The notes under the pieces are model-generated. The model was given only the letters and a program-made list of their open reading frames with translations, was not told the origin of the DNA and searched no databases. Of a stretch of DNA of 60,374 bases, positions 1 through 60,374 are shown piece by piece. Source of the stretch: Candidatus Omnitrophota bacterium (GTDB lineage: Bacteria > Omnitrophota > Gorgyraeia > Zapsychrales > Zapsychraceae); contig JAHFGL010000010.1 in the NCBI GenBank assembly GCA_023247445.1, positions 1-60,374 on the forward strand. Direction: 5' to 3'. The translations under genes were made by a program, and so were the position numbers. Position 1 is the stretch's first letter; each line of letters starts with the position of its first letter.

Positions 1-3000
1 GCCACTGGTTACAGAAGTACCAATCCCTATATTGCCACCTTCGACAATACTTAAATATCGATTTATGATCCCGGCTGTTCTTGTCCCAAACCACATGTAC
101 CCATCGCCTCCGACGCCATATCCACCCGCAATTAGTCCCGTGCCATGATCTGTATTAACAAATATAACTCTGCCTTCATTACCGGCGACCTTTGTCACAC
201 CATCGATGGCGATCTGCGCGGTCCAATTCGTTGATTCATCGACGTCTTCCGTTATCCATAAACGTGTCGGCGCGCCGGTTGTCCCGATCCCAACGTTACC
301 GCTGGTAACTGTTAACGCTGGACCGGCGCCAGCCTGTGAAATACTAAGCGCTGTTGTTCCTGTTGACGCCGTACCGCTGTTAGTAATTTGGACTAAAGTT
401 CTAGTATTCGTCGTGGTACTCGCTGAGGCAAAGTTTGCAATTTTACCCGTCGTCAGCGCATCGGCATCACCAATATCAAGTGCCGTTCCGGTTGTTAATA
501 CCGTCGGCTGGATATCAACAACATTACTGGTTGTATTTTCTCCATCAATATCTAAAGCAACAATACCGGTAGCCACATCCTGATCTAAACGCAATAAAAA
601 CGCTGAATCTGTTCCAGCGGCGGCTGGATTCTGTAAAATAATTGAATCATCCGCCGTGGTTAAGGCGATTATCGCATCGCTTCCATCCACATCTTGATTG
701 TATACTGACTGTAGCGCAATCGCTCCCGCAGTATTAGCATCCGTCCCGCAAGCTAAGACGCCATTAGCATCTGTATCAATCGTATCGCAACTTGCTAATG
801 TTGTGATTCTCGTCGTCCCTGTGACATGTAAATCTGTGCTTGGAATGGAATTGCCAATACCAACTCGGCCACTGACCGTCAATGCCCCACCCGGTGCCGT
901 ATATCCAATCCCGATGTTGCCATTAGTTGTTAATGCCGGGCCTCCAGAATTTTGCGTAATATTTAATGCCGTGACATTAGTCGTTACAGTCGCAGAATTC
1001 GTAATCTGAACTAGCGTCCTTAAATCTGCGGTGCTTATACTATTCGATGCAAAGTTGGCGATCTTTCCTGTAGTCAATCCGTTTGCATTGCCAATATTTA
1101 ATAATGTCTGTGTTGTATCCGCTGCAAAAGAAATATCTAATCGCGCTGCCGCGCCGGTGGTTCCAATCCCGACGTTATTTGCAAAATAATGTAAGTTTGT
1201 TGTCCCTGGCGCATAAATTCCCCAATTCTTAGTTCCTGCGGTCTGATCATTGATATAAAGTCCATAGGCATTAGTAATTGTACTAGCAGCTCCTTTTATA
1301 GGATTAAGAGCATACAAAGCAACAGCACTATCTACTGTAAAAGCTGTATTTGTCGTTTGTACATATCCAGCTATCGCCGTTACAAAAGTAGCATTTGCAG
1401 GATTAGGATTATCAGCGGTTGGATTTGAAATAATTCCCCAACAGGAATAAGTAGTACTACAATCATCCGCACTATCAAATGTTTGGGAAGCAGCTATCCC
1501 AATAGTATTCAATGCTGCTGCCGCCGCAGATCCAATCGCAAAACCGCCTCCATTTCCTGTAATTGATAAAGCTGGATAAACTGAATCTTGCTTAATCGTA
1601 AGTCCGACTGTTCCCACCGCGGCGGAGTTATCATTTGTAATCTGGACAAGCGTCCTTGTATCAGTTGTTGCACTATTCGACACAAAATTGGCAATTTTTC
1701 CCGTTGTCAATGCATTGGCATCACCAATATCAAATGCTGTGCCCGTTGTTAATGCCGTGGCTTGGGCATCAATGATATTCGCTGTCGTGTTCGCCGCTGC
1801 AATATCTAACGCAATTACTCCAACCGCATCTTGTTTTAATCGAAGCAAAAATGTTGAATCCGTTCCACCAGCAGCGGGATTATTTAAAATCAGGGAATCA
1901 TCGTTAGCAGATAATTGAATGGTTGTATCGCCAGCATTTGCATCATTGTCATACGCATTTTGCAGCGTTGATCCGGTTCCACTATCGCCTTGCAATACCC
2001 AATTATTCGCGGTTTCGCAGGCATAAAGTCTTTGTCCACTGGACGCATCCGTATCCATATAAATTTGTCCAACCGCGCAAGCCGCTGGCAAACTCGTCGA
2101 ACTTGGAAGTTTCAAAGCCGCTGTATTTAAATCAACCAAACCATTCGTAACATTAATGGCCTTGGCATCAGCATCTTGTTGGATGTTGAGCGCGGTCGCT
2201 CCCACCGCTCCACTGTCGTCATTAGTAATTTGTACTAATGTTCGTGTTGCTGTGCTCGCACTCGTTGAACTAAAGATCGCGGCTCCACCGGCTGTGACTG
2301 AATTTGCTGTCACTTCAACCGCCGTTGCTGTCGTTGCTGAACTTGTAATCAACATCGACCGCCCATTTGCTGTTTGCGTTATTGCAACCGCACTGCCTCC
2401 CGCCGCCTGATTAATTCCTAAGCCCACTGTTCCAACAGCAGCAGTACTCGAGTTTGTTATTTGCACTAGTGTTCTAGTATCTGTTGTTGCACTGTTCGAT
2501 ACAAAATTTGCAATTTTACCCGTCGTCAGTGCATTGGCATCACCGATGTCGAGCGCCGTTCCGGTTGTTAAGACCGTCGGCTGAATGTCGACCACATTTG
2601 CCGTTGTGTTCTCGGCATCAATATCAAGTGCGATAACTCCCGCCGTATCTTGATCAAGTCGAAGTAAGAATGTTGAATCTGTTCCCGCTGCCGCTGGGTT
2701 CTGGAAAATGATTGAATCATCCGCCGAGGTTAATGCAATCGTCGCATCCGATCCATCGGCGTCAAAGCCATAGGATCCTTGTAAATTGGCTGAACTAGCT
2801 GTTGCGAGTAATACCCAGCCCGTATTTCCACCATCCGTTGTCTTGATATACAAATTACCGTTGGTGTGATCAACACAGAGGTCACCTTTATTTCCCGTGA
2901 TTTCAGCTTCTGGCGTCGCATTATTAATAAATGTTTGATAGTCACCACCGGTGTTGGCCAATGTCACGACTGCGACCGTATCTGCTCCTCCACTATTAAT

Positions 3001-3348
3001 ATGTAACTTCGTACTCGCCGTTGTCACACCGATGCCAATTGTTCCATCCACAATTAATCCTTCGGCATCAACGCACTCTGCTCCACCTAAATCAATTCGC
3101 ATACATCCCTTCGCATTTACATTTCCATCTGAATCAATATGCAAGACTTCAGCTGGTGATGAATCTTGAACCGCAAACACACTCGATCCATCCGTTGAGT
3201 CAAGCACTGCTTCGATGTTTGTCGCTTCGCTTGTTTGCGGATTAAATAATACAAAGGCACAGAGCATCAGACCTATATATAGAGAAGAGACAAAGCTCCG
3301 CATCCATTGCCAAATATTCATCTTCAATTTTTTATTTTCTATCTTCAT
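1..3348 (-). CDS. Giant secreted beta-strand-repeat surface protein (3' end cut by window)
   Basis: One minus-strand frame stays open for 1116 codons from an ATG at 3348 to base 1, so the C-terminus is missing. Residues about 10-42 form a signal peptide: a basic start, the hydrophobic run SLYIGLMLCAFVLF, then an Ala site. The rest is rich in Thr, Ala, Asn, Gly and Asp and nearly free of Lys and aromatic residues. It shows recurrent short motifs of the GIGTT and LVQITN type (the LVQIT Gln is near residues 296, 373, 569, 781 and 987) and three ~112-residue repeats. This composition resembles tail-fibre or adhesin stalks that often end in an S74-type intramolecular chaperone, but that end is outside the window. 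It is probably exported and surface-exposed, acting as an adhesin or stalk; that role is inference. An alternative start is the ATG at 3321. No strong Shine-Dalgarno is seen. It lies 23 bp after the RAYT gene, so the two may be co-transcribed. Plus-strand frames over this region are antisense shadows. Confidence 0.85.
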   Translation of the reverse strand, partial: MKIENKKLKMNIWQWMRSFVSSLYIGLMLCAFVLFNPQTSEATNIEAVLDSTDGSSVFAVQDSSPAEVLHIDSDGNVNAKGCMRIDLGGAECVDAEGLIVDGTIGIGVTTASTKLHINSGGADTVAVVTLANTGGDYQTFINNATPEAEITGNKGDLCVDHTNGNLYIKTTDGGNTGWVLLATASSANLQGSYGFDADGSDATIALTSADDSIIFQNPAAAGTDSTFLLRLDQDTAGVIALDIDAENTTANVVDIQPTVLTTGTALDIGDANALTTGKIANFVSNSATTDTRTLVQITNSSTAAVGTVGLGINQAAGGSAVAITQTANGRSMLITSSATTATAVEVTANSVTAGGAAIFSSTSASTATRTLVQITNDDSGAVGATALNIQQDADAKAINVTNGLVDLNTAALKLPSSTSLPAACAVGQIYMDTDASSGQRLYACETANNWVLQGDSGTGSTLQNAYDNDANAGDTTIQLSANDDSLILNNPAAGGTDSTFLLRLKQDAVGVIALDIAAANTTANIIDAQATALTTGTAFDIGDANALTTGKIANFVSNSATTDTRTLVQITNDNSAAVGTVGLTIKQDSVYPALSITGNGGGFAIGSAAAAALNTIGIAASQTFDSADDCSTTYSCWGIISNPTADNPNPANATFVTAIAGYVQTTNTAFTVDSAVALYALNPIKGAASTITNAYGLYINDQTAGTKNWGIYAPGTTNLHYFANNVGIGTTGAAARLDISFAADTTQTLLNIGNANGLTTGKIANFASNSISTADLRTLVQITNSATVTTNVTALNITQNSGGPALTTNGNIGIGYTAPGGALTVSGRVGIGNSIPSTDLHVTGTTRITTLASCDTIDTDANGVLACGTDANTAGAIALQSVYNQDVDGSDAIIALTTADDSIILQNPAAAGTDSAFLLRLDQDVATGIVALDIDGENTTSNVVDIQPTVLTTGTALDIGDADALTTGKIANFASASTTTNTRTLVQITNSGTASTGTTALSISQAGAGPALTVTSGNVGIGTTGAPTRLWITEDVDESTNWTAQIAIDGVTKVAGNEGRVIFVNTDHGTGLIAGGYGVGGDGYMWFGTRTAGIINRYLSIVEGGNIGIGTSVTSG
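362..2768 (-). repeat. Three ~112-residue internal repeats of the surface protein
   Basis: Three in-frame segments at about 2432-2768, 1615-1950 and 362-697 encode near-parallel protein repeats. In order each holds an Asp-rich start (D-x-D-G-S-D), DDSI-x-x-NPAA, FLLRL-x-QD, ALDI, TTGTA, DIGDA, TTGKIANF and TRTLVQITN. Copies 1 and 2 share most residues of the TTGKIANFVSNSATTDTRT region. Copy spacing is irregular (about 480 and 920 bp of other sequence between them), and copies 1 and 3 are the closest pair at protein level. Codon choice differs between copies, so the duplications are not recent. Confidence 0.8.
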
Positions 3349-3371
3349 CTATTTTATATTGTTCATCCCCA

Positions 3372-4004
3372 TCATCTCTTTTTAAACTGATCTCTAAACT
3401 CTCGGTCTCCAATAGCCTGACCACGGAAATTAATGACATCTAAATTCTTCAGAAGACCTTTAACAACCAAAGTCTTATATAAAAGTTTTCTCTCTGTATC
3501 ATTCTTTCCTAAATCTTCATAAAGCTTGTGATGGTCAAGCTTCAAAACCCCAACCTTCCCCGAGGCTAATTGATTAAATCCAGACCAGACATAATCTGCT
3601 GGATCTTTAGCTATTTTTTCTTTAACAGGATCTAAATCAATATGGCGAGAACAGGCTAAGAAATATTTTTCTTCTTGAACGACAAAATTTTTATAGCGTC
3701 GTAAGAAAACATGCCCGATTGCTTTGTATTTTTTATTGAAATATTTGGCGTACTTCTTGGAGACAAGCTCCATAAACTTGGAAAGGCTCTCCTCTTCTTG
3801 AGGTTCGAGCAATAAGTGGATGTAATGATCCATCAAGACATAATTGAAGATCTTGACGGAAAACTGCTCTCTGGACTCATTTAAATAAGCTAAATATTGA
3901 TTTCGATCTTGATCGGATAAAAAAAGCGGACGCAGACCTGTGCCACGGCAGATGACATGGTAAATATGCCCTAGTTTCTGATAACGCATAGAGCGCATCA
4001 ACAT
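3372..4004 (-). CDS. REP-associated tyrosine transposase (RAYT, IS200-like) with altered catalytic residue
   Basis: This 210-residue protein belongs to the TnpA-REP/Y1_Tnp HUH family, which nicks single-stranded REP hairpins. The N-terminus (GHIYHVICRGTG, residues 12-23) matches the family start. The metal-binding HUH pair is present as HYIHLLLEP (H60, H63). The helix that normally reads Y-I-x-x-N-P-V here reads RHIDLDPV (120-127). The catalytic Tyr position is therefore His121 (codon CAT, 3642-3644) and the usual Asn is Asp. The following W-S-G motif (about 140-142) is kept. The protein is full length with no frameshift. A promoter lies directly at the start, so the real start may be the ATG at 4004 or the one at 3989. 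Two REP-like palindromes lie nearby around groEL. It may be catalytically inactive, domesticated, or use another residue. The family call is firm; activity is unknown. Confidence 0.88.
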   Translation of the reverse strand: MLMRSMRYQKLGHIYHVICRGTGLRPLFLSDQDRNQYLAYLNESREQFSVKIFNYVLMDHYIHLLLEPQEEESLSKFMELVSKKYAKYFNKKYKAIGHVFLRRYKNFVVQEEKYFLACSRHIDLDPVKEKIAKDPADYVWSGFNQLASGKVGVLKLDHHKLYEDLGKNDTERKLLYKTLVVKGLLKNLDVINFRGQAIGDREFRDQFKKR

Positions 4005-4010
4005 GACCCT

Positions 4011-4039
4011 AGCATATCAACATGCTGTGAATATGTCAA
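4011..4039 (-). promoter_or_regulatory. Sigma70-type promoter for the RAYT gene
   Basis: Reading the minus strand, TTGACA (4039-4034), a 17-nt spacer and TATGCT (4016-4011) form a good promoter, with a TG one base before the -10 box (extended -10). The predicted start of transcription falls at about 4004, on or next to the first ATG of the RAYT gene. There is no Shine-Dalgarno, which suggests a leaderless or near-leaderless mRNA. It probably also transcribes the giant surface protein. Confidence 0.6.
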
Positions 4040-4135
4040 TAATTAGCTGCTAAATATTATGTATTTTACAGCACCTTAGTGAATAACAAAATAGAGGAAA
4101 AATAATTTAGGAAATATGTAGAAGGGAGGGCAAAC

Positions 4136-4166
4136 AAAAAAGAGCAAGGATATTATCCTTGCCCTT
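4136..4166 (-). terminator. Rho-independent terminator of groES-groEL
   Basis: A 9-bp perfect stem pairs 4144-4152 (GCAAGGATA) with 4154-4162 (TATCCTTGC). On the minus strand it is followed by TCTTTTTTG (4143-4135). It lies about 115 bp after the groEL stop and before the RAYT promoter, so it separates the heat-shock transcript from the next unit. Confidence 0.7.
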
Positions 4167-4180
4167 TTGATCTTATTATC

Positions 4181-4265
4181 GTCATCCTGAGTCCGTAGGA
4201 CGAAGGATCTCAGAATTCTTTAAGTACGTTGAGATTCTTCGCACCTTTGGTGCTCAGAATTACGG
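4181..4265. repeat. REP-like palindromic element, copy 1 (downstream of groEL)
   Basis: The outer arms are GTCATCCTGAG (4181-4191) and CTCAGAATTAC (4253-4263). Internal complementary segments are CGAAGGATCTC and GAGATTCTTCG, and there is a small GCACC-TTT-GGTGC hairpin. The fold predicted is a three-way junction of hairpins, as in REP/BIME elements. It ends about 14 bp after the groEL stop codon. It shares arms and the GATCTC/GAGATTCTTCG core with the copy at 5966-6036 but differs in the loops. Confidence 0.75.
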
Positions 4266-4278
4266 AATTTTAAAACTA

Positions 4279-5949
<1,671 letters not shown>

Positions 5950-5965
5950 TTAATAAAACCATTTT

Positions 5966-6036
5966 GTCATCCTGAGCGAAAGCGAAGGATCTCTTTATTC
6001 TTTGAGATTCTTCGGCCTTTGGCCTCAGAATGACGG
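5966..6036. repeat. REP-like palindromic element, copy 2 (groES-groEL gap)
   Basis: The arms are GTCATCCTGAG (5966-5976) and CTCAGAATGAC (6024-6034), with inner arms CGAAGGATCTC and GAGATTCTTCG and a GGCC-TTT-GGCC hairpin. It fills most of the 121-bp gap between groES and groEL, so it is transcribed in the mRNA. There it could change the stability or ratio of the two cistrons, as REP elements do in enterobacteria. It is related to the copy after groEL. Confidence 0.8.
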
Positions 6037-6043
6037 AGATTAA

Positions 6044-6334
6044 TTAGCCAACAACTGCAAATACATCTTCTTCTCTCATGATCAAATAATCTTCACCGTC
6101 TTTGGTGCTGATTTCCGTTCCGCTGTATTTTCCATACAAAATGCGATCGCCGGCTTTAATTTCTAACGCAACAATTTTTCCAAGTTCATTCATCTTGCCC
6201 TTACCGACAGCAATAACTTTACCTTCTTGTGGTTTTTCTTTGGCTGTATCTGGAAGGACGATCCCGCCTTTTGTTTTTTCTTCGGCCTCTAAAGGCTTGA
6301 CAAGAATTCTGTCACCTAATGGTTGAATTTTCAC
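6044..6334 (-). CDS. groS: Co-chaperonin GroES
   Basis: This 96-residue protein is the normal Cpn10 length. It has the family start [13 protein letters not shown], a mobile-loop region [16 protein letters not shown] that contacts GroEL, and the closing [17 protein letters not shown] heptamer caps the GroEL ring. The start is GTG (6334-6332), supported by an AGGAGG Shine-Dalgarno at 6341-6346. It is the first gene of the groESL operon, under the CIRCE operator and promoter upstream. Confidence 0.97.
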
Positions 6335-6385
6335 TACCCACCTCCTGTTTGTTGATTGGTCTTTATATTTATTAAAAAACTTGGC

Positions 6386-6412
6386 TTAGCACTGATTCCA
6401 ATAGAGTGCTAA
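6386..6412 (-). promoter_or_regulatory. CIRCE operator (HrcA binding site)
   Basis: This 27-bp inverted repeat fits the consensus TTAGCACTC-N9-GAGTGCTAA with one mismatch: the left arm is TTAGCACTG, the right arm GAGTGCTAA is exact and the spacer is 9 nt. It overlaps the end of the -10 box and the expected transcription start of groES, the usual place for HrcA repression. The start codon of groES is about 50 bp downstream. No hrcA gene is in the window. Confidence 0.95.
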
Positions 6413-6438
6413 TTTAACAAAATTAAAATTTTTGTCAA
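6411..6438 (-). promoter_or_regulatory. Sigma70-type promoter of groES-groEL
   Basis: On the minus strand TTGACA (6438-6433), a 16-nt spacer and TAAATT (6416-6411) form a promoter. The -10 box overlaps the first bases of the CIRCE element, which fits housekeeping transcription blocked by HrcA rather than an alternative heat-shock sigma factor. Confidence 0.7.
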
Positions 6439-6513
6439 GGATAAATTTTTTAGTAAAGCTAACTGAAGGTATTATTGAGTTTAGATTCCGGCGAGAATTA
6501 GGCCAAGAAAAAT

Positions 6514-7272
6514 TTACTTTGATGATAGCAGCGCCATGCCCTTAAAGACAAGGTCGCGGTCAATTTTATGGATCTTATGCGCAATAAAACGTTTCATCAA
6601 ATAAAGGTACCCACCAGTAACAATCACTCTTGGACGGCCCTTTAGTTGACGGGAAATACGATCAATCAACCCAACGAGCATTTCACCATAACCGTAGAAA
6701 ATTCCGCTGAGCATACTCGTCACGGTATCTTTGCCGATGAGCTTTCTCGGGGCTTCAATGTTATTAATTTTAGGCAGTAGTGCCGTTTTACGAAACAGCG
6801 ATTCAAACGACAAACGAATTCCGGGAACAATAATCCCTCCTTCATAAGCGCCGCTTTTAGAAACAGCATCAAGCGTGATGGCTGTTCCCAGATCAATGAC
6901 AATGGCTGGCGCGCCATAAAGACATTTGGTCGCGTAGGCGCAGACCAAACGATCTTGGCCCACCTGTTTTGGATTCTTGTAATTATTTTTAATGGGAACA
7001 ATAATGTCTTCGCCAACAAACAAAGGATTGATCTTAAAAATATTTTTAATTTGTCCTCGGACAATATGATTAAGTGGTGGGACGACGCTACAGACAATAA
7101 TATCAGCAATCGCATTATGATTTCGTTTTATTATTTTTAGCGTCTGCAATAGTTTTATTTTAAAGGCGCTAGTGGAAATCGTCTTATCAAAATAATAAAC
7201 CTTTATCACCTTAGAATTTTTAAGAACAGCCAGATGAATGGATGTGTTGCCTAAATCAATTGCCAAAAGCAT
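6514..7272 (-). CDS. coaX: Type III pantothenate kinase
   Basis: This 252-residue protein phosphorylates pantothenate in the first step of coenzyme A synthesis. The ASKHA-fold phosphate motif DLGNTSIHLAVL is at the N-terminus. Further motifs are G-x-D-R (VGQDRLV), VIDLGTAITLDAV and GGIIVPGI, all CoaX signatures. I place the start at ATG 7272, 7 bp after the preceding stop codon. The same frame is open further upstream to 7548, but that part only reads the glycine-codon tract of DUF2207 in another frame. It is the last gene of the run that begins at 14258. Confidence 0.93.
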   Translation of the reverse strand: MLLAIDLGNTSIHLAVLKNSKVIKVYYFDKTISTSAFKIKLLQTLKIIKRNHNAIADIIVCSVVPPLNHIVRGQIKNIFKINPLFVGEDIIVPIKNNYKNPKQVGQDRLVCAYATKCLYGAPAIVIDLGTAITLDAVSKSGAYEGGIIVPGIRLSFESLFRKTALLPKINNIEAPRKLIGKDTVTSMLSGIFYGYGEMLVGLIDRISRQLKGRPRVIVTGGYLYLMKRFIAHKIHKIDRDLVFKGMALLSSK

Positions 7273-7279
7273 TTTATTC

Positions 7280-9034
7280 TTACCAACCACCGCCACCACC
7301 TCCTCCGCCGCCACCACCAGAACTCCCACCGCCACTAAAGCCACCGCCGCCAGAAGTTGATCCGGGAGGCGATGAAGAAGCAGCAATCGTTGTCGCAAAT
7401 GTCCCTGCGAGACTCGAAGCAAAATTAGTCGGTCTTGAGGAACTCCACGATGGCCCATAATACCATCCTGGAGAATAGGGTTGCCCCGCTTCTTCTGCGC
7501 GTTTAAACACCTCAGCAAATTGCTGTGACCATTTCTGCTCGACATCAAGAGCTAGGGCGTAAGGCAAATATTTTTCAAATAACTCCGGCGTTTTTTCCGG
7601 AGGATTGAGCATATTCAATCGATCTTTTTCCGCGACAGATAAATACATTCTAAAACCTTCAATGGAATCCATTAGTTTTCGGCCGGTCATCGTTGGGGCT
7701 TTAAGCAAATAATAAAAAAGGGCATGCACACCAATAGTCAAAATTGAAAGAAGCACAATTGATGAAAATGGAATCTGATTAAATTCCTTTCCGCTTGAAC
7801 CTCCCCAAAAAATAAAAAGACCGGTAAAAACAAGACCCCAGAAAAAATATTCTTTGTTAGTATGAAAATAAATCTTTTCATAACTTTTCTTTAGCGAATC
7901 CTGTAGATCAGTCATGGCGCTACGAATATCTTTATAATTAAGATTATTCAGTTGAATTTGTGAACGATTTGAAAATAACTGACGCGCGGACGCGGCTTCT
8001 TCTTTGGTAAGCATCGACGCATCTTTGGTAAGTTGTTTGAGCGTATACTTTCCACTTATCTCTTCAATCTTGGCATAGCCCTTGACCGCCATGTTTAGAA
8101 TGGCAGCGGTAAAGACTTTATTATCATATCCCATATGTAAAATATAGCGAATGACCGCCGGAGAAAGATTCATTGGTGGAGAATATAATGGAATAATCGT
8201 TCCTTTAGCTGGATCCTTACCCACCAAATCCCAAATGATGACGTAATAAACCAATAAAATAAGCAAACCTAAGAAACAAAGAAATGTTCCCCAATTATCT
8301 TTAATAAAATAGTTGCATCTCTGAAACCATGTCGGCTCATGAATAATTCCTTTTGGCCAAGAAACGACAACGGTTAACCCCTCATTTGAATTAAGCCCCC
8401 GCGTCGTTGTGAAGACTAAGTGATCATTTTGATTCCGTTCAAAAGCAAAATGTTGCTCACGGGACCCCATAAGACCCGTGTACCCACCTGTTTCTAAAAT
8501 ACGTTCCGCCGCTTGCTGTGGCAAATCAATCGTAACAGAAGCTTCATCGATCGGAAAATTCCAACCATTGCCGGTTACGTTCCAATAAAGTTCATCATGA
8601 TCCTTAAAAAATCCCAGTTGACGGTTGGTTTCATATGTAATTGTGTACGTATATTCACCGGAAGGAAGAAAATAATCTTTGTTTCCAATATAAACCCGTT
8701 TGCCATTGGCCCAATCTTTTACAAAATAATTTTCTTTTCGATTGTCTCTTAAAACATCAATCATGCGAAAACCAACCACAACGTGATTTCCCAATCGATC
8801 CAAATAATTTGTCGGGAAATCCCGATAAATCCCTCTTTTAATTTGATTCTCTGCGCTACGCACCTTAATAATTTCGGTAACGGTCATCGACGCGTCTGGA
8901 TGCACACGGACATAACTATGAAAAGAAAGAATTCGTTCATCGGCCGCCGCTAAAGTCGATAAAGCCCCGAACAAACTAATTAGAAGAAATAAAACAAAAC
9001 CTGTCGTCAGCTTATGGTTAAAATATTTTCTCAT
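7280..9034 (-). CDS. DUF2207 family membrane protein with poly-Gly tail
   Basis: This 584-residue protein has an N-terminal signal segment ([18 protein letters not shown]), then an extracytoplasmic DUF2207 beta domain. That domain contains [18 protein letters not shown] and the RGIYRDFPT motif characteristic of the family. One membrane helix follows ([18 protein letters not shown]), then a cytoplasmic part with two more helices ([15 protein letters not shown] and [20 protein letters not shown]). It ends in a Ser/Gly tail with a run of 11 Gly and a final Trp, typical of the family. The start is ATG 9034, after the lemA stop. An upstream in-frame extension inside lemA is rejected. LemA-DUF2207 pairs are common; the function is unknown, probably envelope-related. 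Confidence 0.85.
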
Positions 9035-9035
9035 T

Positions 9036-9593
9036 TTAAGTTCCCTTAATAAATTTAGCATCTGGGACTTGGCGTTCTGTTGCATATTCAATCTCAAAAA
9101 ACTTAGCCGGCTGAAAATTAAACAGTGACGCGATCGTATTCGCCGGAAACGATTGAACCATTACATTATAATTGCGCACAGTGCCATTGTAATAACGTCT
9201 CGCCATCTGCAATTGATCTTCAATTTCCGATAAACTATTTTGCAGAGAAAGAAAACCTTGATTAGCTTTCAAATCTGGATAATTTTCTGCTAACGCAAAA
9301 ATAGTTTTTAGCCCTCGCGAAAGCTGATTCTCCATCGATTCACGCTGAGTATCTGACGGGGCACTCACAAGCTGTGTACGCAACTTGGCAATATCTTCCA
9401 ATGTCTTTTGCTCATGCTGAGCATACCCTTTGACTGTCTCAACGATATTTGGAATCAAATCATATCGACGCTTTAGCTGAACATCAATCCCGCTAAAGGC
9501 TTCTTGCAAAAACATCTTTAGCTGAATCAAACGATTATAAATCATCGCAATCACAACGGCGATTAAAACAACAATTCCTAATGCGATAAACAT
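9036..9593 (-). CDS. lemA: LemA family membrane protein
   Basis: This 185-residue protein has one N-terminal membrane helix ([20 protein letters not shown]) followed by the LemA helical domain with the family motif [20 protein letters not shown]. The remainder is predicted as antiparallel long helices, ending with [11 protein letters not shown]. Its start overlaps the uvrB stop in TAATG, and the DUF2207 partner follows directly, so uvrB-lemA-DUF2207 appear co-transcribed. The biochemical role of LemA is not established. Confidence 0.93.
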
Positions 9594-11602
9594 TATCGAC
9601 CTTTCTTTACGGTTTTTGGAAGTTCTGGATTCGGGCCTTTTAATTCCTTAATTTTATCTCGAATTAATGCGGCCTTTTCAAATTGCAAATTCCGTGCGGC
9701 CTGCTCCATATCGTTCTCTAAACGCGAAATAAAACTCGCTAGCTCAAATTCTTCCTTATCTTGCCCAACGGATGACAAAACTAGCTCTTCTGCTTCTTCC
9801 TCCGCCAGTTCTTCAATGCCATTGCGGATTGCCTTCTTGATCGTTTGCGGGGTAATGTTATGATCTTTATTAAATTTTGTTTGAATTTCTCGACGGCGAT
9901 CGCATTCGCCAATGGTTGCCTTCATCGCCTGGCTTATTGTATCAGCATACATGATGACAAGGCCATCGATATTTCGCGCCGCGCGACCGGAGACTTGAAT
10001 CAAAGAAGTTTGGGAACGCAAAAATCCTTCCTTATCCGCATCAAAGATCGCAACTAGCGATACCTCCGGTAAATCGAGTCCTTCACGAAGTAAATTGACG
10101 CCAATCAAACAATCAAACTTTTTCTGACGCAATTCTTTGAGAATTTTTGTTCTGTCAATTGTTTCAATATCAGAATGAAGATATTTAACCTTGAGTCCTT
10201 TTTCCGCTAAATATTCTGTCAGGTCTTCCGACATTTTTTTAGTTAAGGTCGTTGCCAAGACCCGCTGATTAATCTTGGCACGTTTCTGTACTTCCTTCAC
10301 AAAATCATCAATCTGACCTTTGGTGGGGCGAACCTCAATCGGCGGATCTACAATTCCTGTTGGACGAATAATTTGCTCAATGATATTTCGTTGCCCGCTT
10401 TCCTTGCGTTCAAATGGGCTCGGCGTTGCCGAGACATAAATTCGCGGGCCAATAATCGAGGTAAATTCATCAAACTTAAGCGGTCGATTATCTAAACACG
10501 ATGGCAAACGAAATCCATAATCAACCAACATCTGTTTACGGGCGCGATCACCCGCATACATCCCATGAAGTTGCGGGATCGTGACATGCGATTCATCAAT
10601 GAGCGTAATAAAATCTTTAGGGAAATAATCAATCAAGCACGACGGCCGGCTGCCCGGCGGACGGTCAGATAAAACACGCGAATAATTTTCAATCCCGTGA
10701 CAATACCCCATCTCTTTCATCATTTCCATATCATAACGCGTGCGTGAATTAAGACGCTGAGCTTCGGCTAATTTACCCAACTTATTTAACTGCGTCAAAC
10801 GTTCTTTAAGTTCATCTTCAATTAAACTTAAAGCAGCCTCAATGCGCGGTTGTGAAATAATAAAATGTTTGGCCGGATACACAGCCACTTGATCGACTTC
10901 GCTGATTTCATTTCCTGAAACGGGATCAATCTGAGAAATCTTTTCTATCTTATCGCCAAAAAATTGAATTCTAATCGCATCCTGGCGATACGCTGGATAA
11001 ACCTCAACCACTTCACCGCGCACTCGTATTTTCCCTCGGCTAAAATCATAATCGTTACGCTCATATTGAATGTCGATTAACTTCATGAGCACTTGATCAC
11101 GGTCAATTTCTTCTCCTTTAGATAAGTAAACTAAAAATTCTTTATAGTCATCTGGCGAACCCAAGTTATAAATGCAGGAAACACTCGCGACAATAATCAC
11201 GTCGTGTCGCGACATTAACGAAGTTGTTGAGGAAAGTCGTAGACGATCTAACCGATCATTGATCGAAGAGTCTTTCTCAATATAAATATCAGTTTGTGGA
11301 ATATACGCTTCGGGCTGGTAATAATCGTAATAGCTAACAAAATATTCAACAGCATTGTGAGGGAAAAATTCTTTAAACTCGCTATAAAGTTGGGCGGCGA
11401 GAGTTTTATTATGCGAGATAACTAAGGTGGGACGATTAATCTTCTCAATGACATTGGCGAGGGTGAAGGTCTTTCCGCTCCCAGTGACCCCTAAAAGAAC
11501 TTGAGATCCTTCACCGCGCTTAATGCCATCGACTAATTTATCAAGAGCGCCTATTTGTTCAACAACCGGCTTAAAACGACTCTTAAGGAGGAACTTCTCC
11601 AT
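9593..11602 (-). CDS. uvrB: Excinuclease ABC subunit B
   Basis: This 669-residue protein is full length. It is the DNA-damage verification helicase of nucleotide excision repair and works with UvrA and UvrC. Visible parts are Walker A GVTGSGKT, the beta-hairpin region EYFVSYYDYYQPEAYIP, helicase motif DESH, the RQKKFDCLIGVNLLREGLDLPEV segment with helicase motif VI QVSGRAARN, and the C-terminal UVR motif (LENDMEQAARNLQFEKAALIRD) that binds UvrC. The gene overlaps lemA by one base. No LexA-type box was recognised upstream; it appears embedded in the operon after the lipoprotein gene. Confidence 0.98.
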   Translation of the reverse strand: MEKFLLKSRFKPVVEQIGALDKLVDGIKRGEGSQVLLGVTGSGKTFTLANVIEKINRPTLVISHNKTLAAQLYSEFKEFFPHNAVEYFVSYYDYYQPEAYIPQTDIYIEKDSSINDRLDRLRLSSTTSLMSRHDVIIVASVSCIYNLGSPDDYKEFLVYLSKGEEIDRDQVLMKLIDIQYERNDYDFSRGKIRVRGEVVEVYPAYRQDAIRIQFFGDKIEKISQIDPVSGNEISEVDQVAVYPAKHFIISQPRIEAALSLIEDELKERLTQLNKLGKLAEAQRLNSRTRYDMEMMKEMGYCHGIENYSRVLSDRPPGSRPSCLIDYFPKDFITLIDESHVTIPQLHGMYAGDRARKQMLVDYGFRLPSCLDNRPLKFDEFTSIIGPRIYVSATPSPFERKESGQRNIIEQIIRPTGIVDPPIEVRPTKGQIDDFVKEVQKRAKINQRVLATTLTKKMSEDLTEYLAEKGLKVKYLHSDIETIDRTKILKELRQKKFDCLIGVNLLREGLDLPEVSLVAIFDADKEGFLRSQTSLIQVSGRAARNIDGLVIMYADTISQAMKATIGECDRRREIQTKFNKDHNITPQTIKKAIRNGIEELAEEEAEELVLSSVGQDKEEFELASFISRLENDMEQAARNLQFEKAALIRDKIKELKGPNPELPKTVKKGR

Positions 11603-11603
11603 G

Positions 11604-12056
11604 TTATTTCAAAAGCTGGTCAATGCGTTTAAAGACACGTTCGACGAAATGATCGCTGCGGTATTTATAAAAGTTTTTAACGGACATCGAGTTGACAGTA
11701 ACATAACGAATCTCAACCTCTGTCGAATTATCTGTGCCTTCGCGGAGATAAACATTAATGCGGGAATATTTCGTTCCGACGAAAAACGATGTCTGCTTAA
11801 GTTCAGTGAAAAGAAGAATTTGTTGCCCTGGGGTATGTTCTGATCCTTCAGCGCGTTCAAAAACCGATGGGGCTGAGGTGCTGGCAATTCTCCAGCCATA
11901 TTCCTCAAGGGTCTTTTTCGTTGCATCTAAAATGTCATCAAAGTTTCCATAGAAACTCTTCTTATAAGGATGTTTGTCTTGAATATAGTTGGGGACGTTG
12001 ACACTTGCACATCCAGCGAGAAGAAAAACAAGAAATAATGGTAAGAGTCTTTTCAT
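11604..12056 (-). CDS. Predicted outer-membrane or periplasmic lipoprotein
   Basis: This 150-residue protein starts KRLLPLFLVFLLAGC, a clear lipoprotein signal with the lipobox LAGC and the modified Cys at 16. The mature part is about 135 residues, mixed alpha/beta, with the pattern of a small envelope domain (FDDILDATKKTLEEYGWRI, then beta strands and a final amphipathic helix). I do not recognise a named family; the layout is reminiscent of BamC/NlpB-type domains, but that is only a shape-level comparison. It lies 1 bp from the MazG-like gene and 1 bp from uvrB. Confidence 0.75.
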   Translation of the reverse strand: MKRLLPLFLVFLLAGCASVNVPNYIQDKHPYKKSFYGNFDDILDATKKTLEEYGWRIASTSAPSVFERAEGSEHTPGQQILLFTELKQTSFFVGTKYSRINVYLREGTDNSTEVEIRYVTVNSMSVKNFYKYRSDHFVERVFKRIDQLLK

Positions 12057-12371
12057 CTAACAAATTTTGCCGTGTTTATATGGTCTATTTTTATTTTTAA
12101 GGCATTTCTGATGAATCTCTTCTTCAATATCAATCTTTAACCCGCCACATAAATCTAATAAACGAATAAATGTATCCGCTAACTCTTCTTTAAAATTAGC
12201 TTGGTCTTGATGACGATGGGCCTCCATCGCCTCGGCTAGCTCGGTTACAATGAGCATGAGGGCCTCTCCAATATTACGATCCTTCTCCCAAAAACCTTTT
12301 TCAACCGCAATCGAGTGGCAAATCTGTGCCAATTCATTTAATGATCTTCCTTTAATTTCTGTGTTTTGCAA
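12057..12371 (-). CDS. MazG-like nucleotide pyrophosphohydrolase
   Basis: This 104-residue protein has an all-alpha NTP-PPase domain. The metal-binding acidic motifs are visible as TELAEAMEAHR and, further on, EELADTFIRLLDL, the E-x-x-E...E-x-x-D pattern of the MazG/dUTPase-like superfamily. It probably hydrolyses non-canonical nucleoside triphosphates, with the substrate unknown. The start is TTG at 12371, chosen for the strong GGAGGAG just upstream. The gene overlaps the RluA-type gene by 20 bp and is followed immediately by the lipoprotein gene. Confidence 0.82.
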   Translation of the reverse strand: MQNTEIKGRSLNELAQICHSIAVEKGFWEKDRNIGEALMLIVTELAEAMEAHRHQDQANFKEELADTFIRLLDLCGGLKIDIEEEIHQKCLKNKNRPYKHGKIC

Positions 12372-13041
12372 GGAACTCCTCCATGTCTTTAGGTAAATCT
12401 GATTCGATAGTTATTATTTTATGTGTTATCGGATGCGGCCACTCTAAACGTGCTGCGTGTAGTGCTGTGCGCCGGAATGTTATATTATATTCACGTGCAA
12501 TGGAATATTTCCGATCCCCTACGAGCGGATGACCAATCTCAGCAAACTGAATACGGATCTGATTGGTTCGTCCCGTTAACGGTTCAACCTCAATTACGCT
12601 GTAGGAACTTTTCGTTTCAATCGCTTTATAACGTGTAATGGCAAATTTTGCTTTTGAATTTCGTTGAAATTTCTTTTGATCTAAATCGCGAATGGCGCTA
12701 CGCAACTCACCTGTATTTTTCACCAATCGTCCCTGAACAAATGCAATATAAAATTTTTTAATACGCTGATGCTTAAATTCTTCCATCATCAGCTGTTGAT
12801 GGTGTTTGCCTTTGGCAAAAATGATTGCTCCCGAGGTCTCGCGGTCAAGCCGATGACATGGATGCAAACGCCAATCTTTATTTAAGGCGTACTGATGATT
12901 AACAATATTAACCAGGGTGTTCGACTCATTTTTATCCGTTGGGATAACTAATAACCCTGATGGTTTGTCAAAGACGATAAAAGCCTCATCTTCGTAAAGA
13001 ATCGGAATTGGCTTTTTAAGATAATGGGCCGCATCTTGCAC
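12352..13041 (-). CDS. RluA-family RNA pseudouridine synthase
   Basis: This 229-residue protein has the RluA catalytic motif HRLDRETSG, with the nucleophilic Asp in the centre. It also has the family start PILYEDEAFIVFDKPSGLLVIP, the GRTNQIRIQFAEIGHPLVGDRKY motif and HAARLEWPHP. It isomerises uridine to pseudouridine in rRNA or tRNA; the exact target cannot be told from sequence. There is no N-terminal S4 domain. The start is GTG with little Shine-Dalgarno support. Confidence 0.9.
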   Translation of the reverse strand: MQDAAHYLKKPIPILYEDEAFIVFDKPSGLLVIPTDKNESNTLVNIVNHQYALNKDWRLHPCHRLDRETSGAIIFAKGKHHQQLMMEEFKHQRIKKFYIAFVQGRLVKNTGELRSAIRDLDQKKFQRNSKAKFAITRYKAIETKSSYSVIEVEPLTGRTNQIRIQFAEIGHPLVGDRKYSIAREYNITFRRTALHAARLEWPHPITHKIITIESDLPKDMEEFLAKHRN

Positions 13042-13071
13042 TAAGTTTTATTAAGCGCGTTACTCAAAAAT

Positions 13072-13236
13072 TTAAGGATTTTCTTCCTTCTTTGAGTAAT
13101 CCTGCTCCTGTAATAACGTGGTCAAATGATTTAGTTTGCGAATAATAATGATGGGAAAAGCGACAATCCATATTTGAAATGCAAGTGAAAGGATAACCTG
13201 TAGTGGTGAGAAGCTAACGCTGATTGAATTTTCCAT
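13072..13236 (-). CDS. Small single-helix membrane protein (54 aa)
   Basis: A short frame of 54 codons starts at ATG 13236, with AAGGG about 7 nt before it, and stops at 13072. Residues 12-32 (PLQVILSLAFQIWIVAFPIIII) form one hydrophobic helix. A basic turn RKLNH and a charged tail (EQDYSKKEENP) follow. It sits between the PilZ gene at 13288 and the RluA gene in the same direction. The ribosome-binding site, membrane segment and stop position make it a likely real gene. No family is recognised; an anchor or adaptor for a membrane complex is possible. Confidence 0.6.
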   Translation of the reverse strand: MENSISVSFSPLQVILSLAFQIWIVAFPIIIIRKLNHLTTLLQEQDYSKKEENP

Positions 13237-13287
13237 TAATTATCCCTTTCAAGAATAATCGAAGGTTTTTGATCCGCTGGCTTTAGA

Positions 13288-13668
13288 TTAAAGTTTTTGT
13301 TTATGATCTTGCTCTAAGGACGAACTCACATAATCAGCAATGCTTTCAGCATCACGCTGGGAAATATCGTTAAAGAAAATCGCAATATTATAGGCATTAT
13401 CAGCGAGGATTTTTTCTGTACGAACAATCGCTCCCTGACAGGTTATCTTTTTCGAAGTACTTTTTCCATTTTTCTTAATCGGAAGAAGAAGATTAATCTT
13501 AAGCTTTGTCATCGGCTCAATATATTTCTCAACCCGGCAATACGCACCCGAACGGCTGATATTAGCTGTTTGCGTAACAATATCACCGTCATCATGAAAA
13601 ATCTTCAAGGGAACATTATTGTATAATCGGGGATCACGACGTCGTTCTTGGGAAGACTTCTGACTCAT
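13288..13668 (-). CDS. PilZ domain protein (c-di-GMP binding)
   Basis: This 126-residue, single-domain protein has the c-di-GMP contact motifs of PilZ: an Arg cluster ERRRDPR near the N-terminus (RxxxR) and NISRSGAYC (D/N-x-S-x-x-G) about 25 residues later. A beta-barrel follows and then a C-terminal helix. It probably acts as a c-di-GMP receptor in the cytoplasm. A second PilZ gene lies 230 bp upstream and an HD-GYP gene at 19375, so a c-di-GMP circuit is plausible. It is also near secretion/pilus-type genes across the divergent promoter. Confidence 0.85.
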   Translation of the reverse strand: MSQKSSQERRRDPRLYNNVPLKIFHDDGDIVTQTANISRSGAYCRVEKYIEPMTKLKINLLLPIKKNGKSTSKKITCQGAIVRTEKILADNAYNIAIFFNDISQRDAESIADYVSSSLEQDHKQKL

Positions 13669-13682
13669 AAAGCGAATATCCT

Positions 13683-13859
13683 TTATTTAGCTTCTTCGGT
13701 TACTTCTGCGGGAGCCGCTTCTTTGACATTAACTTTGTGATAGCAATTCTTATTACAATAATAAGCGCCATTACGATAATAGCGTCGGGCTCTCTTCATA
13801 ACTTTTTTACATGCGGGACAATTTTTACTTACTTCTTTAGTTTCTGTTTGCTCTGCCAT
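13683..13859 (-). CDS. Small zinc-ribbon-like protein (58 aa)
   Basis: A 58-codon frame starts at ATG 13859, preceded by AAAGGAG, and stops at 13683. It has two Cys pairs, C14-P-A-C17 and C35-N-K-N-C39, separated by a basic stretch (KKVMKRARRYYRNG). This looks like a zinc ribbon or treble-clef knuckle that could bind RNA, DNA or a protein. The ends are acidic/Ala-rich. It is placed between the two PilZ genes in the same direction. Family unknown. Confidence 0.7.
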   Translation of the reverse strand: MAEQTETKEVSKNCPACKKVMKRARRYYRNGAYYCNKNCYHKVNVKEAAPAEVTEEAK

Positions 13860-13895
13860 GATAAACCTAAACTCCTTTCACCACCAACCGTTAAC

Positions 13896-14258
13896 TTATA
13901 ATTTATTTCTTAAATAACTATCAAGAAATTTGTGAATCTCTTGTTTTGCATCAAATAACGAGTCCGTACTTTCAAATTTTAATCCCGCCTGATAACGTTC
14001 CGCATGGGGAAGTTGCTCAACCCACATGACGCGCCCACGACACTCCACAACCTTTTCATGAGTCAATTGAACTGAAAGGGTAACTTCGGTATTGACTGGG
14101 ATAAAATTACTGACATTAATGCGAATTCCTTCTTCACTAATATCGGTAGAAAGACAACCGCCAAAATCATTCGAATCTTTAAAACGGTATTGAACGGGTT
14201 CTTTAAGCGAAACCCGCTTAAATTGCCTACGTTCATCAATCTTTTCTGACCCCTCCAT
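13896..14258 (-). CDS. PilZ domain protein (c-di-GMP binding)
   Basis: This 120-residue PilZ protein has the motifs ERRQFKRVSL (RxxxR) and STDISEEGIRI (DxSxxG), then a beta-barrel and an amphipathic C-terminal helix. I chose ATG 14258 because GGGAG lies 8 nt before it; a GTG at 14297 in the same frame is possible and would add 13 residues. It is the first gene of the minus-strand unit that starts at the divergent promoter and includes the zinc-ribbon gene and the second PilZ gene. Confidence 0.85.
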   Translation of the reverse strand: MEGSEKIDERRQFKRVSLKEPVQYRFKDSNDFGGCLSTDISEEGIRINVSNFIPVNTEVTLSVQLTHEKVVECRGRVMWVEQLPHAERYQAGLKFESTDSLFDAKQEIHKFLDSYLRNKL

Positions 14259-14314
14259 GCTTAAATCTCCCTTGATCCTAAGAGCGAGAGCTTTCACGCT
14301 ATTGGATGTGGTGC

Positions 14315-14342
14315 ATTATAGCATAATTGTTTTTAGTGACAA
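14315..14342 (-). promoter_or_regulatory. Promoter of the PilZ-led minus-strand unit
   Basis: On the minus strand TTGTCA (14342-14337), a 16-nt spacer and a perfect TATAAT (14320-14315) form a promoter. Transcription should start near 14308, giving a ~50-nt leader to the ATG at 14258. The 12 bases around the -10 box are repeated in inverted orientation at the opposite divergent promoter. Confidence 0.65.
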
Positions 14343-14366
14343 TTAGTTTTTTGGGCTACCTATATA

Positions 14367-14393
14367 GGAGGGACACAAGATTTTGGACCCTCC
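14367..14393. other. Hairpin between two divergent promoters
   Basis: GGAGGG (14367-14372) can pair with CCCTCC (14388-14393) across a 15-nt loop, in the centre of the divergent promoter region and upstream of both predicted transcription starts. It is therefore not in either mRNA. It may be a regulator-binding palindrome; no regulator is recognised. Confidence 0.35.
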
Positions 14394-14417
14394 CTAACCA
14401 GGCCTAAAAATCATATT

Positions 14418-14445
14418 TTACCAAATATAATGATCATGCTATAAT
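14418..14445 (+). promoter_or_regulatory. Promoter of the ExeA-GspB pair with -10 box next to the start codon
   Basis: A weak -35 TTACCA (14418-14423), a 16-nt spacer and a perfect TATAAT (14440-14445) lie directly before the ATG at 14453. Seven bases separate the -10 box from the ATG and there is no Shine-Dalgarno, so transcription would begin at or next to the start codon. Confidence 0.55.
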
Positions 14446-14452
14446 GCGCTCC

Positions 14453-15271
14453 ATGTATAAAGAGTTTTATCAACTAAAAGAAGACCCTTTTAATATCACC
14501 GCTGACCCTGACTTCTTTTTTTCCAGCGCACGACATGCTGAGGCGTTCTCCCATCTGACTTACGGGATTAAACAACGTAAAGGCATCCTTGTGGTCACCG
14601 GAGAAATTGGAACGGGCAAAACCACTCTTTGTCGAACCCTTTTAAATCGCCTGGATGAAAATATAAAGACGGCCTTAATTTTAAATCCAACCTTTTCTGA
14701 TCTACAACTTCTACAACTTATTCTAAAAGATTTAGGAATCAAGGCCCCTTTAAAAAACAAATTTGCACTTATCGATGCCCTCAACGAATTTCTATTAAAC
14801 GAAACAAATTTAGGTCACAACGTTGTCATGATTATTGATGAAGCCCAAAATCTGGGGGTCAAGCAACTAGAGCAAATTCGCCTACTCTCAAATTTGGAAA
14901 CCGAAAAACAAAAACTCCTTCAAATCATCCTTGTCGGCCAACCAGAACTATTAGATAAATTAAAGCTTGTATCGTTACGACAGTTAAACCAACGTATTGC
15001 GGTGCGTTATCACATCCTTCCCTTAGATCGCTCTGAACTTCAGCAATATATTCAGCATCGTTTAAAAATTGCTCAAGTTTCTAATAAATCGAACCGTCAT
15101 TTACAGTTTACAGATGACGCTGTTGAAGCGATTTATGCACTTTCAAATGGAACACCGCGCATGGTCAATATCCTTTGTGACCGGGCGCTTTTGGCAGGAT
15201 TTGTTCAAGAGACGTGGACGATTGATAAAAATATTGTCTATAAGTGTGCGCAGGAGGTAGTTCATCAATGA
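14453..15271 (+). CDS. ExeA/GspA-like AAA+ ATPase
   Basis: This 272-residue protein begins with the family signature MYKEFYQLKEDPFNITADP. It has Walker A GEIGTGKTT (about residues 46-54), Walker B VVMIIDEAQNL (about 122-132) and the sensor region LVGQPELLDKL. The C-terminal lid helices include TPRMVNILCDRALLAGF. ExeA-type ATPases work with ExeB/GspB to place the type II secretin through the peptidoglycan. The next gene is a GspB-like protein in ATGA overlap, which supports this role. There is no peptidoglycan-binding domain at the C-terminus, unlike the longer Aeromonas ExeA. The start at 14453 fits the family better than the in-frame ATG at 14444, which lies inside the -10 box. Confidence 0.88.
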   Translation: MYKEFYQLKEDPFNITADPDFFFSSARHAEAFSHLTYGIKQRKGILVVTGEIGTGKTTLCRTLLNRLDENIKTALILNPTFSDLQLLQLILKDLGIKAPLKNKFALIDALNEFLLNETNLGHNVVMIIDEAQNLGVKQLEQIRLLSNLETEKQKLLQIILVGQPELLDKLKLVSLRQLNQRIAVRYHILPLDRSELQQYIQHRLKIAQVSNKSNRHLQFTDDAVEAIYALSNGTPRMVNILCDRALLAGFVQETWTIDKNIVYKCAQEVVHQ

Positions 15272-15807
15272 GCATCATCAACGACGCCCTTAAAAAAGTT
15301 CAAACAAACTTAGTAAAGAAAGAACAAAAAGAGCCGCCAACAAATAAAGTTGATATCTACGCGAAACTTCATAAACCCAGAGAACCGCAGCCTCCTCAAG
15401 ATCCATCCACAACAGTTAACACAAATCCTATTTTAGAAAAGCCTGAATCTTCTCCGGTAACACTGCCTATTTTGATTGGGGCCTTCACGCTTATTATTGG
15501 ATTTCTCTTGGCTGTCTTAATATTTGTTTCAAATCCAGCTCTCATGAAATCAAAAACGGTCAGCTCTGCCCCAGCGGCATCAACAGTTGAGCCCACAGTT
15601 ACCCCTCCCAAAGTTTATGGCAAAGATGAATTTGTTTTAAGTGGAATTATGATGATGGGAGATAAACGCGTGGCTTTGATCAACAATGATATTTATGAGA
15701 CAGGAGAAACAATCCAAGGCAGGAAGATTATCAATATTACCTTCGATAAAGTTGAACTTCAAGACGGCCAAAAAATCATTGAATTAAGCGTCCGCAAAAG
15801 TAAATAA
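15268..15807 (+). CDS. GspB-like general secretion accessory protein
   Basis: This 179-residue protein begins with the typical MSIINDALKKVQ of GspB/ExeB-like proteins. It has a Pro/Lys-rich cytoplasmic segment, one membrane helix (LPILIGAFTLIIGFLLAVLIF, about residues 64-84), a Ser/Ala/Pro linker and a small C-terminal periplasmic beta domain (FVLSGIMMMGDKRVALIN to the end). The start is ATG 15268 with AGGAGG at 15252-15257, overlapping the ExeA-like gene by 4 bp. It likely forms a complex with the ATPase to assemble a secretin. It converges with aroB, only 7 bp away. Confidence 0.82.
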   Translation: MSIINDALKKVQTNLVKKEQKEPPTNKVDIYAKLHKPREPQPPQDPSTTVNTNPILEKPESSPVTLPILIGAFTLIIGFLLAVLIFVSNPALMKSKTVSSAPAASTVEPTVTPPKVYGKDEFVLSGIMMMGDKRVALINNDIYETGETIQGRKIINITFDKVELQDGQKIIELSVRKSK

Positions 15808-15814
15808 AAAAAGA

Positions 15815-16900
15815 TTAGCGATACGCGTTAATGGCTTTTTCAATAACAGGTAAAGAAATTCCTTCTACGACCTTCACCTTCCCAATCTGAGTTGCTAGAA
15901 CAAACCGATTCTTCCCGGCAATAAATTTTTTATCATGTCGCATAATACGTAAAATATCTGCCACCTTAATCTCTCTTATCTTCTGTGGTAATCCTATCTT
16001 TGATAAAAGATTGTTTAAGCGTAAACTATCATTTACCTTAAACATTTTAAGCTGACAAGAAATATGTGCGGCCACCCTCATCCCCAAAGCGATCGCTTCT
16101 CCATGATGATAGAGATGATATTTTCCAGCAGCCTCAATAGCGTGACCAATGGTGTGTCCAAAATTAAGAATCGTGCGGATGCCTTTGGTTTCCTTTTCAT
16201 CCGCAAGGACTACCGCTGTTTTGATTTGACTGCTGGAAAGAACAACATGAGCTAAAACCGAAATATCGCCAGCGACAAGGGTTTTGACATTCTTCTCAAT
16301 GTAATTAAATAACTTTTGGTCGTAGATGACGCCATATTTAACCGCCTCCGCTAACCCATTTCGAATCTGACGCACGCTTAATGTTTTTAAAACAGTGACA
16401 TCCGTAAAAACCAATTTGGGTTGATAGAACGCGCCAACTAAGTTCTTTCCAACGGGCAGATCCACCGCGGTCTTGCCACCAATAGCCGAATCAATCTGAG
16501 CCAGAAATGTTGTTGGAATTTGAATGTAAGGAATTCCTCGTTTATAAATAGCCGCGACAAAGCCCGATAAATCACCGATCACCCCGCCGCCTAAAGCGAC
16601 AATAAAAACTTTTTTCATCACATCATAATGGGCCAGCTTTTCTAAAAGCGTAAAGGCCGTTTTTACCGACTTACTTTGCTCGCCATCAGGCACTTCTAAA
16701 ACTTTTACGGCAAATCCATTTCGCTTAAGACTGTCGATAACCCTTTTTCCATGCAATTTATTGATGACAGAACTTGTAATAATAATAGCATCGGCCCCAA
16801 GCTTCAAACTTTTACAGGCTGGGCCTATTTCTGATAAATTTCCAGTTCCAATAACAATATTGTAAGGATTATTCTTTAGCGAAACTTTTACTGTGCTCAT
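15815..16900 (-). CDS. aroB: 3-Dehydroquinate synthase
   Basis: This 361-residue enzyme converts DAHP to 3-dehydroquinate in the shikimate pathway using NAD and a metal. Motifs are the NAD-binding GGGVIGDLSGFVAAIYKRG, the PTTFLAQIDSAIGGKTAVDLP segment, NGLAEAVKYGVI and metal ligands in RTILNFGHTIGHAIE and HGEAIALGM. Length and motif order are normal. Its start overlaps the M50 protease stop in TAATG. A type II dehydroquinase (the next pathway step) is at 32669. Confidence 0.97.
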   Translation of the reverse strand: MSTVKVSLKNNPYNIVIGTGNLSEIGPACKSLKLGADAIIITSSVINKLHGKRVIDSLKRNGFAVKVLEVPDGEQSKSVKTAFTLLEKLAHYDVMKKVFIVALGGGVIGDLSGFVAAIYKRGIPYIQIPTTFLAQIDSAIGGKTAVDLPVGKNLVGAFYQPKLVFTDVTVLKTLSVRQIRNGLAEAVKYGVIYDQKLFNYIEKNVKTLVAGDISVLAHVVLSSSQIKTAVVLADEKETKGIRTILNFGHTIGHAIEAAGKYHLYHHGEAIALGMRVAAHISCQLKMFKVNDSLRLNNLLSKIGLPQKIREIKVADILRIMRHDKKFIAGKNRFVLATQIGKVKVVEGISLPVIEKAINAYR

Positions 16901-17559
16901 TAGAAGTTTACCCCTAATAAATGACCGGCATATTTGACGACCGGCAAAACCAATGTATCGAATAAACCAAGATAAAGAAAAAGGACGACGACAATAATGA
17001 TGCCATAGCGTTCTAATTGTGCATATTGAGCGGCATAACGATTAGGCAGAATTCCCATGACCACACGTGAACCATCTAGTGGTGGAATAGGAATTAAATT
17101 AAAGAAAGCTAGTATAAGGTTTATGAAGATGGCGGAAACCAACAAATCAAAATTTCCAAAAGATATGGTTGATTGATTCAATCTCAATATTTGGCTAAAT
17201 ATAATCGCCAAAAGAATGTTGATGGCTGGTCCAGCGAGGGCCACCAAAATCATATCCCGTTTAGGATTGTTTAAGCGATTAAAACTAACAGGAACTGGTT
17301 TCGCCCAACCAAAAACAAATGTATTTAATCCCATCGCCTGCAAAAAAATCAAAATTCCCGGCAGTAAAACTGTTCCAACCGGGTCAATGTGTTTTATTGG
17401 ATTAAGTGTTAATCGTCCGGCATTCTTTGCCGTCGGATCACCCAACTTATACGCCACCCATCCATGCGCGTATTCGTGTAAGATCACCGCTGATCCAACA
17501 ATCACCGCTAATTTTAAAATCCACTCAACTTTATCCCATGATAAGGATTCAATAGACAT
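16900..17559 (-). CDS. M50 (site-2 protease) family membrane metalloprotease
   Basis: This 219-residue polytopic protein has the zinc motif HEYAH in the first membrane helix (about residues 24-28) and the second metal motif near NLIPIPPLDGSRV, both as in the short S2P/YwhC group. About five hydrophobic segments are visible, including IIIVVVLFLYLGLFDTLVL. It is an intramembrane protease without a PDZ domain; its substrate is unknown. It lies between aroB and the SH3 protein in the same direction. Confidence 0.92.
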   Translation of the reverse strand: MSIESLSWDKVEWILKLAVIVGSAVILHEYAHGWVAYKLGDPTAKNAGRLTLNPIKHIDPVGTVLLPGILIFLQAMGLNTFVFGWAKPVPVSFNRLNNPKRDMILVALAGPAINILLAIIFSQILRLNQSTISFGNFDLLVSAIFINLILAFFNLIPIPPLDGSRVVMGILPNRYAAQYAQLERYGIIIVVVLFLYLGLFDTLVLPVVKYAGHLLGVNF

Positions 17560-17564
17560 ATTAA

Positions 17565-18362
17565 TTATAAAACTAATTGTATTCGTGAAATAGTTAACAA
17601 CGGGTGCATCGTTTGATTTTGATCATCTTTTTTAACAAATCCTTCAATCTTAACTTTGTAATATCCCCACTTATCAAGAAAATCTTTGAGGCCCTGGATA
17701 TAATAGGCCGGATGTCCGTCAATGATCAGTTGATATGAAATCTCTGGTGATGTGGAATCTTTACTAGGTTCGAGATACCCCGTCACAGAAACAACTTCTA
17801 ACTTTTCAATCTTTTGTTCTTGAACCGAGGGCGTTGGTAGAGAACTTACCGCTACCTCTTGTTTTCCCCTTTGGGTCGCGACGTAACTACTAATATCTTT
17901 TGATTTAAAAGAGACGAAATCCTGCGCAAGCCAGCCAAAACTTTCTTCAAGCGGTTCAATTTTGTACCAACCTGGTAACTTTTCTATAATATGGATTTGC
18001 GTTCCAAGCAAGACCTGCCCCAAGCTTGAGGCGTCGACATTAGTACTGGCGCGAATATTGACGCGATTGGCCGTGACTTCTCCTTTGGCCATATTAATGA
18101 TCTTAACGTATTTATCGCTGATAAAACTATTAGCTGTTTTAGGTAATTTGATTTTGTACCAACTGTAACTCTTATCGACAACAATAACTTCATCACCCTT
18201 TTTTAGTCGACAAATTTTTTCAAAATTGGCACTTTGTCCAGCGCGGACATTGACATTATCGGATGTAACTTCGGCTACAAATGGAAAATCCCCAGACTGT
18301 GCTTCTACTGTCAAAGGCAACAAGTAGAAGAAACATAGTATGGGGATAATCCGAAGAAACAT
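17565..18362 (-). CDS. Secreted protein with two bacterial SH3 domains
   Basis: This 265-residue protein has a signal peptide (IIPILCFFYLLPLTVEAQS). Two SH3b domains follow: one around residues 27-90 (VTSDNVNVRAGQS ... WYKIKLP) and one around 95-155 (VTANRVNIRAST ... GWYKIEPLEESFGWLAQDFV). A linker and a C-terminal beta domain of about 80 residues resemble nothing I can name. SH3b domains usually bind cell-wall peptides, so a periplasmic wall-associated role is likely. Confidence 0.83.
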   Translation of the reverse strand: MFLRIIPILCFFYLLPLTVEAQSGDFPFVAEVTSDNVNVRAGQSANFEKICRLKKGDEVIVVDKSYSWYKIKLPKTANSFISDKYVKIINMAKGEVTANRVNIRASTNVDASSLGQVLLGTQIHIIEKLPGWYKIEPLEESFGWLAQDFVSFKSKDISSYVATQRGKQEVAVSSLPTPSVQEQKIEKLEVVSVTGYLEPSKDSTSPEISYQLIIDGHPAYYIQGLKDFLDKWGYYKVKIEGFVKKDDQNQTMHPLLTISRIQLVL

Positions 18363-18386
18363 AGGATGGGAAATGTTATTGATTAA

Positions 18387-18668
18387 CTATTTCTTAGCTT
18401 CGGCTTTTCCTGCTGGAGCTTTAGCCGCTGGAGCTTTTCCCGCAGTAGCTGGAGTAGCCGCGGCACCTTCAGCAGCACCCTCTTCCTTAGCCTTAACTGT
18501 CTTTTTGGCTTTAATCTTAATAATCTTTGTTTTAGGAAGACCAACCACTGACTGCTTGTCAGACCAAAGATCTTTTTTCATCATTTCTTTAATACGCTCG
18601 ATGCGTGTTAAAACATTTCGTTGCTGCGAATCAGCACTATCAACTCTTAATGATGGATGTAGAGACAT
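18387..18668 (-). CDS. PVC-type small basic protein
   Basis: This 93-residue protein has the N-terminal pattern SLHPSLRV, RNVLTRIERI and VVGLPKTKIIKIKA, which I recognise as the small basic protein family (TIGR04137 type) of the PVC superphylum; a ribosome association has been proposed for it. Residues 53-93 are a Lys/Ala/Pro/Gly tail, longer than usual. AGGAG lies before the ATG at 18668, which abuts the SPOR gene stop codon. The family recognition comes from memory of the motif, not a search, and is useful as a lineage marker. Confidence 0.75.
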   Translation of the reverse strand: MSLHPSLRVDSADSQQRNVLTRIERIKEMMKKDLWSDKQSVVGLPKTKIIKIKAKKTVKAKEEGAAEGAAATPATAGKAPAAKAPAGKAEAKK

Positions 18669-19355
18669 TTATAAACTCCTTATCAGATAATCTTTATATC
18701 GCCCTTTTAATTTACTTGTCATTTTCTTTGCGTCGGCTGTTTGTATAAATTTACCCACACAAACAATCGAATAATTACCTTTGCCAACCACAAATGCGTC
18801 CAATCCCGTCAACTTTAGCCGATCAGCTTCTTTTTGGGCGAAACTAGCCTGCTTATATGAGGCCACTTGAATCGTATAATTAAAATTTTCAAGAGGCTTA
18901 GTAGGCTTACTAACGACCGGGACAACTACAGCAGGAGCCTTATTAATCATCGCTGTCTGAATGCTCGCATTAACTCCTGAAACAATCTGAAGCGGGACAT
19001 TCTTATTAACCGCTTTGGGATTAACGCTCGATCCCTGGGTATTTGGCTGCTTGGCGGCTATGGTTGACACCGTCGCAGGCTTACTTAAGGGGGTTATTAT
19101 AGCATTATTTTTATTTTGTAAAGGAATTTTTTCTTGAGGGCTAGGAATGGCCGGGACCGCCTTACGCCCACGCTCAACACCCATGGAAAAAGATAAAACA
19201 AATACCATAAGAAGAATAATACATAACACGATAATATTTTCTGGAGGAAGTGTAATCGCTCGTAATATATAAGACCGCTGAGAAGTTTCCCCAGGGTTAG
19301 CGGACGCGCCAGGAAAGAGTTCGAACTGAGATTGTCGTTTATACGGGAGATCCAT
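18669..19355 (-). CDS. SPOR domain membrane protein
   Basis: This 228-residue bitopic inner-membrane protein has a cytoplasmic N-terminus, one helix (IIVLCIILLMVFVLSFSMGV, about residues 40-59), a Pro/Ser/Ala-rich periplasmic linker and a C-terminal SPOR domain (FNYTIQVASYKQASFAQKEADRL onwards, about 152-228). SPOR domains bind denuded glycan strands at division sites. A TATAAT lies 7 nt before the ATG, see the promoter entry. Confidence 0.88.
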   Translation of the reverse strand: MDLPYKRQSQFELFPGASANPGETSQRSYILRAITLPPENIIVLCIILLMVFVLSFSMGVERGRKAVPAIPSPQEKIPLQNKNNAIITPLSKPATVSTIAAKQPNTQGSSVNPKAVNKNVPLQIVSGVNASIQTAMINKAPAVVVPVVSKPTKPLENFNYTIQVASYKQASFAQKEADRLKLTGLDAFVVGKGNYSIVCVGKFIQTADAKKMTSKLKGRYKDYLIRSL

Positions 19356-19362
19356 GGGCGTA

Positions 19363-19392
19363 ATTATAGTCCTTTCAATTAATAGAACTCAA
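19363..19392 (-). promoter_or_regulatory. Possible promoter placing transcription at the SPOR start codon
   Basis: On the minus strand TTGAGT (19392-19387), an 18-nt spacer and TATAAT (19368-19363) end 7 nt before the ATG at 19355. It overlaps the 3' end of the HD-GYP gene. An AAAGGA lies too far (about 16 nt) from the ATG to be a good ribosome site. The geometry is the same as at the ExeA-like gene. Confidence 0.45.
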
Positions 19393-20442
19393 GTACTTTC
19401 TAAATTTTTTTTGGTGCGACAACTCAATAAAGACATCGACGATCTTTGGATCAAATTGTGTACCACTATTGCGCTTTAATTCAAGGAGCGCCTCTTGAAT
19501 CGATAAACGACGTTTATACGGACGTTCTTTGAGCATCGCTTCAAAGGCATCCACAATCGCCATGACTCGCGCACCGAGCGGAATTTGTTCTTTCTTTAAA
19601 CCCGACGGATATCCCGTCCCATCATATTTTTCATGATGATAAAGGACAATGGGCAAAACTGGTTTTAAAAACCGCACTGGCTTAATTAATTCTACACTCT
19701 TTTTCGGATGTGTACGAATAATTTTAAATTCTTCTGCCGTCAAACGGCTGGTCTTCGAAAGAATGTCGTATGGCACATCAATAGCCCCTGCATCGTGCAG
19801 GACACTCGCATAATATAAACTATTAATGCCTTCCTGCCCCATGTTAATCTTTTCACCAATTGATTTCGTAATCTGGAAGTACGCTGGGGTGTGCGTTGAC
19901 ACGGCTGGTCCATGACGCTGCAACAATTTTCCAATAAATTCGATACTTCCTAAAATAATTTTCTGTTGCTCCTCATAAAGTTGTAAATTTCTAATCGCCG
20001 TGACAGCTTGTTCGCCAATAACTGAAAGCATTTCGCGGTCATATTCGGTAAATGAAGGTTCATCGACTTTTCGACGGACAAAAATAGCGCCAACGTTATC
20101 ATCGGCGACTAGCGGCAAACCAATTAAATGTTTCTCAAAAACTACATACCCTTGGGCCGCTTTTCGTTCAGCACTGGAAATTTTATCAATATCTTTTTTC
20201 TTGGTTACAAGAGTATTAATCTTGTTATCAAAGTTAGCGATAAGAATAATTTTTTCTTTTTTAGGATCAAGGATATAAATGCTGGACGAATTGGCATGAA
20301 TAAATTGACACAATAACCGCGCCAACCGCAGACTCAGTTCTTGCACGTTATAGGTTGAATTCACCAACCGATAAACCATGTGTACGGCGGATAAAATTTG
20401 TTTATATTTTTTGGTAGGGGTCGAAGAACTTTTTGTGTTCAT
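19375..20442 (-). CDS. GAF plus HD-GYP domain protein (putative c-di-GMP phosphodiesterase)
   Basis: This 355-residue protein has a GAF-type sensor domain at about residues 20-155 and an HD-GYP domain at about 180-350. Catalytic-type residues seen are H184, the HD pair H216-D217, H245 of the THP motif, H269-H270-E271 and the signature DGTGYPSGL (274-282). The Lys that usually follows in HDxGK is Ala220 here. It probably hydrolyses c-di-GMP, with PilZ receptors encoded at 13288 and 13896, but the substitution leaves activity open. It overlaps dgt by 41 bp. Confidence 0.88.
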   Translation of the reverse strand: MNTKSSSTPTKKYKQILSAVHMVYRLVNSTYNVQELSLRLARLLCQFIHANSSSIYILDPKKEKIILIANFDNKINTLVTKKKDIDKISSAERKAAQGYVVFEKHLIGLPLVADDNVGAIFVRRKVDEPSFTEYDREMLSVIGEQAVTAIRNLQLYEEQQKIILGSIEFIGKLLQRHGPAVSTHTPAYFQITKSIGEKINMGQEGINSLYYASVLHDAGAIDVPYDILSKTSRLTAEEFKIIRTHPKKSVELIKPVRFLKPVLPIVLYHHEKYDGTGYPSGLKKEQIPLGARVMAIVDAFEAMLKERPYKRRLSIQEALLELKRNSGTQFDPKIVDVFIELSHQKKFRKYLSSIN

Positions 20443-21586
20443 CTAAGGCAAACCTGTCCGTCATGGACGCAATGTGGTTACAAATAATTTGGTATTTCAT
20501 TTTTTCATCGTAATTGGTGTTGCGTTGATAAATCGAATACGGCAATTGATTTGGATTATCTTTATAAACTTTAAAAAGGTCCTGAATAATTCGCTTGGCC
20601 TTTTGCGTCATACGCTCAACGCGATAATGATGATAAAATTTCACATTAAGCAAATCTTGCAAGTAATCACGCTCGGACTTAATCGTTGGGCTAAAATCAA
20701 TAATTGATTCATCTGGGTGCTTGGCATTATGATTCTTAACTTCTTCCGACGATTTAAAATTATGGTCTTTGATCCGATTATCAGAATATGCAAGCAAATC
20801 TTTAGTCTGCATATCAATCAAGAATTTAACCACCTGATATTTTAACATATCTTTATTTTTTTGTGTAAGGCCATCATCGATCTTGCGGTAAGCCTTTTCC
20901 CAAAGAACACTTTCTTTCAAATCATCTTCGGTGATGCAACCTGAAGTTAATCCATCATCAATATCGTGCGACAAATAAGTTAAGGAATCAGCAACATCAA
21001 CCACCTGGGCCTCAAGCGTCGTCCCTTTATTTTTGTATTCACTCATGTCGCCCGCTTCATCATATTCAGTACGATGTTTTAAAATGCCAATTAAAACTTC
21101 TTGCGTCAGATTTAATCCACTAAAGTCAGGATAACGTTTTTCAAACTTCGTTACAATTTCAAAACTGCGGACATTGTGATTAAATCCAGGAACATGCGCC
21201 GCTTGCATGATGTCGTTAAGCGCGTATTCTCCAGCGTGGCCAAACGGTGGATGACCCAAGTCATGCGCAAGGGCAATGGCTTCAATTAAATCTTCGTTAA
21301 GCCTTAGACTTCGGCCAATTGTGCGAGCAATTTGTGCAACTTCAATTGTATGCGTCAAGCGCGTGCGGTAATAATCTCCTTCAAAGATGACAAAGACCTG
21401 TGTTTTGTACTCGAGTTTACGAAAGGCCTCTGAGTGCACAACACGATCACGATCACGCTGGTAACACGTCCGTGTTTCATGTTGAGGCTCCGCATGTTCG
21501 CGCCCGACGGAGTCTTTACTTTTCATCGCATACGGGGCTAAAATCTGATTTTCTAAATCCTCAAATTCTTTTCTTGTTCGCATCAT
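20402..21586 (-). CDS. dgt: Deoxyguanosinetriphosphate triphosphohydrolase-like HD protein
   Basis: This ~394-residue HD-superfamily dNTPase removes triphosphate from dNTPs. Motifs are TCYQRDRDRVVHSEAFRKLEYKTQVF, the metal site HTIEVAQIARTIGRSL and AHDLGHPPFGHAGE, and a later D in SLTYLSHDIDDGL. I start at ATG 21586; a TTG at 21598 in frame is possible. The gene overlaps the HIT gene by about 25 bp and the HD-GYP gene by 41 bp, so these are translated from one mRNA. Confidence 0.95.
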   Translation of the reverse strand: MMRTRKEFEDLENQILAPYAMKSKDSVGREHAEPQHETRTCYQRDRDRVVHSEAFRKLEYKTQVFVIFEGDYYRTRLTHTIEVAQIARTIGRSLRLNEDLIEAIALAHDLGHPPFGHAGEYALNDIMQAAHVPGFNHNVRSFEIVTKFEKRYPDFSGLNLTQEVLIGILKHRTEYDEAGDMSEYKNKGTTLEAQVVDVADSLTYLSHDIDDGLTSGCITEDDLKESVLWEKAYRKIDDGLTQKNKDMLKYQVVKFLIDMQTKDLLAYSDNRIKDHNFKSSEEVKNHNAKHPDESIIDFSPTIKSERDYLQDLLNVKFYHHYRVERMTQKAKRIIQDLFKVYKDNPNQLPYSIYQRNTNYDEKMKYQIICNHIASMTDRFALDEHKKFFDPYQKI

Positions 21587-22055
21587 CCAACTTTTCAAAT
21601 AACGTTTTTAACGATTGAGAAATTACTTTGGTGTTTGACATAACCGGCATAAAATTAACATCACCATACCAACGGGGAACCAGATGAATATGAACATGCC
21701 CTGGAAAACCAGCCCCAGCGACGCGTCCAAGATTTATTCCGATGTTATAACCGCCAGGTTTTAATACTTTCTTTAAAAGCTTTTGTGTCTCTTGTAGAAG
21801 ATCAAACAATTCGTTTCGCTCAGCCTTTGTTAACTTACCTAAATCATCAACATGGCGATTGGGAAGAATTAACATGTGTCCATTATTGTAAGGATAAATG
21901 TTAAGAACAGAGAAACAATGCTTTGTTCGCGTTAAGATATAATTCTTCTTATCTTTTTTCTCTTTTAAAATGCGACAGAAAACGCACCCCTTCTGTTCTT
22001 TAAGAATCTTCGTAATATATTTAACCCGCCAGGGTGCCCAAAGTTTATCCATCAT
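21561..22055 (-). CDS. HIT family hydrolase or Ap4A phosphorylase-like protein
   Basis: This 164-residue protein begins DKLWAPWRVKYI and has GCVFCRIL, NIYPYNNGHMLILPNRHV and the histidine triad GHVHIHLVPRW. The WAPWR start with the Cys pair and GRVAGAGFPGHVH resembles the Ap4A phosphorylase-type HIT group (as in mycobacteria) more than the short Hint group. It probably cleaves dinucleoside polyphosphates or AMP conjugates. The ATG at 22055 overlaps the stop of the YfcE-like gene, with AAGGA just before it. Confidence 0.9.
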   Translation of the reverse strand: MMDKLWAPWRVKYITKILKEQKGCVFCRILKEKKDKKNYILTRTKHCFSVLNIYPYNNGHMLILPNRHVDDLGKLTKAERNELFDLLQETQKLLKKVLKPGGYNIGINLGRVAGAGFPGHVHIHLVPRWYGDVNFMPVMSNTKVISQSLKTLFEKLDDANKKRI

Positions 22056-22537
22056 CAATCCTTAATCTTTACAATTTTTCCTACAACTTTATTTTTATTC
22101 ACTTCTAAAATTCCATACGAACGAAATGGGGCACGGACAATATCATTCGGACTGCCCGGGTTAAAATACAAGACATTATTAATCCGTTCGTTGAAAGCTT
22201 CATGAGAATGCCCAAAAACAACAACATCCACCTTATCTTTTTCAAATTGGGCCTGGACACACGCCAAAATATTCTTGGGAGCGCCCGCTCCGTGATAAAG
22301 ACCAATGACAACATCTTCTACCTTAAAAATTAATCGCTCAGGGATAGCCTGCCGCACCTTCACATCATCCATATTCCCAAAAACAGCTTTGACATCTTTT
22401 ATTTTTGAGAATATTTTCAGATCTTCCATCGAACAAAAATCACCCGTATGAATAATCAAATCTACTGTTTTAAAACTATCGAGAACAACCTGGGGAACCG
22501 CGAGTGAATGCGTATCTGAAACAACACCGATTTTCAT
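22055..22537 (-). CDS. YfcE/MJ0936-type metallophosphoesterase
   Basis: This 160-residue calcineurin-like phosphoesterase has the metal-site motifs D-x-H (VVSDTHSL), HTGDF (G-D-x), FGNMD (G-N-x-D), GLYHG (GH-type) and FGHSHEAF (GHTH-type), all in order. Small proteins of this group cleave phosphodiesters in vitro; the natural substrate is unknown. The start overlaps the ATPase stop in TAATG. Confidence 0.92.
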   Translation of the reverse strand: MKIGVVSDTHSLAVPQVVLDSFKTVDLIIHTGDFCSMEDLKIFSKIKDVKAVFGNMDDVKVRQAIPERLIFKVEDVVIGLYHGAGAPKNILACVQAQFEKDKVDVVVFGHSHEAFNERINNVLYFNPGSPNDIVRAPFRSYGILEVNKNKVVGKIVKIKD

Positions 22538-24171
22538 TAAACAATAAATGGCTGATCAAACAGCGTTAGAAGAGTGTTGAGCTCCCCTTCATTCCAGATC
22601 CAAAATCTTTCTTGAAGAGCTTTTAATCGGGCATTGACATCTAAATCCGACAGACAAACCAAAAGACACCGTTCAGGTTTTTGTCCAATTTTCTTTAATT
22701 CCGATAAAACAAAATTAATATCAGTTTCGACGAAATTGTCTTTCTTTGTCACCACAAACCAAATCGTATCTTGTGTTGATGCTTTAATCACATCAAAACA
22801 AAGCCCATTGTCACTCTTTATTTTGATTGGTTCAAAGGAACGAAAAATCGGCAACTTGTAACGACGCCCATTTAAGTCAAAGGACTCATTGTCAAAACAA
22901 TGCAAAAGCTCAACAATGCGTGACGAGAAATCTTTACGAGAACTGAGTTTGAAACTCTCAATGAGCTTATTAAACTCCTCTTTAAATTGCTTACGCTGCT
23001 TATCCGGGGAAAGCTCCACATCACGCAAACGTTTCTGGTAAACATATTTAATCCAGAACTTCAACAGCTTATCTTTAAAATAATAAAAGTTGCCGTTCTT
23101 AACAATAATTCCTTGTTCTAACAGTCTTAAGATCTTCTGATGAATCTGTGTCCGAGGGATGCTAAGATCAGCAACAATTTCTTCAATTTTATGCTTACCA
23201 TTAGCCAAAGAAATAAAAATGGAAGAAATCATTCGATTGCCCTTACCGCTACAGAGATCACTAACAACAAGTTCAAAATGACGACTCACAACTCCCCAAC
23301 GGTCAAAGATTGTATTCTCAATGGCCTGGGTAACAATGGGCATATAAACTTCACTTTGATTATGAATAGCGCTCAAATTTTTTAGTTCTTGGCAGATTAG
23401 ATTTAAATACAGCGGATGTCCGCCGGTAAAATCCGTAATGAAACTTCTCAGTTGAATCCCAATTCTTTTTTCCTTAAGACTATATTCAATAAATTCCTGA
23501 CTGGTTTGTAAATCAAAGGCCTCAACATCGACAACTTCAAAATTACCAAAAAGCAGTGACAACTTTTCGCTAACAATCTTTTTGGCTAAAGAAGGAAATG
23601 AACTCGAAAGAATATAGAAACACTTTTTTTGCGTCATGATCTTTTTTCCAAGATCTTGGAACGCATTGGCAATTCCAAAATCTTCCAAATTTTGAAATTC
23701 ATCTAAGATCAAGACACAAAATTTGCCAGTTTCATTAGTAAAGATTTCAGGAAGCACCAATAATCCCTGAAACAAATCGGCTGTTTTATCTTTGATTAAA
23801 TCAGCTTGTAACTTTCGAATAACTTGAACTGTCTGGGGGATAAACTTTTCCGTGCTGGTTAAGAGAAGATTAATATCATCGTACAACGGAAGCTGTTTGT
23901 TTTTGGAATAATTATAGAGAAGACTACCGATGAATTTTGAAAAGAAGTATCTAAAATCTTTATTTTCTAAATCGAGGTAGATAACCGTCACATCTGGGTC
24001 ATCTAAGTTAATGACAAAATGATGTAAGATCGTACTTTTACCAACATACGGAAGTCCTAAAAAGGCAATATTTTGGCGGTACCCTTCTTTTAAGTCAACA
24101 ACGCGCCTTTTAAGCAAGTTTAGAATCTTTGTTCGGCCAAAAAATTTATGTTCTGATTCGGTATAGTTCAT
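22537..24171 (-). CDS. COG1672-type P-loop ATPase with winged helix and C-terminal domain
   Basis: This 544-residue protein has Walker A GLPYVGKST (39-47), Walker B CVLILDEFQNL (about residues 151-161) and a sensor-like ILSSSFPSL. The N-terminal FFGRTKILNLLKRRV is the STAND/archaeal-ATPase start. A winged-helix segment (VADLSIPRTQIHQKILRLLEQGII) is followed by LLKFWIKYVY, then a ~130-residue C-terminal domain that resembles the DUF234/nuclease-like part of this family. The family is common in archaea and patchy in bacteria. It is embedded between an NlpD-like gene and a phosphoesterase with a 1-bp overlap. The function is unknown; tethering or regulatory roles are possible. Confidence 0.75.
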   Translation of the reverse strand: MNYTESEHKFFGRTKILNLLKRRVVDLKEGYRQNIAFLGLPYVGKSTILHHFVINLDDPDVTVIYLDLENKDFRYFFSKFIGSLLYNYSKNKQLPLYDDINLLLTSTEKFIPQTVQVIRKLQADLIKDKTADLFQGLLVLPEIFTNETGKFCVLILDEFQNLEDFGIANAFQDLGKKIMTQKKCFYILSSSFPSLAKKIVSEKLSLLFGNFEVVDVEAFDLQTSQEFIEYSLKEKRIGIQLRSFITDFTGGHPLYLNLICQELKNLSAIHNQSEVYMPIVTQAIENTIFDRWGVVSRHFELVVSDLCSGKGNRMISSIFISLANGKHKIEEIVADLSIPRTQIHQKILRLLEQGIIVKNGNFYYFKDKLLKFWIKYVYQKRLRDVELSPDKQRKQFKEEFNKLIESFKLSSRKDFSSRIVELLHCFDNESFDLNGRRYKLPIFRSFEPIKIKSDNGLCFDVIKASTQDTIWFVVTKKDNFVETDINFVLSELKKIGQKPERCLLVCLSDLDVNARLKALQERFWIWNEGELNTLLTLFDQPFIV

Positions 24172-24176
24172 GATAT

Positions 24177-24893
24177 CTAAGGTAAATAATAAAGTGGATT
24201 CTGTTCATTTGAATTTCGACGAATCTCAAAATGTAAATACGCTAAATCATTATTCTTTTTAGCGGCGTGGGCAATCTCTTGCCCGCGATGAACAACATCA
24301 CCTAAATTAACTAACAACTTCGCATTCTTCGCATATAAAGAATATAGACCATCCGAATGATCCAAAACGATTGTATAGCCATAACCAGTCAAGTAGTCAC
24401 TAAAAATAACATTCCCTTGACGTGCGGCTTTAACTATTTGTCCCTCTGTCACTTGAATATCAATACCATTATTGACCCGAGACCCATCACGGTCACGAAA
24501 ATATTCAATGACCTTGCCCTTAACAGGCCAAATAAAATCATTGTCTAATTGTTCTTTACTCAAAGTTACTTCTTTAACGGCCATTGCTCCTGGAATAAAA
24601 ACCAGCTGATTTTCTTCAAGGCGGGCGACGTTGGGAATATCATTGCTCTTAATAATATCATCGATGGAAACAGTATAGGTCGTCGCAATTCGCCAAAGGG
24701 TTTCGCCACGTTTAACCTTGTGATAAATACCGACTTTTTCTGGCTCAGGAAATTTAGTAGAAACATTTGTCGTAGGGGTCGTTGTGCAACCGGTTAGCCA
24801 GATGGAGGATAGAAGGGAGATGATGGAAATTAGAAAAACTGTAAAAAAAAGTTTAAAATCTTTCATAAAACTTTTAAAACGATTTAATTCCAT
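24177..24893 (-). CDS. NlpD-like LysM plus degenerate M23 lipoprotein (putative amidase activator)
   Basis: This ~238-residue protein has a lipoprotein signal (FLISIISLLSSIWLTGC, Cys about 36), a LysM domain (YHKVKRGETLWRIATTYTVS) and a C-terminal LytM/M23 domain. The M23 zinc ligands are mostly gone: NNGIDI replaces H-x-G-x-D, YAKN replaces YAH, and YLHFEIR keeps only one His of HxH. NlpD and EnvC show the same losses; they activate amidases rather than cut peptidoglycan. It is likely outer-membrane anchored and involved in septal wall splitting. I start at ATG 24893 (GAGAG before it); ATG 24920 or 24866 are alternatives. A tRNA gene ends about 36 bp upstream. Confidence 0.85.
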   Translation of the reverse strand: MELNRFKSFMKDFKLFFTVFLISIISLLSSIWLTGCTTTPTTNVSTKFPEPEKVGIYHKVKRGETLWRIATTYTVSIDDIIKSNDIPNVARLEENQLVFIPGAMAVKEVTLSKEQLDNDFIWPVKGKVIEYFRDRDGSRVNNGIDIQVTEGQIVKAARQGNVIFSDYLTGYGYTIVLDHSDGLYSLYAKNAKLLVNLGDVVHRGQEIAHAAKKNNDLAYLHFEIRRNSNEQNPLYYLP

Positions 24894-24928
24894 TTTCTCT
24901 CTTCTATCTTCCATTATCATTTCAAAAA

Positions 24929-24999
24929 AGCGAGGGACGGGAATCGAACCCGCGCGATGAGCTTGGGAAGCTCACATTCTACCATTGAATTACCCTCGC
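24929..24999 (-). tRNA. tRNA-Gly (anticodon CCC)
   Basis: A full cloverleaf reads on the minus strand: acceptor GCGAGGG/CCCTCGC, D stem ATTC/GAAT, anticodon stem TGAGC/GCTCA with loop TTCCCAA (anticodon CCC at 34-36), a 4-nt variable loop and T arm GCGGG-TTCGATT-CCCGT. The discriminator base is T, usual for tRNA-Gly. CCA is not encoded. A T-run follows directly. It decodes GGG. Confidence 0.96.
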
Positions 25000-25011
25000 A
25001 ATTCTTAAACT

Positions 25012-25641
25012 CTATATCCGGTCTTTAAATTTTCTGACCTGATCTTGAACATTTTGCGCTTCTAAAATTGCCCGACAAACGGCAATACGCTTTATTCCGC
25101 GCATTTTTATCTGATCAACATTGTTTAAATCAATCCCGCCAATAGCAAAAATTGGAACCTGATTATACTGCACTACTTTTTTCAACAAATTTAAATCCAT
25201 TGGGGAACGATTGGGCTTTGTTAACGTTTTAAAAATCGATCCAAAACCAATATAGTCAACCCCTGCTTTTTGTGCGGCCGCAAGATGCGCGAACGTTTGA
25301 CAAGAAGTTCCAATAATCGCCTTTGGCCCTAACATTTTTCTGGCGATTTTAATGGGGATGTCTTCTTGTCCCAAATGAACACCGGAAGCCTTGGCGATGA
25401 TCGCTAAATCAACGCGATCATTGATAATGTAAGGAATGCGTCCTTTTGTTACTCTAAGAACTTCTTTAGAAAATTTCAGGATATCGGCAGCATTCCCACC
25501 CTTATCGCGTAGTTGAATAATATCAACTCCAGCGGCAATGGCTTTACCGGCAATATCAAATAGCTCATCGTACGACTTAACTTCTGTATCCAAAATCAAA
25601 TACAACTTACAACTGCTGAGTAACTTTCTTTTCAAGAGCAT
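25012..25641 (-). CDS. thiE: Thiamine phosphate synthase
   Basis: This 209-residue TIM-barrel enzyme joins HMP-PP and thiazole phosphate. Motifs are LYLILDTE at strand 1, the diphosphate-binding GVDIIQLRDKG, YIINDRVDLAI, GVHLGQEDIP, the G-rich DYIGFGSIFKT and AIGGIDLNN. The start at ATG 25641 lies inside the 3' end of thiD2 (35-bp overlap), which suggests translational coupling. It is the last gene of the long operon. No TPP riboswitch is seen in the operon. Confidence 0.95.
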   Translation of the reverse strand: MLLKRKLLSSCKLYLILDTEVKSYDELFDIAGKAIAAGVDIIQLRDKGGNAADILKFSKEVLRVTKGRIPYIINDRVDLAIIAKASGVHLGQEDIPIKIARKMLGPKAIIGTSCQTFAHLAAAQKAGVDYIGFGSIFKTLTKPNRSPMDLNLLKKVVQYNQVPIFAIGGIDLNNVDQIKMRGIKRIAVCRAILEAQNVQDQVRKFKDRI

Positions 25642-26023
25642 ATACTTTGTAACGCATCTGTTTGATCTTCACCGCCAAATTGGTATTGAGCAACTTCGTT
25701 ACTTCTTCCAAAACCCGCATTGATTCTTTGACACGTTGACTATTGGCATAGAAAACATCAGCCATCTTTTTTCGCTTTAATTCTAAACTTGTGCTTGCGC
25801 GCCCGACATCACCATCAATGTCACGTGCTTGAATGACAATCGAAATCTTCAAGCTAGCGATACACTGGGTTAATTCATGACGGATATTTTTAAAAGATCG
25901 GGCAAAGCTACTCTGATCTAATACAAATCGGCAAATATCTTCACAAACACGCAAACCTTCCTTCGTGCGATTAAAATTCGCATCGACAATGCGATAGATT
26001 TTTTGACTGGCTATTTGGCGCAC
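25607..26023 (-). CDS. thiD2: ThiD2-type domain protein (putative alternative HMP-phosphate kinase)
   Basis: This 138-residue all-helical protein has the motifs YRIVDANFNRTKEGLRVCEDICRFVL, RHELTQCI, ARDIDGDVG, NSQRVKESMRVLEEVTKL and KIKQMRYKVYALEKK. These match the ThiD2 domain, usually found fused N-terminal to ThiE. Here the same order is kept, but as two overlapping genes. ThiD2 has been proposed to phosphorylate HMP-P in place of ThiD. The assignment is from motif memory and gene context, without a search. Confidence 0.8.
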   Translation of the reverse strand: MRQIASQKIYRIVDANFNRTKEGLRVCEDICRFVLDQSSFARSFKNIRHELTQCIASLKISIVIQARDIDGDVGRASTSLELKRKKMADVFYANSQRVKESMRVLEEVTKLLNTNLAVKIKQMRYKVYALEKKVTQQL

Positions 26024-26499
26024 CGTTCACTAATTGTTTTGATGATATTTGTCGATGATAATCCATCAACATAGGTGATGAACTCAACTTTTCCGCCATG
26101 TGATTTGACACTCGCTGCGCCAACCACATCCTTGCCTTTCCAATCCGCCCCCTTAATCAAAACATCTGGCTTGATCGCTTCAATAACCTTTAAAGGCGTT
26201 TCTTCATTAAATATAGTTACAAAATCAACACACTCTAAAGCGGCTAGGACAGCCGCGCGTTGATTCTCTGAGACAATCGGCCGCTTCGGTCCCTTCAATT
26301 TTCTGACGGAACTATCACTATTTAATCCAATAATCAAAATGCGGGAATCTTTCTTTGCCGCTTCTAAATAACTAACATGGCCAAAATGTAAAATATCAAA
26401 ACAGCCGTTGGTAAAAGCGATCTCTTTTCCTTGCTTACGTAAGGAAAGAATTTTCTTTTTAAGCGTCGCGCTACTAACGATTTTATGTTTCGTATTCAC
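26011..26499 (-). CDS. rfaE2: D-glycero-beta-D-manno-heptose 1-phosphate adenylyltransferase
   Basis: This 162-residue nucleotidyltransferase has the cytidylyltransferase-fold motif TNGCFDILHFGHVSYLEAAK (HxGH), NSDSSVRKLKG and a C-terminal IKGADW...GLSSTNIIKTI, typical of the RfaE/HldE C-terminal domain. It activates heptose-1-phosphate with ATP to make ADP-heptose for LPS core. The kinase half is not fused. The start is GTG 26499. It follows gmhA by 5 bp, and the two are consecutive steps of one pathway. It overlaps thiD2 by 13 bp. Confidence 0.93.
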   Translation of the reverse strand: MNTKHKIVSSATLKKKILSLRKQGKEIAFTNGCFDILHFGHVSYLEAAKKDSRILIIGLNSDSSVRKLKGPKRPIVSENQRAAVLAALECVDFVTIFNEETPLKVIEAIKPDVLIKGADWKGKDVVGAASVKSHGGKVEFITYVDGLSSTNIIKTISERCAK

Positions 26500-26504
26500 A
26501 ATAA

Positions 26505-27071
26505 TTATTTAAATTGGTTTTCAACTAATTCACAAATTGAATGATAAATACAGATGTGGGATTCTTGAATGCGTGCCGTTACATTGGATGGAACAATAAC
26601 GCAGATATCAGAAATTTGGGCTAATTGACCGCCGCTACATCCCGTGAGCGTAATGGTTGTAAGTCCCATGGACTTCGCCTTTTTGACGGCCTCAACAACA
26701 TTTTTGGAATTGCCGCTGGTTGAAATCCCAAAGGCTATATCACCTTTTTGTCCAAGCCCTTCGATCTGGCGCGCAAAAACAATATCAAATGAATAGTCAT
26801 TGCCTAAGGCGGTAAGAATTGATGAGTCCGTCGTCAAAGCAATCGCCGCTAATGATTTTCGTTCCTTCTGAAAACGTCCAATAAATTCGGCGGCGATGTG
26901 TTGGCTATCGGCCGCGGATCCGCCATTGCCAAAAAATAAAAGTTTGCCACCATTTTTTAATGTTGTTGTAATCGATTCTACAATCGAAACAATTTTATCG
27001 ACATTGGATTTAAGCGTGGCCTCTTTAACGGCTATCGATTCTTTAAAAATATTTTCAATGCGTTCTTTCAT
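26505..27071 (-). CDS. gmhA: Phosphoheptose isomerase
   Basis: This 188-residue SIS-domain protein converts sedoheptulose-7-phosphate to heptose-7-phosphate, the first step of ADP-heptose synthesis. Motifs are LLFFGNGGSAADSQHIAAEFIGRF, the ALTTDSSILTALGNDYSFD segment, GISTSGNSKNV and the C-terminal QESHICIYHSICELVE with metal-site His and Glu. The ATG overlaps the phosphofructokinase stop in ATGA. Confidence 0.96.
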   Translation of the reverse strand: MKERIENIFKESIAVKEATLKSNVDKIVSIVESITTTLKNGGKLLFFGNGGSAADSQHIAAEFIGRFQKERKSLAAIALTTDSSILTALGNDYSFDIVFARQIEGLGQKGDIAFGISTSGNSKNVVEAVKKAKSMGLTTITLTGCSGGQLAQISDICVIVPSNVTARIQESHICIYHSICELVENQFK

Positions 27072-28108
27072 AGATTATTTTCCGTTACGGCTGAGAAAAC
27101 CTTGGATATTTCATAAAGGTCAAGATCAATTGACTTACGCTGCTTAACAGCTTCTTTAATATCAACTGAGCGAATCTTGTTGTCATGTAAGCTAACCATT
27201 TTTCCAAATTTACTTTCTTTAACTAATTCAACGGCTTTAACCCCAAAACGCGTACCGATGATGCGATCATACGCGGTTGGGATACCCCCGCGCTGGATAT
27301 ATCCAAGTACGCTTACGCGAGTTTCATAACCTGTTTTATCTTCGATTAGATTCGCTAAGAATTCTCCCATTTTTCCGACGCGATGTTTACCGCTGGTGTC
27401 ATCGCGATCAAAATCTGTATATCCTGCAACGCGGGCTCCTTCAGAAACCACGATGATACTAAATGATTTGCCACGTCCATGACGTAATCGCAAAGAATCG
27501 CAAATCTCGTCGATATTAATTGGAAACTCCGGCACCAAAATAATATCAGCCCCACCCGCGATTCCTGCCTCAAGGGCGATCCATCCGGTATAACGCCCCA
27601 TGACCTCAATAACAATGATGCGATGATGACTTTCGGCCGTTGTGTGAAGACGATCAATGCATTCGGTCGCGACATTAACAGCTGTATCAAAACCAAAGGC
27701 ATAATCCGTTCCCGAGAGCGCATTATCAATTGACTTTGGAACGCCAACAACACGGATAACATCCATCTCATGTAAATCAAGCGCAATTTTTAACGTGTCT
27801 TCGCCTCCAACAGCAATGACGGCGTCAATACCGCTGCGTTTATAATTCTCACTAATTTTTTTAATTTGATCAGCTTTAAGAGGAGAAACCATTCGGCTGG
27901 TTCCAAGAATGGTACCGCCGCGATCTAAGATGCCGGAGGTCAAACGAAGATCAAGAATGCGCATATCATTTTCAATTAGTCCCATCCATCCATTTTTTAT
28001 GCCCGTCACCACGCAACCTTCCTGCATTGCCTTACGCACCACCGCGCGAATCACTGAATTTAATCCAGGACAATCAGCGCCACCAGTTAAAATACCTATT
28101 TTCTTCAT
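27068..28108 (-). CDS. pfp: Phosphofructokinase with PPi-type specificity residues and an unusual active site
   Basis: This 346-residue PfkA-family enzyme phosphorylates fructose-6-phosphate. In the phosphoryl-donor region it reads GGEDT (D104) and VPKSID (K125). ATP enzymes have Gly at both positions, whereas Asp plus Lys marks PPi-dependent enzymes. The catalytic loop, normally TIDND, is SIDNA: the base D128 is kept but the second Asp is Ala130. The MGR motif (EVMGRYTGWIA), VSEGA and GYIQRGG are intact. The donor is probably pyrophosphate, but activity may be reduced or the enzyme may have a different role. RBS AAAGGAAAGG lies before the ATG. Confidence 0.85.
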   Translation of the reverse strand: MKKIGILTGGADCPGLNSVIRAVVRKAMQEGCVVTGIKNGWMGLIENDMRILDLRLTSGILDRGGTILGTSRMVSPLKADQIKKISENYKRSGIDAVIAVGGEDTLKIALDLHEMDVIRVVGVPKSIDNALSGTDYAFGFDTAVNVATECIDRLHTTAESHHRIIVIEVMGRYTGWIALEAGIAGGADIILVPEFPINIDEICDSLRLRHGRGKSFSIIVVSEGARVAGYTDFDRDDTSGKHRVGKMGEFLANLIEDKTGYETRVSVLGYIQRGGIPTAYDRIIGTRFGVKAVELVKESKFGKMVSLHDNKIRSVDIKEAVKQRKSIDLDLYEISKVFSAVTENNL

Positions 28109-28121
28109 GGCCTTTCCTTTT

Positions 28122-28245
28122 AAATTCCAACTTTACAAATCACAAATACCAAACAATCTACAAATCACAATAACCAATACGTTTGTCGCTTGTTCATTGG
28201 TATTTGTAAATTGTTTAGCATTTGGAATTTGTTTATTGTGATTTG
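28122..28245. repeat. Long imperfect palindrome between amaP and phosphofructokinase
   Basis: Perfect arms are CAAATCACAATAA (28161-28173) against TTATTGTGATTTG (28233-28245), and AAATTCCAA (28122-28130) against TTGGAATTT (28222-28230). Further partial repeats of the CAAATACCAA type run in both directions. The whole gap is AT-rich and can fold into long hairpins. It looks like a small palindromic repeat element; it may also weaken read-through in the operon. Confidence 0.7.
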
Positions 28246-28248
28246 CCA

Positions 28249-28860
28249 TTAAACACGATACCCTTGAAACGGAAAATATAGAGGCTTCTCATCAATCTTT
28301 TCTTTATCACTTGGTCCCTTGCTTTTGATTTCTTCTGTAATAATTCGGCCGACATAAATTGAAACTTTCATTTGTTCTTCAACGCCAACCGTATCTTGAA
28401 TCTTCTTTGTCACAATTCGCTGAACCCTGGCAGAGACTTCTGGAATATTTACTTCCGACGATAAATTTAATCTAATCTTTATATCCAACCCCTGTTTAGT
28501 TGCTTTGATTTCAGATCGGACAGCCTTTACTTCACTTAATCTTAAAACTGTTCGCTTAATAAGATCTTCAACCGCGATTAAAGAAACCGTCACGCGGCCA
28601 GAAGGATTATCAAAAGCGATGATCTTATCGCGATGAACATTGATCGAAAAAAATTGATAAAAAACAAGATTAAACACAAGTAGCGCCCCAGCAAAAACGC
28701 CAACACCAAATCGTAAATGATCATTAAAATAAATACTGTTGAGTGCGTCTACGACAAAATCAATGTTTAACCAATGTAAAACAAAAAGCATAACAAAACA
28801 TCCGACAAATAAAATCAAAGTCACATACGTTAAAATCGCGATACGTTGAAAGAAAGTCAT
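28249..28860 (-). CDS. amaP: AmaP-like membrane anchor of Asp23
   Basis: This 203-residue protein has two N-terminal membrane helices (YVTLILFVGCFVMLFVLHWL and FGVGVFAGALLVFNLVFYQFF). The following cytoplasmic domain includes GRVTVSLIAVEDLIKRTV and a TGVEEQ-like VGVEEQMKVSIYVGRI, resembling AmaP (DUF2273-adjacent alkaline-shock anchor). It overlaps the Asp23 gene in ATGA. AmaP tethers Asp23 to the membrane in Gram-positive bacteria. Confidence 0.8.
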   Translation of the reverse strand: MTFFQRIAILTYVTLILFVGCFVMLFVLHWLNIDFVVDALNSIYFNDHLRFGVGVFAGALLVFNLVFYQFFSINVHRDKIIAFDNPSGRVTVSLIAVEDLIKRTVLRLSEVKAVRSEIKATKQGLDIKIRLNLSSEVNIPEVSARVQRIVTKKIQDTVGVEEQMKVSIYVGRIITEEIKSKGPSDKEKIDEKPLYFPFQGYRV

Positions 28861-29213
28861 TGGACCCCCCTTTCAATGCCATGAATAGAGACATTGATCC
28901 CCTTTAATTTTATATCCACCATCTTTTCAATGGCGAATTTAACAGTATCTTGAATTTCGGTGGCAACATGAGGAATATTTAATCCGAATCGGACAATGAC
29001 CTTGACATCTAAACTCACATCACCGTTTTCATCAATATTAACATCAACGCCAGGATACATTTTGTATTCAAAGGCTTTTAGAAATTTACTGGCAATATTA
29101 TCTTGAACAAGAGTCACCCCTTCAATAGATGCCACGGCTGAGGCGACAATTTCGGCCAACGCCTGTTTGTGAACTTTAATGGACCCTAGATCAAGATTGT
29201 TCAGCTGTCTCAT
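28857..29213 (-). CDS. Asp23/Gls24 family envelope-stress protein
   Basis: This 118-residue protein has the pattern [28 protein letters not shown], then [28 protein letters not shown] and a final [11 protein letters not shown], the standard Asp23 fold. I start at ATG 29213, with AAGGAAG before it; a longer in-frame start at 29267 would overlap accC more deeply. It is translated with AmaP. The pair sits right after accC, as also seen in Firmicutes. Confidence 0.88.
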
Positions 29214-30570
29214 TGATGCGACTTCCTTCCGGTTTAATAATTTTTTCGAGAAAATGTGTTGTAACACGTCCTTCTAAAAATAATGGATGATTTAAGATTT
29301 TTGAATGTAAACCAATCGTTGTTTTAATCGGACTGATATAAAATTCTTCTAAAGCGCGGCTCATAATACTAATGGCTTCACGTCGATTTTTTCCAAAGGT
29401 AATGAGCTTTGCCACCATCGAATCATAATTAGGCGGAATCTTGTAGCCTGTATAAATATGCGTATCGACACGCACCCCCGGTCCGCCAGGCAAATTAAGC
29501 TGTTCAATTTTTCCCGGCGAAGGAATAAAACCATTGTCAGGATCCTCGGCATTAATTCGGCATTCAATCGCCGCGCCATGTATTTTAACATCATCTTGCT
29601 TAATCTTTAATTTTTCTCCGGCCGCAATCTTTAACTGTTCTTTAACAATATCAATGCCTGTTACCATCTCTGTTACGGGATGTTCAACCTGAATACGCGT
29701 ATTCATTTCCATAAAATAAAATTCGCCATGGCTATCTAACAAAAATTCAATGGTCCCAACATTACGATAATTGACTGACTTAGCTGCACGAACTGCAGCA
29801 TCGCCCATTCTTTTTCTTAATTTGCTGTCGAGCGCTGGCGAAGGGGCTTCTTCCAACAACTTTTGATGCCGACGCTGAATACTGCAATCACGCTCGCCTA
29901 AATGAATAATGTTGCCATAATGATCCGCCATGATTTGAAATTCAATGTGACGCGGGTCTTGAAGATATTTTTCAATATAAACATCCGGGTTGCCGAAGTT
30001 TGCCTCCGCTTCCTTTTGCGCCATTGTAAAAGAACTGACGAGCGTCACATCATTGTGGCAAACGCGCATCCCCTTACCACCACCACCGGCCGACGCTTTG
30101 ATAATAACGGGATAACGAATTTTTTTGGCAATATCAAGCGCCTCTTCTTTGGTTTTAACAACGCCTTTGCCACCGGGTGTTAAAGGAACACCAATTTTAC
30201 GCATTGTTTGTTTGGCGATAACCTTGTCTCCCATCGCGCGAATAGCTTGTGGCGTTGGGCCGATAAAATTAATATTACACGATTGACAAATTTCAGCAAA
30301 ATGGGCATTCTCAGCTAAAAATCCATACCCAGGATGAATGGCTTCGACATCTGTCACTTCAGCGGCAGAAATAATAGCGGGAATGTTTAAATAACTATCA
30401 GCGCTTGGGGCTGGGCCAATGCAAACCGCTTCATCGGCAAAGCGCACATGGGAAGAATCACGATCGACTTCCGAATAAACCGCAACCGTTTTGATATTGA
30501 GTTCTCGGCAGGCACGGATAATACGTAAAGCAATCTCACCACGATTAGCAATTAATATTTTGGAAAACAT
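29191..30570 (-). CDS. accC: Acetyl-CoA carboxylase biotin carboxylase subunit
   Basis: This 459-residue ATP-grasp enzyme carboxylates biotin on AccB. Motifs are [33 protein letters not shown], the glycine-rich ATP loop [23 protein letters not shown], the [18 protein letters not shown] active site and [11 protein letters not shown]. It is 30 bp after accB. Length is about normal (around 450). Confidence 0.97.
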
Positions 30571-30600
30571 AAGATTATCAAATGATCAGGTGAAAAATTA

Positions 30601-31053
30601 TTAGGTCGTTTCAACGACAAAAAGTACCTGCCCAAATTCAACGGGCTGAGCATTATCAATTAACGATTCAACAACCTTACCGCGAACTTCAGATTTAATT
30701 TCATTCATCAGCTTCATGGCTTCAACAATACAAACAACTTGCCCAACTTCAACAGTTTGTCCCACCTCAATAAATGGCGGCGTTTCAGGAGATGGTGATC
30801 GATAAAAAGTTCCAACCATTGGCGACTTAATATCTTTTCGATTTGGATTAACAGGTTGTTCCCCTTCTAAACCAGCTTTAACAGAATGGGGTGTTTCAAT
30901 ACGATAGGAAATAGGCGTGCGGGGCATCATTTCGGAAATTTCTGAGGAGGATTTCTTGAGCTTGACCTTCATTCCATCTCGTTCAATTTCAATTTCCGCC
31001 AGATCATTTTCATTCATCAAATTAATGATTTCTTTTATTTCTTTAAGGTTCAT
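30601..31053 (-). CDS. accB: Biotin carboxyl carrier protein of acetyl-CoA carboxylase
   Basis: This 150-residue protein has an N-terminal helical part (MNLKEIKEIINLMNENDLAEIEIE), a Pro-rich linker and the C-terminal biotinyl domain with the target Lys in VEAMKLMNEIKSE. A thumb-like segment GTFYRSPSPETPPF precedes it, as in E. coli BCCP. The ATG overlaps the efp stop in ATGA. Confidence 0.97.
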   Translation of the reverse strand: MNLKEIKEIINLMNENDLAEIEIERDGMKVKLKKSSSEISEMMPRTPISYRIETPHSVKAGLEGEQPVNPNRKDIKSPMVGTFYRSPSPETPPFIEVGQTVEVGQVVCIVEAMKLMNEIKSEVRGKVVESLIDNAQPVEFGQVLFVVETT

Positions 31054-31616
31054 TTTTTTACCCTTTCGACATATTCTCCAGATCTTGTGTCGATCCTAAC
31101 CCAATCACCTTTGGCAATAAATAATGGTGCATAAACCGTTGCCCCTGTATCAATCTTAACGGGCTTGGTGCCAGCCCGAGAAGAATCTCCCTTTAACCCA
31201 GGATCAGCTTCCATAATTTCTGTAATAATAAAATTAGGAAGTTCAATCTTTAAAACTTTATTGTTGTAACAAATTCCTAAAACTTCCATATTCTCCTGTA
31301 AAAATTTAATATTATCACCCAAAACCTCTTCAGGAATGACAACTTCTTCATAGGTTGAATGGTCCATAAAATGATGTCCGTCCGCACTCTGATAAAGATT
31401 TTGCAATTTTCGTTCTTCTAGCTCAATATCATCCAGGGAATCTGACGATCGGAAGGTTCTTTCTAAGACCTGCAGTGTTTTAAGATTTTTTACTCTAACG
31501 CGGACAAACGCAGCGCCTTTGCCAGGCTTGACATGGTTAAATTCTTGGACCAAAAAGATTTGGCCGTCAATCATCAGCCCCATGCCAGATTCAATTTCAT
31601 TAATCGATATTCCCAC
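31050..31616 (-). CDS. efp: Translation elongation factor P
   Basis: This 188-residue, three-domain protein relieves ribosome stalling at Pro runs. The tip loop reads VKPGKGAAFVR, with Lys33 in the place of the modified Lys or Arg. The C-terminal signature GASVYAPLFI-like segment appears as GATVYAPLFIAKGDWVRIDTRSGEYVERV. No EpmA or other modification gene is in the window. It overlaps pepP by 17 bp. Confidence 0.96.
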   Translation of the reverse strand: MGISINEIESGMGLMIDGQIFLVQEFNHVKPGKGAAFVRVRVKNLKTLQVLERTFRSSDSLDDIELEERKLQNLYQSADGHHFMDHSTYEEVVIPEEVLGDNIKFLQENMEVLGICYNNKVLKIELPNFIITEIMEADPGLKGDSSRAGTKPVKIDTGATVYAPLFIAKGDWVRIDTRSGEYVERVKK

Positions 31617-32661
31617 TTAACACCTTTCCCTTATCTTTTTGAACTAAAACCATATCTTCAATGCGAATCCCAAATTTATTCGGTAAGTAAACGCCAGGCT
31701 CTACTGTCACGATCATGCCTTCTTTTAAAATCGCATTGCTATTTTGCGAAAGCCTTGGATTTTCGTGAATCTCAAGCCCTACGCCGTGGCCTAACGAATG
31801 TCCAAAATATTGATCTAACTTATTTTTTGCTAACGAGTTACGAGCCTCTCGATCAACGTCAGCAACTGAAATTCCAGCTTTAATTTTAGCAATCGCGATT
31901 TGCTGCGCTTCTCGAACAGATGCGTTTACTTTTTCTACAAGAGGCGTTATTCTACCTAAAAAGAACATACGTGTCAAGTCGGACTTATAGCCATTTACGT
32001 CAATTCCGATGTCAATCAGCACTGGTTCGTTATTTTTGATTTTTCGATTCGTTACTTTAGCATGCGGATAACAGGAGTTAGGTCCTGAGGCGATAATAGG
32101 GCTAAAAGAAAATCCACATCCTCTGGATTTTACATAATTTTCCAGCTTTAAAAAGACGTCTTGCTCCGTAACACCAGGCTTAATAACCCCCTTCAAGAAT
32201 TTAAGCGTATCCGCATGAACTTTTAGCGCCTTTTTAACCTGATTAACTTCATAAGTATCCTTAATTTCTCGAAAATTCTCGACTAGATTACTGGTTGGAA
32301 CCAATTTGATCGTTTTAGGACATTTTTCAGTTAATGTTCGATATTGCGCAAGTGTGATATGGCGATCATCAAACCCAATTGATTTAATTTTCTGCTCAGC
32401 TGCTGTTTCAAAAAGAGTTTGATAAATAGATTTGGTATATTGTTTAATCGCAATGCCTTTAAGTCCTCTTTGCGCTTCCAAAATATATCGAAAATCAGTG
32501 ATATAAAATGATTTTTGGGGCGTGACGAACAACCAAGACTCGCTGGCTGGAAAATTTGTCAGATAAGTGATATTGACGTCTTTTACAACGAGAAAGGCAT
32601 CAATTTTATGTTGGGCAAACGTTGCGGTAAGTTGTTTAATTCTTGAATTCACCAAGAGCAC
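31600..32661 (-). CDS. pepP: M24 family Xaa-Pro aminopeptidase
   Basis: This 353-residue protein has a creatinase-like N-terminal domain and a pita-bread C-terminal domain. The dinuclear metal ligands are visible: D and D in IDIGIDVNGYKSDLTRMF, H in GHSLGHGVGLEIHE, and E in VTVEPGVY and E in IRIEDMVLV. It removes the N-terminal residue before Pro. It lies next to efp, an arrangement common in many bacteria. Confidence 0.94.
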   Translation of the reverse strand: MLLVNSRIKQLTATFAQHKIDAFLVVKDVNITYLTNFPASESWLFVTPQKSFYITDFRYILEAQRGLKGIAIKQYTKSIYQTLFETAAEQKIKSIGFDDRHITLAQYRTLTEKCPKTIKLVPTSNLVENFREIKDTYEVNQVKKALKVHADTLKFLKGVIKPGVTEQDVFLKLENYVKSRGCGFSFSPIIASGPNSCYPHAKVTNRKIKNNEPVLIDIGIDVNGYKSDLTRMFFLGRITPLVEKVNASVREAQQIAIAKIKAGISVADVDREARNSLAKNKLDQYFGHSLGHGVGLEIHENPRLSQNSNAILKEGMIVTVEPGVYLPNKFGIRIEDMVLVQKDKGKVLSGNID

Positions 32662-32668
32662 CCGAGAA

Positions 32669-33109
32669 TTATTTGTTTAATAGGTTAATGATCGCTTGTA
32701 ATCCAAGAATATAACTGTTTGGTCCAAAGCCGGTGACCTGCCCATGGCAGACGGGCGCAATGAGGGATGTATGCCGAAATTCTTCTCGGGCAAAGATGTT
32801 GGACAAATGCACTTCAACGGTAGGAATGTTGTTCGCGGCAACCGCATCGCGGATCGCAATGCTGGTGTGCGTATACGCCGCAGGGTTCATTAGAATAGCT
32901 TTGATATTATTGGTCTTGGCTTTGCCAATAATATCAACAATTTCACCCTCATGATTCGACTGAAAAATCTCTAAACTGACATTGTTGGCTTGGGCTAATT
33001 TCGTTAAAGAAGCATTAATCTCATCAAGTGTCGTTTTACCATAAACATTCTGTTCTCGCTGACCTAATAAATTTAAATTGGGGCCATGAATGACTAAAAC
33101 TTTATTCAT
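32669..33109 (-). CDS. aroQ: Type II 3-dehydroquinate dehydratase
   Basis: This 146-residue dodecameric-type enzyme is the third step of the shikimate pathway. Motifs are [16 protein letters not shown], the catalytic Tyr in [31 protein letters not shown] and [15 protein letters not shown]. It is complete. aroB (the previous step) is at 15815. Confidence 0.97.
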
Positions 33110-33130
33110 ATTTTTTCTCCAAACGATTAA

Positions 33131-33286
33131 CTATTTTTGGGCTTCCTCAACTAACATAACAGGGATTCCATCTTTAATCGGATACTTACGCCCGCAGGAC
33201 GAACACACAATCTTACCATTTGCTTCTTTGACATCCCCGCGACAAGCCGGACAGGCTAAGATGCTTAACAATTCCTTGTCGATCAT
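33131..33286 (-). CDS. Trm112-like zinc-ribbon protein (51 aa)
   Basis: A 51-codon frame starts at ATG 33286 (overlapping the DUF1844 stop in ATGA) and stops at 33131. It begins MIDKELLSILACPACRG and continues with CSSCGRKYPIKDGIPVML, the bacterial Trm112/YcaR family pattern with two Cys pairs (C12/C15 and C28/C31). Such proteins act as small zinc-ribbon partners of methyltransferases or are of unknown role. It was not apparent from longer frames. Confidence 0.92.
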   Translation of the reverse strand: MIDKELLSILACPACRGDVKEANGKIVCSSCGRKYPIKDGIPVMLVEEAQK

Positions 33287-33747
33287 GCTACGCCTTCGCG
33301 TTTATAAAGCTCAATAAATTTCATTTGTAGCTGATATAAAGATGTGTTTAAAACATCTCCCTCTTTTTTTGTCAGATTGCCTTTTGTTTTTTCTCGAAGC
33401 ATGGCCAAAGTATCAATAATAAATTTAGCCTGCTCAAGATTAGTCTCTGGCATATTCGTCATTGGGTTTGGAATTTCCCCCAAGAAAATCATCGCCTGGT
33501 ACGCTAAGCTGGAAATATAGTTTAAAAAATTAATTTGCGATTCGCTGGATTCTCCTGCCTCTTCTTGGGAATCTTGGGCTTGATCTTGAGTTGAAGATTG
33601 AGGCGCTTGTTGATCTGTCGATTGTGGATGCTCCTGTGTGGAAGATCGTTGGGGTTGTTCACGGCTGCCCGCAACTACTTTTAACTTTTCCTTTTCTTGT
33701 TGAGCCGTTTCCTTCCAAGACTCATCAACATATTTTTCTCGATCCAT
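33283..33747 (-). CDS. DUF1844 domain protein
   Basis: This 154-residue protein has a charged and Gln/Ser-rich low-complexity N-terminal half (residues 25-70) and a C-terminal helical DUF1844 domain. The domain includes INFLNYISSLAYQAMIFLGEIPNP and FIIDTLAMLREKTKGNL. Its function is unknown. It is the first gene of the long operon and overlaps the Trm112-like gene. Confidence 0.9.
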   Translation of the reverse strand: MDREKYVDESWKETAQQEKEKLKVVAGSREQPQRSSTQEHPQSTDQQAPQSSTQDQAQDSQEEAGESSESQINFLNYISSLAYQAMIFLGEIPNPMTNMPETNLEQAKFIIDTLAMLREKTKGNLTKKEGDVLNTSLYQLQMKFIELYKREGVA

Positions 33748-33793
33748 AACGACAACTCCTGTTTTGCAAAGATTTTCCTCTTTAAGCGCGTCT

Positions 33794-33822
33794 AGATTAT
33801 CATTTCAGATAACCATTGTCAA
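33794..33822 (-). promoter_or_regulatory. Promoter of the DUF1844-to-thiE operon
   Basis: On the minus strand there is a perfect TTGACA (33822-33817). The -10 box is either GATAAT (33801-33796, spacer 15) or TAATCT (33799-33794, spacer 17). It is the only good promoter seen between the TonB-like gene and DUF1844. AGGAG precedes the DUF1844 ATG. Confidence 0.55.
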
Positions 33823-33852
33823 TCGTGGACAAAAGGCCCTTCTTGGCTATTT

Positions 33853-34578
33853 CTACTTATCACTAACCTCAAAGGAAATAACCACATTAAAGGTCAACTC
33901 GGGATAGTTAAGATCTTCAGGAAATTTATCAAAAGGTCCAGATTCTTCAATACTTCGTATTCCAACTGTTCGCAAATAACTATTGGCCGATGTCTTGTCT
34001 TCAATAATCTTGACCTGCTTAAGTATTCCGTCAGAGGCAAGCGCAAAAGTCAAATACACTTGCCCGGCCTGAAAATCAGGACTGTCAACATAGGCATAAG
34101 CTCGTTGGCGAATTTTTTGACGGATACGATCGTTATAACTCAAATATTTAGGATTTGTAATTTTCTCGGATTTCAAAATAGGAACGGTAATCTTTCGTTC
34201 CATATTAAACGCTTTAACAGGCAACCCTTCTTTACTTTCAAAACTAAGATCACTTGCCTTCATTTTCGACGTATCATTAATACTTTTCTCTGCAGGAGAA
34301 AAAACATCGGTCGCCTTAGAGAAAACTTTAATATTCTTAATCGGTTTTTCTTTTGTCACATTTAGATCTTTAACACTCTTTTTATTGGCCTCTGGTATTG
34401 GTTTTATCGAATCATAAGTGATCTCGATCATATTCAACGGTTTCTTTAACGCTTTAATTCTCTTTAAAGTAAAGTAACTAATAAGAACCAAATGAACAAA
34501 AAGAGAAATTAGTAGCGCCCAGTAAAAAAAACGGTCTCGATTGGTCATCCAATTAAAATAAAGTTTTTGATTGTTCAT
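33853..34578 (-). CDS. TonB-like energy transducer
   Basis: This 241-residue protein has one N-terminal membrane helix (FYWALLISLFVHLVLISYFTL, about residues 18-38, with the His typical of TonB anchors), a Lys/Pro-rich periplasmic linker and a C-terminal TonB-type domain (about residues 155-241: IRQRAYAYV, GQVYLTFALASDGILKQVKI, and a final VVISFEV). No ExbB/ExbD genes are adjacent. It follows the GT2 gene by 12 bp. Confidence 0.8.
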   Translation of the reverse strand: MNNQKLYFNWMTNRDRFFYWALLISLFVHLVLISYFTLKRIKALKKPLNMIEITYDSIKPIPEANKKSVKDLNVTKEKPIKNIKVFSKATDVFSPAEKSINDTSKMKASDLSFESKEGLPVKAFNMERKITVPILKSEKITNPKYLSYNDRIRQKIRQRAYAYVDSPDFQAGQVYLTFALASDGILKQVKIIEDKTSANSYLRTVGIRSIEESGPFDKFPEDLNYPELTFNVVISFEVSDK

Positions 34579-34590
34579 CGCTAACAGATA

Positions 34591-35274
34591 CTAGGGGGAA
34601 TATTTCTTATTAGAAAAAAATACCTCTTTAATAAAATAATTAAAGAAGCGAATTGTGTCTTTAACGGGATGAATATGACTTGTTTCATCGCCATAAATAG
34701 TCCGTATAGGGACCGAATAAATCTTATATCCCTTGCGAGACGCTTCGATAAGCATCTCTGTTTCAATCTCAAAACTATTACACCTTAAATTAATATTTCT
34801 TAAAACATCCGCGCCAATATAGCGATAACCGCACTGTGTATCAGCAACGGATTGATGACAGGCCCAAGAGATAAGAAATGACATAAAACGATTGGTTGCA
34901 TAGCGAACCAGGGGCATCCCTTTGGCATTCTTCATTCGATTTCCTGTCACAATGCTCTGGGGATGAATGTTGGCTTCACCAGTAAAAAGCTCAAGGTCCT
35001 CGGTGGCGTGTTGGGCATCTCCATCCATGATAATGACGCCATCATAACCCTGCTTTATAATATATTCGAAACCTTTCTGAAGAGAATATCCTTTACCATT
35101 CTTTTGATCATTTCTAATGACCTTGGCTCCATTTTTTAAAGCGATCGCCCCGGAATTATCCGTTGAACCATCATCAACCACAACAACATCAAATTTCAAG
35201 TTTCTAACGGCCGCAACAACCGAACCAATATTTTTTGATTCATTATAAACTGGAATAAGAATACAAATTTTCAT
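34591..35274 (-). CDS. Family 2 glycosyltransferase (DPM1-like)
   Basis: This 227-residue GT-A fold protein has ILIPVYNESKNIGSVV, VVVVDDGSTDNSG and the metal-binding DGDAQH. It resembles polyprenyl-phosphate glycosyltransferases such as DPM1 but has no C-terminal membrane helices. It probably transfers a sugar to a lipid carrier for envelope glycans. It overlaps the LpxL-like gene in ATGA. Confidence 0.9.
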   Translation of the reverse strand: MKICILIPVYNESKNIGSVVAAVRNLKFDVVVVDDGSTDNSGAIALKNGAKVIRNDQKNGKGYSLQKGFEYIIKQGYDGVIIMDGDAQHATEDLELFTGEANIHPQSIVTGNRMKNAKGMPLVRYATNRFMSFLISWACHQSVADTQCGYRYIGADVLRNINLRCNSFEIETEMLIEASRKGYKIYSVPIRTIYGDETSHIHPVKDTIRFFNYFIKEVFFSNKKYSP

Positions 35275-36167
35275 GTTTTTAAATTACCTTTTATTTTACT
35301 TAAATCATCAATCCAAAACTTTCTAAACATCAACCATTGAGATGGATATTTCAAGATTTTATCTTCAATAATACCAATATATTTCTTCATAAAATTCTTC
35401 AGTAAATCTTGATCAATTTCCCCTTTAAAAACTTTCTCGGGATAAATTGGATCAGCGACCATCAAACGAAATTGACGTTCGCCCTCCCGAATAAGAAACA
35501 TCGGAACCACCGGTGCTCCTGTTTTATAGGAAAAAATTGCCGGTCCTTTGGGAATCAGTGTCTTTCGTCCAAAAAAGTCGAGAACTTCTCCCGTTAAACC
35601 AAAATCACGATCCGCGACCAGCGCAATAATGCCATTCTTATGCAAGGTTTCAAGACACCGACGAACGGCATAATGGCTCGGCACCACAGTTACTCCCCGA
35701 ATAGCCCTTTGATTATTAAACAGATCATTAACCGGACGTTCTTTATGAGGAAGCGCCACCGCAACCAGACGGTAACCCATCATCCCCAAAAGAATACTTC
35801 CCAGTTCCCAGTTTCCAATATGGGCCGTTATAATAATTGCGCCCTTACCCTTGGCTAAGACTTGTTCAAGTCGTTCAATATGATCAATCTTAATATGTTC
35901 CCGGATATAATCGTCATTCATCATCTCCGGCATGCGAAAAAACTCAACCAAATATTGTCCAAAATTCTGAAAAACTTCTTTTGTTAGAGTTTCTAAATTA
36001 TTGGAGGACTTTAGAATAACTTTTATATTGTCATGGACTGCTTTGCGATCCCGCGGTGAAAAATAGTATTGTAAACCGGAGAAAAATCGAGCAAGTTTAA
36101 AAGATGTTTCTAAAGGAATCAGCCGTATGACGAACAGACCAAATTGATACAGCAGGAATTTAAACAT
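35271..36167 (-). CDS. LpxL/HtrB-like lipid A acyltransferase
   Basis: This 298-residue LPLAT-superfamily protein has an N-terminal membrane-associated segment, the catalytic HX4E motif in ITAHIGNWELGS, the RDFG region (ALVADRDFG) and FSYKTGAPVVPMF. It adds a secondary acyl chain to lipid A or a related glycolipid. The overlap with the GT28 gene (8 bp) and the GT2 gene supports one envelope-lipid operon. Confidence 0.92.
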   Translation of the reverse strand: MFKFLLYQFGLFVIRLIPLETSFKLARFFSGLQYYFSPRDRKAVHDNIKVILKSSNNLETLTKEVFQNFGQYLVEFFRMPEMMNDDYIREHIKIDHIERLEQVLAKGKGAIIITAHIGNWELGSILLGMMGYRLVAVALPHKERPVNDLFNNQRAIRGVTVVPSHYAVRRCLETLHKNGIIALVADRDFGLTGEVLDFFGRKTLIPKGPAIFSYKTGAPVVPMFLIREGERQFRLMVADPIYPEKVFKGEIDQDLLKNFMKKYIGIIEDKILKYPSQWLMFRKFWIDDLSKIKGNLKT

Positions 36168-37350
36168 AATTCTTTAGCTTTAGATCATTTTCAAAACTTC
36201 TGTCGAGAGAGCTACTCTCTTGGCCTAAGATCAACTTGGCAATATTAATGGCAGAAAAAGGTTTGGCACTTTCCAGGGCAGCTTGACGCATCGCATTTAA
36301 TCGTTCTGGAGATTTCAACAAAATCTCAACTTCCTCACCGATATCATTAGTACTATCAATACGAACAGCAATTCCTTTATGAATAAGAAAATCTGTGTTA
36401 CGCATCTCTTGTCCTGGGATGGGATTGACAATAACCATGGGAAGATTCTTCGCGAGCGACTCCGCAGTTGTCATGCCGCCGGGTTTAGTTATAATCAGGC
36501 TTGATAACTCCATGAACTCATCGACATTGGAAACAAATTCATAGATAAGAATTTTCTTATCTGTTTTTTTAGATAATTTATTTAATTTTTTTATAATCTT
36601 CTTATTCATTCCCGCTAAAACAACAATTTGGCAATGAACTTCCATCTTAATAAGCGACTTAACAATGGATTTAATTGGTCCCAACCCTTGACCGCCGCCC
36701 ATTACTAGAATCGTTGGAAGGTTAGGATTTAATCCCAATTTAATTCCCAATTGTTTCTTTTCAGGGTGCGTGGCAAAGCAAGGCCGAATGGGAATCCCAT
36801 AAACTTTAATTGCCGCGGGATTCATTCCCTTACTGATAAATCGTTCCCGAGCATCTTCAGAGGGGACGACATAATAATCAACCCCCTCATTGATCCAATA
36901 GGAATGGGGAGCAAAATCTGTTAACACTCCAATAATTTTGACATTTAAGTTATTAGCTTTTTTATAATCAGCGACCATGCCACAGGGAAAGGCTTGGGTA
37001 CAAACAATAATGTCGGGTTTATATTGATCAAAAAGTTTCTCTAACTTTTTATGGCTAGTTTTATGGAGAAAATTTTTAAGTGATTGCGATTTCTTAAAAA
37101 CTTTGGGATTATCATATAAATAATCCCAAACCTTTGGCGTACGTTTAATGACGCTCATGTATGTCTTATGGATAATCTGTTCAAGAATAGGATACGTGTA
37201 GCCGAATCCATTTACGGAAGGCGTTTCTATCGTAGGATCTAACTCTTCAAGGGCATGTTGGATAGCAACAGTCGCCTGACGGTGACCAGAGACTCGGGTA
37301 ATATACATTAATAATACGCGTAATTTTCTAAGCTCTCGATTTGTCGTCAT
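36160..37350 (-). CDS. MGDG synthase/MurG-like GT28 glycosyltransferase
   Basis: This ~396-residue GT-B protein has an N-terminal MGDG-synthase-type acceptor domain (SGHRQATVAIQHALEE, VCTQAFPCG, VLTDFAPHSYW) and a GT28 donor domain (ILVMGGGQGLGP, ITKPGGMTTAESLA, NPIPGQEMRNTDFL). It transfers a hexose or GlcNAc from UDP-sugar to a diacylglycerol-like lipid. I start at ATG 37350; the in-frame TTG at 37371 has no better ribosome site. Confidence 0.9.
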   Translation of the reverse strand: MTTNRELRKLRVLLMYITRVSGHRQATVAIQHALEELDPTIETPSVNGFGYTYPILEQIIHKTYMSVIKRTPKVWDYLYDNPKVFKKSQSLKNFLHKTSHKKLEKLFDQYKPDIIVCTQAFPCGMVADYKKANNLNVKIIGVLTDFAPHSYWINEGVDYYVVPSEDARERFISKGMNPAAIKVYGIPIRPCFATHPEKKQLGIKLGLNPNLPTILVMGGGQGLGPIKSIVKSLIKMEVHCQIVVLAGMNKKIIKKLNKLSKKTDKKILIYEFVSNVDEFMELSSLIITKPGGMTTAESLAKNLPMVIVNPIPGQEMRNTDFLIHKGIAVRIDSTNDIGEEVEILLKSPERLNAMRQAALESAKPFSAINIAKLILGQESSSLDRSFENDLKLKNYV

Positions 37351-37354
37351 AAAA

Positions 37355-37594
37355 TTAAGTGGACGCTTCAATAATGGCTAAGACTGATCCAATTTGAGCT
37401 TCTTTCCCTTCAGGAATTAAAATTTGTTTAACAACGCCTTTACTCCCCGCGGAAACATTAAATGTCGCCTTGTCTGTTACTAATTCCACAATATCGTCTT
37501 CTTCATAAACTTGATCGCCAACCTTACAATGCCAGCAAGCCACAACCGCTTTTTCAATACCTTCACCTAGTTCTGGGATAAGCACTTGGCTCAT
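37355..37594 (-). CDS. Free-standing lipoyl-domain protein (79 aa)
   Basis: This 79-residue protein is a single E2-type lipoyl domain: VLIPELGEGIEKAVV at the start, the lipoyl-Lys in VTDKATFNVSA, and a final GSVLAIIE. There is no peripheral-subunit-binding or catalytic E2 domain. The start is ATG 37594, with AAGGAG six bases before it; longer in-frame starts lie in lipB. lipB directly upstream makes octanoylation of this domain in the same operon likely. Confidence 0.88.
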   Translation of the reverse strand: MSQVLIPELGEGIEKAVVACWHCKVGDQVYEEDDIVELVTDKATFNVSAGSKGVVKQILIPEGKEAQIGSVLAIIEAST

Positions 37595-37608
37595 GACAAA
37601 CTCCTTCA

Positions 37609-38262
37609 TCAAATATGCAATTGAAATGACTTTATAAAATTCTTTATCATTAAATCTTTGACCTGTTGCATCGAGATATTTTTACCTTTGAGGGAAGCGA
37701 TCGAGGTCATCTGAATATTTAAACCGCAAGGTCGAATCATTTTAAAAAGATTCAAATCTGTATTAACATTTACTGCCAGTCCATGATAGGAAATCCATTT
37801 ACGAACCCCCACCCCAATGGAAACAATCTTTTTTCCGCCAACCCAAGCCCCTGTCCGTCCTGAAAATCTAGTAGCCACTATATCAAAATCCTTTAATAAA
37901 TCAATGGCAACTTGTTCTAATTTGGACAAATACGCATGTAAATCTTTGCCATAATGCGTCAAATCAAAAATCGGATACACAACCAATTGCCCTGGGCTAT
38001 GCAGCGTCACATCTCCGCCACGATCAATATTATGAATGTTAACCCCTTGGTCTAATATTTCTCCACTCGACATCAATAGGTTTTCCTTTTTAGTCATTCG
38101 TCCCAAGGTCAAAACAGCTGGATGCTCACACAGCAACAACCTTTGGATGCCGTTCTCACGCACCTTTTGGACATAATCCATCTGTACCGCATAGGCTTTT
38201 GTATAGTCAATCAAACCTAAATCTTCGATTTCACAGGCCATTACTTTTTGCGTTTGTAACAA
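37609..38262 (-). CDS. lipB: Octanoyl-(acyl carrier protein):protein N-octanoyltransferase
   Basis: This 217-residue protein has the LipB motifs CEHPAVLTLGR, RGGDVTLHSPGQLVVYPIFDL, GRTGAWVGGKKIVSIGVGVRKW (with the catalytic Lys) and YHGLAVNVNTDLNLF, then the catalytic Cys in RPCGL. It transfers octanoate to lipoyl domains. The start is TTG 38262 with GGGGGA just upstream; ATG 38241 is the alternative. lipA is not in the window. Confidence 0.94.
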   Translation of the reverse strand: MLQTQKVMACEIEDLGLIDYTKAYAVQMDYVQKVRENGIQRLLLCEHPAVLTLGRMTKKENLLMSSGEILDQGVNIHNIDRGGDVTLHSPGQLVVYPIFDLTHYGKDLHAYLSKLEQVAIDLLKDFDIVATRFSGRTGAWVGGKKIVSIGVGVRKWISYHGLAVNVNTDLNLFKMIRPCGLNIQMTSIASLKGKNISMQQVKDLMIKNFIKSFQLHI

Positions 38263-38273
38263 TTGATCCCCCT

Positions 38274-38314
38274 TAAATACAAACCCCGATTCAAATTATC
38301 TTCGAATCGGGGTT
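38274..38314 (-). terminator. Hairpin terminator after icd
   Basis: An 11-bp perfect stem pairs 38282-38292 (AACCCCGATTC) with 38304-38314 (GAATCGGGGTT), with an 11-nt loop. On the minus strand TTTGTATTT follows. It ends the ribosomal-aspC-pilT-icd run. It lies only about 20 bp before the lipB start codon, so it could also attenuate lipB. Confidence 0.7.
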
Positions 38315-38345
38315 CAGTATACAATAAACACACACTAATTAGAAA

Positions 38346-39425
38346 TTATAATTTCCTACAAATCGCTTCGGCCATCTGCTGTGTTCCGACGGGCTCACCC
38401 TTATCCCCTTTTTTCTTTAAATCATAGGTTACATATTTGCCTTCTTTAATGACTTTCTTAACGGCTTCTTCCAGTCGATCAGCAGCCTTAATTTCATTAA
38501 TATATCGAAGCATAAGAACCGCTGATAAAATTGTTGCCGTTGGATTGACTTTATTTAATCCAGCATATTTAGGTGCTGAACCATGCACAGGTTCAAATAA
38601 TGCAGCCTTGGCCCCAATATTAGCTCCCGGAGCAATTCCCAACCCCCCCACAAGACCTGCACACAAATCAGAAACAATGTCACCATATAAATTGGGAAGA
38701 ATTAAAACATCATAATATTCTGGGCGCTGGACAAGCTGCATGCAAAGATTATCCACGATACAATCTTCAACTTCAATTTTTCTTTTATATTCTTCAGCAA
38801 CTTCACGAGCGATCTTTAAAAATAATCCATCGGTGAATTTCATGATGTTGGCTTTATGAACAATCGTCGCTTTTTTACGTTTTGTTCTGACGGCGTGATC
38901 TAAAGCATGTTTAACAAGTCGTTTCGTTCCAAAGACTGAAATAGGTTTAATGGAAATTCCAGAATCCGGTCGGATTTGTCTTTTCTGAAGACCATTAATT
39001 GTCTTTATAACTTTTTTGGCATCTTTGCTTCCCTTTTCAAATTCAATCCCAGCATAAAGATCTTCCGTGTTTTCGCGAAAAATCAAAATATCAACATTCT
39101 TAGCAATTGATTTTGTTCCTTCATAATATTTGGCCGGGCGCACACAAGCAAACAAATCAAGAGATTGTCTTAAAAGCACATTAATCGATCGAAACCCTGT
39201 GCCAATCGGTGTTGAAATCGGCCCTTTAATCGCAACTTTAGCTTTTTTAATCGCACCAACCACATGCTCTGGAAGCGGTGTTCCAAATTCCTTAATGGCA
39301 TGTTCTCCGACGGGAAAAGTCTCCCATTTAATATCAAGACCGGTTGCGCTAACGCATGTCTGCATAGCTTTCGTAACTTCTGGACCGATGCCGTCACCGG
39401 GAAGTAGCACAATTTTATGAACCAT
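38346..39425 (-). CDS. icd: NAD-type isocitrate dehydrogenase
   Basis: This 359-residue beta-decarboxylating dehydrogenase has the family start LLPGDGIGPEVT, the substrate motif RSINVLLRQSLDLFACVRP (S-x-N-x-x-LR), IFRENTEDLYAGIE, YGDIVSDLCAGLVGG and APKYAGLNKVNPTA. The NTEDLYAG pattern favours isocitrate over isopropylmalate. The short length suggests the NAD group. It makes 2-oxoglutarate in the cytoplasm. It is downstream of pilT by 41 bp. Confidence 0.9.
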   Translation of the reverse strand: MVHKIVLLPGDGIGPEVTKAMQTCVSATGLDIKWETFPVGEHAIKEFGTPLPEHVVGAIKKAKVAIKGPISTPIGTGFRSINVLLRQSLDLFACVRPAKYYEGTKSIAKNVDILIFRENTEDLYAGIEFEKGSKDAKKVIKTINGLQKRQIRPDSGISIKPISVFGTKRLVKHALDHAVRTKRKKATIVHKANIMKFTDGLFLKIAREVAEEYKRKIEVEDCIVDNLCMQLVQRPEYYDVLILPNLYGDIVSDLCAGLVGGLGIAPGANIGAKAALFEPVHGSAPKYAGLNKVNPTATILSAVLMLRYINEIKAADRLEEAVKKVIKEGKYVTYDLKKKGDKGEPVGTQQMAEAICRKL

Positions 39426-39466
39426 TCTTTATCTCCTTGATCAAACCAACATATTGGTTGAATTGC

Positions 39467-40573
39467 TTAACCACGAAAACCTTTTTTAGGTTTCGCATTA
39501 TGGACACTTGCGTCGTTTTCGTTGTCTAAGAGTTGCTGGAACTCATCGGCATTACGCACTTGCGAAAATGCATCTTCGTAGGTAATGATTCCTTCTTGAT
39601 ACAACCTCTTTAAAGAAGAATCCATCGTATGCATTCCATACTGCATCCCTGTTTGGATAGCTGTTGGGATTTGTTCAACCGCTTGTTCACGAATAAGATT
39701 ACGAATCGCGGGAGTGGCCACCAAAACCTCACTGACTAAAACGCGACCGCGCCCTTCAGCCCGTGGGAGTAAAGATTGTGCGGCAATTCCCTGAAGACAC
39801 GCCGATAACTGTAACCGCACTTGTTGCTGCTGATGTGAGGGGAAAACATCAATAATTCTTTCAATGGTTTGAGCAGCATCAGGGGTATGAAGCGTCGCTA
39901 AAACTAAATGTCCTGTTTCCGCAGCGGTTAATGCTGTTGAGATTGTTTCTAAATCTCGCATTTCTCCAACGACAATAACATCTGGATCTTGACGCAGACA
40001 TCGTTTAAGCGCCTCAGCAAATGAATGCGTATCACTATAAACTTCTCGTTGTTTAATAACTGCTTTTTTGTTTCGATGAACATACTCAATAGGATCCTCA
40101 ATGCAGGTAATCATACACGCACGCTCTTCATTAATAATATTGATCATCGCCGCGAGCGTCGTGGTCTTTCCAGATCCCGTTGGACCAGTAATTAAAATAA
40201 GGCCATTGGGCTTTCGAGCAAAGCTAACAATCGCCGGTGGAAGGCCAAGTTCAACGATACTAGGCACATACACGGGGATACGTCTAAAGGCCGCTTCAAT
40301 AGATCCTTTTTGAATATGCACATTAACCCGAAAACGATCCATTCCTTCCAAAGCCAAAGAGAAGTCTAGCTCGCGGTCTTTTTCAAATTTCTCCTTTTGA
40401 AAATCCGATAAGATCCCATAAATACCTTTTTTTAATTCTTCGCGAGACACAGGAGCATGATCAATGAGAATTAATTTACCATCAATGCGTAAAATAGGAG
40501 GACTGTTCTCGGTAAGATGAAGGTCGGAAGCTTTATTTTGAATCGCTTGCCTGAGGAGCTCTCTTAAATCCAT
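39467..40573 (-). CDS. pilT: Type IV pilus twitching motility ATPase PilT
   Basis: This 368-residue protein has an N-terminal PAS-like domain (ASDLHLTENSPPILRIDG), Walker A GPTGSGKTTT, Asp box ITCIEDPIEYVH, Walker B PDVIVVGEMRD, His box TGHLVLATLHT and the PilT-specific AIRNLIRE motif. It powers pilus retraction. No other pil genes are beside it; it follows aspC by 27 bp. Confidence 0.97.
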   Translation of the reverse strand: MDLRELLRQAIQNKASDLHLTENSPPILRIDGKLILIDHAPVSREELKKGIYGILSDFQKEKFEKDRELDFSLALEGMDRFRVNVHIQKGSIEAAFRRIPVYVPSIVELGLPPAIVSFARKPNGLILITGPTGSGKTTTLAAMINIINEERACMITCIEDPIEYVHRNKKAVIKQREVYSDTHSFAEALKRCLRQDPDVIVVGEMRDLETISTALTAAETGHLVLATLHTPDAAQTIERIIDVFPSHQQQQVRLQLSACLQGIAAQSLLPRAEGRGRVLVSEVLVATPAIRNLIREQAVEQIPTAIQTGMQYGMHTMDSSLKRLYQEGIITYEDAFSQVRNADEFQQLLDNENDASVHNAKPKKGFRG

Positions 40574-40600
40574 GATGATCTCCTTTAGAGGATAAAAAAA

Positions 40601-41785
40601 TTAGTGAGGATTATTTTTGCTGATCCATTCGTTTATTCGTCGGATACCTTCTTTGATACGCTCGGCTGAGGTGGCAAAGCTCAAACGAATAAAACCAGGA
40701 GCTCCGAAACTATCTCCCGGAATCATAGCTACTTTCATTTCATTTAAAATAGCCTTGGCAATTTCTTCAGATTTCCCGACTTTCGAAAAATCACAGAATA
40801 AGTAGAACGCACCATCGGGCCTAATATAGCTGACCTCTTTAATCTTGTCAAACTCTGCCATCATTAAGTCGCGACGATTTTTAAACTCTTGTCGCATCTT
40901 TTCTATGCTTTCATTTGTTTCCTTAAGGGCCTGTAACGCCGCCATCTGACTAATTGAAGTTGGATTTGATGTTGTGTGATCTTGAAATTTATTAATATAA
41001 TCAATAATTTCTTGGCTAGCGGCACAATATCCAATGCGCCAACCCGTCATTGAATAAGCCTTCGAGACACCGTTAACGGTAATCGTTAAATCATAAATAT
41101 CTTTTCCCAGCGCAGCAATCGATGTGTATTCATTCGTATCATAAATTAATTTTTCATAAATCTCGTCGCTTAAAACATAAATATTATGTTTAACGCAGAT
41201 CGCCGCAATATCTTCTAATTCTTTTTTTGAATACAACATCCCTGTTGGATTAGATGGGGAATTAAGAATTAATAATTTTGTCTTTGGCGTAATATTTTGA
41301 GCGAGCTGGCTGGCGGTAATTTTAAATTGTGTTTGAGTTGATGTGCGAAGAAGTTTACACGTCGCCCCGGTCATTTTAATCATCTCGGGGTAACTGACCC
41401 AATACGGCGTCGGAAGAAGAACCTCATCTCCCTCATCGGTTAAAACTTGAATGACATTATAAATAGAATGCTTAGCGCCGCAGGAGACGGCAACCTGTGA
41501 GGGTTTATACTCAAGATTGTTATCTTTCTTAAATTTCTGCGCAATGGCTTGTCTTAATTCGGGAGTGCCGAGACTCGGAGTATATTTGGTAAAGCCGCTT
41601 TCAATAGCTGTGATAGCTGCTTTTTTGATGGAATCTGGGGTATCAAAATCTGGTTCGCCAGCAGCAAAATTAACAACGTCGTGCCCTTGAGCTTTGAGCT
41701 CTTTGGCTCTGGCGGTTATGGCGAGGGTCGAAGAACCTAATAAATTTTTAACTCGACTGTTAATTTTGAGGGTCAATGTCTCCAT
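40601..41785 (-). CDS. aspC: Aspartate aminotransferase family (class I PLP enzyme)
   Basis: This 394-residue fold-type I enzyme has VNFAAGEPDFDTPD, SCGAKHSIYN, LNSPSNPTG, the PLP-Lys in NGVSKAYSMTGWRIGY and RLSFATSAERIKEGIRR. It belongs to the thermostable AspAT-Igamma-like group (prephenate/aspartate type). It starts just after rplQ (6 bp) and is probably on the same mRNA. Confidence 0.94.
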   Translation of the reverse strand: METLTLKINSRVKNLLGSSTLAITARAKELKAQGHDVVNFAAGEPDFDTPDSIKKAAITAIESGFTKYTPSLGTPELRQAIAQKFKKDNNLEYKPSQVAVSCGAKHSIYNVIQVLTDEGDEVLLPTPYWVSYPEMIKMTGATCKLLRTSTQTQFKITASQLAQNITPKTKLLILNSPSNPTGMLYSKKELEDIAAICVKHNIYVLSDEIYEKLIYDTNEYTSIAALGKDIYDLTITVNGVSKAYSMTGWRIGYCAASQEIIDYINKFQDHTTSNPTSISQMAALQALKETNESIEKMRQEFKNRRDLMMAEFDKIKEVSYIRPDGAFYLFCDFSKVGKSEEIAKAILNEMKVAMIPGDSFGAPGFIRLSFATSAERIKEGIRRINEWISKNNPH

Positions 41786-41791
41786 ACCCTA

Positions 41792-42394
41792 TTATTGGCC
41801 GGGCGCTTTTCTGTTAAACATTTTTCTTATCCCACCAACAAACTTTTTTCCTGCTTTAGTCTTATCTTCGTGGGTAACTGAATCCTTGGCTTCGCTTTTT
41901 ACAGCGTCTTTGGTTGAGGCATGCTCTTTCGGAGATTCCTTAACCTCTGACTTTTTTTCTTCTTTTGCAGCTGGTTTTGCCTGCACATCGATTGTTTTAG
42001 ACTTCGATTGGGCCTTTGGTTTATTAACAATAATTTCTTTTTTCTCCGTTAACTCTAAGAAAACTAATTTTGCATTATCTCCGCGACGATTAGCAAGGTT
42101 AATGATACGTGTATATCCCCCAATACGATTTTTGAAACGTGGGGCTGTGTCATTAAATAGCTCACTAACCAATTGATGATCGCATAAAATCGCAAAAGCA
42201 CGTCTCTTATCAGCAAGCTCCCCTCGTTTTCCTAAGGTAATGAGTTGCTCAACTAACTTTCTAGCTTCTTTCGCTTTGGCTTTAGTTGTGCATATCCGCT
42301 GAGCGATCAACGTTGCTTTCGCAAGATCACGAACAGTAGCTTTTCTTAACGTAGAATTTCGGCTTAACCGATTGCCTGCAATACCATGTCGCAT
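41792..42394 (-). CDS. rplQ: 50S ribosomal protein L17 with long charged tail
   Basis: The core (about residues 1-118: MRHGIAGNRLSRNSTLRKATVRDLA... and GGYTRIINLANRRGDNAKLVFLEL) is normal L17. Residues about 120-200 form a Lys/Ala/Glu-rich low-complexity extension (AQSKSKTIDVQAKPAAKEEKK etc.), longer than the usual ~120-residue protein. It is separated by one base from rpoA and is the last ribosomal gene of the cluster. Confidence 0.96.
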   Translation of the reverse strand: MRHGIAGNRLSRNSTLRKATVRDLAKATLIAQRICTTKAKAKEARKLVEQLITLGKRGELADKRRAFAILCDHQLVSELFNDTAPRFKNRIGGYTRIINLANRRGDNAKLVFLELTEKKEIIVNKPKAQSKSKTIDVQAKPAAKEEKKSEVKESPKEHASTKDAVKSEAKDSVTHEDKTKAGKKFVGGIRKMFNRKAPGQ

Positions 42395-42395
42395 A

Positions 42396-43394
42396 TTAGT
42401 CCTTCTTTGGTGATTGTCTTAACTTCTTTGGATCAACTTTCATTCCTAATTGTAATCCCATAACTTTCAAAAGATCGCCAATTTCAGATAATGATTTTTT
42501 TCCAAAATTACGAAAAGACAATAATTCTGATTCTTGTTTTCTGACTAAGTCAGAGATTGTTTTAATATTTGCATCCTTTAAGCAATTAGCGCTACGAACC
42601 GAAAGTTCCAATTCGGAAATTGGTAACCTAAGTTTTTCATAGAGCGCTTGCTCTTCAGCAGAAATTTCTTCTTCTTCTTCCTCTTCTTCTGGAAGTTGAC
42701 CGTAGCTAACAAAAACATCTAGATGTCGTTGTAAGATATTAGAACCATAGAGCATGGCTTCTTTTGGATTAATGGCCCCATTGGTCCAAATTTCAAAAAT
42801 AAGACGGTCATAATCAGTTCGCTGACCTACACGAGTATTTTCAACGCCAAAATTGACCTTAACAATCGGCGTAAAAATAGAATCGATAGCGATTGTACCA
42901 AGAGCTGCTTCTTTTTTATTAAACTCAGCTGGCACATACCCTCGCCCACGAGAAACTTCCATTTCAATATAAAAATGGGCATCGCGGGTTAATGTTGCAA
43001 TATGAAGATTGGGATTTAACACCTCAACCGTTTCATCAGAAATAATATCTTTCGCTTTAATCTCACCTTTTTTCTCCGCCTTAATGTAAATGGCTTTGGC
43101 AACTTTTGAATGAGATCTTAAAACGACTTTTTTAATATTTAAAATAATTTCTGAAACAGATTCAAGCACACCAGGAATTGTTGAAAATTCATGTTGCACC
43201 CCATCAATCTTAATGGATGTAATAGAGCTTCCTTCAATTGACGATAGAAGGATGCGACGTAAAGAGTTCCCTAATGTGACTCCATAACCTCTCTCAAATG
43301 GTTCGGCAACAAATTTACCGTAAACATCTGTATAAGTTGTTTCATCACAATCCAGCCTTTTAGGCATCTGAAAATCTCGCCATTTAACTCCCAT
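42396..43394 (-). CDS. rpoA: RNA polymerase alpha subunit
   Basis: This 332-residue protein has an N-terminal dimerisation domain (FERGYGVTLGNSLRRILLSS), an acidic linker of eight Glu (about residues 237-245) and the C-terminal DNA-binding domain (LELSVRSANCLKDANIKTISDLV, NFGKKSLSEI). AGGAGG precedes the ATG. It lies between rpsD and rplQ as in the usual alpha operon. Confidence 0.98.
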   Translation of the reverse strand: MGVKWRDFQMPKRLDCDETTYTDVYGKFVAEPFERGYGVTLGNSLRRILLSSIEGSSITSIKIDGVQHEFSTIPGVLESVSEIILNIKKVVLRSHSKVAKAIYIKAEKKGEIKAKDIISDETVEVLNPNLHIATLTRDAHFYIEMEVSRGRGYVPAEFNKKEAALGTIAIDSIFTPIVKVNFGVENTRVGQRTDYDRLIFEIWTNGAINPKEAMLYGSNILQRHLDVFVSYGQLPEEEEEEEEISAEEQALYEKLRLPISELELSVRSANCLKDANIKTISDLVRKQESELLSFRNFGKKSLSEIGDLLKVMGLQLGMKVDPKKLRQSPKKD

Positions 43395-43453
43395 GCTTTC
43401 CTCCTAAATTATATATTGATGGATCTAATTGAAACTAACTGTATCAAAACGTA

Positions 43454-44083
43454 TTACATTGAATAAAGCTCAACGATGAGCTGTTCATTAACTGGGTATC
43501 CAATATCTTCCCGAGAAGGTAATCGATTAACCTTAGCTTTAAAATGTGGGGCATCAACGGTTAACCAAGCTGGAGCTGTTCGATTTTTTGATCCTTCAAT
43601 ATTATCAGAAACAGCCTTTTCACCCTTTTTCTTAAAACGGATACTAATCTCGTCATTTTCTTTAATCTGACAAGATGGAATATTAACAACATGATCATTA
43701 AGATAAACATATCCGTGACCAACGATTTGACGAGCTTCACGACGTGAAGTCGCAAATCCACATTGATAGATAACATTATCTAAACGTCTTTCCAAGAATT
43801 GTAACAAGACATGACCTGTAACGCCCTTGCTGCTGGCCGCTTTATTAAAATAATTTCTAAATTGTTTTTCATAAAGGCCATAGATTCTTTTGACCTTTTG
43901 TTTTTCACGCAATTGCAAACCAAAGTTAGATAACTTCATACGTTTATTCTGGCCATGTTGACCAGGAGCATAAGCTCTTCGTTCGATAGCACAGCGATGG
44001 GTATAACAGCGTTCTCCTTTTAAAAAGAGTTTTTCGCCCTCCCTTCGACATAATCGACAAACTGAACCAACATATCTTCCCAT
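43454..44083 (-). CDS. rpsD: 30S ribosomal protein S4 (zinc type)
   Basis: This 209-residue protein has four Cys near the N-terminus (CRLC, then CYTHRC), the C+ form of S4, and the S4 RNA-binding domain (LERRLDNVIYQCGFATSRREARQIVGHGYVYLN). A 9-bp hairpin lies about 23 bp before the start codon. Confidence 0.98.
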   Translation of the reverse strand: MGRYVGSVCRLCRREGEKLFLKGERCYTHRCAIERRAYAPGQHGQNKRMKLSNFGLQLREKQKVKRIYGLYEKQFRNYFNKAASSKGVTGHVLLQFLERRLDNVIYQCGFATSRREARQIVGHGYVYLNDHVVNIPSCQIKENDEISIRFKKKGEKAVSDNIEGSKNRTAPAWLTVDAPHFKAKVNRLPSREDIGYPVNEQLIVELYSM

Positions 44084-44105
44084 AAATCCCTTCCTCGTTA
44101 TTGTT

Positions 44106-44134
44106 CTTCGCTAATACTTTTTTATTTAGCGAAG
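44106..44134 (-). promoter_or_regulatory. Hairpin in the rpsD leader
   Basis: CTTCGCTAA (44106-44114) pairs with TTAGCGAAG (44126-44134) around an A-rich loop, in the rpsK-rpsD gap. A GAGGAAGGG ribosome site follows on the minus strand. S4 autoregulates its operon through mRNA structures in other bacteria, so a control role is possible. No U-tract follows, so it is not an evident terminator. Confidence 0.4.
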
Positions 44135-44138
44135 GAGA

Positions 44139-44558
44139 CTATACTCTTCGTTTTTTGCGTGACCGGCAACCATTATGTGGCAGCGGCGTAATGTCTTTAA
44201 TCGTTGTAATCAAAAGTCCGGCCGCTTGTAATGCTCGGATAGCGGATTCTCGACCTGAACCAGGACCATTGACATAAACCTCAACCGTTTTTAAACCTAG
44301 ATCTTTTGCTCTTTTGGCCGCATCTGTTCCGGCAACCTGAGCCGCAAAAGGAGTTGATTTTTTTGACCCACTAAAACCAACAACCCCTGGGGTCGACCAA
44401 ACCAAAACATTGCCTTGCAAATCCGTAATCGTGACGGCTGTATTATTAAAACTCGCCTTGATATAAACAGCACCGGCGGTTATGCCTTTAAGCGCTTTTT
44501 TCTTTGCTTTATCTTTTTTTGGTTGTGCTGTTGCTGATGTTTCTTGAGGCTTTGCCAT
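44139..44558 (-). CDS. rpsK: 30S ribosomal protein S11
   Basis: This 139-residue protein has a Lys/Ala-rich N-terminal extension (about 20 residues), then [36 protein letters not shown], the [13 protein letters not shown] motif and C-terminal [17 protein letters not shown]. Confidence 0.98.
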
Positions 44559-44561
44559 AAA

Positions 44562-44957
44562 TTATCCTTTTGCTTGCTTTGCTGGTTCAACCTTCATCTT
44601 AGCCGCGACGATTGGTTTTTTACCTTTTCGTGTACGAGCATTTGTACGTGTTCGTTGGCCGCGCGCTGGAAGACCTTTACGATGACGAGTCCCACGGTAA
44701 GAACCAATATCAATTAAACGTTTAATGTTTTGACCTACTTCGCGCCTTAAATCACCTTCAATAATATATTTATTTTGAATAAGCGTCGTGATCTTAGCAA
44801 TTTCCTCATCTGACAAATCTTTTGCACGACGATTTACATCAATCTTAACTTCATCTAAAACTTTACGGGCGGTGGTTGGTCCAATACCATAAAGAAAAGG
44901 CAAAGCCGCTTCAATACGTTTCTCTTTTGGAATATCAACACCTAAAATTCTTGGCAT
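44562..44957 (-). CDS. rpsM: 30S ribosomal protein S13
   Basis: This 131-residue protein has RILGVDIPKEKRIEAALPFLYGIG, the central LRREVGQNIKRLIDIGSYRG and the C-terminal RHRKGLPARGQRTRTNARTRKG, the full S13 pattern. The last ~15 residues are a Lys/Ala tail. Confidence 0.98.
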   Translation of the reverse strand: MPRILGVDIPKEKRIEAALPFLYGIGPTTARKVLDEVKIDVNRRAKDLSDEEIAKITTLIQNKYIIEGDLRREVGQNIKRLIDIGSYRGTRHRKGLPARGQRTRTNARTRKGKKPIVAAKMKVEPAKQAKG

Positions 44958-44962
44958 ATATT

Positions 44963-45076
44963 TTACCCTTGTCTTTGTTTATGTTTTGGATTGGAGCAAA
45001 TAACGCGCACGACACCTTCTCGTCGCACAATTTTGCAATGACTACAAATACGTTTTACAGATGATTTAACTTTCAT
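44963..45076 (-). CDS. rpmJ: 50S ribosomal protein L36 (zinc type)
   Basis: A 37-codon gene starts at ATG 45076 and stops at 44963. It reads [19 protein letters not shown] and ends [14 protein letters not shown]11, C14, C27 and H32 form the zinc site of the C+ form. It lies in the usual place between infA and rpsM. Confidence 0.97.
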
Positions 45077-45097
45077 TTCTTTAAACTCTCTTTTATT

Positions 45098-45316
45098 TTA
45101 TTTGCATCTAAATGTTATTCTCCCCTTAGATAAATCATAAGGAGAAAGCTCAACTTTAACACGATCCCCAGGTAAAATACGAATAAAATTCATCCGAATC
45201 TTTCCTGAAAGGTGACCTAATACAAGATGCCCATTATCTAATTCAATACGAAATTTCGCGTTGGGCAATGCTTCTCTAATAACTCCTTCAACTTCAATTA
45301 AATCTTCTTTTGCCAT
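45098..45316 (-). CDS. infA: Translation initiation factor IF-1
   Basis: This 72-residue S1/OB-fold protein has [40 protein letters not shown] and [18 protein letters not shown], which is a complete and typical IF-1. It lies 10 bp after map. Confidence 0.98.
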
Positions 45317-45326
45317 AAACTATTTT

Positions 45327-46085
45327 TTAAGCTGTTAGAATTTCTGGTTCCTTCTTTGTAATGGCTATCGTATGTTCAAAGTGCGCTGAAGGTAAACCAT
45401 CTTGGGTGACAACCGTCCAGCCATCGCTTAAAATTTTTGTCGGCCAGGTCCCTAAATTTACCATCGGTTCAATCGCTAGTACCATACCTTCTTTTAGGAT
45501 TGGTCCTTGGTGTGGAGGTCCATAATTTGGTATTTCGGGGTCCTCATGTAATCGTCGACCAATTCCATGCCCAACGAAATCACGCACAACCGAAAACCCA
45601 TGCGCCTCAACATACACCTGAACAGCATGAGAGATATCCGATAAATGGTTATTGGCCCGTGCCTGTTCGATACCTTTATAAAGAGCTTCCGATGTTACAT
45701 CCAGCAGCTTCTGCAATTCTGGTTTAATCGGTCCAATCCCAACGGTTACCGCTGTATCCGAAAAATAATTTTTATGAATAATCCCAACATCTAAACTAAC
45801 AATATCACCGTCTTTGATCACCCGTGCATTCGGAATGCCATGAACAACTTCTTCGTTCATCGAGATACATACAGATGCAGGAAATCCACGATAACCCTTA
45901 AATGCTGGGACAACTTTTTTATCGCGTATCAGACTTTCAGCTAAACTATCAATGGCTTTGGTCGTTAATCCTGGTTTTAAAGAGCGTTTTAATTCTTTGA
46001 TTATTCCTGCTAAAATCTTGCCTGCTTCACGAAGAACTTCAAGTTCCTCAGAAGACTTAATGGTTATGAGATTTTCCGTTTTCAT
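45327..46085 (-). CDS. map: Methionine aminopeptidase type I
   Basis: This 252-residue M24 enzyme has SMNEEVVHGIPN, the metal ligands in DVGIIHKNYFSDTAVT (two Asp), VGHGIGRRLHEDP (His), MVLAIEPMVN (Glu) and HFEHTIAI (Glu). It removes initiator Met from new proteins. It overlaps adk by 29 bp. The arrangement secY-adk-map-infA is standard. Confidence 0.97.
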   Translation of the reverse strand: MKTENLITIKSSEELEVLREAGKILAGIIKELKRSLKPGLTTKAIDSLAESLIRDKKVVPAFKGYRGFPASVCISMNEEVVHGIPNARVIKDGDIVSLDVGIIHKNYFSDTAVTVGIGPIKPELQKLLDVTSEALYKGIEQARANNHLSDISHAVQVYVEAHGFSVVRDFVGHGIGRRLHEDPEIPNYGPPHQGPILKEGMVLAIEPMVNLGTWPTKILSDGWTVVTQDGLPSAHFEHTIAITKKEPEILTA

Positions 46086-46725
46086 TAAAAGTCTTCATTA
46101 ATATCGTCTGAACATCCTCGGATTCCTCATCTGAATCAACCGTCACGAGGATTCCTTGCTTCTTATAATATTCAATAATCGGCTTAGTATTCGTCAAATA
46201 TTCTTTCATCCGCGTTTCAATGGTTGTCTTATTATCATCGGGCCGTTGATACAGTTCGCCTTGACAAAGATCGCAAACCCCTTCTTTTTTTGGCGGCCGA
46301 TTTTTAATATGAAAAACGGCTCCACATTTTCGACAAATGCGACGTCCACCTAAACGCTGAATAATAACCGGCAACGTTGAATCTAAATAAATAGCATAAT
46401 TAAGCAGCTTCTTTTCTTCTTTTAGAATCTTATCTAAATCCTGTGCTTGCTGTTCGGTGCGAGGATAGCCGTCAAGCATATAGCCTTTAGAAATCCGATC
46501 ATCCTTTGCGAATTTATTTTTAATCAGGCGCGTGACAAGTTCATCTGGAACTAATTTCCCATTATCAATATACTTTTTAGCTTCCTGTCCAAGCGTAGTA
46601 TTATTTTTAATCTCTTCACGTAAAATATCACCGGTTGAGATATGCAAAATATTCAAAGAGCTTTTCAATAAATTCGCGAGGGTTCCTTTTCCGGCTCCCG
46701 GTGGTCCTAAAAGAACCAACTTCAT
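46057..46725 (-). CDS. adk: Adenylate kinase with zinc-type LID
   Basis: This 222-residue protein has the P-loop GPPGAGKGT, ISTGDILR, DGYPRTEQQA and a LID domain with two Cys pairs (CRKC and CDLC) that bind zinc, as in the long Adk form. It interconverts ATP, ADP and AMP. The ATG overlaps secY in ATGA. Confidence 0.97.
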   Translation of the reverse strand: MKLVLLGPPGAGKGTLANLLKSSLNILHISTGDILREEIKNNTTLGQEAKKYIDNGKLVPDELVTRLIKNKFAKDDRISKGYMLDGYPRTEQQAQDLDKILKEEKKLLNYAIYLDSTLPVIIQRLGGRRICRKCGAVFHIKNRPPKKEGVCDLCQGELYQRPDDNKTTIETRMKEYLTNTKPIIEYYKKQGILVTVDSDEESEDVQTILMKTFNENGKSHNH

Positions 46726-48074
46726 CGTCGTCCTCGTAACTGTCCGGTTTTCATGAATCCGTCATAATGACGTGTCAATAAATGTGACTCAATCTGCTTC
46801 ATGGTATCAAGCATAACGCCAACCATAATCAAAACCCCGGTCCCACCAAAGAATGATGCCACTAAATAGGGAACTTTAAAAGACGACATAATCGCATCCG
46901 GCATAATTGCAATCGCACAAACAAATAACGCCCCAGCTAATGTAACACGTGTCATGACAAAATCTAAATAATCGGAAGTCTGTCCCCCTGGACGTACCCC
47001 TGGAATAAAACCGCCGTGTTTTTTCATATTCTCGGCAACATCAACAGGATTAAAAACAATCGCCGTATAAAAATAACAAAAGAAAACAATGAGCAATCCA
47101 TAAATTGAATAATATAAAATATGTCCACGCTGAATGTAAGCAGCAAAAGAATGAAAAGCCTGACTTGGGATAAAACTTGCTAAAGTTGCTGGAAAAAGAA
47201 TAATCGATTGCGCAAAGATAATTGCGATGACGCCAGCCGTATCAACCTTTAAAGGGATATAAGTGCTTTGTCCACCATAAACTTTTCGTCCAACAATCCG
47301 TCGTGCATATTGAACAGGAATTTTTCTCTGGGCCTGTGTAATCAAGGTAATCGAAATGATAACCCCGATTAAAAATGCAATCATGATTAAAAGAGTTAAA
47401 GGCTGCAGCTGACTCCCACCGCTCCCATTAGGTGATAATAAAAGTATCAACGTGTGAATCGCTGACGGCAGAGCTGAAATAATCCCCGCGGTAATAATAA
47501 GAGAAATACCATTACCAATACCACGTTCCTGAATCTGCTCGCCTAACCACATCAGAAGTAACGTACCGCTGGTGAGCGTAACAACCGTGGTAAAACGGAA
47601 CCCCCACCCCGGATCATTCACAATTTGTAATCCTGCAAACTGCGTTGGACTTTCAAGCCAAAGAGCAATAAAAAATGATTGAATAGCCGCTAAAATAAAC
47701 GTGCCATAACGTGTATATTGATTAATTTTGTGATACCCAGCTTGTCCTTCTTTTGCGATTTTTTCAAGTGCTGGAATAACGGCGGTTAACAACTGCATGA
47801 TAATAGAACTTGAGATATACGGCATAATCCCTAATGAGAAAACCGTTAATTTCTCAAGCGAACCGCCTGAAAACATATTCATGATACCAAAAATACTACC
47901 GTTGGCCGTTGAATCGATCCGTCTAAAAAATTCCGCCAACATCGAACCATTAACGCCCGGCGTTGGGATATAGCATCCGATGCGATAGACAACAATAATC
48001 AGTAAGGTAAAAAGAATTTTATTCTTTAATTCAGGTATCTTGAAACAATTTGCATATGTCGATAAAATGGGCAT
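46722..48074 (-). CDS. secY: Preprotein translocase subunit SecY
   Basis: This 450-residue protein with ten membrane helices begins with IPELKNKILFTLLIIVVYRIGCYIPTPGV. It contains the plug region SGGSLEKLTVFSLGIMPYISSSII, QRKIPVQYARR in the C4 loop and GIRPGGQTSDYL-like GVRPGGQTSDYLDFV in the C5 loop. It forms the protein-export channel with SecE/SecG. Confidence 0.98.
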   Translation of the reverse strand: MPILSTYANCFKIPELKNKILFTLLIIVVYRIGCYIPTPGVNGSMLAEFFRRIDSTANGSIFGIMNMFSGGSLEKLTVFSLGIMPYISSSIIMQLLTAVIPALEKIAKEGQAGYHKINQYTRYGTFILAAIQSFFIALWLESPTQFAGLQIVNDPGWGFRFTTVVTLTSGTLLLMWLGEQIQERGIGNGISLIITAGIISALPSAIHTLILLLSPNGSGGSQLQPLTLLIMIAFLIGVIISITLITQAQRKIPVQYARRIVGRKVYGGQSTYIPLKVDTAGVIAIIFAQSIILFPATLASFIPSQAFHSFAAYIQRGHILYYSIYGLLIVFFCYFYTAIVFNPVDVAENMKKHGGFIPGVRPGGQTSDYLDFVMTRVTLAGALFVCAIAIMPDAIMSSFKVPYLVASFFGGTGVLIMVGVMLDTMKQIESHLLTRHYDGFMKTGQLRGRR

Positions 48075-48077
48075 GCT

Positions 48078-48560
48078 TTATTTCTTAGCGATTGATTCTT
48101 TTTTTGTTAAAGAGCTACTCTCTACGCTTTCAACCTTTCCACCAGCTTTTGCGATCTTCTCCTGCGCTGCCTTGGAAACACGTCCACCCTGAATCGTTAA
48201 CGATTTCTTTAAATCCCCTGTACCCAAAATCTTAAATGGTCTGTTAAGACTTCTAATTAAACCCTTAGATTTTAAAAATTCAGCCGTAATAACTGTTCCA
48301 TTGCTAAATTTATTTAGTGTTTCAACATTGATCACTTGCATATCAAGTGGATTACGATTACGAAAACCAAATTTTGGAAGACGTCGAATCAGTGGAACTT
48401 GACCACCTTCAAGTCCTAAGATAATTCCACGACCAGCGCGTGACCTTTGTCCTTTGTGACCACGAGTTGATGTTTTTCCATGACCAGAACCACGGCCACG
48501 GCCGACTATCTTTCTTCGTTGATTTGATCCTTTTGGAGCTTTTAAATCGTGTAAAAACAT
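48078..48560 (-). CDS. rplO: 50S ribosomal protein L15
   Basis: This 160-residue protein has an N-terminal Gly/Arg-rich part (GSNQRRKIVGRGRGSGHGKTS, RGHKGQRSRAG) and a C-terminal L15e/L18e fold. It lies 14 bp after rpsE. There is no room for rpmD between them, so L30 is absent here. Confidence 0.98.
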   Translation of the reverse strand: MFLHDLKAPKGSNQRRKIVGRGRGSGHGKTSTRGHKGQRSRAGRGIILGLEGGQVPLIRRLPKFGFRNRNPLDMQVINVETLNKFSNGTVITAEFLKSKGLIRSLNRPFKILGTGDLKKSLTIQGGRVSKAAQEKIAKAGGKVESVESSSLTKKESIAKK

Positions 48561-48574
48561 GAAAAATCCTATCG

Positions 48575-49195
48575 TTAAATAATTACTTGCTTTAAACGGC
48601 TTAAACCATTAAACGTGGCTTTAACCACATTGATGGGATTGTTTGATCGATGACACTTGGTTAAAATATTTCGGATACCAGCTCCGTCACAAACCGCACG
48701 AACGGGTCCAGCGGCAATAACGCCCGTACCTTCACCAGCTGGTTTTAAAAGAACTTTAGCACTACCACACTCACCAATAATTTCATGTGGAATAGATGTT
48801 CCCTTCATCGAGACCTTAATCATCTGGCCTTTGGCAGCGTTCATGGCTTTACGAATGGCAATCGAAACTTCACTCGCCTTTTCAAGACTATACCCAACAC
48901 GCCCTTTGGTATCACCAACGACGACAAGTGCGCTAAAAGATAATTTTTTCCCACCCTTAGTAACTTTTGTAATTCTGTTGATTGAAACCACTTTTTCAAT
49001 AAATTCAGAGGTTTCGCGAGCAGCTGCGGTTTCAGCGGCTTTTAAACGTTTTGCGGCTTTGGCAACAGTTTGCGCAAGAACATCGTCACCCTCTAACTCA
49101 ACTTGTTTTGTTAGATCAATTCCCGGTTCTTTCGTTGCCTTTAATTCACGCTTTTTAGCGCTTTCGATCTTATCATCACCAAACTTCTTATTCAT
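48575..49195 (-). CDS. rpsE: 30S ribosomal protein S5 with N-terminal extension
   Basis: The core starts near residue 62 ([21 protein letters not shown]) and includes [25 protein letters not shown] and [16 protein letters not shown]. The first ~60 residues are a charged Lys/Ala/Glu extension not seen in most S5 proteins. Confidence 0.97.
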
Positions 49196-49197
49196 AC

Positions 49198-49566
49198 TTA
49201 AAACTCCATTCCGGCTTGTCGAGCTGCCTCAGCAAACGCTTTAACACGGCCATGATATAAATATCCACCTCGATCAAAACAAACTTTTTTGATCCCTTTT
49301 TTCTGAGCTTCTTGAGCAAAATGAGTCCCTAAAATGGACGCGGCTTGCACATTGCCCCCGCTTTTAATCTTGCTACGAATATCTTTAGCAAGTGTTGATA
49401 CACCAAATAAAACTTTTCCAGCATTGTCATCAATGGCTTGAACAAAAAGATTGTTCAAACTGCGATGAACGCAGACGCGCGGTTTATTTGCCGTGCCACT
49501 GATCTTTGCACGAATTCTTTTATGACGATAAAATCTTTTAACTTCTCTTTCTTGACTATCACTCAT
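49198..49566 (-). CDS. rplR: 50S ribosomal protein L18
   Basis: This 122-residue protein has the 5S rRNA-binding protein pattern: [28 protein letters not shown] and, at the end, [26 protein letters not shown]. It is complete and lies between rplF and rpsE. Confidence 0.98.
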
Positions 49567-49575
49567 ATCTTAACC

Positions 49576-50115
49576 TTATTTTGTTACAGATTTTCCTTGT
49601 TTTCGACGAACAACTTCACCAGTATAACGAATGCCCTTACCCTTGTAAGGCTCAACTGGCTTAAGAGCTCGCATTTGAGAAGCAACGAGTCCGACACGCA
49701 TTTTATCTGAGCCCTCGACCTTAATCACTGTTTGATTATCAACAGCAACTTTCACATCATCTGGGACATCAAACTCGACAGGATGACTTAAACCTATACT
49801 AAAAATAACTTTTTTGCCTTGTAAAGCGGCTCTAAAACCAAGACCTTGAATCTCTAATTCCTTTTTATGTCCTTTTACAACACCCTCAATCATGTTAACT
49901 AAACTTGCACGGATCGTCCCATGATTAGCGCGATCTTGTTTTGTATCTGAAAGTCTATTGACAATTAATTTCGAATCTTTCAATTCAACTTTTATGCCTT
50001 GAGGAACTTTTAAATCAAGTTTACCTTTCGGGCCTTCAAAATGAACATTCTCATTATTAATCGAAACCTTCACATCTTTAGAAACATCTACCGGATTTTT
50101 ACCTATTCTAGACAT
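49576..50115 (-). CDS. rplF: 50S ribosomal protein L6
   Basis: This 179-residue protein with two similar domains begins MSRIGKNPVDV, has VEFDVPDDVKV and ends with the L6 signature PVEPYKGKGIRYTGEVVRRKQGKS. Confidence 0.98.
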   Translation of the reverse strand: MSRIGKNPVDVSKDVKVSINNENVHFEGPKGKLDLKVPQGIKVELKDSKLIVNRLSDTKQDRANHGTIRASLVNMIEGVVKGHKKELEIQGLGFRAALQGKKVIFSIGLSHPVEFDVPDDVKVAVDNQTVIKVEGSDKMRVGLVASQMRALKPVEPYKGKGIRYTGEVVRRKQGKSVTK

Positions 50116-50121
50116 AGTTGA

Positions 50122-50517
50122 TTACCAAATGTGGCACAAAACTTCGCCGCCAATGTTTAACTTACGGGCTTCACGATCGTTAATGACACCTTTTGAGGTT
50201 GAGATAACAGCCGTACCCATTCCGTTTAAAACGCGTGGAATAGAATCTTTTTGAGCATACACGCGTAACCCTGATTTAGAAATTCTCTTGAGTCCCATGA
50301 TTGTCGATTTTTTATTTTGATACTTTAAATAAATCTTATAGCTGCCTTGAACGTCAGCCTTCATTAAACGAAAATCTTCAATGTATCCTTCGTTTTTAAA
50401 AATTTCCAAAATTCTTCCTGTTAATTTTGAAGCTCGCACATCAACCGTTTCTTTACCAGCGGAAGCGGCATTACGAATATTCGTTAACAAATCGCTAATT
50501 GGATCATGTAGTGACAT
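50122..50517 (-). CDS. rpsH: 30S ribosomal protein S8
   Basis: This 131-residue protein has DPISDLLTNIRNA at the start and the C-terminal signature GMGTAVISTSKGVINDREARKLNIGGEVLCHIW. TAAGGAT precedes the ATG. A 94-bp palindromic element separates it from rpsN. Confidence 0.98.
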   Translation of the reverse strand: MSLHDPISDLLTNIRNAASAGKETVDVRASKLTGRILEIFKNEGYIEDFRLMKADVQGSYKIYLKYQNKKSTIMGLKRISKSGLRVYAQKDSIPRVLNGMGTAVISTSKGVINDREARKLNIGGEVLCHIW

Positions 50518-50557
50518 AATTTAAATCCTTATATTTTCTATTATCTAATCTCTTAAT

Positions 50558-50651
50558 TCCTTCGACGCGTTCCTCGTTTCACTCGTCACTTGCTCAGGAT
50601 GGTTCTCCGCTTCTCACCAACAATGGTGAGCAAGCAAAGCGCGTCGAACCA
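50558..50651. repeat. 94-bp palindromic element, copy 1 (rpsN-rpsH gap)
   Basis: The ends are TTCGACGCG (50561-50569) and CGCGTCGAA (50640-50648). Inner pairing includes CTTGCTCA (50589-50596) with TGAGCAAG (50627-50634) and, as an alternative, CTCACCA-ACAA-TGGTGAG. It is 94 bp long and about 91% identical to the copy at 52555-52648 (8 differences in the 88-bp core). It begins on the base directly after the rpsN stop codon. Confidence 0.9.
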
Positions 50652-50837
50652 TTACCAGCTTGCTTTTTTAACGCCAGGGATTTCACCTTTCCACGCCAAC
50701 TCTCTAAAACAGATACGGCAACAGCCAAATCGACGTAAATATCCTCTAGGACGGCCACACAATTGACAACGATTATGTTGTCGTGTTGAAAATTTCGCTT
50801 TTCGTAAACTTCGGTTAACTAATGATTTTTTCGCCAT
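50652..50837 (-). CDS. rpsN: 30S ribosomal protein S14 type Z
   Basis: This 61-residue protein is the short zinc form of S14 with two Cys pairs (CQLC and CRIC), [19 protein letters not shown] and the final GVKKASW. Next to it is a palindromic element on the 3' side. Confidence 0.98.
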
Positions 50838-50845
50838 AGAATCCT

Positions 50846-51391
50846 TTACTTTTTAGTAAAAGGCATGCCTAAGAAATTTAATAATTCAAATGTGTGTTCT
50901 TTTGGCCCCTTATTAAAAACAAATGTAATATCCATTCCTTGTGTATGGGCTAATCTACCTGTATCAATCTCAGGAAAAATAGATTGATCAGAAATTCCGA
51001 GCGTATAGTTACCATCTTTATCAAATGATTTTCGCGAAACACCATTAAAGTCACGGATACGTGGAAGTGCAACATTAACTAAACGATCTAAAAATTCGTA
51101 CATTCTTTTTCGGCGAAGCGTGACCTTGCAACCAATGGCCGCATTTTCCTTTAGTTTAAAATTTGAAATCGCAACTCGCGCACGAGTAACTACTGGTTTC
51201 TGTCCAGTGATCATCGTTAAATCGGCAACCGCACTCTCTAAAATTTTAGGATCACCAATAGCTTTCCCAACACCCATATTGATTGCAATCTTTTCAAGAT
51301 GTGGAATAGCCATAAAATTATCAATACTACATTTTTCTTTCATATAACCGAAAGCTTCTGTTTGACATTTTTTCTGTAAACGTGGGACCAC
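50846..51391 (-). CDS. rplE: 50S ribosomal protein L5
   Basis: This 181-residue protein has [34 protein letters not shown] and the final [18 protein letters not shown], a complete L5 that binds 5S rRNA. One base separates it from rplX. Confidence 0.98.
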
Positions 51392-51392
51392 T

Positions 51393-51704
51393 TTAAATTA
51401 CCTCACCTGTTTTTTTACTAACACGCATCTTATCCCCGTCTTTAAGGCGAGATGCCCCAAAACGAGTTGGTTTATTAGTTTTTTTATCGATCAACATAAT
51501 ATTAGAAACATGAATTGGGGCTTCACGCTGGACAAATCCACCTTGAGGGTTTTGTTGAGTTTTTCTGGCTGATTTTTTAATAATATTAATACTCTCAACT
51601 AATGCTCGGCCTTCCTTAGGAAAAATTCGTAAAACTTTTCCTGTTTTCCCTTTATCTTTTCCAGAAATAATCGAAACTACATCATCTTTTTTAATGTGTA
51701 ACAT
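51393..51704 (-). CDS. rplX: 50S ribosomal protein L24
   Basis: This 103-residue protein starts MLHIKKDDVVSIISGKDKGKTGKVLRIFP (KOW motif) and has the SNIMLIDKKTNKPTR segment. ATG 51704 is chosen for GAGG nine bases before it. A TTG at 51713 in frame would overlap rplN. Confidence 0.97.
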   Translation of the reverse strand: MLHIKKDDVVSIISGKDKGKTGKVLRIFPKEGRALVESINIIKKSARKTQQNPQGGFVQREAPIHVSNIMLIDKKTNKPTRFGASRLKDGDKMRVSKKTGEVI

Positions 51705-51705
51705 A

Positions 51706-52074
51706 TTAAACAACCTCGGGAGCTAAAGAAATAATTTTCATATAATCTAAGTTTCGTAATTCTCGGGCAACTGGACCAAAAACGCGTGTCCCCTTTGGAT
51801 TGCCCGCCTCATCAACTAATACAACCGCATTGGTGTCAAATCGAACATAACTACCATCAGAACGTCGAATAGGAGCTCGTGTACGAACAATAATAGCACG
51901 AGATTTTTCCCCTTTTTTAACCGCGGCATCAGGTGCTGATTCTTTAATATTAACTTTTACGGTATCACCAATATGCGCGTGTCTGCGTCCCTTAGCTTGT
52001 AAAACACCAATGAGTGAAGCCTTGCGTGCGCCACTGTTATCTGCAACAACCAAAATTGTTTTCATCTGAATCAT
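51706..52074 (-). CDS. rplN: 50S ribosomal protein L14
   Basis: This 122-residue protein has MIQMKTILVVADNSGARKASLIGV, the RAIIVRTRAPIRRSDGSYVRFDTNAVVL core and the final RELRNLDYMKIISLAPEVV. AGGGG precedes the ATG. Confidence 0.98.
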   Translation of the reverse strand: MIQMKTILVVADNSGARKASLIGVLQAKGRRHAHIGDTVKVNIKESAPDAAVKKGEKSRAIIVRTRAPIRRSDGSYVRFDTNAVVLVDEAGNPKGTRVFGPVARELRNLDYMKIISLAPEVV

Positions 52075-52086
52075 AGAATCATCCCC

Positions 52087-52353
52087 TTAGCTGGACTTAA
52101 GAATATCTAAAATAACCCAGCGTTTTTCTTTAGACATGGGTCTTGTTTCCATCATACGCACAACATCACCAATTTTTGACTGATTCTTTTCATCATGCGC
52201 CTTATACTTAGAAGCGCGACGAACAATTTTATTATATTTGGAATGTTTCATCGACCATCGCACCTGAACCACGCGCGTTTTTTGCATCTTGTCGCTGACA
52301 ACAGTTCCTTCTAAAAACTTCCTGCGATTAATTCTTTCTTTAATCTCAACCAT
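52087..52353 (-). CDS. rpsQ: 30S ribosomal protein S17
   Basis: This 88-residue OB-fold protein has GTVVSDKMQKTRVVQVRW and, at the end, IGDVVRMMETRPMSKEKRWVI. It overlaps rpmC by 8 bp. Confidence 0.97.
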   Translation of the reverse strand: MVEIKERINRRKFLEGTVVSDKMQKTRVVQVRWSMKHSKYNKIVRRASKYKAHDEKNQSKIGDVVRMMETRPMSKEKRWVILDILKSS

Positions 52354-52543
52354 TCTTCAATTCTCTTTCTTTTAATATCGTAAGGATCTTGGCAATTAGT
52401 CGTCGTAATGACTTAAATCGGGCTGGTTTTTCAACGGTCCCAACTTTACGTTGATAATTTAATTCAAAAAGTTCTTTCTTAAACGTCTTTTCTTTTTGAA
52501 TTAATTCTTCCGAACCTAAATTGCGTAATTCTTTAATTTTCAT
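52346..52543 (-). CDS. rpmC: 50S ribosomal protein L29
   Basis: This 65-residue protein of two long helices has MKIKELRNLGSEELIQKEKTFKKELFELNYQR and ends IAKILTILKERELKNG. The Shine-Dalgarno AAGGAG is formed partly by the terminal bases of the adjacent palindromic element. Confidence 0.96.
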   Translation of the reverse strand: MKIKELRNLGSEELIQKEKTFKKELFELNYQRKVGTVEKPARFKSLRRLIAKILTILKERELKNG

Positions 52544-52554
52544 AATCTTTTTTC

Positions 52555-52648
52555 TCCTTCGACGCGTTCCTCACTTTGTTCGTCACTTGCTCAGGATGGT
52601 TCTTCGCTTTTCACCAACAATGGTGAGCAAGCGAAGCGCGTCGAACCA
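52555..52648. repeat. 94-bp palindromic element, copy 2 (rplP-rpmC gap)
   Basis: This is the same element as at 50558-50651, in the same orientation. The ends are TTCGACGCG (52558-52566) and CGCGTCGAA (52637-52645), with internal CACCA-ACAA-TGGTG hairpin. It starts on the base directly after the rplP stop codon. Its terminal GAAGGA joins the following G to make the AAGGAG of rpmC. Confidence 0.9.
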
Positions 52649-53065
52649 CTAACTTTCGTTTCGAGTAATAAATCGTGTTTTAACCGGCAATTTGAATGCG
52701 ACTAAACGAAAAACATATCGTGCAAAATCTTCGGGGATACCACTTAACTCAAACAACACTCGCCCACGCTTAACAACGGCTACCCAGTGACTTAACTCGC
52801 CTTTTCCTTTTCCCATACGAGTTTCTGGCGGCTTTTTGGTAACGGGTTTACAAGGAAAAATATTGATCCAAAACTTTCCAGCTCCTTTTAACTTTCGCGC
52901 AACGAGCACACGACTCGCTTCAAGATGAGCCCCTTTGACCAAACCATTTTCAAGCGATTTTAATCCAAACTCGCCGAAATGAAGGCGATTACCAGAAACA
53001 GCAACTCCACGTGTTTTTCCCTTTTGGGATTTACGATACTTAACTTTTCGGGGCATTAGTAACAT
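52649..53065 (-). CDS. rplP: 50S ribosomal protein L16
   Basis: This 138-residue protein has MPRKVKYRKSQKGKTRG, KFWINIFPCKPVTKKPPETRMGKGKGE and HWVAVVKRGRVLFELSG. I keep ATG 53065 because GAGG lies nine bases before it; ATG 53056 is the family-typical start but is further from the Shine-Dalgarno. Confidence 0.97.
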   Translation of the reverse strand: MLLMPRKVKYRKSQKGKTRGVAVSGNRLHFGEFGLKSLENGLVKGAHLEASRVLVARKLKGAGKFWINIFPCKPVTKKPPETRMGKGKGELSHWVAVVKRGRVLFELSGIPEDFARYVFRLVAFKLPVKTRFITRNES

Positions 53066-53093
53066 AACAAGCTACCTCTTCTTTAAAAATCTA

Positions 53094-53780
53094 TTAAACT
53101 TTATTTGTCTCGTCAATAGGAGCAGCGACCGGTGTTTGAATTTTTTTTATCTCTTTAATAACTTCCCCTCTATTAACCCAAGCTTTTACGCCAATGATCC
53201 CATAGGTCGTCAACGCTTCTGCAAAGCCATAATCAATATTCGCTCGTAAAGTCTGAAGAGGCAATTTCCCTTCTCGATACGATTCACTGCGGGCCATTTC
53301 TGCTCCATTAAGGCGGCCTGAACATTTAATTTTAATACCTTTCGCTCCTGAGCTTAATGATTGTTCCATCGCGCGCTTCATCGCTCGACGAAAAGCAACG
53401 CGTTTTTCCAACTGGAAGGCAATGTTTTGCGCTACCAATTGAGCATCAATAGAAGGATTTTTAATCTCTCGTGGCTCAATAGAAATTTCTTTGGTTGTGA
53501 TCTTTCCCAACTCAACCTTTAACTTATCAATATCAGCTCCACGACGACCAATAATAACACCGGGTCTGGCGGTATGAACAATAATCTTAATCTTCTCCGC
53601 TAATCGTTCGATAATAACTCTTGAAATAGCGGCCTGGATAAATTGCTTACAAATATATTTTCTAATTTTTGAATCTTCAACAACAAATTTTGTAAAATCA
53701 ACTTTTTCCGCGAACCATTGACTACGCCAATTTTCAATATAACCAATTCGTAACGCTATCGGATTTACCTTTTGTCCCAC
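53094..53780 (-). CDS. rpsC: 30S ribosomal protein S3
   Basis: This 228-residue protein has MGQKVNPIALRIG, the KH motif GVIIGRRGADIDKL and the C-terminal signature GAEMARSESYREGKLPLQTLRANIDYG (shown in part), complete for S3. Confidence 0.98.
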   Translation of the reverse strand: MGQKVNPIALRIGYIENWRSQWFAEKVDFTKFVVEDSKIRKYICKQFIQAAISRVIIERLAEKIKIIVHTARPGVIIGRRGADIDKLKVELGKITTKEISIEPREIKNPSIDAQLVAQNIAFQLEKRVAFRRAMKRAMEQSLSSGAKGIKIKCSGRLNGAEMARSESYREGKLPLQTLRANIDYGFAEALTTYGIIGVKAWVNRGEVIKEIKKIQTPVAAPIDETNKV

Positions 53781-53793
53781 GAGAATTTTCCCC

Positions 53794-54129
53794 TTATTTT
53801 GTTTTTAAATCTAGTTCGATCGTTAAATGGGTTGTTCGTTTTAAAATTTCTGATGCCCGACCAAAAGACGCAGCTCTATAACGTTTCCAATTTGGTCCAG
53901 GATTGGCAACAATTTTAGAAATAACCAACTGCTCTTCCGTTAAACCTTTTTGTTTGGCATTAGCCACCGCTGAATTCAAAACTTTAGATATAATTTTTGT
54001 GCATCCTTTATCAACATGGGTCAAAACGACTTGTGACGTTGGGATATCTTTACCACGGATAAGATCAGCAACCAGTCTCATCTTCATGGGGGCAACGCGA
54101 ATATATCTTCCTTTAGCTTGAGCAATCAT
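53794..54129 (-). CDS. rplV: 50S ribosomal protein L22
   Basis: This 111-residue protein has AKGRYIRVAPMKMRLVADLIRG and the C-terminal loop GPNWKRYRAASFGRASEILKRTTHLTIEL, which lines the exit tunnel. Confidence 0.98.
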   Translation of the reverse strand: MIAQAKGRYIRVAPMKMRLVADLIRGKDIPTSQVVLTHVDKGCTKIISKVLNSAVANAKQKGLTEEQLVISKIVANPGPNWKRYRAASFGRASEILKRTTHLTIELDLKTK

Positions 54130-54142
54130 GAGTTTTTACCTT

Positions 54143-54430
54143 TTAAGTTTTTTGATCTGCTTTTTTAGCCTTAACTCCGCCGTGCTTTTTGAAAGTACGT
54201 GTTAAAGCAAAGTCGCCTAATTTATAACCAACCATATTTTCTGTAATAAAAACTGGTTGATGTTTGTGGCCATCATAAACAGCAATGGTGTATCCAACGA
54301 ATTCTGGTGTAACCGTTGATCGTCTTGACCAAGTTTTTAAAACTTGTTTCTGGCCGGAGGATATCATGCGATGCACTTTTTTTTGCAAACTTTCCTCGAC
54401 ATAAGCCCCTTTTTTAAGCGAACGTGTCAT
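54143..54430 (-). CDS. rpsS: 30S ribosomal protein S19
   Basis: This 95-residue protein has [19 protein letters not shown], the signature [30 protein letters not shown] (in part) and [16 protein letters not shown]. Confidence 0.98.
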
Positions 54431-54431
54431 A

Positions 54432-55271
54432 CTATTTTGATCCTCTTCTCTTTAAAATAAACTGACTAGAATATTTTCTTCGGTTTCGTGTTTTAAATCC
54501 TTTGGTCGGTTTTCCCCAAGGTGTAACGGGATGAGGATTTCCTTGTGGCGCTTTACCTTCCCCACCACCGTGAGGATGGTCAACGGCATTCATCGCGGCC
54601 CCGCGAATATGAGGAAGCCGTCCTAACCAACGATTTCTTCCTGCCTTACCAATAGAACGTCCCTCATGCTCAACATTACCCATTTGTCCGATTGTGGCGC
54701 GACAGAGAACTGCAATTCTTCTAACTTCGCTCGATGGCATGCGCACAAAAGCATAATCACCCTCTTTCGCTAAAAGCTGAGCTGAAGTTCCAGCGGAACG
54801 AGCGATTTGCCCACCTTTACCTGGTTTTAATTCAATATTATGAATGGCTGTCCCAAGAGGAATTCGACGAAGCGGTAAACAATTTCCTGCTTTAAAATCA
54901 ATATCTTTATCCATCGTACTTTCAACCTTGTCACCGACTTTTAACTCAAGTGGCGCTAAAATATATGATTTCGTTCCATCAGCATATTGGATAAGAGCAA
55001 TGCGGCAGGTACGATTTGGATCATATTCAATGGCTAAAACATCTGCTGGCTGATCAATACGATCACGTTTAAAGTCAACCAAACGATACATACGCTTATG
55101 TCCACCACCTATAAAACGCATCGTAATACGGCCATAACAATTACGTCCACCAGATTTTTTCAAAGGGACAAGCAAAGATTTTTCTGGTTTGCCTTTTGTA
55201 AGTTCGGCGAAATCAGAAATGATTGCGTGTCTTACCCCATTGGTTGTTGGTTTAAATTTTTTAAGTCCCAC
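54432..55271 (-). CDS. rplB: 50S ribosomal protein L2
   Basis: This 279-residue protein has [23 protein letters not shown], a central SH3/OB RNA-binding part and the C-terminal signature [16 protein letters not shown] with the conserved His needed for peptidyl transferase structure. Confidence 0.98.
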
Positions 55272-55272
55272 G

Positions 55273-55551
55273 TTAAGTTACCTCGATTTTTTGGCCTTCT
55301 TGGAGAGTCACAACAGCCTTTTTCCAATCAGGAGTTTTCCCTAATTCATTACGGACTCTTCTTAATTTTCCACGCACAATCGTCGTATTTACAGATTGCA
55401 CCTTAACCTTATAAATTTCTTCAACGGCTTTCCTAATTTCGATTTTGTTCGATCTTGATGAGACTTCAAAAAGATATTGCCGATTAGGCTCCATCATCGT
55501 CCCTTTTTCTGTGCGAACTAATGTTTTAATCACGTCGTAACAAGTAATCAT
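55273..55551 (-). CDS. rplW: 50S ribosomal protein L23
   Basis: This 92-residue protein has [25 protein letters not shown] and [24 protein letters not shown]. It lies at the exit tunnel and is a docking site for trigger factor. The ATG overlaps rplD in ATGA. Confidence 0.96.
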
Positions 55552-56174
55552 TCTGTAATCCGTTTCAGTAAGTTTTTAAAAGCTGTTTTTGTTACTAAAA
55601 TTTTCTTATTTCTTAAAATGTCTGATGCATTGACATCTTGAGATCGCATTAAATTAAAGAATGGAAGATTGCGCGAAACGCGTTCAACGCTTGGATCACT
55701 GCCATCTAAAAGAGCCAAAACCTTACCTTTAAGTTTCAACAATTTTAAAATCGCCGCAAACTCTTTGGTTTTATTAAATGGTTTTTTCAGATCATCTAAA
55801 CAAACTAAATCTTTTTCTTGTAATTTTGAATTTAAACTTTCGCGCAAAGCAGCAATCTTAACTTTTCGTGGAATTTGATAACTATAATCTCTAGGATGTG
55901 GACCAAAGACAACACCACCACCTGCCCATAATGGAGAACGGCTAGATCCTGCACGGGCACGACCAGTTCCCTTTTGTCTCCATGGCTTTTTACCACCACC
56001 GGATACAGCCCCACGCTCTTTTGTCGATGCCATTCCTTGACGCGTATTGGCATTATACATAACAACCGCTTGATGCAAAACATGCGTATTAACGCGACCG
56101 CCAAAAACATTTTCTGGCAAATCGATATTATCGGATTCTTTACCATCTGTATTAAATATTGAAAGCTTACCCAC
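55548..56174 (-). CDS. rplD: 50S ribosomal protein L4
   Basis: This 208-residue protein has the tunnel loop KERGAVSGGGKKPWRQKGTGRARAGSSRSPLW and a Rossmann-like globular body. In other bacteria L4 represses its own operon; no leader element is in view here since the operon extends upstream into tuf and fusA. Confidence 0.98.
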   Translation of the reverse strand: MGKLSIFNTDGKESDNIDLPENVFGGRVNTHVLHQAVVMYNANTRQGMASTKERGAVSGGGKKPWRQKGTGRARAGSSRSPLWAGGGVVFGPHPRDYSYQIPRKVKIAALRESLNSKLQEKDLVCLDDLKKPFNKTKEFAAILKLLKLKGKVLALLDGSDPSVERVSRNLPFFNLMRSQDVNASDILRNKKILVTKTAFKNLLKRITE

Positions 56175-56176
56175 TT

Positions 56177-56905
56177 TTACTTCCCACCTTTCGCTGCTGC
56201 TTTACCGCCGCCCGCTGCTTTTTTACTTTGTTTAAGCGGATTAACCTTTTTAGCCACCGCAACAATTTTCTCATCCAATGGTTTAAAGGCTCTTTTTTGT
56301 GATCTTTTTATAATGACGGTTCCGCGGTCTTGGCCGGGGATTGCGCCCTTAATAAAAACTAAATTCTTTTCGACATTCACTTCTATGACACGTAAACTTT
56401 GAACTGTTACTGTTTCATCTCCCATATGACCAGGCATGGTCCGTCCGGTAAAAGGACGTGATGGATAAGCACTTGATCCAATAGATCCAACACGTCTGTG
56501 ATGCATAGATCCGTGTGTAGCCCCACCACCCTTCCAACCATGACGTTTCATTCCTCCTTGAAATCCCTTACCAATCGAGATGCCTTGGATATCCACAAAA
56601 TCACCAGCCTTAAAAAAATCCGCTTTAATCTCTTGCCCAACTGTGTAACCGCTATTATCCGTCGATGATACTTCACGAACTGTTCGCATCGGGGCAACGC
56701 CAAGCTTCTTAAAAAATCCTAATTGGGGCTTATTAAGTTTTGATTCTTTGATAGGGTCAAAACCTAATTTTATTTTTTTGGGAGATTCTTTAATTTCCAA
56801 AACAGTGCAAGGACCGGTTTCAACAACAGTTACGGGAACAATCAGTCCGTCCTTGTTGAAAGTTTGTGTCATCCCAATTTTCTTACCAATCAATCCTTTA
56901 ATCAT
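56177..56905 (-). CDS. rplC: 50S ribosomal protein L3 with Lys/Ala/Gly tail
   Basis: This 242-residue protein has MIKGLIGKKIGMTQTF and the central signature IGKGFQGGMKRHGWKGGGATHGSMHHR and GRTMPGHMGDE. The last ~20 residues (SKKAAGGGKAAAKGGK) are a basic low-complexity tail. Confidence 0.98.
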   Translation of the reverse strand: MIKGLIGKKIGMTQTFNKDGLIVPVTVVETGPCTVLEIKESPKKIKLGFDPIKESKLNKPQLGFFKKLGVAPMRTVREVSSTDNSGYTVGQEIKADFFKAGDFVDIQGISIGKGFQGGMKRHGWKGGGATHGSMHHRRVGSIGSSAYPSRPFTGRTMPGHMGDETVTVQSLRVIEVNVEKNLVFIKGAIPGQDRGTVIIKRSQKRAFKPLDEKIVAVAKKVNPLKQSKKAAGGGKAAAKGGK

Positions 56906-56916
56906 TTTATTCCTTA

Positions 56917-57219
56917 TTATTGCTTAATCTCAACATCGACCCCAGCTGGCAAATTAAGCTTACGTAACGCTTCAACTGTTTTTGCCGTTGGCTCAACTAA
57001 ATCAATAAGCCGTTTGTGAGTCGCCAGAGAAAATTGCTCTCGTGATTTTTTATCAATGACAGGTGATCGAAGGACTGTGTAAAGTTCCTTTTTTGTTGGC
57101 AGAGGAACCGGACCACTTACCTTTGCCCCTGTACGAATGGCTGTATCAACTATTTCTTGTGCCGATTGATCAATCAAACGATGATCAAACGCTTTTAATT
57201 TTATACGAATCTTTTGCAT
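56917..57219 (-). CDS. rpsJ: 30S ribosomal protein S10
   Basis: This 100-residue protein has [45 protein letters not shown] and [17 protein letters not shown]. It is the first gene of the S10 group proper, 23 bp after tuf. Confidence 0.98.
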
Positions 57220-57242
57220 AACGCTCCAATACCCTTAATCAA

Positions 57243-58436
57243 TTACTGAATAATTTCGTGAATAACACCAGCTCCAACCGTACGACCACCTTCGCGGATA
57301 GCGAAACGTAATTCTTTTTCCATAGCGATGGGGACGATTAACTCAACTGTCATCTCCACGTTATCGCCAGGCATACACATCTCAACGCCCGCGGGAAGTT
57401 CAGCCGTTCCGGTTACGTCCGTTGTTCTAAAATAAAACTGTGGTCTATATCCTTTAAAAAATGGAGTATGACGTCCACCTTCTTCTTTTGTTAGGATGTA
57501 CGCCTTAGCCTTAAATTTCGTATGAGGCGTAATGGTTCCAGGCTTAGCTAAAACTTGACCACGTTCAATTTGTCCTTTATCAACACCACGTAACAAAAGT
57601 CCAACGTTGTCGCCAGCTTGACCTTGATCTAATTCTTTACGGAACATTTCAACACCCGTAATAACTGTCTTACCAACATCTTTTGTCATCCCGACGATAT
57701 CAACTTCTTCGCCGACTTTAACAATGCCGCGTTCGATTCTGCCTGTTGCAACTGTTCCACGACCAGAAATTGTAAAAACGTCTTCAACAGCCATCTGAAA
57801 TGGTTTTTCAAGTTCACGTACAGGTTCTTTTATAAAATCATCAACCGCTTGCATCAAATCGATGATTGGTTTGTTTTTTACAGGATCTTCAGGATTGTTT
57901 AATGCGTCCAATGCACTTCCACGAATAATTGGCGTCTTGTCTCCATCAAATTCATATTTACTTAAAAGTTCACGAAGCTCGAGTTCAACTAAATCTAACA
58001 ACTCTTTATCTTCAACTTGATCGCATTTATTCATAAAAACGACAATTGAAGGAACATTAACTTGACGAGCCAAAAGGATATGTTCTTTGGTCTGAGGCAT
58101 CGCCCCGTCGGTTGCGGCAACGACGAGAATGGCACCATCCATTTGAGCAGCTCCGGTAATCATATTCTTAATATAATCAGCGTGGCCAGGGCAATCAATG
58201 TGCGCATAATGTCGTTTATCTGTTTGATACTCAAGGTGAGAAATATTAATTGTAACACCTCGTTCTTTTTCTTCAGGAGCGTTATCAATCGAATCATAAG
58301 AACGTGCAGAGGCAAGACCCCTCTTGCTAAGAACCGTTGTGATCGCGGCGCTTAAAGTTGTCTTTCCATGGTCGACGTGACCAATGGTTCCGATGTTCAT
58401 ATGTGGCTTATTACGTAAAAATTTTTCCTTAGCCAT
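57243..58436 (-). CDS. tuf: Translation elongation factor Tu
   Basis: This 397-residue GTPase has the G1 motif GHVDHGKTT, effector region [19 protein letters not shown]3 DCPGH, G4 NKCD and G5-type SAL. Domain 2 and 3 signatures follow ([23 protein letters not shown]). It delivers aminoacyl-tRNA. AGGAGG lies before the ATG, and fusA ends 53 bp upstream. Confidence 0.99.
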
Positions 58437-58489
58437 GTTGAATTTCCTCCTGTTTTTTTATTTTCTTATCTGTTAATTCTTTTAATTAA

Positions 58490-60374
58490 TTATTTTTTTC
58501 TTGCTGAGACTTCTTGTCGATCACCAATAATTTTTTCAGCGACGTTACGTGGCACTTGCGCGTAAAAAGCTGGTTCCATCGAGAATGATGCGCGTCCCTG
58601 CGTTAACGAACGAACGGCATTCGCGTAATTAAACATCTCCGCTAGAGGAACATGGCAACGTGTGACTTTTAATTTTCCTCGCATCCCTGAGCTAACAATC
58701 ATTGCTCGACGAGTATTTAAATCACCAACAACTTTAGTCATATGCTCATCGGGCGCCACAACTTCCAAATCCATAATTGGCTCTAGAAACACTGACTTGC
58801 CCTTAACCAATCCGTCCTTTAACGCAGCCTTAGCTGCCAACTGAAATGCCATTTCACTAGAATCAACTTCATGGTAAGAACCATCAATTAAAGTTACAGT
58901 GATATCGGTAACAGGATAACCCGCTAAAACACCATTAAGCGCGCCGGTCCTTAATCCTTTTTCAACTGGAGTAAAGAATTCGCGAGGGATTGATCCTCCC
59001 TTAATCTTATTGATAAAAGTAAGACCTTTGCCTTTTTCTTCAGAAGGTTCAATATCGATAACCACATGTCCATATTGTCCACGACCGCCGGACTGACTGA
59101 TAAACTTTCCAACAACATCAGATGCTTTTTGAGTAATTGTTTCTTTATACGCAACTTCTGGCCTTCCGATATTTGTTTCCAAATTAAATTCGCGTTTCAT
59201 TCGATCAATAATAATTTCCAAATGCAACTCACCCATTCCAGAAATAATTGTTTGCGCCGTTTCATCATCATACTGAACACGCAACGATGGATCTTCGTCT
59301 AAAAAGCGTCGTAACGTCAAACCTAATTTATCTTGATCAGCCTTTGTCTTTGGTTCAATCGCCATGGAAACAACCGGTTCAGGAACACGCATGCTTTCCA
59401 AAACAATACGATTTTCTGAATCACAGATACTGTCCCCTGATTTCGCATCCTTTATTCCTACCAAGGCAACAATCTCACCCGCTTCAGCTTTGGTCACAAT
59501 CTCTTGCTTATTGGCATGCATAACAACAATTTTTGAAATACGTTCTTTATTTTGACGACTTGAGTTATAAAGTGTGTCGCCCTGAGAAATTGTTCCAGAA
59601 TATATACGGGTATAAAAAAGTTTTCCAACAAAAGGATCCATTGCGATTTTAAAAACAAGACCAGAAAGAGGAGCTTTTGGATCGGCAGGACGAGTAATCT
59701 TTTCACCTGTGGCAGGATCAGTACCAGCGACAGGAGGAATATCAAGCGGTGATGGAAGGTAATCACAAACCGCATCTAAAACTAACTGAACACCCTTATT
59801 TTTGAGTGAAGAACCACATAAGACAGGTAAAAATTTGCTTTTAATAACAGCCCGACGAATAGCGGCTTTAATGTCATCGTTAGTAATTTCTTTTTCTTCC
59901 AAGAATTTATCGCCAATCTCTTCATCCGCATCAGCTAAACGTTCAATCAAATTTTTTCGATACTTTTCAAGTCGTTCTTGATGCTCGGCAGGAACTTCAC
60001 CAACAACTAAATCTTCGCCCTGATCATCATTATACGTGATACATCTTTTATTAATAACATCAATGATCGCGTTAAAGGCATCTTCTTGGGCATTGGGGAA
60101 ATAGATTGGAGCAGCATTAGCACCTAAACGTTCATGAATTTCACCAACAACACGATCAAAACTAGATCCTAATCGATCACACTTATTGATAAAAGCAATA
60201 CTTGGAACACCATATCTTTCGGCTTGACGCCAAACTGTTTCTGTTTGAGGCTGAACACCGCTTGTCGAACATAAAACAATAACCGCACCGTCCAAAACTT
60301 TCAAAGAACGCTCAACTTCGATAGTAAAATCAACGTGTCCGGGAGTATCAATTAAATTAATTCTTTTACCATTC
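58490..60374 (-). CDS. fusA: Translation elongation factor G (5' end outside window)
   Basis: The frame is open through base 60374, and the N-terminal G1/G2 part lies beyond the edge. It enters at NGKRINLIDTPGHVDF (G3), then has NKCDRLG (G4) and GSSLKNKG (G5). Domain 2 follows, then the domain III-V parts including GRGQYGHVVIDIEP and the C-terminal TQGRASFSMEPAFY. A Met-like codon near 60304 is not the true start. Transcription continues into tuf. Confidence 0.98.
   Translation of the reverse strand, partial: NGKRINLIDTPGHVDFTIEVERSLKVLDGAVIVLCSTSGVQPQTETVWRQAERYGVPSIAFINKCDRLGSSFDRVVGEIHERLGANAAPIYFPNAQEDAFNAIIDVINKRCITYNDDQGEDLVVGEVPAEHQERLEKYRKNLIERLADADEEIGDKFLEEKEITNDDIKAAIRRAVIKSKFLPVLCGSSLKNKGVQLVLDAVCDYLPSPLDIPPVAGTDPATGEKITRPADPKAPLSGLVFKIAMDPFVGKLFYTRIYSGTISQGDTLYNSSRQNKERISKIVVMHANKQEIVTKAEAGEIVALVGIKDAKSGDSICDSENRIVLESMRVPEPVVSMAIEPKTKADQDKLGLTLRRFLDEDPSLRVQYDDETAQTIISGMGELHLEIIIDRMKREFNLETNIGRPEVAYKETITQKASDVVGKFISQSGGRGQYGHVVIDIEPSEEKGKGLTFINKIKGGSIPREFFTPVEKGLRTGALNGVLAGYPVTDITVTLIDGSYHEVDSSEMAFQLAAKAALKDGLVKGKSVFLEPIMDLEVVAPDEHMTKVVGDLNTRRAMIVSSGMRGKLKVTRCHVPLAEMFNYANAVRSLTQGRASFSMEPAFYAQVPRNVAEKIIGDRQEVSARKK

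Follow-up and report, generated by a model that had tools for sequence, protein, structure and literature searches.

A RAYT-like gene with an altered active site ahead of a giant open reading frame in a Candidatus Omnitrophota genome, and recurrent loss of catalytic residues in its clade

What could a RAYT-like protein still do for its host once most of the residues that cut DNA have changed? The question is raised by a gene close to one end of a 60,374-nucleotide stretch of a Candidatus Omnitrophota genome (assembly GCA_023247445.1, contig JAHFGL010000010.1, positions 1 to 60,374; henceforth the window). Two features define the locus:

3372..4004, minus strand: RAYT/TnpA-REP-derived gene encoding 210 aa, catalytically dead judging from its residues
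1..3348, minus strand: long co-directional ORF downstream, truncated at 1116 aa where the contig ends, its start 23 bp past the RAYT stop

The frame of the RAYT-like gene is uninterrupted over all 210 codons (4004..3372), as a previous sequence-only reading had stated. The protein matches the Pfam Y1_Tnp domain (E 2.4e-11), with scores that stay below the curated cut-offs of the NCBIfam models NF047646 (REP_Tyr_transpos; 57.6 bits, cut-off 80) and NF033573 (IS200/IS605 TnpA; 19.5 bits, cut-off 55). A phmmer search against the PDB gave no real match. With an AF2 model (pLDDT 85, pTM 0.81), the best PDB match in Foldseek was 4er8 (E 2.8e-7, TM 0.74 by target), the E. coli TnpA-REP with a REP hairpin, TnpA-REP being class 2 of the TnpA-Y1 family (PMC6006769). 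In the model, residue 61 opens strand 61–68 and residue 121 lies inside helix 112–123, which is the placement found in Y1 enzymes, and the protein is predicted to retain the Y1 (RAYT) fold.

The HUH motif reads H-u-H, and in all intact relatives it corresponds to H61-u-H63, mostly in the context D-N-H-u-H. The codons of the window gene here are GAT CAT TAC ATC CAC, i.e. D59-H60-Y61-I62-H63, and alignment with the relatives gives the following assignments:

3825..3827, minus strand: His60 (CAT), in the column of the Asn preceding HUH, not an HUH residue
3822..3824, minus strand: Tyr61 (TAC), where the first HUH His belongs
3816..3818, minus strand: His63, the second HUH His, retained
3642..3644, minus strand: His121 (CAT), in the column of the catalytic Tyr
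3630..3632, minus strand: Asp125, in the column of the metal-ligand Asn of Y-x-x-x-N-P (role of this Asn, PMC6006769)

That positions 60 and 61 are separate is clear from a relative, G006, which reads D-H-H-I-H; H60 therefore replaces the Asn ahead of HUH. The sequence-only reading had taken H60 and H63 for a conserved HUH pair, which fails on this point. Its other residue assignments hold: the CAT codon of His121 aligns with a Tyr in 11 of the 14 members of the clade described below and in nearly all distant relatives, N125D is seen in alignments with both close and distant relatives, and the W-S-G motif is there (W140-S141-G142). In place of Y-x-x-x-N-P, whose Asn binds the metal in E. coli TnpA-REP (PMC6006769), the protein has H121-I-D-L-D125-P, and so lacks the catalytic Tyr motif. 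Three of the four active-site residues are altered (H61Y, Y121H, N125D) and only H63 is kept, which makes DNA nicking by this protein very unlikely.

The genome holds a second gene of the same clade, a paralogue (G000:C24, L002) with an intact active site whose product is 49% identical to the window protein, and also two distant RAYT-like genes. Twelve further proteins from related genomes align over nearly their full length at 39–50% identity, and a clade of 14 members, including the more distant G119, has support of 100/100. The active site is intact in nine of them. HUH or Tyr residues have been lost in the other five, namely the window protein (Y61, H121, D125), G006 (A121, D125), G009 (C61, Q63), G002 (T61) and G024 (A61, H121). 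At least one of the three residues is missing in only 6 of 100 other RAYT-like proteins, one of these a fragment (p = 0.004 for the comparison with 5/14). On the best clade tree, built without the active-site columns, there are about three changes to the lost state (bootstrap range 2–4). Grouping of the window protein and G006 as sisters, both with H60 and D125 and without the Tyr, was considered and dropped, its support (80/86) vanishing once these columns were removed.

The sequence-only reading would have been undone by close homologues that all carry Tyr, as expected of a recent point mutation. Most of them do, but G024 has His and G006 has Ala, a pattern of recurrent loss rather than of a new His subfamily or of a single recent point mutation. 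The same pattern bears on the suggestion of an altered chemistry, in which the exchange H61Y/Y121H together with N125D would have rebuilt the site, e.g. with H63, H121 and D125 as metal ligands and an attack by Y61 or water, or through a covalent phospho-His. In its favour, His and Tyr have literally changed places at two catalytic positions, an Asp is able to bind metal, and the fold is predicted to be intact. Yet the combination is unique to the window protein among 114 proteins, His121 with Ala61 in G024 and Ala121 in G006 fit loss, His-Tyr changes are single transitions, and the E. coli TnpA-REP catalytic mutant Y115F gave no specific product (PMC8266576). As the HUH pair is not intact, the idea has also lost its main support, and we regard it as very improbable. 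More improbable again is an assembly or sequencing error behind the His codon: the gene does lie 3.4 kb from a contig end in a single MAG-like assembly, but the differences extend to three active-site codons in a frame that is still open, and related genomes have lost the same sites independently.

Loss of catalysis invites a simpler explanation, slow decay, which is the main rival to a binding or regulatory role. The active site would have gone once the repeats stopped moving, the frame would be open only through recency, and the place before the giant ORF would be inherited with no present function. Several observations fit: the window protein has the longest branch in the clade-only tree and is altered at 12 of the 48 residues that never vary in intact members, and its gene has a dN/dS of 0.33 against the paralogue (dS 1.46), compared with 0.06 for the intact pair G001/G018, so that selection on it may be relaxed. 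An intact paralogue is present in the genome, and a published survey counts RAYTs without HuH/Y as non-functional (PMC6006769). Against decay, three separate active-site changes have accumulated with the frame open and the promoter layout intact, and loss recurs within one clade that is coupled to giant genes. Genes G002 and G024, both without the first HUH His, are moreover still constrained (pN 0.17, pS 0.83). An unconstrained frame would stay open with a probability of 6% at 0.1 substitutions per site and below 1% at 0.2; together with the low pN/pS and dN/dS this argues that selection acted on the window gene over most of its past, and it may since have relaxed in this copy. On balance decay seems to us a serious contender, if somewhat improbable.

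The clade is also coupled to a particular kind of downstream neighbour. Defining a giant as an ORF of at least 900 aa, within 200 bp and on the same strand, we found one directly downstream in 9 of the 14 clade members, at gaps of -32 to +49 bp. The same arrangement occurs just once among 63 other RAYT-like genes (Fisher p = 1.2e-7), and once among 22 RAYT-like genes of the same bacterial family (p = 1.8e-4). The single coupled control, L102, is a dead non-clade RAYT in the genome of the window, likewise without its active site, and was kept among the controls. The giants beside clade members have 2,165–3,145 aa and look exported; that of the window, of at least 1,116 aa, has a hydrophobic signal-like leader and fibre-like repeats (VGIGTT/ALDIGD) and gave no confident Pfam domain. 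Past the RAYT gene of G002 come a 130-aa frame and then an open ORF of 4,881 aa. In G014 and G008 the RAYT stop and the giant start overlap, which suggests translational coupling.

Seven of the coupled giants belong to one family, F1, predicted to be secreted and with DUF11 in the single member scanned. F1 is single-copy in most genomes that possess it. Giants of F1 without a RAYT exist in other genomes and in the window's own (C65), usually with a fibre-like long ORF as upstream neighbour, and two clade members, G007 and G037, do not adjoin giants, so the partnership is not obligatory. Nor does it need catalytic loss, since six intact members hold the equivalent position before F1 giants. The giant of the window and that of the paralogue share 87% DNA identity in their N-terminal region, against 49% protein identity for the RAYTs preceding them. 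A distance correlation of RAYT and F1 co-inheritance (r = 0.09) was uninformative after removal of the close pair G001/G018.

Degenerate or fused RAYT-like domains also occur elsewhere. A second group with a degenerate active site (motif EFxPV, 167–199 aa) comprises L102:9495-9998 (G000:C59), L148:5302-5823 (G022), L149:2040-2576 (G011) and L031 (G033). In three of these, the next gene, on the same strand, encodes an exported-looking protein: in G000 a giant of RHS/SpvB/TcdB-mid type, in G022 and G011 secreted proteins of 225–227 aa. L143:4355-5674 (G011:C137) encodes 439 aa in which a RAYT-like domain without HUH is fused to a C-terminal part containing a hydrophobic stretch that looks membrane-like.

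Upstream of the window gene, two short elements are of interest:

4011..4039, minus strand: promoter TTGACA-N17-TATGCT, 6 nt ahead of the ATG, in a layout common to most clade relatives
4043..4053, minus strand: short palindrome TTAGCAGCTAA, a little before the -35, where relatives have AGTACNNGGTACT-type palindromes

Judged by pattern count, the promoter that the sequence-only reading called good is at chance level (4 found, 3.6 expected). Its layout, TTGACA-N17-(-10) followed by 6 or 7 nt and the ATG, with TTGATAT-like spacer bases, is nevertheless kept upstream of most clade members, which makes it credible, and so compact an arrangement suggests leaderless transcription. With a promoter of its own and the giant 23 bp downstream, the RAYT-like gene and the giant probably form one transcription unit.

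Several relatives have a palindrome of about 13 bp, of type AGWACNNGGTWCT, shortly before the -35. Arrays of it with a period of about 25 nt lie beside three catalytically dead members, G002, G024 and G006, and in G002 also between RAYT and giant; single or paired sites lie beside other clade members. The arrays, 13-bp units at 25-nt spacing, can be inspected at L097 (flanks of 9367-10032, G002), L099 (G024) and L092 (G006). In total 43 sites were counted against about 2.6 expected from local background, an enrichment that is post hoc because the motif was derived from these same flanks. A motif-free scan of the flanks for perfect 6-bp palindromes gave a weak excess in a few members, so the arrays rest on the motif scan together with the 25-nt spacing. 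The window itself contains no AGWACNNGGTWCT site; TTAGCAGCTAA is alone in that place and is possibly a remnant of the relatives' palindrome. In G007 and G037, longer inverted repeats stand on both sides of the RAYT, in a REPIN-like arrangement.

Repeats of another kind lie farther upstream, between the gene and groEL:

4138..4168, minus strand: terminator-like hairpin separating the RAYT gene from groESL
4181..4265, no strand assigned: CGTC-type REP in a head-to-head dimer, with about 40 copies in the genome

Could the protein be an active mobiliser of these repeats? The genome has about 40 of the CGTC-REP dimers, including one 177 bp upstream of the window gene and another, at the paralogous locus, in frame within the leader of the giant gene. 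Against this stand the lost active site and the distribution of the repeat: genomes in which intact clade RAYTs adjoin F1 giants do not have it, and G021 has it in abundance without any clade member. For CGTC REPs, no dedicated transposase is known (PMC3733652). Since the presence of the repeat across genomes does not follow the clade, a functional link is not supported, and we set aside the CGTC REP as clade substrate; dimers beside both clade genes show proximity, which is not proof of a link. Mobilisation by this protein is scarcely credible. The groEL gene was likewise rejected as a conserved neighbour, no groEL being common to the relatives. The in-frame dimer of the paralogue's giant leader lies at L088:10320-10450, and the corresponding part of the window (3348-3230) has no insert. 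A second dimer is found between groES and groEL (5966-6037), and farther on two long minus-strand ORFs (6514-7548 and 7280-9097) have about 270 bp in common, at a glycine-rich tail.

We therefore prefer, with a probability of about one half, to see the window gene as a RAYT derivative that has lost catalysis and has been retained as the partner of a giant surface-protein gene, binding hairpins and probably acting as a regulator. Having lost the chemistry of nicking through H61Y, Y121H and N125D and presumably kept the Y1 fold, the protein would be transcribed with the giant, probably as one unit, from the compact promoter of the RAYT gene. It would bind short palindromes or hairpins, in DNA or mRNA, near its own promoter and the start of the giant gene, and this binding would tune the expression of the unit. 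Of the two outcomes that the sequence-only reading proposed, the domesticated, non-nicking one gains from the three altered sites, the independent losses and the coupling to giants, whereas changed chemistry does not. In a wider version, tentative and on present evidence doubtful, a RAYT-derived lineage, several of its members without nuclease residues, would have been domesticated within giant surface-protein operons, as the gene nearest the promoter, and would control them by binding palindrome arrays of about 25-nt period or leader hairpins; if true, this would be a host function of RAYTs that does not involve REP movement. Repeated loss of nuclease residues in a clade that retains the fold, and whose genes often stand before giant surface-type genes, makes a concrete non-catalytic role testable and bears on the open question of what RAYTs do for their hosts. 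Proteins usually dropped from RAYT surveys as non-functional can show conserved positions and constrained sequences.

Compared with known systems, the window gene is far from the IS200/IS605 TnpA type, which has Y-x-x-x-Q, HUH and many near-identical copies; here there is neither the Q nor the HUH, and one close paralogue at 49% identity. The repeat at 4181-4265 resembles the CGTC-tagged REPs in its CGTC foot, AT-starting stem and head-to-head dimers (PMC3733652), but that survey saw no CGTC-flanked RAYT, and the present genome has such a unit beside both of its clade genes. The giant ORFs recall those described in Omnitrophota (PMC10066038) in being very long and exported-looking with few recognised domains, and differ in size, about 2–5 thousand aa here and not over 20 kb. 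We found no mention of "transposase" in the text of that study, and the literature searched describes no coupling between RAYTs and giant or surface genes. The closest system remains RAYT/TnpA-REP, with which the protein shares the Y1 fold, length, Y1_Tnp domain, W-S motif and low copy number, and several of its relatives also the hairpin repeats near their genes. It departs from that system in the missing catalytic set (H61Y, Y121H, N125D), the NF047646 score below cut-off, the REP dimer seen upstream, which is of CGTC type where GTAG-type (GT[AG]G) REPs repeated through the genome would be expected to flank a RAYT, and the giant ORF coupled to it.
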